This document shows positions 1 to 23,294 of a stretch of DNA of 23,294 nt, in pieces. Both the position numbers and the translations under genes were made by a program. The notes under the pieces were generated by a model that worked only from the letters and a program-made list of their open reading frames with translations, was not told the origin of the DNA and did no database searches. The stretch is from contig CATWBR010000013.1 of the NCBI GenBank assembly GCA_958349075.1, positions 1-23,294 of the forward strand, read 5' to 3'. The first letter of the stretch is position 1. Every line of letters starts with the position of its first letter. This stretch comes from an uncultured Clostridium sp. (lineage in GTDB: Bacteria > Bacillota > Clostridia > Lachnospirales > Lachnospiraceae).

Positions 1-13
1 CTTTCATTTTCAT
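1..13 (-). CDS. possible start of a gene leaving the left edge (partial)
   Basis: On the minus strand an AGGGAGA Shine-Dalgarno-like stretch (about 23-29) lies some 10 bases before an ATG at 13, which would begin Met-Lys-Met-Lys. Only four codons are inside the window, so nothing can be said about the product. It would be divergent from the XRE regulator at 175. ATGs at 21 and 7 are alternatives. Confidence 0.3.
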
Positions 14-174
14 AACTTCATTTCTCCCTGTTTTTCTTGATCTTTTATCAAAGTTTTTTTATACTGTTCTATATAATTATAAAATATTGAACACTCGTTT
101 GATTCAGCGAACAAATCGTTTTATATATCATACATTCGTTCGTTATATCTGTCAAGTCGAGAGAGGGGTATTAA
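14..174. promoter_or_regulatory. AT-rich divergent promoter region upstream of the XRE regulator
   Basis: The stretch is strongly AT-rich with several TATAAT-like hexamers, for example TATAAT at 72-77 (+) and its complement ATTATA at 76-81, which would suit minus-strand transcription. No -35 box of good quality is positioned for either. The GTTCG/CGAAC-type words between 95 and 145 (for example CGAAC near 108 and TTCGTTCG near 136-143) could be part of an operator for the XRE protein, but no clean palindrome stands out. A GAGAGAGGGG ribosome-binding stretch precedes the ATG at 175. Confidence 0.35.
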
Positions 175-726
175 ATGGATCTTGGAAAAATTATTGCGCT
201 CAACTTAAAGCTGCTCCGCACCGAACGCAACCTGACGCTGGGTCAATTATCAAAAATATCGGGTATCAGTAAGGCCATGCTTTCGGATATTGAAAAAGGA
301 GGCAGCAATCCGACCATCAATACCATTTGGAAAATTGCCAACGGCCTGAATGTGCCATACACCAGATTAATGGAAGAAATAGAGAAAAAGGCAACCGTAA
401 TCCGGAAATCCGACTCCATGATGCAGACCGATGAGACGAAGCATTACCGGGTATACTGCTATTTTACAAGCACTCCGGTCCGCAATTTTGAGTTGTTCTA
501 TGTGGAACTGGACGCCGAGTCATCCAATGCCTCGATCGGGCATTCCGAAAAGGCAGAGGAATATATCTATGTCATTCAGGGGGAGCTGGTGCTTCACACG
601 GAGACTGAAGATTATACACTGAGCGAGGGGGATTCCCTCGTGTTTGATTCCTCTATTGCGCACACCTATATCAACCGCAGAAATACGCTCCTCACCTTTA
701 TGGTGGTAAACTTCTATCCGAATTAA
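175..726 (+). CDS. XRE-family transcriptional regulator with C-terminal cupin domain
   Basis: This 183-residue protein has the two-domain layout of cupin-type XRE regulators such as PuuR-like repressors. Residues about 10-65 form a lambda-repressor-type helix-turn-helix (TLGQLSKISGISKAMLSDIE, then NPTINTIWKIANGL). Residues about 105-180 form a small cupin barrel, with G-H-S-E-K-A-E-E-Y-I-Y-V-I-Q-G-E as motif 1 and EGDSLVFDSSIAHTYIN as motif 2. The cupin usually senses a small metabolite and family members usually repress nearby amino-acid or polyamine genes. The ATG at 175 is chosen because a purine-rich GAGAGAGGGG lies a few bases upstream and the HTH begins almost at once. The gene converges on the ornithine cyclodeaminase-like gene and shares a terminator with it, so that gene is a plausible target, though this is inference. 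Confidence 0.88.
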   Translation: MDLGKIIALNLKLLRTERNLTLGQLSKISGISKAMLSDIEKGGSNPTINTIWKIANGLNVPYTRLMEEIEKKATVIRKSDSMMQTDETKHYRVYCYFTSTPVRNFELFYVELDAESSNASIGHSEKAEEYIYVIQGELVLHTETEDYTLSEGDSLVFDSSIAHTYINRRNTLLTFMVVNFYPN

Positions 727-784
727 CGGCGTAAGGCAGACTCGCGCGCCGGAGCGCAGTCGCTTAAACGGCCCTACTGCCTTG

Positions 785-847
785 GCGCGCAGTGCACATA
801 CTCCGCGGAGCGGTTTTGATTTTACAGAGCGCTTTCCCGTTAAATTG
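785..847. repeat. degenerate copy of a dispersed intergenic repeat
   Basis: The first part (785-816) nearly matches 2430-2463: GCGCGCAGTG, then CTCCGCGGAGCGGTTTT, with a few differences between. The second part (805-845) resembles 10188-10225 after the LysR gene: CGGAG, TTTT, GAGC, CTTTCC and GTTAAAT recur in the same order and spacing. The element contains the palindrome CTCCGCGGAG. It sits directly before the shared terminator. Function is unknown. Confidence 0.5.
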
Positions 848-887
848 AAAACCCCTGTTTGGGTGAAATGATCCAAACAGGAGTTTT
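848..887. terminator. bidirectional terminator between XRE and ornithine cyclodeaminase-like genes
   Basis: CCTGTTTGG (854-862) pairs perfectly with CCAAACAGG (873-881) across a 10-base loop. After a single mismatch the stem is extended by AAAAC/GTTTT, giving a T-run on both strands. It lies between two convergent genes ending at 726 (+) and 957 (-), so it can serve both. Confidence 0.8.
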
Positions 888-956
888 ATGTTCCGGAACT
901 TTTATCACACTGCGCAGATTTCTGCACGGACTTCTTTTCTGTATCAGTCTCTTTTC

Positions 957-2066
957 TTACAGCTTCAATCCTTTACTCACATTCACAACAAAATCCTGTA
1001 CATTGGTTACAATTCCCTTGGCCGACAGGCTGCCGCGATCGCCCAGCTTATTCACCGCGAATTCCGAGATGTCCACGGTATAGAAATAAACCTGCCGAAT
1101 CGTTCCGTCCGGCATCACGCGGAAGGACGGCGTCATGTTCCCCGTTGCAACGGAATGAAGTGTGGTCGCCATACAGATGACCGTAGTTGCCTTGCTGATG
1201 CATTTTCTCATGGCGTCCTGGCCCTCGTAGACATTGGCATGGACCTCGGGAAGCGGACCGTCGTCACGGATGGAGCCGACCAGTACAAAAGGAACCTCCT
1301 TCTTTACGCAGCTATAAATAATGCCGTTGTCAATCCCCTCTTTCTCAATAAAGGCCGGGATGGATCCGTGGTATTTTACCTTATTGATCGTATCAATGTG
1401 ATTGTAGTGGCCTCCCTGGTAGCTCTGCTGCGTATATATATCCTGCCCGAGAGCCGTTTTCAAATATGCTCCCTCCAGATCATGGGTTGCCAGGGCATTT
1501 CCGGCCAGCAGCGCATCTACGTAGCCGTTCATAACGAGTTTTGAGAACGCCGCCCTGGAATCGGCGTCAAACGCACAGGCCGGGCCCAGTACCCAGGCCA
1601 CATAGCCGTGTTCCTTCTCATATTCCAGCAGCTCATAGATATTGTCATAGTCCCTGGAAAAAGCAGTCTCCCTGGAACGGCTCTGGCGGAAGGCAAACGA
1701 TTCCTGGCTGTCCGCCCCGTCTGCTGCGTTCCCGGAGAACTCGCTGAAACCGTCCGGGTACACATAAATTCCGTCTTCTCCGTTTTCCGTCCTGCCCGTA
1801 AATACCATGTCGCCCTGTTTCAGGTTCCTGAATTCACGGACGAAAATTTTCCCGTTCTCATAGACCGCGACACAGTCCATGCGGCTCTCCTCAGCCAGCA
1901 GCCATCGGCCGCCTGTCTTAAAGTACTCCGGAAAAATTGTGGTTGCATGATATCCGTCCGGAGCAACTCTGTCAAACGGAGCAGGCTCAAGCTTTGCTTC
2001 CGGCGCCTCCGTAAACCGGGGCAGAGTAAAATCTGGGGCCTGATACGTTTTTAATTGAAATGACAT
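957..2066 (-). CDS. archaeal-type ornithine cyclodeaminase-like protein (TIGR00300 / LOR-SDH domain family)
   Basis: The 369-residue product carries the signature blocks of the archaeal ornithine cyclodeaminase family, which converts ornithine to proline and ammonia using NAD: GYVDALLAGNALATHDLEGA (182-200), PFVLVGSIRDDGPLPEV (259-275), EGQDAMRK (281-288), TLHSVATGNMTPS (302-314) and NKLGDRGS (339-346). This family also forms the C-terminal part of cyanobacterial AgrE/ArgZ and is unrelated to the mu-crystallin-like bacterial ornithine cyclodeaminase. I chose ATG 2066 because a GGGAGGAATT ribosome site sits 6-7 bases upstream; an in-frame extension to 2132 lacks one. The middle (about 100-150) is divergent from the usual archaeal pattern, so the exact substrate is uncertain. 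It is a single-gene unit, with its own 5' region and a shared terminator at 848-887. Confidence 0.78.
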   Translation of the reverse strand: MSFQLKTYQAPDFTLPRFTEAPEAKLEPAPFDRVAPDGYHATTIFPEYFKTGGRWLLAEESRMDCVAVYENGKIFVREFRNLKQGDMVFTGRTENGEDGIYVYPDGFSEFSGNAADGADSQESFAFRQSRSRETAFSRDYDNIYELLEYEKEHGYVAWVLGPACAFDADSRAAFSKLVMNGYVDALLAGNALATHDLEGAYLKTALGQDIYTQQSYQGGHYNHIDTINKVKYHGSIPAFIEKEGIDNGIIYSCVKKEVPFVLVGSIRDDGPLPEVHANVYEGQDAMRKCISKATTVICMATTLHSVATGNMTPSFRVMPDGTIRQVYFYTVDISEFAVNKLGDRGSLSAKGIVTNVQDFVVNVSKGLKL

Positions 2067-2113
2067 GATAAATTCCTCCCTGTATTTGTTTTCGGTTACA
2101 CCATTTGATACGG

Positions 2114-2145
2114 CATCTGTCCGGTGTTTCATTTGTCCGGTGTTA
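2114..2145 (-). repeat. tandem 16-bp repeat in the leader of the cyclodeaminase-like gene
   Basis: CATCTGTCCGGTGTTT (2114-2129) is followed immediately by CATTTGTCCGGTGTTA (2130-2145), 14 of 16 positions identical. On the coding strand of the downstream gene it reads as two AACACCGGACA words 16 bases apart. It lies about 50-80 bases before the start codon, where a regulator site or a leader structure could be; a simple duplication is equally possible. Confidence 0.6.
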
Positions 2146-2279
2146 CACTAATCCGGCATTGCATCGAGCCGGCGATAGCCTCATAGTAAAGTCCTTGGCC
2201 ATTCTTCTATCACTAATTTACCATATTTTGATACTTCCAACAACCACCCGAAAACAATTGTGGGTTACCAGTTTCTGTT

Positions 2280-2465
2280 CACAGGCAATGTTCCGCGAGG
2301 TGTTTTCACGCGTTTTTGCGTGAAAATCCCGAGTTACACGGCGCGAAACGGTGTTTTTTACCGTTTCTGTGCATCGCGAAGCGTGTTGCTGGGCACGGAG
2401 TGAACAGTAACGGTTACCATACTTCCTCAGCGCGCAGTGTGCATCCTCCGCGGAGCGGTTTTTAT
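2280..2465. repeat. hairpin-rich intergenic repeat element (full-length copy)
   Basis: This GC-rich block in a 519-base gap contains two compact hairpins in series: TTTTCACGC/GCGTGAAAA (2303-2311 with 2318-2326, 6-base loop) and GAAACGGT/ACCGTTTC (2345-2352 with 2360-2367, 7-base loop). Further GCG/CGC-rich words and the palindrome CTCCGCGGAG (2446-2455) follow. The end (2430-2463) recurs at 785-816. The whole looks like the imperfect-palindrome intergenic repeats I recall from Lachnospiraceae genomes, in which spurious small proteins are often annotated; that link is from memory. The rest of the gap (2146-2279) shows only AT-rich promoter-like sequence for the gene at 2066 and no clear boxes. 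Confidence 0.6.
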
Positions 2466-2483
2466 TAAACAATTCTGTGAAAT

Positions 2484-2531
2484 AAAAAAGTCTGCCGGTT
2501 TTCTCTTTTAAAGGGGAGTGAAAACCGGCAG
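2484..2531 (-). terminator. terminator of the six-gene catabolic operon
   Basis: CTGCCGGTTTT (2492-2502) pairs perfectly with AAAACCGGCAG (2521-2531), an 11-bp stem. On the minus strand it is followed by CTTTTTTATTT, a good U-run. It lies about 55 bases after the stop of the CoA-transferase gene and separates the operon from the cyclodeaminase-like gene. Confidence 0.88.
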
Positions 2532-2585
2532 TGTATTTACACCCTGTAGTATATGGGATGTAAGCAATCTTTACTTTTGCATCTT

Positions 2586-3881
2586 TTAAATCAGCCCCAG
2601 TTCTTTTGCCTGGAATGTAAGTTCTTCTCTGAATTTCGGGTGTGAAACCCGGATCAGTTCCCTGGCCCGTTCTGCGACGGTCTTTCCGGCCAGAACGGCC
2701 GCGCCGTACTCGGTAACCACATATTCCACCATGGTACGCGTCAGGGACACCGGAGTTCCCGGGGCAAAAAATGGAACGATCTTGGAATATTTACCGTTTT
2801 TTGTAATGGACTCGACCACCACGATGGATTTCCCATCAGGGCAAAGCGCTGCACCCGTTGAAAAATCGGCAATTCCGCCCATGCCGGAATACTGCTTTCC
2901 CTTCAGATATTCCGAGTTGGCCTGTCCCAGGAGATCGACCTGAACGGCATTGTTGATTGCCGTCATCCTCCTGTTCTGCGCAATCAGGCCCGGATTTAAT
3001 ACATTCTGGCAACTGTTCATGTTTATTCCCGGATTGTGGCCGGCAAAATCAAACAGTTCCCTGGAACCCACGAGCTGGGCGCAAACGGAAACTCCCGGGT
3101 GAAGCGTCTTCTTTCTGTTGGTGACGATTCCCCTTTTGGTCAGTTCCATCAGCAGATCTCCGTAAATTTCTGTGTGGACTCCCAGATCTCTTTTAGGATC
3201 CATATACATCATAGCAGAAGAATTCAGGCGTCCCAGCCCTACTTCTATCGTGGCCTCATCCTCCACAAGCTCCGACAGGGCGTTACCAATTGCCCTGTAA
3301 ACCTCGCGGCTTTCCTCAGCGTCGTCAATCTCCCGGATGTTGAGGGGATACCCGTCTCCCTCCACAATATAGTCAAACTCGGAAATATGCTTTACATTCG
3401 CCCCGAGTACAAACGGAAGTTCCGGGTTGATTTCGGCGATAACCAGTTCCGCCTGGGTAGCAATGACCGGCATTCCGTCCGCTGCATTTCCCATGGACAC
3501 GTAGCCGTTTTCATCAGGTCTTGATACACAGGGCATTGCTATCCGGCATTTCAATGCGTTCATTGCCAGTTTGCCGTATCCTGAAAAACCGCAGGGGATG
3601 AATTCCGCAAAACCATTCTCAATATATTCCCGGTTCATGCCGTCCATGAAACTGAGGAAAACCCTCACCTCATCTCCCAGCCCCTCCAGTTCTCCCAGAA
3701 AGTTTGTCTGGGAACAGAAATACGTCACATTCTTTAAGTCTTTTCTCTTTCCCAGTTCCCTGAGGATTGTCTTCGGCTCCCTTGTCACAGCGCAGAAGCT
3801 GTCCCCGCTCCTCACCATGGCCGCCGCCTGAGCCGCTGTTATCAGTTTTTCATTATATTGGTCTTTCCATGTCTGACACAT
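2586..3881 (-). CDS. acetyl-CoA hydrolase/transferase family, 4-hydroxybutyrate CoA-transferase-like
   Basis: The 431-residue protein matches the length and layout of the AbfT/butyrate CoA-transferase group. Conserved blocks are IEVGLGRLNSSAM (212-224), HTEIYGDLLMEL (236-247), NNAVQVDLLGQANSE, YSGMGGIADFSTGA, KIVPFFAPG, and VEYVVTEYGAAVLAGKT near the end. Glu238 in the HTE motif aligns with the catalytic glutamate that forms the glutamyl-CoA intermediate in Clostridium aminobutyricum AbfT. The enzyme would move CoA from acetyl-CoA or another acyl-CoA onto a carboxylate made by this operon. The GGQ block found in many relatives is GGI here. ATG 3881 has a TGGAGA ribosome site about 8 bases upstream, and it follows the crotonase gene by 21 bases. 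It is the last gene before the terminator. The exact acid substrate cannot be read from sequence. Confidence 0.85.
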   Translation of the reverse strand: MCQTWKDQYNEKLITAAQAAAMVRSGDSFCAVTREPKTILRELGKRKDLKNVTYFCSQTNFLGELEGLGDEVRVFLSFMDGMNREYIENGFAEFIPCGFSGYGKLAMNALKCRIAMPCVSRPDENGYVSMGNAADGMPVIATQAELVIAEINPELPFVLGANVKHISEFDYIVEGDGYPLNIREIDDAEESREVYRAIGNALSELVEDEATIEVGLGRLNSSAMMYMDPKRDLGVHTEIYGDLLMELTKRGIVTNRKKTLHPGVSVCAQLVGSRELFDFAGHNPGINMNSCQNVLNPGLIAQNRRMTAINNAVQVDLLGQANSEYLKGKQYSGMGGIADFSTGAALCPDGKSIVVVESITKNGKYSKIVPFFAPGTPVSLTRTMVEYVVTEYGAAVLAGKTVAERARELIRVSHPKFREELTFQAKELGLI

Positions 3882-3902
3882 TTTCGTTCTCCATTGTCCT
3901 TT

Positions 3903-4712
3903 TTATGAGCGGTTATTTTTCCATTCCAGCGCCGCTTTAAGTCCCTGGCTGTTCACAATCTCGTTGAATTCTTTCTGCGTCTGGGCCTGGTTGATGCGGC
4001 ACAGGCTGAAAATCTCTGCTGCAAAATCCATGGCGTTGACCATGCCCTGAATCTCATACGTCTTGTTGACCTGGTATTTTAACATGGTCATCGTATCGGA
4101 AGGCATTCCGGCAAGTCGCTCGGCAACTTTCATGGTCTCCTCTTCCAGTTTCTCAAACGGCACCACCTTATTTACAACGCCGCATTCACGGAGCTCTTCC
4201 GCGGTCAGATATTCGCCAAGATATAAAAGCTGTCTCGCTTTATTCATCGGGAGTTTCCACGGCTCAATCAGGATGTCCGGAACATAGGAAAATGCCACTT
4301 CCGGCTCTCCGAACCTGGCGTCCTCGGATGCAATCACCAGATCGCACATGAAAGCAAGGTGAAGTCCGCCGCCGATACAGAATCCCTGTACGGATGCTAT
4401 TACGGGCTTTTTACAGTTCCAGACTTCCCGCCAGGTATTTAATTCCATTGCCGTGTTTTCTCTTCTTGGAATCACGTCTACAATCGGCTCTCCAATACTT
4501 TCCTTAATGTCAAAACCCGCGCTGAATGCCTTATCCCCCACCGCACTGATAACAATTACGTTGGTCTCCGGATCCTGATCCGCCATTTTAATAAATTCTC
4601 CCAGGTTCTCCACCAGTTCCTGGTTGAATGCATTTCTCGCTTTTGGGCGGTTGATTATAACTCTTCCAATTTTCCCCTGTTTCTCATATAAAAGTACGTC
4701 TGTCTGGCTCAT
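3903..4712 (-). CDS. enoyl-CoA hydratase/isomerase (crotonase) family protein
   Basis: The 269-residue protein has the crotonase fold signatures: the oxyanion-hole segments AFSAGFDIKE (62-71) and VQGFCIGGGLHLAFMCDLVIAS (108-129), then ARFGEPEVAFSYVPD (132-146). In classical enoyl-CoA hydratase two glutamates act as acid/base; the second is kept (Glu138) but the first is replaced by His118, in GGGLHLA instead of GGxELA. The usual PGxGGTQRL that follows is also absent, with ILIEPWKLP in its place. So it acts on a CoA thioester but is probably not a plain crotonyl-CoA hydratase; another hydratase/lyase, isomerase or decarboxylase role is possible. ATG 4712 has a GGGAGGAAAC ribosome site. It sits between the nitroreductase and CoA-transferase genes. 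Confidence 0.86.
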   Translation of the reverse strand: MSQTDVLLYEKQGKIGRVIINRPKARNAFNQELVENLGEFIKMADQDPETNVIVISAVGDKAFSAGFDIKESIGEPIVDVIPRRENTAMELNTWREVWNCKKPVIASVQGFCIGGGLHLAFMCDLVIASEDARFGEPEVAFSYVPDILIEPWKLPMNKARQLLYLGEYLTAEELRECGVVNKVVPFEKLEEETMKVAERLAGMPSDTMTMLKYQVNKTYEIQGMVNAMDFAAEIFSLCRINQAQTQKEFNEIVNSQGLKAALEWKNNRS

Positions 4713-4775
4713 AATATCTGTTTCCTCCCGCTATTTTTCAGCTTTTATTTTTCTATTTCTGTATTTCAGTTTTTT

Positions 4776-4809
4776 CTTTCCGCTTCTATCTTTCCGCTTC
4801 TATCTTTCC
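4776..4809 (-). repeat. 14-bp tandem repeat in a purine-rich inter-cistron leader
   Basis: CTTTCCGCTTCTAT occurs twice head to tail (4776-4789 and 4790-4803) and begins a third time at 4804. On the mRNA of the minus-strand operon this is an almost pure purine tract between the nitroreductase and crotonase genes. The 108-base gap is the longest inside the operon. No promoter boxes or hairpin were found in it. Confidence 0.6.
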
Positions 4810-4820
4810 ACCCCTGTCTC

Positions 4821-5345
4821 TCAGTTTATGTCCTTCCCACAGTTCCACCGCCCCATATGGACACGGCTCTCATCCCATCTGTCTTTTGCCGTCTTCTTAA
4901 ATTCCGGATAGCCAAAGGACATCAGGCAGAGAATCTCTATCTCATCCGGGATGCCGAATTCCGGCCTTATGGTTTTTATTCTCTCCTCATTTGGATAAAC
5001 GCCCAGCCACACGGCTCCCACTCCCAGGTGTTCCGCCTCCAGAAGCATGTTTTCGGCGGCTGCCGAGCAGTCCTGAATCCAGAAGTCGAACCTGTATTTC
5101 TGGAGTGACGGGTCTGCGCACAGAATCACCGCAAATGCGGCTTCCGGAAGCATGGAGGCGTGAGGATGAAGCTCTGAGAGCCTGACTAAATCCTCCCTAT
5201 CCTCCACTACCAGAAAGTGCCATGGCTGCTCATTACCGGCCGACGGCGCGCACATCCCGGCACGCAGGATTTTTTCTATCTTCTCGCGCTCTACCGGCCT
5301 GTTCTGATATTTTCTTGTACTTCTCCGCTCGAATATTTCTTTCAT
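4821..5345 (-). CDS. nitroreductase-family flavoprotein
   Basis: This 174-residue protein has the FMN-binding layout of the nitroreductase superfamily: ERRSTRKYQNRPV (6-18) at the N-terminus, MCAPSAGNEQPWHFLVVED (31-49), and DCSAAAENMLLEAEHLGVGAVWLGVYP in the second half, where the flavin phosphate and dimer contacts lie. Such proteins are FMN dimers using NAD(P)H, but many have non-nitro physiological substrates such as enoates or dehydrogenation steps. The length is normal for the small clostridial group and no extra ferredoxin domain is present. ATG 5345 follows an AGGAAGGG ribosome site and lies only 12 bases after the PLP enzyme gene, showing co-transcription. In this operon it may supply a redox step between the deaminated product and the CoA ester, which is inference. 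Confidence 0.86.
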   Translation of the reverse strand: MKEIFERRSTRKYQNRPVEREKIEKILRAGMCAPSAGNEQPWHFLVVEDREDLVRLSELHPHASMLPEAAFAVILCADPSLQKYRFDFWIQDCSAAAENMLLEAEHLGVGAVWLGVYPNEERIKTIRPEFGIPDEIEILCLMSFGYPEFKKTAKDRWDESRVHMGRWNCGKDIN

Positions 5346-5357
5346 GGCATACCCTTC

Positions 5358-6407
5358 CTAACTTGGGCCGCACTGTGCAAACAGTGAGGCAAATCCGCCC
5401 GTATGGATATAAATCACAGGCAGACCGCTCTCCCCTTTTCCAGATTCCGTGACAGCACCCACCACCGTTTTGCTGCAATAAATATTTTCAATATAGATTC
5501 CTGTAAGATGAGGAAAACGTTTTACCATCCGGCTGCTCTCCTCCGTATTGCTGCCCCAGCCATCCCCGGCGTAGAGGTCCGTAACCTCACAAAGCGATTC
5601 AAACTCGCACCCGATCGGGCCGGCATACTGTTCCGTTTCCGCAATCAGCTTCTTTATCCGGTTCTCTAATGTCTCTTTACTGTGCTCCACACTGATGACC
5701 GTGATCTCAAACGGCATATTTTCGAGATAATTCCCGCATATCAGGCCTGCCGCTATGCCTCCGTTGCCTCCCGGCACAAAGATGCGGCCCAGTTTTTTCC
5801 GGCCCTCCGCTCCCGTCGTTTCTGTCGCTGTTTCAGTCGTAGGTCCGGCCGTCGTTTCAGCCGCCGTACCATCCTCTTTTTCCAGCTCCTCTTTTATTTC
5901 CCGGAGCATGTCGATATAACCGAGGACTCCCAGCCCGGTGGAAGCGCCGTTTTCTATCAGGAACGGTTTTTTCCCCTCCGCCCTGTATCCGTCACAGAGC
6001 AGCGCCGCTTTTTCATTCCGTTCTATACCGCTGCAGGATCCCAGGAAAACTTCACGCACATCCAGTATTTTATTCAATATCATGTTTCCTCTTCTATCCT
6101 CCGGAAGAAATGAATTATAGACGAGGGTGCAGTCCAAGGACAGAGCCGCGCAAGCCGCCGCCACAGTTGTGCACAGGTTGGATTCATACGGCCCGGACGC
6201 AATGACGGTGTCACATCCTTCGGATACCGCTTCCTCCAGCAGATACTCCATACACCGCACCTTATTGCCTCCCGGCCCCAGCCCGCTCAAGTCTTCTCTT
6301 TTAATGTAAAACGGCACGGGCAGCGAAAATTCTTTTTCTATTCTTTTCATTCTCTGGAGAGGGGTGGGATAACACCCCAGCTCCAGTTTCTTGTGGTATA
6401 ATTTCAT
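5358..6407 (-). CDS. PLP-dependent D-cysteine desulfhydrase / ACC deaminase-like enzyme (copy 1)
   Basis: The 349-residue protein belongs to the fold-type II PLP family with D-cysteine desulfhydrase and 1-aminocyclopropane-1-carboxylate deaminase. The N-terminal FYIKREDLSGLGPGGNKVR (33-51) includes the Schiff-base Lys49. Family enzymes normally have a QSNH block; here it is SGPYESNLCT (71-80). The glycine loop expected to hold the PLP phosphate is VPGGNGGIAAG (211-221). Members release ammonia from an amino acid and give a 2-oxo acid, but these changes make the substrate uncertain. Residues about 178-204 form a Thr/Glu/Ala-rich low-complexity insert absent from the second copy at 13187-14170, with which it otherwise aligns end to end. 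ATG 6407 has GAGCGGAGGAAAG directly upstream and lies 28 bases after the symporter gene. Confidence 0.84.
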   Translation of the reverse strand: MKLYHKKLELGCYPTPLQRMKRIEKEFSLPVPFYIKREDLSGLGPGGNKVRCMEYLLEEAVSEGCDTVIASGPYESNLCTTVAAACAALSLDCTLVYNSFLPEDRRGNMILNKILDVREVFLGSCSGIERNEKAALLCDGYRAEGKKPFLIENGASTGLGVLGYIDMLREIKEELEKEDGTAAETTAGPTTETATETTGAEGRKKLGRIFVPGGNGGIAAGLICGNYLENMPFEITVISVEHSKETLENRIKKLIAETEQYAGPIGCEFESLCEVTDLYAGDGWGSNTEESSRMVKRFPHLTGIYIENIYCSKTVVGAVTESGKGESGLPVIYIHTGGFASLFAQCGPS

Positions 6408-6435
6408 CTTTCCTCCGCTCAGTTGATTGGAAGCA

Positions 6436-7812
6436 TTAATGGGAAGCTTCCTTCGGCTGCGTCATAAGACTCACTGCCACATAGGCAATCAGAGACGGCA
6501 GAATCGGGAAAATGGATGATACCGGAAGATGTACGCCGCAGTATTTATACAGGACTACAAAAAGCATACCTGTTATCGAGCTGGCGATTGCCCCTGCCTT
6601 GGTTGCCTTCTTCCAGAAGATTCCTCCGATAAACATGACCAGCGTTCCGGCGCACATGAAGGTGTAGGCCGCGGAAAGCATGGAGATGATTGTTTTAGCC
6701 CCGAGCGCCAGATAAAGCACGATAAGGCCGATTAAGAATGTGGCGATGTGAGCGATCTGGTTTAACTTCTTCTCGCTTGCATTTTTATCAAAATATGCCT
6801 TGTAAATATCATTTGTAAAGGAACCCGTCACGTAAATAAGCTGGGAGTCAACCGTTGACATAACCGCTGCCATCAGGGCTGCAATCATGAGGGCTGCCAC
6901 GAGCGGCGGGAATGCTTCAATCAGTACATGGAACAGAATCGTTCCCGGCGCCGCGTCGGGATATAATGCAATGCCGTACATACCGATCATTACCGGAAGC
7001 ACTACATAAGGAAGCAGGATCATTGCGCCCCAGAATGCGGAATGGAAGGCTGTTTTTTCATCTTTACAGGACATATTTCTCTGGAAAGACGCACTGGAAA
7101 TCAGGCCGTACAGCATGGATGGGAACAGCATCATAACCCAGGTGTCGAGTTCGAAAGGAATCAGTTCGTAGAACGAGCTCGGAAGGACCTCTTTCATCAG
7201 CCCCAGTCCGCCCTGTGACAGCATGCAGCCGAATGCAATTAAGGTACATAAGAAAATCACGCCTACCTGAATCATATCCGTCATCAGGACTCCCCACTGT
7301 CCCGACATTGTGGAATAAATAAATACGATGATACATACCGCAGCGGCGCCCAAAGTTGCGTTCATGCCAAAATAGGAAAACAGGTTTCTTCCTGCAATAA
7401 TCTGTCCCGCCATGATGCTCATGGCCGCCAGCGCATTGACAACCGCAAAAATGGTACCGGTAATCCTTGCCCCATACCGTTTATTCAGGATATCCGACAT
7501 CGTGAGCTGTTCCGTGCGGTAAAGCCTCTTTGACAGAATAAAGGCAAAGAGAACGTATCCCAGAGCGGAACCCACGCCGTACCAGATGCCTCCGATTCCG
7601 TATATGGCGCCGTACTCCGCGCCTCCCACCACGATACCGTTTCCGATATGGGAACCGATATAGGAACCGCATACCATCAGGAATGTTCCCTGTTTTGCCG
7701 CCGTCAGGTAATCCTCAAATGAGTTGGCATATTTTTTACCGTAGAAACCGACTGCCAGCATTCCCCCAAGATACAAGACCATAACAACAACGATAAGCTG
7801 TAAAATATTCAT
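6436..7812 (-). CDS. sodium:solute symporter (SSS family)
   Basis: The 458-residue product is an integral membrane protein with about 12-13 hydrophobic segments, typical in length for the SSS family (PutP/PanF/acetate-type permeases). The segment ALMAAVMSTVDSQLIYVTG near residues 316-335 corresponds to the Na2-site helix (the STxDS pattern), and the N-terminal GSYIGSHIGNGIVVGGAEYGAIYG fits the unwound first core helix. It should import an organic acid, amino acid or similar solute with Na+. I chose ATG 7812 because GGAGGAAGGG lies just upstream; a longer TTG-started frame to 7839 would place the ribosome site inside the gene. It sits between the enolase-superfamily and PLP enzyme genes, so it probably imports the substrate of this operon. 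Confidence 0.9.
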   Translation of the reverse strand: MNILQLIVVVMVLYLGGMLAVGFYGKKYANSFEDYLTAAKQGTFLMVCGSYIGSHIGNGIVVGGAEYGAIYGIGGIWYGVGSALGYVLFAFILSKRLYRTEQLTMSDILNKRYGARITGTIFAVVNALAAMSIMAGQIIAGRNLFSYFGMNATLGAAAVCIIVFIYSTMSGQWGVLMTDMIQVGVIFLCTLIAFGCMLSQGGLGLMKEVLPSSFYELIPFELDTWVMMLFPSMLYGLISSASFQRNMSCKDEKTAFHSAFWGAMILLPYVVLPVMIGMYGIALYPDAAPGTILFHVLIEAFPPLVAALMIAALMAAVMSTVDSQLIYVTGSFTNDIYKAYFDKNASEKKLNQIAHIATFLIGLIVLYLALGAKTIISMLSAAYTFMCAGTLVMFIGGIFWKKATKAGAIASSITGMLFVVLYKYCGVHLPVSSIFPILPSLIAYVAVSLMTQPKEASH

Positions 7813-7854
7813 ACCCTTCCTCCTGTTCTTTCTCGACAAACGTTACTAAATGTT

Positions 7855-9003
7855 TTAATTGAAAATGCTGTATTTTTTCACAAGTTCCTCATCGATTTCA
7901 ATTCCAAATCCCGGTTTCTGCGGAAGCGGGATGCAGCCGTCTTCCTCCACGAAATAGTTTTCCTTCAGGATTCCCTGGAAAGCCCCCGGCGTCAGTGTCG
8001 GCGGATCGTATGGGTATTCGAGCCATGTGAAGTTAGGAATCGAGGCTACCATATGCATACTCTGTAAAACACCGGTTCCCGGTATGTATGCGTGCGGATT
8101 CACCGTTTTTCCGTAGGAATCGGCAATCGCGGCAATCTTTCGGATATAGCTGATGCCGGTGCTCATCGTGCAGTTGGGCTGCAGTATCTCATAGCACCCC
8201 TTATCCAGCATTATCTTGAAGTCCGGAATTCCGATATTGATTTCCCCTCCCGCAATCGGAATGTCCACTTCTTCATTCAGCCTGGCAAGGCCGTCGAAAT
8301 TGTACCGCCACAGCGGCTCTTCCAGCCAGGCGCAGCCGAGTTTCTCCATCTCCCTCGCCGTGTCCCTGGCCCTCTCATAGCTCCACACATAGGGATAACC
8401 GTTATTGTTGCGCTCACAGGCGGTGCCCTGGTTGGCGTCCACCATGATTTCCAGCTTATCGCCGACTGCCTCCCGTACCGCTTCCACTATTGCAATATCT
8501 TCTCTGACCGTCTTATGGGTGAAACGGACCTTGACGGCTTTAAAACCTTCCTCCACAAGGCGTTTTGCATCTTCTTTTCTCTGCTCATTGGAACGGATCT
8601 CTCCCCAGGCCGCATAGACCGGAACTCTGTCCCGGCAGGCTCCAAAGAGCTTATATACCGGCAGTCCCGCAGCTTTTCCGATAATATCCCAGCAGGCATT
8701 TTCAATCACCCACGGTCTGGTGGCCACTCTGGCCACATTGCGGAGCTTGAACATAATTTTTTCAATATCAAACGGCGAGTCACCGACTACCATTTCTTTG
8801 GCATAATCCATCGTATCGCATACCAGTTTCAGTATGCCGTGGGGCGCCTCCATGCAGGCATAGCCGGTAATCCCCTCATCCGTGTGGACACGAACCACAA
8901 AAATCACCTGGCCGCTCTCCGTTTTTCCCGGATACCATGTTGGATGGAATTCCTCGGGAAAAGGTACGTTTACGCAGTCATAGGTAATGTCCGTTATCTT
9001 CAT
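7855..9003 (-). CDS. mandelate racemase/muconate lactonizing (enolase superfamily) enzyme
   Basis: This 382-residue protein has the capping domain (about 1-125) and a TIM barrel with enolase-superfamily catalytic positions. These are Lys158-Val-Arg160 after strand 2, metal ligands Asp189, Glu228 and Glu254 (MVDANQG, LEEPLW, AGGEIN), and His304 in NPHAYIPG plus Glu329 in LEYPYDPP, as in the mandelate racemase subgroup. It would abstract a proton alpha to a carboxylate, so it may be an acid-sugar or hydroxy-acid dehydratase or a racemase/epimerase. The His usually pairs with an Asp in QPD; here the position is Asn277 (LQPNCTM). It is the first gene of the operon: ATG 9003 has GGAGGAAGAG directly before it. 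The divergent LysR gene lies 273 bases away. Specific function is not assignable by sequence alone. Confidence 0.88.
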   Translation of the reverse strand: MKITDITYDCVNVPFPEEFHPTWYPGKTESGQVIFVVRVHTDEGITGYACMEAPHGILKLVCDTMDYAKEMVVGDSPFDIEKIMFKLRNVARVATRPWVIENACWDIIGKAAGLPVYKLFGACRDRVPVYAAWGEIRSNEQRKEDAKRLVEEGFKAVKVRFTHKTVREDIAIVEAVREAVGDKLEIMVDANQGTACERNNNGYPYVWSYERARDTAREMEKLGCAWLEEPLWRYNFDGLARLNEEVDIPIAGGEINIGIPDFKIMLDKGCYEILQPNCTMSTGISYIRKIAAIADSYGKTVNPHAYIPGTGVLQSMHMVASIPNFTWLEYPYDPPTLTPGAFQGILKENYFVEEDGCIPLPQKPGFGIEIDEELVKKYSIFN

Positions 9004-9152
9004 CTCTTCCTCCTGTCATAGTAATTATTTCATTGTTGCTGTTTTGTTTTTATCGCTTCATCATCTTTTTTCTTTCTTTTTTATATCTCACCCGGGTTTT
9101 GATTGTTTATTATTTATTTTTATCTTTATTTACAGTTTCTTTACTTGACTTC

Positions 9153-9181
9153 ATTTTAGCAGAAACATATTTGCATGAAAA
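9153..9181 (-). promoter_or_regulatory. candidate promoter for the catabolic operon
   Basis: On the minus strand TTTTCA (9181-9176) and TAAAAT (9158-9153) are separated by exactly 17 bases. It lies 150 bases before the enolase-superfamily gene. The leader that follows is rich in A and G and contains no evident hairpin. It is placed back to back with the LysR promoter, an arrangement typical of LysR-controlled operons. Confidence 0.5.
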
Positions 9182-9193
9182 ACAGTATTTTCT

Positions 9194-9223
9194 TTACACA
9201 GTTACAACTTTCTGTTGTATAAT
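9194..9223 (+). promoter_or_regulatory. candidate lysR promoter with overlapping inverted repeat
   Basis: A perfect -10 box TATAAT at 9218-9223 has TTACAC 18 bases upstream (9194-9199). An inverted repeat TACAAC-N5-GTTGTA (9203-9208 and 9214-9219) overlaps the -10 box. Its dyad form resembles LysR-type binding sites, so it is a candidate for autoregulation and for control of the divergent operon. Confidence 0.5.
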
Positions 9224-9276
9224 ATAGAGAAATCCCGGGATGACAAAGCAGCCGTTTGACAGAAAGGAATGATGGC

Positions 9277-10173
9277 ATGAATATAAGACAGTTGGAATAT
9301 TTTGTAAAAGTTTATGAATGCGGCAGTTTCTTTAAGGCGGCTGAATCTCTTTTCATCTCCCAGCAGGCCCTCAGCCGGGCACTGGCCACCCTGGAACAGG
9401 AGCTGAACGCCCAGCTCTTTTACCGGAACCACAAGGGCGTCACCCCCACTCCCCTCGGGCGCGAACTGTACATATCCTGTCAGGCCGCGCTCCGGGAGAT
9501 GAGGGTGCTGGAAAAACATATGAATGAATTTGTCCGCCAGAATTACGGCTATCTGAAGATTGGTCTGGGCGCCGGATGCCGTTATTTTATTTCCAAAACC
9601 ATGTGGAAGGATTTCTTCAAGGACTATCCCCATGTCTCCTATGACGTCGAGGAATACACCTATAAACACAGTATTGAGCTTTTAAATAATAAGGAACTGG
9701 ATATTCTGATTATATCGGACTACACGCCCGGAAAAGAGTATTACCAGAATGAACTTAAGACGCAGGACCGCGTGCTTCTGCTGCCGAAGGAGCATCCTGC
9801 CTTTGAAAATGAGGATGTGAAACTGGAGGATTTGCGTGATGAATCGTTCGTGCTTTCCATTAACGATTTGGCTTACCACAGTTTTCTGGAATTCTGCACC
9901 GATCATGACTGTCTTCCAAAAGAAGTCCTTCGGGTCAGCGATACCCTGTATATGTACGAGACATGCAGCCGGGACCGCTGTGCCGGAATCACAATCAAAG
10001 GATATTTTACGGATGTCTTTCTTCCAAAATTCCCGGATCTCGATATCATTCCTTTCAAACGGAATCTTTTTCCCTATACCATCACCCTGATGGCGCGGAA
10101 AAACCACCCGAACCTGGCGCTGATCATGTCGCTGGCCTCCTACCTGAAAGAATATCTGAGCGATAAGTCATAA
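9277..10173 (+). CDS. LysR-family transcriptional regulator
   Basis: The 298-residue protein has the standard LysR layout: a winged helix-turn-helix at residues 1-60 (MNIRQLEYFVKVYECGSFFKAAE, SQQALSRALATLEQEL), a linker helix, and a two-lobed periplasmic-binding-like effector domain from about residue 90. I chose ATG 9277, with AAAGGA upstream, over an in-frame TTG at 9256 because LysR proteins start right at the MNIRQLEYF helix. It is divergent from the six-gene catabolic operon, and LysR regulators classically control the adjacent divergent operon, usually activating it when bound to a pathway intermediate. The inducer is unknown. It is followed by its own strong terminator. Confidence 0.92.
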   Translation: MNIRQLEYFVKVYECGSFFKAAESLFISQQALSRALATLEQELNAQLFYRNHKGVTPTPLGRELYISCQAALREMRVLEKHMNEFVRQNYGYLKIGLGAGCRYFISKTMWKDFFKDYPHVSYDVEEYTYKHSIELLNNKELDILIISDYTPGKEYYQNELKTQDRVLLLPKEHPAFENEDVKLEDLRDESFVLSINDLAYHSFLEFCTDHDCLPKEVLRVSDTLYMYETCSRDRCAGITIKGYFTDVFLPKFPDLDIIPFKRNLFPYTITLMARKNHPNLALIMSLASYLKEYLSDKS

Positions 10174-10187
10174 GAAAGAATCCTGCC

Positions 10188-10225
10188 CGGAGGGCTTTTA
10201 TATAACGGAGCACTTTCCTGTTAAA
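10188..10225. repeat. third, partial copy of the intergenic repeat after lysR
   Basis: The stretch CGGAG, then TTTT, GGAGCACTTTCC and GTTAAAT, repeats the order seen at 805-845 with about three quarters of positions alike. Both copies lie just after a plus-strand regulator gene and just before its terminator. Confidence 0.4.
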
Positions 10226-10233
10226 TAAGAATC

Positions 10234-10297
10234 CCGCAGCAGTTACACCTCCGGCCCTTAAACGGTAATCCGGATGTAACTGCTGCGGATTTTTTTC
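10234..10297 (+). terminator. terminator of the lysR gene
   Basis: CCGCAGCAGTTACA (10234-10247) pairs perfectly with TGTAACTGCTGCGG (10275-10288), a 14-bp stem; the top is also partly paired (CCGG words). It is followed by ATTTTTTT on the plus strand, a textbook intrinsic terminator. Confidence 0.9.
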
Positions 10298-10326
10298 TTC
10301 CTGATAAAGTTTTAACGTTATATGTC

Positions 10327-10374
10327 TTGCATTTCCAGCGTAAATATACTACACTTCTTTTGAATCATAATGAT
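10327..10374 (+). promoter_or_regulatory. candidate promoter and palindrome upstream of the flavodiiron gene
   Basis: TTGCAT (10327-10332) and TACACT (10350-10355) are separated by 17 bases. Just downstream, near the expected start of transcription, is the palindrome ATCATAATGAT (10364-10374), which could be an operator for a redox- or metal-sensing repressor. The palindrome is short and in AT-rich DNA, so chance is possible. Confidence 0.4.
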
Positions 10375-10424
10375 ACGGAACTAAATAAATAATTTTTATT
10401 TTAAAGTCAGCAAGGAGGATGCAA

Positions 10425-11591
10425 ATGATGAACGGGGTTCAGATTAAAGAAGGCATATACTGGGTGGGGGCGCTGGACTGGCACCTGCGCAATTTTCACG
10501 GATACACGACGAACCGGGGCGCAACCTACAATGCCTATTTGATTATTGACGAGAAGGTTGCATTGATCGATGCGGTAAAGGCGCCGTTTTCCAAAGAACT
10601 GCTGGAGCGGATCAGCAGTATCATCGATCCTTCTAAAATTGATTACATAATTTCAAACCATGTGGAGATGGATCATTCCGGAGCTCTTCCGGCCATGGCA
10701 GAGGCCTGCCCCAATGCCACAATTGTCACCAGCGCTCCCAGTGGAGTGAAGGGGCTGACGGCCCATTACGGCCCGCTGAATTACATGCCCGTGAAGAGCG
10801 GAAGCTCCCTGAGCCTTGGAAAACGCTCCCTCTCCTTCGTTGCTACTCCCATGCTCCACTGGCCGGATAATATGGTCACCTGGTGCCCGGAGGAAAAGAT
10901 CCTTTTCTCCAACGACGCATTCGGGCAGCATTACTGCACCAACACCCGCTTTGACGATGATTCCGACTTCTGCGAAACCATGCAGGAGGCAAAGAAATAC
11001 TACGCCAACATTATTATGTGCTACGGGAAACAGGCCGCCGGGGCCTGGAAGGTTGTCAAAGAACTGGCTCCCGAAATGATTGCCCCAAGCCATGGAGTCA
11101 TCTGGAGAAGCCATGTGAACGATATTTTGGATGCCTACGAAAAATGGAGTACCCAGGAACCGGGTACCGGCGCTCTTGTGGTCTTTGACAGTATGTGGCA
11201 TTCCACGGAAACCATAGCCCAGACGATTGCCGAGGCATTTACCGATCAGGGCGTTCCGGTAAAGCTTTTCGATTTAAAGCAGTCCCATCTTTCCGACATC
11301 ATCGTAAATCTCCTGGACTGCAAATATGTGGCTGTCGGTTCGCCGACCCTCAACAACAATATGCTTCCAACCGTAGCTGCTTTCCTCTGCTATATGAAGG
11401 GCCTCTCCCCAAAGAACCGCCGGGCGTTCTCCTTCGGCTCCTACGGATGGGGCGGACAGGCAAACGCACAGATCGACGAAGAGCTCAAAAAATGCGGATT
11501 TGATATCTGCCTTGACTCATTGAAGATTCAATATATTCCTTCCGAAGAACAGTTAAATGAAATCCGTGAGAAAATAAAAGGCCTGAACTAA
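10425..11591 (+). CDS. flavodiiron protein (FprA-type A-flavoprotein)
   Basis: The 388-residue protein has an N-terminal metallo-beta-lactamase-like diiron domain and a C-terminal flavodoxin domain. All iron ligands are visible: His79, Glu81, Asp83 and His84 in SNHVEMDHSG, His145 in MLHWPD, Asp164 in SNDAFG and His223 in APSHG. The flavodoxin FMN loop is FDSMWHSTE (about 252-260). These enzymes reduce O2 to water, or NO to N2O, and protect anaerobes. No rubredoxin domain is fused, so an external electron donor is needed. I chose ATG 10425, six bases after AAGGAGG; ATG 10428 is equally possible, and an ATG at 10419 overlaps the ribosome site. The gene is monocistronic, with its own promoter and a large hairpin behind it. 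Confidence 0.94.
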   Translation: MMNGVQIKEGIYWVGALDWHLRNFHGYTTNRGATYNAYLIIDEKVALIDAVKAPFSKELLERISSIIDPSKIDYIISNHVEMDHSGALPAMAEACPNATIVTSAPSGVKGLTAHYGPLNYMPVKSGSSLSLGKRSLSFVATPMLHWPDNMVTWCPEEKILFSNDAFGQHYCTNTRFDDDSDFCETMQEAKKYYANIIMCYGKQAAGAWKVVKELAPEMIAPSHGVIWRSHVNDILDAYEKWSTQEPGTGALVVFDSMWHSTETIAQTIAEAFTDQGVPVKLFDLKQSHLSDIIVNLLDCKYVAVGSPTLNNNMLPTVAAFLCYMKGLSPKNRRAFSFGSYGWGGQANAQIDEELKKCGFDICLDSLKIQYIPSEEQLNEIREKIKGLN

Positions 11592-11605
11592 AGAGTAAAG
11601 GTCCG

Positions 11606-11652
11606 AACGATACAATAACCTGCCCGCTTTGCGGACAGGTTATTGTATCGTT
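11606..11652. terminator. 21-bp hairpin between convergent genes, no U-run
   Basis: AACGATACAATAACCTG (11606-11622) pairs with CAGGTTATTGTATCGTT (11636-11652). After one C/A mismatch the stem continues as CCGC/GCGG with a TTT loop. It lies between the convergent flavodiiron (+) and NhaC (-) genes, where a shared terminator belongs. Neither strand has a T-run after it, so it may act as a stabilising or transcript-separating hairpin instead. Confidence 0.65.
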
Positions 11653-11674
11653 GCGGCAATACCGTGATATGAAT

Positions 11675-13147
11675 TTATGATGCCTGTTTATGCTGTTCCA
11701 TCTCCTCCGCCGTTCTCAAACGCACATCCGGCTCGCTTGGAATCTTAAAGCCCGGGAAGAACCGATCCAGGCTGGTAATGGTGAGAATCAGCATGGATGC
11801 AACGGATATCATGCTCAGATAGTTTGCGGAGATAATCTTCATCGGCGTAAATGCATACAGCGGATAAACCGCCGTAGCGAGGCCCGTAAAGAAAATCATG
11901 TAGCCATGCCATGGTATAAGCTGGGAGCCAATGGTTCCGAAGGCGTCGGAGTAGGTTGAATTGCGCAGACGCAGCTTATACATCTGCTCCGGCGTTGCCT
12001 CGACCGCATTGTCCGTCATATTTTTAATAATCGGCCCCATGGTTACAATCTGGCCCGTACAATCGCCCAGCACCGCATTACAGAGCAGGGAAAGCAGGGC
12101 GTTGCACATCATGAGCTGACGCACGCTGTGGGCAATTTTTAAAACTCCTTTAATAATCGGATCAAACGCATTCATGCCTCCCATGATTCCGCCGAATGCC
12201 GCGGTCCATAAAGTCATGCTGACCGACCAGGAACCGGCGTCTGAAAAACCGGTGTAAACAAGATCGGCAAAGGATGAAAGAGTGAGCGTATTGGCAAACA
12301 GGCCGCATATAAGGGCCAGACCGATCCCGGAACCGAGGCAGATGACCGTTCCGATGCCTTTAACAGCCATAATGATAACGGCCGCAAGGGGAAGCAGCAG
12401 GCAAAGGGGTACTCCGCTGCGTACCTGTTCCAGCAGAGTTACCGCGGATGGGCGTTCCGCCATCAGTGTCTCCCATACTTCTTTCGGGATTGCATCGATC
12501 GCCTCATTTGCATTGCCTACCGCTCCTCCCAGACCCATGGCCTGAGAAACGATAAAGAATACTGCAGCACTGACCACCAGACAGGAGACGGACCATGCGC
12601 CCTGATGGCGCACGCGGTCGGTTACTTCAACCTCATGCACTCCGGAGGAAAGCACGGTTGTATCCGAGATCAGGCCGATATTATCTCCAAAACAGCAGCC
12701 TCCCGCAATAGCGGCAACCGTCAGAAGAGGGGAACCGCCTACAATATGGGATAACCACAGAAATACCGGCACACAGGCTGCAAACGTTCCCCATGAAGTG
12801 CCTGTGGCAATTGAAAGCAGGGAGGTGACAATCAGGGATGCGCTTGCAACCGTGACGCCGGTCAGTCCAATCTTCATTGCAACAATAATAATAGATGCTC
12901 CAACGCCGCTGGCCATAAATACTTCGGCCATGGCAAAGGAAATCATTAGGATAAAAAGAATATCAATCAGATTTTTTGCATTTTCAATCGCAGATTTATA
13001 AATCTGCTTGTATGACTGTTTATCGAGAACAAATGCCAGAATCCCCGCCAGTACCGTTGCGGTGGGGGCTGCCAGAAGAATATCCACGCCATTCAGCAGA
13101 AGACCGGCCAGTACCACAACCGGAAACAGTTTTATTATCGCTTTCAT
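11675..13147 (-). CDS. NhaC-family Na+/H+ antiporter-like transporter
   Basis: The 490-residue membrane protein has about 12 hydrophobic helices and the NhaC family motifs: TGTSWGTFAACVPVF (about 113-127), GGCCFGDNIGLISDTTVLSSG (about 149-169), and a conserved late segment IIKNMTDNAVEATPEQMYKLR. The Asp residues in the FGDN and SDTT motifs are those implicated in cation transport. NhaC-family members include Na+/H+ exchangers and malate/lactate or amino-acid exchangers. Being in one unit with a PLP deaminase-like gene, it may exchange the amino-acid substrate or product rather than serve only pH control; this is inference. ATG 13147 has an AGGATGAG ribosome site and lies 39 bases after the PLP gene. 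Confidence 0.86.
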   Translation of the reverse strand: MKAIIKLFPVVVLAGLLLNGVDILLAAPTATVLAGILAFVLDKQSYKQIYKSAIENAKNLIDILFILMISFAMAEVFMASGVGASIIIVAMKIGLTGVTVASASLIVTSLLSIATGTSWGTFAACVPVFLWLSHIVGGSPLLTVAAIAGGCCFGDNIGLISDTTVLSSGVHEVEVTDRVRHQGAWSVSCLVVSAAVFFIVSQAMGLGGAVGNANEAIDAIPKEVWETLMAERPSAVTLLEQVRSGVPLCLLLPLAAVIIMAVKGIGTVICLGSGIGLALICGLFANTLTLSSFADLVYTGFSDAGSWSVSMTLWTAAFGGIMGGMNAFDPIIKGVLKIAHSVRQLMMCNALLSLLCNAVLGDCTGQIVTMGPIIKNMTDNAVEATPEQMYKLRLRNSTYSDAFGTIGSQLIPWHGYMIFFTGLATAVYPLYAFTPMKIISANYLSMISVASMLILTITSLDRFFPGFKIPSEPDVRLRTAEEMEQHKQAS

Positions 13148-13186
13148 AAGAACTCATCCTTTCTTGAACAATATCGGTTTTCACGT

Positions 13187-14170
13187 TTAGAACTGGGCAA
13201 ACAGCGACCCCAGCCCGCCTGTATGCAGATAACATACCGGACCGGATACTTTCCCCCGTTCTATGTAATCCTGCATTCCAACTAAAACCTTACTGTTATA
13301 TACATTCTCAATTAAGATACCTTCCATTTTGGGAAAATCCAGGACAGCCCGGCCGCTCTGCGGGGTATTCATTCCCCAGCCGCCTCCCCGGTAGCTGTCG
13401 TCGATGATACAGGCCTCCTCCAGACCGTATCCGAACGGGATCCCCAGAATCTCCTCCAATTCCGAAATAATTTTACTGATATGGGCACTTAACCTTTCCT
13501 TCCCATCCTCCACACTGATAATAACTATGTTAAATGGAAATCCGCAGAGGGCATTGCCGTAGATCAGGCCGGATGCAACTCCCCCATTCCCGCCGGGAGC
13601 AAATATTGTGCCTTTTTGAAGGGATTTTTCCCGGAACTGGCGCTCCATCTCAATGACGGCGTTCGTATAACCCAGCGCACCGGTCCCTGTGGTAGCGCCG
13701 TTACGGATGATATACGGGCTGCACTCCGTGGAAATATGTCCGGCAAGCTCCTCCACAAATGCAGTCCGCTCTCCCTCCGTGGCTTCCCCTATAAAGTGGG
13801 ATTCGGCCCCAAGCAGGCGGTTGAGCAGAAGATTTCCCGTAAGGTGTTCCGGTTCGTCTCCGTTATGCACCACAATGCACTTCAGCCCCAGCTTTGCACA
13901 GGCCGCCGCCGTCAACGTGCAGAGATTGGACTGGACCGGACCGGATGCAATCAAGGTGTCCTTTCCTGCGGCAATTGCCTCCCCCGCTATAAATTCCAGA
14001 CTTCGAAGTTTATTCCCCCCTGGCCCCAGGCCGGTTAAATCATCTCGTTTAATAAAAATGCCGGTATAATCCATCCGCCGTTCCAAATTTTCAAGTGGTT
14101 CCAGAGGGGTCGGCAGGGTGGCAAGGCGTGCGCGTCCGACTCTGCTGAGTTCTGATTCTAAAGAGTTCAT
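13187..14170 (-). CDS. PLP-dependent D-cysteine desulfhydrase / ACC deaminase-like enzyme (copy 2)
   Basis: The 327-residue fold-type II PLP enzyme is a clear paralogue of the product at 5358-6407. Lys54 in FIKRDDLTGLGPGGNKLR should bind PLP. The substrate-carboxylate block is SGPVQSNLCTLTAAACA (76-92), keeping QSN but with Leu-Cys-Thr where family enzymes have His-x-Arg. The phosphate loop is APGGNGGVASG (191-201). Shared later blocks are GGGWGMNTPQSGR and the C-terminal YLHTGGLGSLFAQF. It probably removes ammonia from an amino acid to leave a 2-oxo acid; alternatives are desulfhydration or racemisation. It lacks the Thr/Glu-rich insert of copy 1. ATG 14170 follows GAGAGGAGAGGAAAG. It is the first gene after the sigma-54 promoter and is followed by the NhaC-like transporter. 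Confidence 0.85.
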   Translation of the reverse strand: MNSLESELSRVGRARLATLPTPLEPLENLERRMDYTGIFIKRDDLTGLGPGGNKLRSLEFIAGEAIAAGKDTLIASGPVQSNLCTLTAAACAKLGLKCIVVHNGDEPEHLTGNLLLNRLLGAESHFIGEATEGERTAFVEELAGHISTECSPYIIRNGATTGTGALGYTNAVIEMERQFREKSLQKGTIFAPGGNGGVASGLIYGNALCGFPFNIVIISVEDGKERLSAHISKIISELEEILGIPFGYGLEEACIIDDSYRGGGWGMNTPQSGRAVLDFPKMEGILIENVYNSKVLVGMQDYIERGKVSGPVCYLHTGGLGSLFAQF

Positions 14171-14220
14171 CTTTCCTCTCCTCTCTCTTTCTTTGTTTTG
14201 ACATGTCGAAACTATTATAT

Positions 14221-14236
14221 AGCAAGAAGCGTGCCA
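14221..14236 (-). promoter_or_regulatory. sigma-54 (-24/-12) promoter for the PLP enzyme-NhaC unit
   Basis: On the minus strand the sequence reads TGGCACGCTTCTTGCT, matching the sigma-54 consensus TGGCAC-N5-TTGCT at every fixed position, with the required GG-N10-GC spacing. Transcription would start near 14209, about 38 bases before the start codon of the PLP enzyme. A sigma-54 activator is encoded immediately upstream. Confidence 0.9.
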
Positions 14237-14466
14237 ATTTTTGTAGTCTTGTAATTGACATAAGACATCCTCCGTTTCAGGCGGACCGTTTCAATACTTC
14301 ACACGGGTGGAATAAAACGGATTTGTTGCCTCGTATCCCCGCATTATCAAAGAAAAAACCGTCTGTTTCCTTCCGGAGAGAATTCCTCCATAAAGCAAAA
14401 TTGTACCGGATAAAATTCTAAAATAATCTTAGGGCCTGTTTTAAATGATGCTGTAACCAATGGTGC
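14237..14466. promoter_or_regulatory. likely upstream activator region of the sigma-54 promoter
   Basis: This stretch lies between the -24 box and the terminator of the activator gene and holds no coding sequence I can support. It contains CCGTTTCA twice, 14 bases apart (14272-14279 and 14286-14293), and a near-palindrome GGAGAGAATTCCTCC (14375-14389) about 140 bases above the promoter, a usual distance for enhancer sites. Neither is proven; both are candidates only. Confidence 0.35.
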
Positions 14467-14523
14467 AAAAAGAAAGTGGCTGAAAAACCGGTTTTTCAAA
14501 GACCAGTTTTTCAGCCACTTTCT
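14467..14523 (-). terminator. terminator of the sigma-54 activator gene
   Basis: AGAAAGTGGCTGAAAAAC (14471-14488) pairs perfectly with GTTTTTCAGCCACTTTCT (14506-14523). After one mismatch, GGT/ACC extends the stem. On the minus strand the stem ends in TTTCTTTTT, giving a U-run. It lies 26 bases after the activator stop codon and insulates the sigma-54 promoter downstream. Confidence 0.9.
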
Positions 14524-14548
14524 CACAATTATCTTTCATAACTATTTT

Positions 14549-16612
14549 CTATAACGATTGAAGTAAATCCCGCAGCTTATCATTTGCCCGCTGCCCCAAA
14601 ACCGTAAGTTCCGTTCCGCTTCTTCCCGTATGAATCCGTACAAGTCCGTATGACTGAAGCGTCTTCAGATACATCCGCACTTCCTGTTCACCGATGGAAA
14701 TCCCCTTTGCCTCCAGGCTGCGGCTGATTCCCTGCCTTCCCTGTTTTACCCCTGCCTGCTTGTTGTAATACAAAAGTGACAGTATGGAGGCGTGCCCTTC
14801 AAGACGCGGACGCTCCTGGATAAGGAAGTGTTCAAGCAGGGGATCTTCCTTCGGCTCCTCCGCCTCTTCCGGCCGGCTGTCCAGTTGGGATTTGGCGTCC
14901 TCCAGAGTGATAATTTCTTTTCCCAGATAGGAAAGCCGTTCAACAAAGTTCCCCAGCTCCCGCACATTTCCATGCCACGGATATGTGGTCAGGTACTCAA
15001 CCGCATCCTCTGAAAGGGTAAATTCTGCACCCATCCGGGAACGGAAATCCTCTATCAGCAGCGCTATGTCTTCTCTCCTCTCCTGCAGCGGCGGTATTTC
15101 AACGGAGAGGACATTCAGCCGGTAATACAGATCCTCCCGGAACTTGTCCTGCCTCACCAAATCCAGCAGACGTTTGTTGCTGGCGGATATGATTCGGACA
15201 TCAATACTGATGACATTGTCTCCCCCGACCCGGATTACTTCCTTTTCCTGCAGGACACGCAGAATCCGGGCCTGAAGCGCCAGATCCATCTCACCAATCT
15301 CATCCAGAAACAGCGTTCCTTTGTGGGCAAGCTCAAAGTATCCCGCCTTGCCGCCCTTTTTAGCCCCGGTAAACGCTCCCTCACTGTAGCCGAAAAGCTC
15401 ACTCTCCAGCAGACTCTCGGGGATGGAGGCACAGTTGATGGCAATAAAGGGATAATCCTTCCTCGAGGATGCATTGTGGATTGACTGGGCAAAAAGCTCT
15501 TTTCCGGTTCCGCTCTGCCCGTAAATCACAATCGAGGAGGAAGACCGGGCCATCCGCCCCACCGTATCTTTGAGCTGCTGCATCTTCGGGTTCTGTGTCC
15601 TTAAATCGGTAAAGTCATGTTTTGCCACATGCCCCTTAGAGATTAGCTGGCGGCGCACCTTATACTGGTTGAGTTCCACGTCCTTCAGGGTTTTTATCAT
15701 CAGGATGTATTCCCCTGCCGCGGAGGAACCGGTCAGCGGATAGATGGAAACGTCCATAAGCTGGTCCCGGACCGTCACCACCTGATCACGGATCGGCTCG
15801 GAAAGCTGTGTGATTTTAAGTTCGCTCAGTTCCGGAAGAAGCGTCTCCACCTGCTGCCCGATGGCCGACAGAGATTTTTTCCCCAGGAGATGCTCCGCAG
15901 AAGCGTTGACAAATGAAACCGTGCCGCTGCCCGTCAGAGTGATAATCCCCCCATCAAACACCTGCATGACGAGATCCAGCTTTCTCTCCTGCTCATGAAC
16001 CTGATCGAGTAACTGCTCAATTCCCAGATCCCCCTGGGCCAGGCTGCTGAAATACGCTTTCGCACAGTCGCTCTGCAGCATGGACGTAAGGTTCAGTTTT
16101 GCCGCCAGGTTCGCTATCGTGCGCATGGACAAAACCCTGTCGTGCAGATCCACAATATTCGTAACCCGGGGCGGAACCAATGCCTTTTCTCCGGGTGTGA
16201 TTGCCATTGTAAGAGGCGGTGTCACCTCGATTCCCGGATAAACCGGCAAAAGCTCGATATGGTTGATTCCCGAATTATGGATCATATTGATTGTTTCAAT
16301 GGCCATCTCCATTGTGGTGTTGACGAGCATCGCCTTCGTCCCCTCGGGAATGGAAAGGAGCCTGTTAATTGCGCTCTTTCTCAGTGTGATATCCGCAATA
16401 ATGACGTGTCTGCAGTCGCGCAGCCTCGACTCGATCAGGGTATATATGGCGTGTGTGGATATCAGGACCACATCGGCGGAAATGTTCCTGGGAAGATTCT
16501 CCTCCAGGGCATAAAGTTCCACGCGGACCGAACCGTCAAACAGGGCCAGAATCTGCTCCGCATAGATATTGGCCGTCCTCATTCCATGAGAAATAATCAC
16601 TACGGTTTTCAC
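14549..16612 (-). CDS. sigma-54-dependent transcriptional activator (PAS, AAA+, winged-helix C-terminus)
   Basis: The 687-residue protein has an N-terminal sensor-like domain (about 1-165; PrpR-N-like or related, not firmly identified), a PAS domain (about 210-310), and a sigma-54 AAA+ domain. The AAA+ domain has Walker A GQSGTGKE (365-372), the sigma-54-contacting GAFTGA loop (412-417), Walker B LFLDEIG (434-440) and the WHGNVREL block. The end (about 609-680: GISRSLEAKGISIGEQEVRM, LQSYGLVRIHTGRSG) looks like a winged helix, not the usual Fis-type helix-turn-helix. I chose the GTG at 16612 because AGGAGG lies 8 bases upstream; a longer ATG frame to 16720 would cover the promoter. It very likely activates the sigma-54 promoter at 14221-14236. 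Confidence 0.92.
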   Translation of the reverse strand: MKTVVIISHGMRTANIYAEQILALFDGSVRVELYALEENLPRNISADVVLISTHAIYTLIESRLRDCRHVIIADITLRKSAINRLLSIPEGTKAMLVNTTMEMAIETINMIHNSGINHIELLPVYPGIEVTPPLTMAITPGEKALVPPRVTNIVDLHDRVLSMRTIANLAAKLNLTSMLQSDCAKAYFSSLAQGDLGIEQLLDQVHEQERKLDLVMQVFDGGIITLTGSGTVSFVNASAEHLLGKKSLSAIGQQVETLLPELSELKITQLSEPIRDQVVTVRDQLMDVSIYPLTGSSAAGEYILMIKTLKDVELNQYKVRRQLISKGHVAKHDFTDLRTQNPKMQQLKDTVGRMARSSSSIVIYGQSGTGKELFAQSIHNASSRKDYPFIAINCASIPESLLESELFGYSEGAFTGAKKGGKAGYFELAHKGTLFLDEIGEMDLALQARILRVLQEKEVIRVGGDNVISIDVRIISASNKRLLDLVRQDKFREDLYYRLNVLSVEIPPLQERREDIALLIEDFRSRMGAEFTLSEDAVEYLTTYPWHGNVRELGNFVERLSYLGKEIITLEDAKSQLDSRPEEAEEPKEDPLLEHFLIQERPRLEGHASILSLLYYNKQAGVKQGRQGISRSLEAKGISIGEQEVRMYLKTLQSYGLVRIHTGRSGTELTVLGQRANDKLRDLLQSL

Positions 16613-16691
16613 TGTATCTTTCCTCCTGCTTTCCACTTCTGTAATACTTGATGCAGCTGTAAAAGTTTCGAATTGCCGTTGACATTTGTTT

Positions 16692-16720
16692 ATTTTATCA
16701 GTTATTGGGGGGTATTGCAA
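16692..16720 (-). promoter_or_regulatory. candidate sigma-A promoter of the activator gene
   Basis: On the minus strand TTGCAA (16720-16715) and TAAAAT (16697-16692) are separated by exactly 17 bases, a good vegetative promoter 80 bases before the GTG start. This also supports the shorter start codon, because the longer frame would begin inside the -35 box. Confidence 0.6.
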
Positions 16721-16811
16721 TGAGACGGGGATTTAACTGCAGGGGGCTCTCCTGAAATCGGGCTGTATCTGGACGGGGCGGAATTGGAATTCCATTAATC
16801 TTTCTTATACA

Positions 16812-16847
16812 AAAAATCGCTGAAGTCACACGACCTCAGCGATTTTT
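16812..16847. terminator. bidirectional terminator after the AraC-type gene
   Basis: AAAAATCGCTGA (16812-16823) pairs with TCAGCGATTTTT (16836-16847), and GTC/GAC continue inward after a mismatch. A/T runs on both sides give U-runs on either strand. It lies 46 bases after the minus-strand AraC gene stop. No other feature was seen in 16721-16811. Confidence 0.85.
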
Positions 16848-16893
16848 CTTTTCAGGGAGTTTTTTTACAGCCCATCCCGCCTGCAGACTGCTT

Positions 16894-17772
16894 TTATTTA
16901 ACCGCCAGCATCTCAATATATCCCCTGCTGCCGATTGGTTCCAATTGGATTCTCGGATTTTCTTCATCCCATGTATACCCGGTCACGGAGAGGTTATATC
17001 TTCTGATTGCCTCCCTGACCTCATCGATGGCCAGGCAGTAGTCTTCCTCTGCAAACGGCTCGCCCTGGAACATCATATACTTTGCCTCCGGCAGGTCCAG
17101 CGCCTCAAAGCCCTCCGGTACAATGCCGTCGTAGTCACAAGGCACTTCCACTCCCTGTACATACTCCGAGGTTCCCGGTTTTATGAATCTATGCGGCAGC
17201 CACATGCAGACGGGTTCCCCGCTGATCGATTTAATGCTCTGGAGCAGCCCCCAGACATCACAGCCGACCTCCTCACAGTAGGCAAAATAATCATCCGCCT
17301 TAACGCCCCTCTTAATGATGACCCTGCGGGCCGGTTTCTCAATTACCTGGATGAATACATTCTTTAAATTTTCCATATCCGTTCTCCTTTTAATGTTTCT
17401 GAACTTCACGCCGTACGGAGTGAAGAGATATAAGGGAACCGGATTCAATGCATATTCCCGGGGGTTGCAGCCAAACTCCCGCAGAAACGCCCTCTGGTAT
17501 CCGTCCACGCTGCCAAATCCCATTTCAAAAGCCACATCAACAATGCGGCACGAATTATCCCTGAGCTTAAGCGCCGACTCCGACAGACGCATCCTGCGGA
17601 TATAATCGGCCGGTGTGATTCCAACCTGTTGTGTAAACAGGCGGTAGGAATACCAGGGTGAAAACAGGGAAACCCGGGACAGCTTCGCCAGTGTGATGTT
17701 TTCTTTCAGATGCTCCTGAATATAATCCTGCATTCTCTGGACCGCATCAATCTGTTCCTGTATGTCTCTCAC
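16894..17772 (-). CDS. AraC-family regulator with GyrI-like effector-binding domain
   Basis: The 292-residue protein begins with a double helix-turn-helix of the AraC/XylS type (about 8-110: LAKLSRVSLFSPWYSYRLFT, then IVDVAFEMGFGSVDGYQRAF and FGCNPREY). A GyrI/Rob-like small-molecule-binding domain follows (about 130-292). This N-terminal-HTH plus C-terminal-GyrI layout resembles Rob and many Firmicutes regulators of drug or metabolite responses. The start is uncertain: the GTG at 17772 overlaps the AAGGAGG ribosome site, and the next ATG (17733) would cut into the first helices. A TATAAT at 17792-17787 on the minus strand is a possible -10 box without a clear -35. It is 97 bases downstream of the glycosyltransferase gene, with no terminator seen between, so read-through is possible. 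Target genes are unknown. Confidence 0.87.
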   Translation of the reverse strand: MRDIQEQIDAVQRMQDYIQEHLKENITLAKLSRVSLFSPWYSYRLFTQQVGITPADYIRRMRLSESALKLRDNSCRIVDVAFEMGFGSVDGYQRAFLREFGCNPREYALNPVPLYLFTPYGVKFRNIKRRTDMENLKNVFIQVIEKPARRVIIKRGVKADDYFAYCEEVGCDVWGLLQSIKSISGEPVCMWLPHRFIKPGTSEYVQGVEVPCDYDGIVPEGFEALDLPEAKYMMFQGEPFAEEDYCLAIDEVREAIRRYNLSVTGYTWDEENPRIQLEPIGSRGYIEMLAVK

Positions 17773-17869
17773 CTCCTTACCTGTGCATTATAGGATAAAC
17801 GGAAAAATACCGCTCGACTATATTTGCTGTCTTTCAATCCGATTCTTTGCATCTTCCTCAAAAGGCAGT

Positions 17870-20800
17870 TTAATTTTCAAAATCTTCCCGGATTACTTCC
17901 CACGCCGCATCCACGCTGAAATAATCCTTAATATACTCCTGGGTCCGCCCGCAGAGTCCGCTAAGCCGCTTCTCATCGCAGTAAAGCTCCGTCACCGCTT
18001 TTGCAAAATCCTCCGGCTTATCTTCCACAATCAGCACATCCTCCACACCCGGGATACCCTCGCTGCCCACGGAGGTGGTCACAATGGGGGCGCCGTTGTA
18101 GATGGCCTCGACCACCTTTCCCTTCACTCCCGCGCCGTACCGGAGCGGCACAACGACAATCCGGCAATTGCGGTAAAGCTCGGACAGCTCTTCCTCCGAG
18201 ACAAACCCCCTGACAATAATTCCGCTTCCGGGCCGCTCCAGTGCTTTTATCTCCTCGGTCACCCGGGAACCTACAACGTAGAAATTCACATCCAGTTTTT
18301 CCCTTATCAGCGGGAAGACCTCTTCTGCAAACCACAGCACTGCATCCGCATTCGGCGGGTGGGCAAATCCTCCCACGAACAGAAGGCCTTCCCTTTTTGC
18401 AAAGTCCATATTCAGGTTTTCCAGGAAGGTATCGTACACATAGGCGGTGATCGCCTTTACATTGATCGCATCATCCACATCGCGGATGGCCTCTTCCTCC
18501 ACAACCGACGGATAATAGGAGACGGCCGCCTTGTGCATCAGCGTAAATTCGATGGATTTCCAGTACTCGGAATCTCTCTTTTTCTGCACGTCACCGGTCA
18601 GTTCATACTCCCTGAACTCTCTCAGGAAATGGAGATCATGACCGTAGTAAATAATCTTAATGCCGGTATGTTCCGCAATATAGTCCACATATTTTGCAGC
18701 AATATGGGGGCGGTTCAGATAGGCTACGCTGATCTCTTTTCCATTCTTATCCAGCCAGTCCCAGATGCCGGTCAGATACTCCTGTCCGTAAAGAACCTCG
18801 ATGCCCATCTGCTGTAAAACCGTTGTGTAAGGTTCCTCATGGAGATAATTGTCCCCCACAAACTTCACCACATATCCCTTTTTCAAAAACATCTTCAGAT
18901 ACTGGAATGTAGTTTTGGAGCCGGCGTCTTTATCAAACGTGGGAACATAATGATCCACGACCAGGATGACGGGTTTTCCCATACTTCTCTCCCGCGCGCG
19001 GAATGGGTTCGGATTACCGGTGTTGACACACTGGTTTTTAAACTCCTCTTTCCACTTTTCCTTAAGTTTCTCACTGTTTTCCACCTGATACCGCTTAAGT
19101 CCCTCGCCGTTTACATCCGTTCCGTTACTGACTCCCTCATAATGAATTACCTTTGAGAGCGGCTGATAAACCACTCTGTATCCGGCCTTTCTGACCTCAA
19201 AGGCCAGATCCGAATCCTCACAGTAGGCCGGTGCATAACGCTCGTCGAAACCGCCAATCTGTTTCCACAGTTCATTGGAAAGCAGGATGGCTGCGCCCGA
19301 GATGTAATCCACATCCTTCACATAGTTATATTCCGCCTTATCCGGATTGTCGAGACGGCCGTAATTCCATCCGGAACCGTCGCTCCAGATAATACCTCCG
19401 GCTTCCTGGAGACGGCCGTCGGGGTAAACTAACTTGGAACCGACCATTCCGATGGAAGAATCGGACCGGATCAGATTTACCAGAGAACTGAGCCAGCCCT
19501 CCGTCACCTGCGTATCGTTATTCAGAAACATCACATAACGGCCTCTTGCCGATTTGGCCGCATGATTGCAGTTTCTTAAAAATCCCTGATTGGTTTCATT
19601 CCTGCAAATCGTAATATTGGAGACAAACTCTCCAAGATGCTCCGTCGCATCGGCTGACACATCATCGGCTATCAGAATCTCATAGCTTACATCCCTGGTG
19701 TGTTCCAGAATAGAAGCCAGACAGAGGTAGGTATAGTGAATCTGGTTGTACACCGGGATAACAATCGATACTTCCGGGCTCTCCTGCACAGGAAAATCAA
19801 GTTTCCCATACTGAAGGTACTCCTCCCCGATTTCAAAGTCTCCCTTGATTCGGTTCTTCCCTTCCTCCGACGTATACATTCCGATGTATCTGACCGGATG
19901 AAACAGCGTATTTTTCCAGTACCCCAGAATCTTACGCTTTCTGGTCCCTTTCGGATAGGCTCTGTTAAAGGCCTGTCCCAATTTTCGTTTTATCTTAAAT
20001 ATGACTGCCTCGTGGCGGTTTAAATAGGTCAGGGTTTTACCCATCTCAGAGGTTTCACGGCGCAGATCGGCGATGATCACTTCCAGGTTCGCCACATGGT
20101 TATTTGTCAGACGCTGAACCTCCTGTACCTTTTTAAGCGCCGTGTCCTTCTCAGAAATCTCCGCCCTGAGCTGCTCGATCCGTTCTCTGGCGAGTTCCAG
20201 CTCTCTATCCACCTGCTTAAGCTCGGCGAGTGTCTTCGTCTTCACCATAAAGTCTTCCTGGTATGTCCTCTGGTTCTCCCCATGGACATACTCCTGGAAA
20301 CTGCGCTCCATTTTTTCATAAAGGGGAAGCCTCTTCTCCTCTATGCCGAATTCCTTTAAAAATGAGGCCTGATCCTTAAATTTTCCGCCGATAATGCTCT
20401 GATACTGCCTGTAGAAATAGTGGAGCGTCCTGTACTTAACGAAACCGGCCGGAACCGGAAACAGAAACACCCACTCATAATCGAGGGCATAGACTCCCTC
20501 CTCCGTCACCAGCATATTTTCAAACAGGGCATCAATGTTGGAAGCGGCATAGGACGGTCCTGTCTCCTCCACCTCCACCGGCTCGCCTGCCGATGCGAAC
20601 ACCTCCATAAATTCCGGCGTCACATGAAAATCCGAGATAAATTCCGGCTTGATATCGTAGATAAGCTCCATTCCTCTCTTTACGGCTCCGATAATATCGC
20701 CTGAGGCCAGTTCCTCCCCTAAAAGCTCCGCCATCGTCCTCCCCTGCAGATACTCAAAGCGGGCGGTCCTTCCGTCTTCGGACACTTCCGGTTTCACCAG

Positions 20801-20989
20801 CTTAATACTCCCGTTCTGGCTGGTCAGAAGATTATATTTCTCATCAAACGAGCGGATATGCGGAATTCCCTCCTCACAAAGGGCGGTCTTTTCGACAAAA
20901 CGCGTTCCGTTTTCCTCCAGAATCTGTGTCTTAATCTGGAATTTTTCCTGCCTCGTCCTGTTATATTTAACAAACCTTAACTCTGACAC
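17870..20989 (-). CDS. multidomain glycosyltransferase: kinase-like domain + coiled coil + GT2 + GT4
   Basis: The 1039-residue protein contains, in order, four parts. (1) An N-terminal region (about 1-245) resembles protein/aminoglycoside-kinase folds: FEYLQGRTMAELL as hinge, then NIDALFENML (D153, N158) and LDYEW (D170), which fit the catalytic D-x4-N and the DFG-like Asp. (2) A coiled coil (about 255-325). (3) A GT2 domain (about 405-650) with SIVIPVYNQ, the metal-binding LNNDTQ (489-494), and CEDSDLAFEVRKAG as the ED motif. (4) A GT4 GT-B domain (about 670-1035) with FVGGFAHPPNADA and EAIYNGAPIVTTSVGSEGI. It should add at least two sugars to a surface polysaccharide at the cytoplasmic face. 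The start is a GTG at 20989, with AGGAGA about 10 bases before it. It follows the methyltransferase and ABC genes in the same orientation. Confidence 0.87.
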   Translation of the reverse strand: MSELRFVKYNRTRQEKFQIKTQILEENGTRFVEKTALCEEGIPHIRSFDEKYNLLTSQNGSIKLVKPEVSEDGRTARFEYLQGRTMAELLGEELASGDIIGAVKRGMELIYDIKPEFISDFHVTPEFMEVFASAGEPVEVEETGPSYAASNIDALFENMLVTEEGVYALDYEWVFLFPVPAGFVKYRTLHYFYRQYQSIIGGKFKDQASFLKEFGIEEKRLPLYEKMERSFQEYVHGENQRTYQEDFMVKTKTLAELKQVDRELELARERIEQLRAEISEKDTALKKVQEVQRLTNNHVANLEVIIADLRRETSEMGKTLTYLNRHEAVIFKIKRKLGQAFNRAYPKGTRKRKILGYWKNTLFHPVRYIGMYTSEEGKNRIKGDFEIGEEYLQYGKLDFPVQESPEVSIVIPVYNQIHYTYLCLASILEHTRDVSYEILIADDVSADATEHLGEFVSNITICRNETNQGFLRNCNHAAKSARGRYVMFLNNDTQVTEGWLSSLVNLIRSDSSIGMVGSKLVYPDGRLQEAGGIIWSDGSGWNYGRLDNPDKAEYNYVKDVDYISGAAILLSNELWKQIGGFDERYAPAYCEDSDLAFEVRKAGYRVVYQPLSKVIHYEGVSNGTDVNGEGLKRYQVENSEKLKEKWKEEFKNQCVNTGNPNPFRARERSMGKPVILVVDHYVPTFDKDAGSKTTFQYLKMFLKKGYVVKFVGDNYLHEEPYTTVLQQMGIEVLYGQEYLTGIWDWLDKNGKEISVAYLNRPHIAAKYVDYIAEHTGIKIIYYGHDLHFLREFREYELTGDVQKKRDSEYWKSIEFTLMHKAAVSYYPSVVEEEAIRDVDDAINVKAITAYVYDTFLENLNMDFAKREGLLFVGGFAHPPNADAVLWFAEEVFPLIREKLDVNFYVVGSRVTEEIKALERPGSGIIVRGFVSEEELSELYRNCRIVVVPLRYGAGVKGKVVEAIYNGAPIVTTSVGSEGIPGVEDVLIVEDKPEDFAKAVTELYCDEKRLSGLCGRTQEYIKDYFSVDAAWEVIREDFEN

Positions 20990-21031
20990 GGTGTCTGTTC
21001 TCCTTTTTTATTGTTACGGGCATCCGGCATT

Positions 21032-21886
21032 CTACCGGCCCCCTTCGGTCCATATCACGAGAAAAGAATTCGCGAAATTCTCAAACTGGCCGTCCCCGCA
21101 GGCGGCGTCGTATGCGGCTCCCACGTCCATCAGCAGATATTCAGGATAATCGTAGAGCGCCGGCATTCCGGTCAAATCTCCCTTTTTCGGCAGATATTGT
21201 TCGGAATAGACGGAAGATGGAAGTCGGTAATCCGGCATTGGATAATAGAATCTTCCGCCCTCCAGATACTTCTCCAGTTCCCGCTTCGTCACGCTCACGG
21301 CGTCTCTCTGCGCACCGGCAAAATACTTAAGTCCAAACCGGTTACAGGCCGCAAGAATCAGCGTTCCGCCCGGCGCCAGAAGCTGTCTGGCCGCCCGTAT
21401 CTGCGCCCCAAGCGGCTCCTGTCCTTTTGCCCGGCTGCCGGCCCGCAGGGATCCGATCATCGTCACATAGCGGAACCTGCCGTGATTCACAGTGTTTTCG
21501 GTATATTCTTCCAGACTGCCGGCTATCAACCTGAGTCCGGAATTTTCCTGATATCTGGTTTTTACCACTAAAAGGCTCTCCTCCGACTCATCGAGGACCG
21601 TCACATCTCCCGTCCTTCTTAAAAACAGGCCGGTCAGCGCACCGAAATCGGCCCCCACCTGGAGGAGCGGTCCGCCTGGTTTAAAGGCATACCACTCCAG
21701 CAGGTTTTCCCGCAGCGGAGCCAGCGCATAGAGGTAATCCAGCCGTTTATTTTCCTTTAAAGCCCTCTTTACATCCATGCCCGTATCCGTCATATATTTG
21801 TCAATCAGATTCAGGATTTCACCGTTCAGGCTTTTTTTCTGTTTTCTGATTGTTTTTCCGTTTGCATTGCTGCTTAATTTCTCCAT
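21032..21886 (-). CDS. SAM-dependent methyltransferase-like protein of the surface polysaccharide cluster
   Basis: The 284-residue product has a Rossmann-type methyltransferase core. LLQVGADFGALTGLFLRR (74-91) stands for motif I, VTVLDES (95-101) for the acidic end of strand 2, and LLAPGGTLILAACNRFGLKYFAGA (169-192) for the strand-5 region. Motif I is degenerate (VGADFGALT, against the common GxGxG), so SAM binding is likely but not certain. The first 50 residues are basic and polar, without a membrane segment. I chose ATG 21886, with AAGGAGA about 9 bases before it, and the TAA of the upstream ABC gene overlaps that ribosome site, showing tight coupling; a longer frame to 21958 would overlap the ABC gene. 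It may methylate a glycan end or intermediate before export. Confidence 0.75.
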   Translation of the reverse strand: MEKLSSNANGKTIRKQKKSLNGEILNLIDKYMTDTGMDVKRALKENKRLDYLYALAPLRENLLEWYAFKPGGPLLQVGADFGALTGLFLRRTGDVTVLDESEESLLVVKTRYQENSGLRLIAGSLEEYTENTVNHGRFRYVTMIGSLRAGSRAKGQEPLGAQIRAARQLLAPGGTLILAACNRFGLKYFAGAQRDAVSVTKRELEKYLEGGRFYYPMPDYRLPSSVYSEQYLPKKGDLTGMPALYDYPEYLLMDVGAAYDAACGDGQFENFANSFLVIWTEGGR

Positions 21887-21899
21887 CTTACGGGTCTCC

Positions 21900-23255
21900 T
21901 TACACATTGATGTCCACAAGTACCGCTTCCACTTCCGGCTCCATATCATAGACTCCAACCGTGTTTTTATTGGAAATCACGGTGATGTTTACCACATCGT
22001 AAAGCCGGTGGTACACTACATGTTCTCCGTTTTCAAAACCGGTACAGCTCATTGACAGAAGGTATTCCCCGCCCTGAAGCGTCATCTTCTGCGTAAATGC
22101 CACCTCATAGACATCGCCTTTTTTAACCGGCTTTATGTCGGTTCCTTCAAAAAGGGTATTGGTGCCGGTCAGGTCGTTGCCCTTCTTGTCTTTGATCGTG
22201 TAAGTAAAAATGGGAGCCTGTATGGCATCATTAAACCGGATCTTCTCCTTGATCGTAAACGATTCGCCCTTCAATAGGAGATTTGTGATATTGCCCCTCT
22301 GGTCAATCAGGCCCATATCAAATATTTCCGCCCTTCCGTCCCCGTATTCCTCGCGGTTTGCATTGACCGTCAGTTTGTTCCGCATAAGAGCAGAACCTGT
22401 CCCCTTGTCTGTGGAAGCTGAGTCTTCTCCTGCTTCCCCGGCTCCCATCTCGGCCAGCACAACCTTCTCTCCGGAAAAGTCGCTCATCTGTGCGAGTTCC
22501 TCCCTCAGCGCCTCCATCTGGCCTGCCAGGATTTTCTTGTACATATCCACCATTTTGCCAGCGGAGCCTTCGGCGATAAATTCACCTCTGTTTAACAGGA
22601 TTACCTTATCGCAATATTTGATAATGCTGCCCATATCATGGGTAACCATGACGATTGTCGTCCCGTTTTTCCTGATCTCGTCCATCCTCCGATAGCACTT
22701 GGACTGGAAGAAAACATCGCCGACCGACAGAGCCTCATCCACAATCAGGATCTCTGGCTCCACATTGATCGCCAGCGCAAAAGCCAGCCGCACGAACATA
22801 CCGCTGGAATACGTCTTTACCGGCTGATAAACGAAATCACCGATGTCGGCAAAGTCCAGGATGTCCTGAAGCTTGGCCTCCATCTCTTTTCTGGAAAATC
22901 CCATCATCGTTCCGTTCATATAGATGTTCTCAATCCCGGTATAATCCATGTTAAATCCGGCTCCCAGTTCCAGAAGGGCCGATACCGTTCCGTCCACCAT
23001 CACCTGGCCAGACGTAGGCGTCAGGACTCCGGTGATAATTTTAAGTATTGTGGATTTACCGGAACCGTTCGTTCCAATGATTCCGATTGTCTGTCCCTTT
23101 TCCACGGAAAAAGATATATTGCTGAGGGCATAGAAGTCCTTATGGTACTCCTTATGACCGATATTCAGCGATTCCTTCAGACGGTCAATCGGTTTTTCAT
23201 ACAACCGATAGATTTTCGTCACATCTTTTATTTCAATTGCATATTCTGCAGCCAT
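21900..23255 (-). CDS. ABC transporter ATPase for polysaccharide export (Wzt/TagH type)
   Basis: The 451-residue protein has a complete nucleotide-binding domain (about 5-245). Walker A is GTNGSGKST (61-69), the ABC signature is YSSGMFVRLAFALA (149-162), Walker B is EILIVDEALSVGD (168-180), and the H-loop His is in VTHDMGS (204-210). A linker with a coiled tendency and an Asp/Gly/Ser-rich stretch (about 268-290) leads to an Ig-like C-terminal domain (about 305-428). This contains TGTNTLFEG and GGEYLLSMSC, like the Wzt C-terminal domain that binds the modified end of the polysaccharide in E. coli O8/O9a. It would power export of an undecaprenyl-linked glycan together with a permease expected beyond 23294. 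ATG 23255 has TTGGAGGAAAC directly upstream; a TTG at 23267 is inside this ribosome site. Confidence 0.92.
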   Translation of the reverse strand: MAAEYAIEIKDVTKIYRLYEKPIDRLKESLNIGHKEYHKDFYALSNISFSVEKGQTIGIIGTNGSGKSTILKIITGVLTPTSGQVMVDGTVSALLELGAGFNMDYTGIENIYMNGTMMGFSRKEMEAKLQDILDFADIGDFVYQPVKTYSSGMFVRLAFALAINVEPEILIVDEALSVGDVFFQSKCYRRMDEIRKNGTTIVMVTHDMGSIIKYCDKVILLNRGEFIAEGSAGKMVDMYKKILAGQMEALREELAQMSDFSGEKVVLAEMGAGEAGEDSASTDKGTGSALMRNKLTVNANREEYGDGRAEIFDMGLIDQRGNITNLLLKGESFTIKEKIRFNDAIQAPIFTYTIKDKKGNDLTGTNTLFEGTDIKPVKKGDVYEVAFTQKMTLQGGEYLLSMSCTGFENGEHVVYHRLYDVVNITVISNKNTVGVYDMEPEVEAVLVDINV

Positions 23256-23294
23256 TGTTTCCTCCAAAAAAGCGTATAATCGTTTGTATTATAA

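What the first reader, a model, noticed from the sequence alone, without database searches (positions are those of the whole stretch)
2586..9003. Uncharacterised six-gene catabolic operon combining enolase-superfamily, PLP lyase, nitroreductase, crotonase and CoA-transferase enzymes
Six genes run in one direction with gaps of 42, 28, 12, 108 and 21 bases, end at a strong terminator, and are divergent from a LysR regulator. I know of no named pathway with this exact set. A plausible route is Na+-coupled import, proton abstraction or dehydration/epimerisation, PLP-driven deamination to a 2-oxo acid, CoA transfer, and conversion of an enoyl- or hydroxyacyl-CoA, with a flavin redox step. The order of steps and the substrate are inference.
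Basis: partly seen in the sequence, partly recalled or inferred. Interest (0 to 1): 0.75.

Follow-up and report, generated by a model that had tools for sequence, protein, structure and literature searches.

The report
Unknown gut-bacterial acid-using gene cluster
A gut bacterium related to Clostridium symbiosum carries a switchable set of genes that probably imports a small organic acid, chemically rearranges it and ties it to coenzyme A; five of the six genes travel together in other bacteria, but the acid itself is still unknown.

Summary
The six genes, their spacing, the divergent LysR gene and the terminator are real, but the conserved unit is five genes. All 4 of 4 loci with a close (84-98%) enolase-superfamily relative carry LysR<>MR-SSF-NTR-ECH-CoAT; only 1 of 4 has the PLP gene. 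PLP deamination is therefore not a core step. A palindrome, TACAAC-N5-GTTGTA, stands between LysR and the operon: exact in 2 of 5 sequences, one mismatch in 3 of 5. An exact second copy stands behind the operon in L003. SSF, crotonase and CoA-transferase recur without MR or NTR in three paralogous clusters. Two of these, and one five-gene locus, have Etf genes nearby (two also an acyl-CoA dehydrogenase) that resemble acryloyl-CoA reductase. In one genome the transporter and crotonase of a cluster with MR and one without are 97% and 96% identical. Best reading: a Na+-imported carboxylic acid is converted by the MR-family enzyme, probably by beta-elimination, and a flavin enzyme, to an acid processed by a CoA-transferase/crotonase cassette, possibly as an electron sink. 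The crotonase lacks one of the two hydratase glutamates. Substrate unknown. New variant of a known kind.

The parts
7855..9003 (-). MR: mandelate racemase/muconate lactonizing enzyme family protein, 382 aa (enolase superfamily)
6436..7812 (-). SSF: sodium:solute symporter, 458 aa from ATG 7812
   Evidence: Pfam SSF; AGGAGG ribosome-binding site before ATG; below cut-off for all 9 NCBIfam models listed
5358..6407 (-). PLP1: PALP-fold enzyme of the D-cysteine desulfhydrase/ACC deaminase group, 349 aa; lineage-specific insertion between SSF and NTR
   Evidence: present in 1 of 4 relatives; 86% to L001 while the other five genes are 94-99%; Thr/Ala/Glu-rich insert that differs from L001
4821..5345 (-). 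NTR: small nitroreductase-family protein, 174 aa
   Evidence: Pfam Nitroreductase; nearest solved 3e10, putative NADH oxidase; in the module of 4 of 4 relatives, no match in the fetched stretches of the 3 paralogous cassettes
3903..4712 (-). ECH: crotonase-fold protein, 269 aa, lacking the first catalytic Glu of hydratases (H118) but keeping E138, and having D146 where rat hydratase has Gly
2586..3881 (-). CoAT: family I CoA-transferase of the 4-hydroxybutyrate / butyryl-CoA:acetate type, 431 aa
   Evidence: Pfam AcetylCoA_hyd_C and AcetylCoA_hydro; 3eh7 4-hydroxybutyrate CoA-transferase E 2.4e-87 with the HTE motif aligned
9277..10173 (+). LysR-family regulator, divergent, 298 aa
   Evidence: Pfam HTH_1 and LysR_substrate; a LysR gene is divergent in L001-L004 and in three paralogous cassettes
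9203..9219 (.). Putative LysR operator: perfect palindrome TACAAC-N5-GTTGTA
   Evidence: only exact match in the window; in the same intergenic place exact in L001, one mismatch each in L002, L003, L004
9153..9181 (-). Putative operon promoter, TTTTCA-N17-TAAAAT with TG before the second hexamer
   Evidence: 9 of 12 matches; 11 such sites found in the region, 8.4 expected; the -10-like block is aligned in 5 of 5 sequences
9195..9223 (+). Putative LysR promoter TACACA-N17-TATAAT, its -10 overlapping the operator
   Evidence: (10 of 12 matches), same caution about chance
2485..2531 (-). Intrinsic terminator ending the operon

Best explanation
A LysR-controlled operon for using a small carboxylic acid through coenzyme A. 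Shown by sequence: gene set, order, operator-like palindrome, terminator, and conservation of five of the six genes. Inferred: the SSF symporter takes up the acid with Na+. The MR-family enzyme abstracts the proton next to the carboxylate and expels a beta-oxygen (dehydration or lactone opening). The nitroreductase-family flavin enzyme adjusts the redox state, for example by reducing a C=C bond. The 4-hydroxybutyrate-type CoA-transferase puts CoA on the product, and the crotonase shifts a double bond or otherwise rearranges the acyl-CoA instead of doing ordinary hydration. Related cassettes have acryloyl-CoA-reductase-like genes beside them, so the acyl-CoA is probably reduced and the route may serve as an electron sink. 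MR and NTR act as an adaptor added to an SSF-ECH-CoAT cassette that also exists without them. PLP1 is an optional, recently inserted accessory, perhaps for an amino-substituted precursor.
For: Five-gene order kept in 4 of 4 loci with MR >=84%, in two bacterial families, and in none of the other 15 loci of the same search. 8 of 27 MR clusters of >=54% identity on contigs >=3 kb share the exact longest-contig length with a crotonase-family cluster (jittered control mean 0.08, maximum 2 in 2000 runs), including one pair named Synergistaceae. SSF+ECH+CoAT with a divergent LysR, without MR or NTR, in three paralogous clusters; two of these have EtfBA and one an acyl-CoA dehydrogenase, and ACAD-EtfBA lies beside L003's module. 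AcrC is the best NCBIfam match of both ACADs and AcrA of the one EtfA scanned; AcrB is second to a general EtfB model for both EtfBs; all below cut-off. SSF 97% and ECH 96% identical between the with-MR and without-MR clusters of one genome, CoAT 73%, LysR 54%. Operator conserved across families, with an exact second copy behind the operon in L003. MR: Asn replaces the Asp of 3bjs and 5olc in 25 of 30 rows, including all 21 of at least 54% identity. Crotonase: rat E144 is H118, E164 kept as E138.
Against: No substrate, product or expression data. ACAD/EtfB/EtfA of L003 have no match (1e-5) in the window, L001, L002 or L004 stretches, so the reductase link rests on L003 and on paralogous clusters; L004's contig is only 7 kb. 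The crotonase keeps the second hydratase Glu, so an unusual hydratase is not excluded. D146 is not strictly invariant (2 of 30 rows differ). The MR reaction type is inferred from residues; enolase-superfamily function is not predictable from fold. Only 5 module copies (window included) were seen with context. Contig-length matching shows presence on one contig, not adjacency, and 19 of the 27 MR clusters had no such match (the test sees only the longest contig of each cluster). The palindrome also occurs elsewhere: L051 12689-12703.
Confidence: 0.5

Rival explanations
1. MR is a racemase/epimerase, not a lyase: it converts the unusable stereoisomer of an imported acid into the one that CoAT and ECH accept; NTR is a flavin helper.
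For: In Pseudoflavonifractor the same transporter (97%) and crotonase (96%) occur in clusters with and without MR, so the MR substrate should closely resemble the cassette's own acid; a stereoisomer fits this. The fold matches include mandelate racemase.
Against: The Asp of the Asp-His pair seen in 3bjs/5olc is Asn here; the D270N mutant of mandelate racemase is, as I recall, nearly inactive for racemisation. No racemase or epimerase model listed reaches its NCBIfam cut-off. NTR stays unexplained.
Confidence: 0.25
2. One reading: an amino or hydroxy acid is deaminated by the PLP enzyme to a 2-oxo acid, then CoA transfer and crotonase chemistry.
For: PLP1 lies in the operon here and in L001, 28 and 12 bases from its neighbours.
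Against: Absent from the operon in 3 of 4 relatives; best PLP stretches in those genomes are partial, 44-49%; PLP1 is the least conserved gene of the operon against L001.
Confidence: 0.1
3. The substrate is a quaternary ammonium acid (betaine- or carnitine-like), by analogy with the cai operon.
For: Cassette logic (transporter, CoA-transferase, crotonase, acyl-CoA dehydrogenase, Etf) resembles cai/fix (recalled). One distant MR relative (38%, L012) lies by an MttB-family methyltransferase, an OpuB-like transporter (by eye) and a proline-racemase-family gene.
Against: Transporter is SSF, not BCCT; CoAT has AcetylCoA_hydrolase/transferase domains, not CaiB type; crotonase far below the crotonobetainyl-CoA hydratase cut-off, 105.9 against 500 bits; MRs of 38-41% stand in very different contexts.
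Confidence: 0.07
4. A loose neighbourhood of separately working genes kept by descent, not one pathway.
For: Within the C. symbiosum group the flanking genes are also largely syntenic.
Against: Same order in Oscillospiraceae with different flanks; short gaps, one terminator; patchy distribution: MR in 2 of 8 and 2 of 61 genomes of the two genera.
Confidence: 0.05

Closest known systems
Acrylate pathway reductase AcrCBA of Clostridium propionicum type (NF042972, NF042971, NF042970)
   Same: ACAD and Etf genes beside L003's module and in paralogous cassettes match these models best or second best
   Different: all below the curated cut-offs; not found in the window; acrylate pathway has no MR or SSF (recalled)
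Carnitine operon caiTABCDE with fixABCX (recalled)
   Same: transporter, CoA-transferase, crotonase and, in paralogues, acyl-CoA dehydrogenase and/or Etf
   Different: SSF not BCCT, a different CoA-transferase family, MR and NTR added, crotonase lacks the first Glu
Caffeate respiration carABCDE (recalled)
   Same: CoA-transferase plus ACAD/Etf enoyl-CoA reductase logic in a paralogous cassette
   Different: no crotonase, MR or SSF in car as I recall it; no CoA ligase here
Mandelate racemase subgroup of the enolase superfamily (3ozm, 3bjs, 4hpn, 2ovl)
   Same: fold and metal ligands
   Different: K-x-R with Asn for Asp in the sixth-strand position; 27-28% identity to these four; partner genes
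4-hydroxybutyrate CoA-transferase (3eh7) / butyryl-CoA:acetate CoA-transferase (TIGR03948)
   Same: near full-length homology, HTE motif
   Different: 217.5 bits against a cut-off of 674.8, so substrate not assigned

Membership tests
Mandelate racemase subgroup (enolase superfamily) | capping domain plus barrel and three acidic metal ligands | tested here: met
   Pfam MR_MLE_N/C; D189, E228/E229, E254 invariant in 30 of 30; fold
Mandelate racemase subgroup (enolase superfamily) | Lys-x-Lys on strand 2 and Asp-His pair on strands 6/7 for two-base racemisation (recalled) | tested here: not met
   K158-x-R160 in 30 of 30; N277 with H304, Asn in 25 of 30 rows and Asp or Glu in 5 rows of 43-48%; 3bjs and 5olc have QPD there
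Canonical enoyl-CoA hydratase | two catalytic Glu (rat E144 and E164; roles recalled) | tested here: not met
   H118 and E138 against 1dub; first place H in 20 and W in 10 of 30 rows, T in two paralogues
Crotonase superfamily | ECH fold with the glycine motif of the oxyanion hole | tested here: met
Family I CoA-transferase, 4-hydroxybutyrate type | catalytic Glu in HTE motif (recalled) | tested here: met
   aligned with 3eh7; kept in 7 of 7 sequences aligned
Butyryl-CoA:acetate CoA-transferase (TIGR03948) | score above curated cut-off | tested here: not met
   217.5 of 674.8 bits
D-cysteine desulfhydrase / D-cysteate sulfo-lyase CuyA | score above curated cut-off | tested here: not met
   PLP1 172.9 of 450 bits for CuyA, 109.8 of 610 for PRK03910.1-1
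cai carnitine system | CaiD-type crotonase, CaiB-type CoA-transferase, BCCT transporter (recalled) | tested here: not met
   105.9 of 500 bits for crotonobetainyl-CoA hydratase; AcetylCoA_hyd and SSF domains instead
Acryloyl-CoA reductase AcrCBA (neighbour genes in relatives) | score above curated cut-off | tested here: not met
   AcrC 469 and 390.9 of 640, AcrB 319.1 and 200 of 475, AcrA 377.6 of 600 bits
LysR-regulated divergent operon | palindromic site between the divergent genes | tested here: met
   window 9203-9219; exact in 2 of 5, one mismatch in 3 of 5 sequences
LysR-regulated divergent operon | T-N11-A core centred in the palindrome (recalled) | tested here: not met
   the symmetric pair at that distance is C-N11-G; the palindrome's ends are T-N15-A (sequence)
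LysR-regulated divergent operon | regulator binds and activates the operon | not testable with these tools
   needs footprinting or reporter assay

The most novel reading that the evidence does not exclude
An undescribed anaerobic pathway in which an enolase-superfamily enzyme works on the free acid and hands its product to a modular CoA-transferase/atypical-crotonase cassette that ends in enoyl-CoA reduction: a family of interchangeable 'acid respiration' cassettes in gut Clostridia and perhaps Synergistaceae, each with its own LysR sensor, where MR and NTR extend the range to an oxygenated or stereoisomeric precursor.
Probability: 0.35. Interest if true: 0.6.

Novelty: new variant of a known kind. 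Interest (0 to 1): 0.45.

Why it matters
If right, it names a testable five-gene unit (plus regulator and operator) for an unknown dietary or host acid in C. symbiosum-group bacteria, and a set of paralogous cassettes whose comparison could tell what each takes. It also gives an atypical crotonase family and an MR-family branch without assigned activity.

Tried and rejected
Six-gene unit as such: rejected, PLP1 is absent from the operon in 3 of 4 relatives. Function by the MR relatives of 41% or less (15 loci, L005-L019): contexts differ (in the five that I read by eye: aspartase-like lyase, dehydrogenases, MFS, MttB), no transfer made. MR relatives L036 (47%) and L037 (37%): no module; xanthine-dehydrogenase-like and NhaC-like, or NhaC-like and enolase-like neighbours by my reading of the ORFs. 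Crotonase hits of G054 and G086 (36-37%): other clusters, no module; L050 has an MR of 31% near three crotonases, not followed. Dienoyl-CoA-isomerase reading of E138/D146: attractive, but D146 is not invariant and a PD motif occurs in other crotonases (recalled), so not claimed. T-N11-A core of LysR sites: not met. Plasmids: MR at most 36%, crotonase at most 38% in the rows listed. Viral contigs: nothing for MR, one 34% crotonase. Rfam: no match at gathering thresholds. Profile search of solved structures with alignment A1 at 1e-70: none. Sampling for further module copies: crotonase in 1 of 398 (phylum of G001), 3 of 300 (family of G003, two of them 36-37%), 1 of 275 (order of G003), 1 of 274 (class of G001), 2 of 8 (genus of G001), centre genomes included; MR in 3 of 300 (family of G003, two of them without the module) and 1 of 299 (family of G001). 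Papers: only search listings were seen, no paper was opened. P0030 and P0047 look like chimeric gene calls and were not used. In one search I left out partial or chimeric MR hits (such as P0030, P0033, P0034, P0037, P0040, P0043-P0047, P0062, P0065) and rows past P0100; all 101 crotonase rows were used.
Full report
What is there. On the minus strand six genes run 9003 to 2586 with gaps of 42 (from ATG 7812), 28, 12, 108 and 21 bases and end at a 12-pair terminator with a T-run. LysR is divergent at 9277. Pfam assigns MR_MLE, SSF, PALP, Nitroreductase, ECH and AcetylCoA_hyd domains. None of the NCBIfam models shown reaches its cut-off for any of the six (25 of 71 shown for the crotonase, the full lists for the other five).

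Where it comes from. The closest MR proteins are in Clostridium transplantifaecale (98%, L001), C. symbiosum ATCC 14940 (93%, L002), Pseudoflavonifractor phocaeensis (85%, L003) and an uncultured Oscillospiraceae (84%, L004). Flanking genes largely match L001 and L002, so the window is from the C. symbiosum group. No whole genome is held for it.

Conserved unit. All 4 of these loci have LysR divergent from MR-SSF-NTR-ECH-CoAT; none of the other 15 loci has it. PLP1 lies between SSF and NTR in L001 only; the other three have about 140, 99 and 139 bases there, and the best PLP stretches in their genomes are partial and 44-49% identical. So the operon is a five-gene unit with an inserted PLP gene. 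PLP1 is also the least conserved against L001 (86% against 94-99%) and carries a low-complexity insert that differs between the two.

Breadth. Of 39 MR clusters of 41-53%, one matches. One pair is named Synergistaceae in both lists. In sampled genomes the unit is rare: MR in 2 of 8 genomes of G001's genus, 2 of 61 of G003's genus, 3 of 300 in G003's family (two of them distant and without the module) and 1 of 299 in G001's family; the crotonase, at the thresholds used, in 1 of 398, 3 of 300, 1 of 275 and 1 of 274, centre genomes included. The distribution is patchy.

Regulation. The LysR-MR gap holds the palindrome TACAACTTTCTGTTGTA at 9203-9219, the only exact match in the window; with up to two mismatches there are 2 matches where shuffles give 0.38. 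In the same place it is exact in L001 and has one mismatch each in L002, L003 and L004, although the LysR proteins are only 46-49% identical to those of L003 and L004. L003 holds a second, exact copy at 15627-15643, behind CoAT and before the next gene (15736, an EamA-like permease by eye), so that permease may belong to the regulon. The inner arms also occur once in L051 12689-12703, outside any module; 47 of 54 loci have no match. A promoter-like site for the operon (9181-9153) places the palindrome near -65 (my count), the usual LysR site as I recall; a promoter-like site for LysR overlaps it. The classical T-N11-A core is not there (the symmetric pair is C-N11-G). Promoter-like sites are near the number expected by chance; conservation is the better argument.

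Paralogous cassettes. The L001 genome has two more clusters with LysR, a crotonase (45-47%), a CoA-transferase (61-64%) and an SSF symporter (51-53%): one with an acyl-CoA dehydrogenase and EtfBA (L047), one with EtfBA (L048). Pseudoflavonifractor has a further LysR<>SSF-ECH-CoAT (L049). None of the three fetched stretches has MR or NTR. L003 has ACAD-EtfB-EtfA on the other side of LysR; these have no match in the window, L001, L002 or L004 stretches. AcrC is the best NCBIfam match of both ACADs, AcrA of the one EtfA scanned, and AcrB the second best of both EtfBs, all below cut-off. Between L003 and L049 the symporter is 97%, the crotonase 96%, the CoA-transferase 73% and LysR 54% identical. 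Nearly the same importer and crotonase thus occur with and without MR and NTR, which I read as MR and NTR being an adaptor for a closely related or precursor compound.

Reading. Import of a carboxylic acid; MR chemistry at the alpha carbon of the free acid; a flavin step; CoA transfer; crotonase rearrangement; probably reduction by an acyl-CoA dehydrogenase/Etf encoded nearby or elsewhere. All of this chemistry is inference. The substrate is open: a beta-hydroxy acid, a lactone or a stereoisomer of the cassette's acid are all allowed. PLP deamination is not part of the conserved route.

Literature. Seven searches of the open-licence PMC library listed no paper that by title or start of abstract deals with this gene set; no paper was opened.

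Noticed in passing
window 957-2132 (-): Protein above cut-off (612 of 440 bits) for NF052526, putative nickel-pincer-nucleotide-dependent ornithine cyclodeaminase variant; syntenic in L001 and L002, with a 4HBT thioesterase gene between it and CoAT in L002 (15733-16212).
   Followed up: partly
window 11675-16720 (-): NhaC-family transporter, second PLP enzyme (42% to PLP1, nearest CuyA/XcbE models but below cut-off) and a PrpR-like sigma-54 activator (by eye) look like a second small amino-acid operon.
   Followed up: partly
L001 3743-7360: In L001 the second PLP gene and the PrpR-like gene are missing here, ORFs resembling BlaR1 and BlaI (by eye) stand there, and the NhaC gene seems to have lost its start: a variable spot.
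   Followed up: partly
L002 9349-10000: The LysR-MR gap of C. symbiosum ATCC 14940 is 652 bases and holds a duplicated stretch with the palindrome CCATGTTCCTTCAAGGAACATGG, not seen in the window's gap.
   Followed up: no
L003 15627-15643: A second exact copy of the operator-like palindrome stands behind CoAT and before an EamA-like permease gene: possible second promoter of the regulon.
   Followed up: partly
L003 and L049 (G003:C2): One genome holds near-identical symporter and crotonase genes in two clusters with different CoA-transferases and regulators.
   Followed up: yes
L012 3529-11926: A Syntrophomonadaceae MAG has an MR relative (38%) next to a corrinoid protein (by eye), an MttB-family methyltransferase, an OpuB-like transporter (by eye) and a proline-racemase-family gene: perhaps a betaine pathway.
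   Followed up: partly
window 5358-6407, residues about 178-203 of PLP1: Thr/Ala/Glu-rich insert in the PLP1 protein, different in sequence and length in L001 and absent from the second PLP protein.
   Followed up: partly
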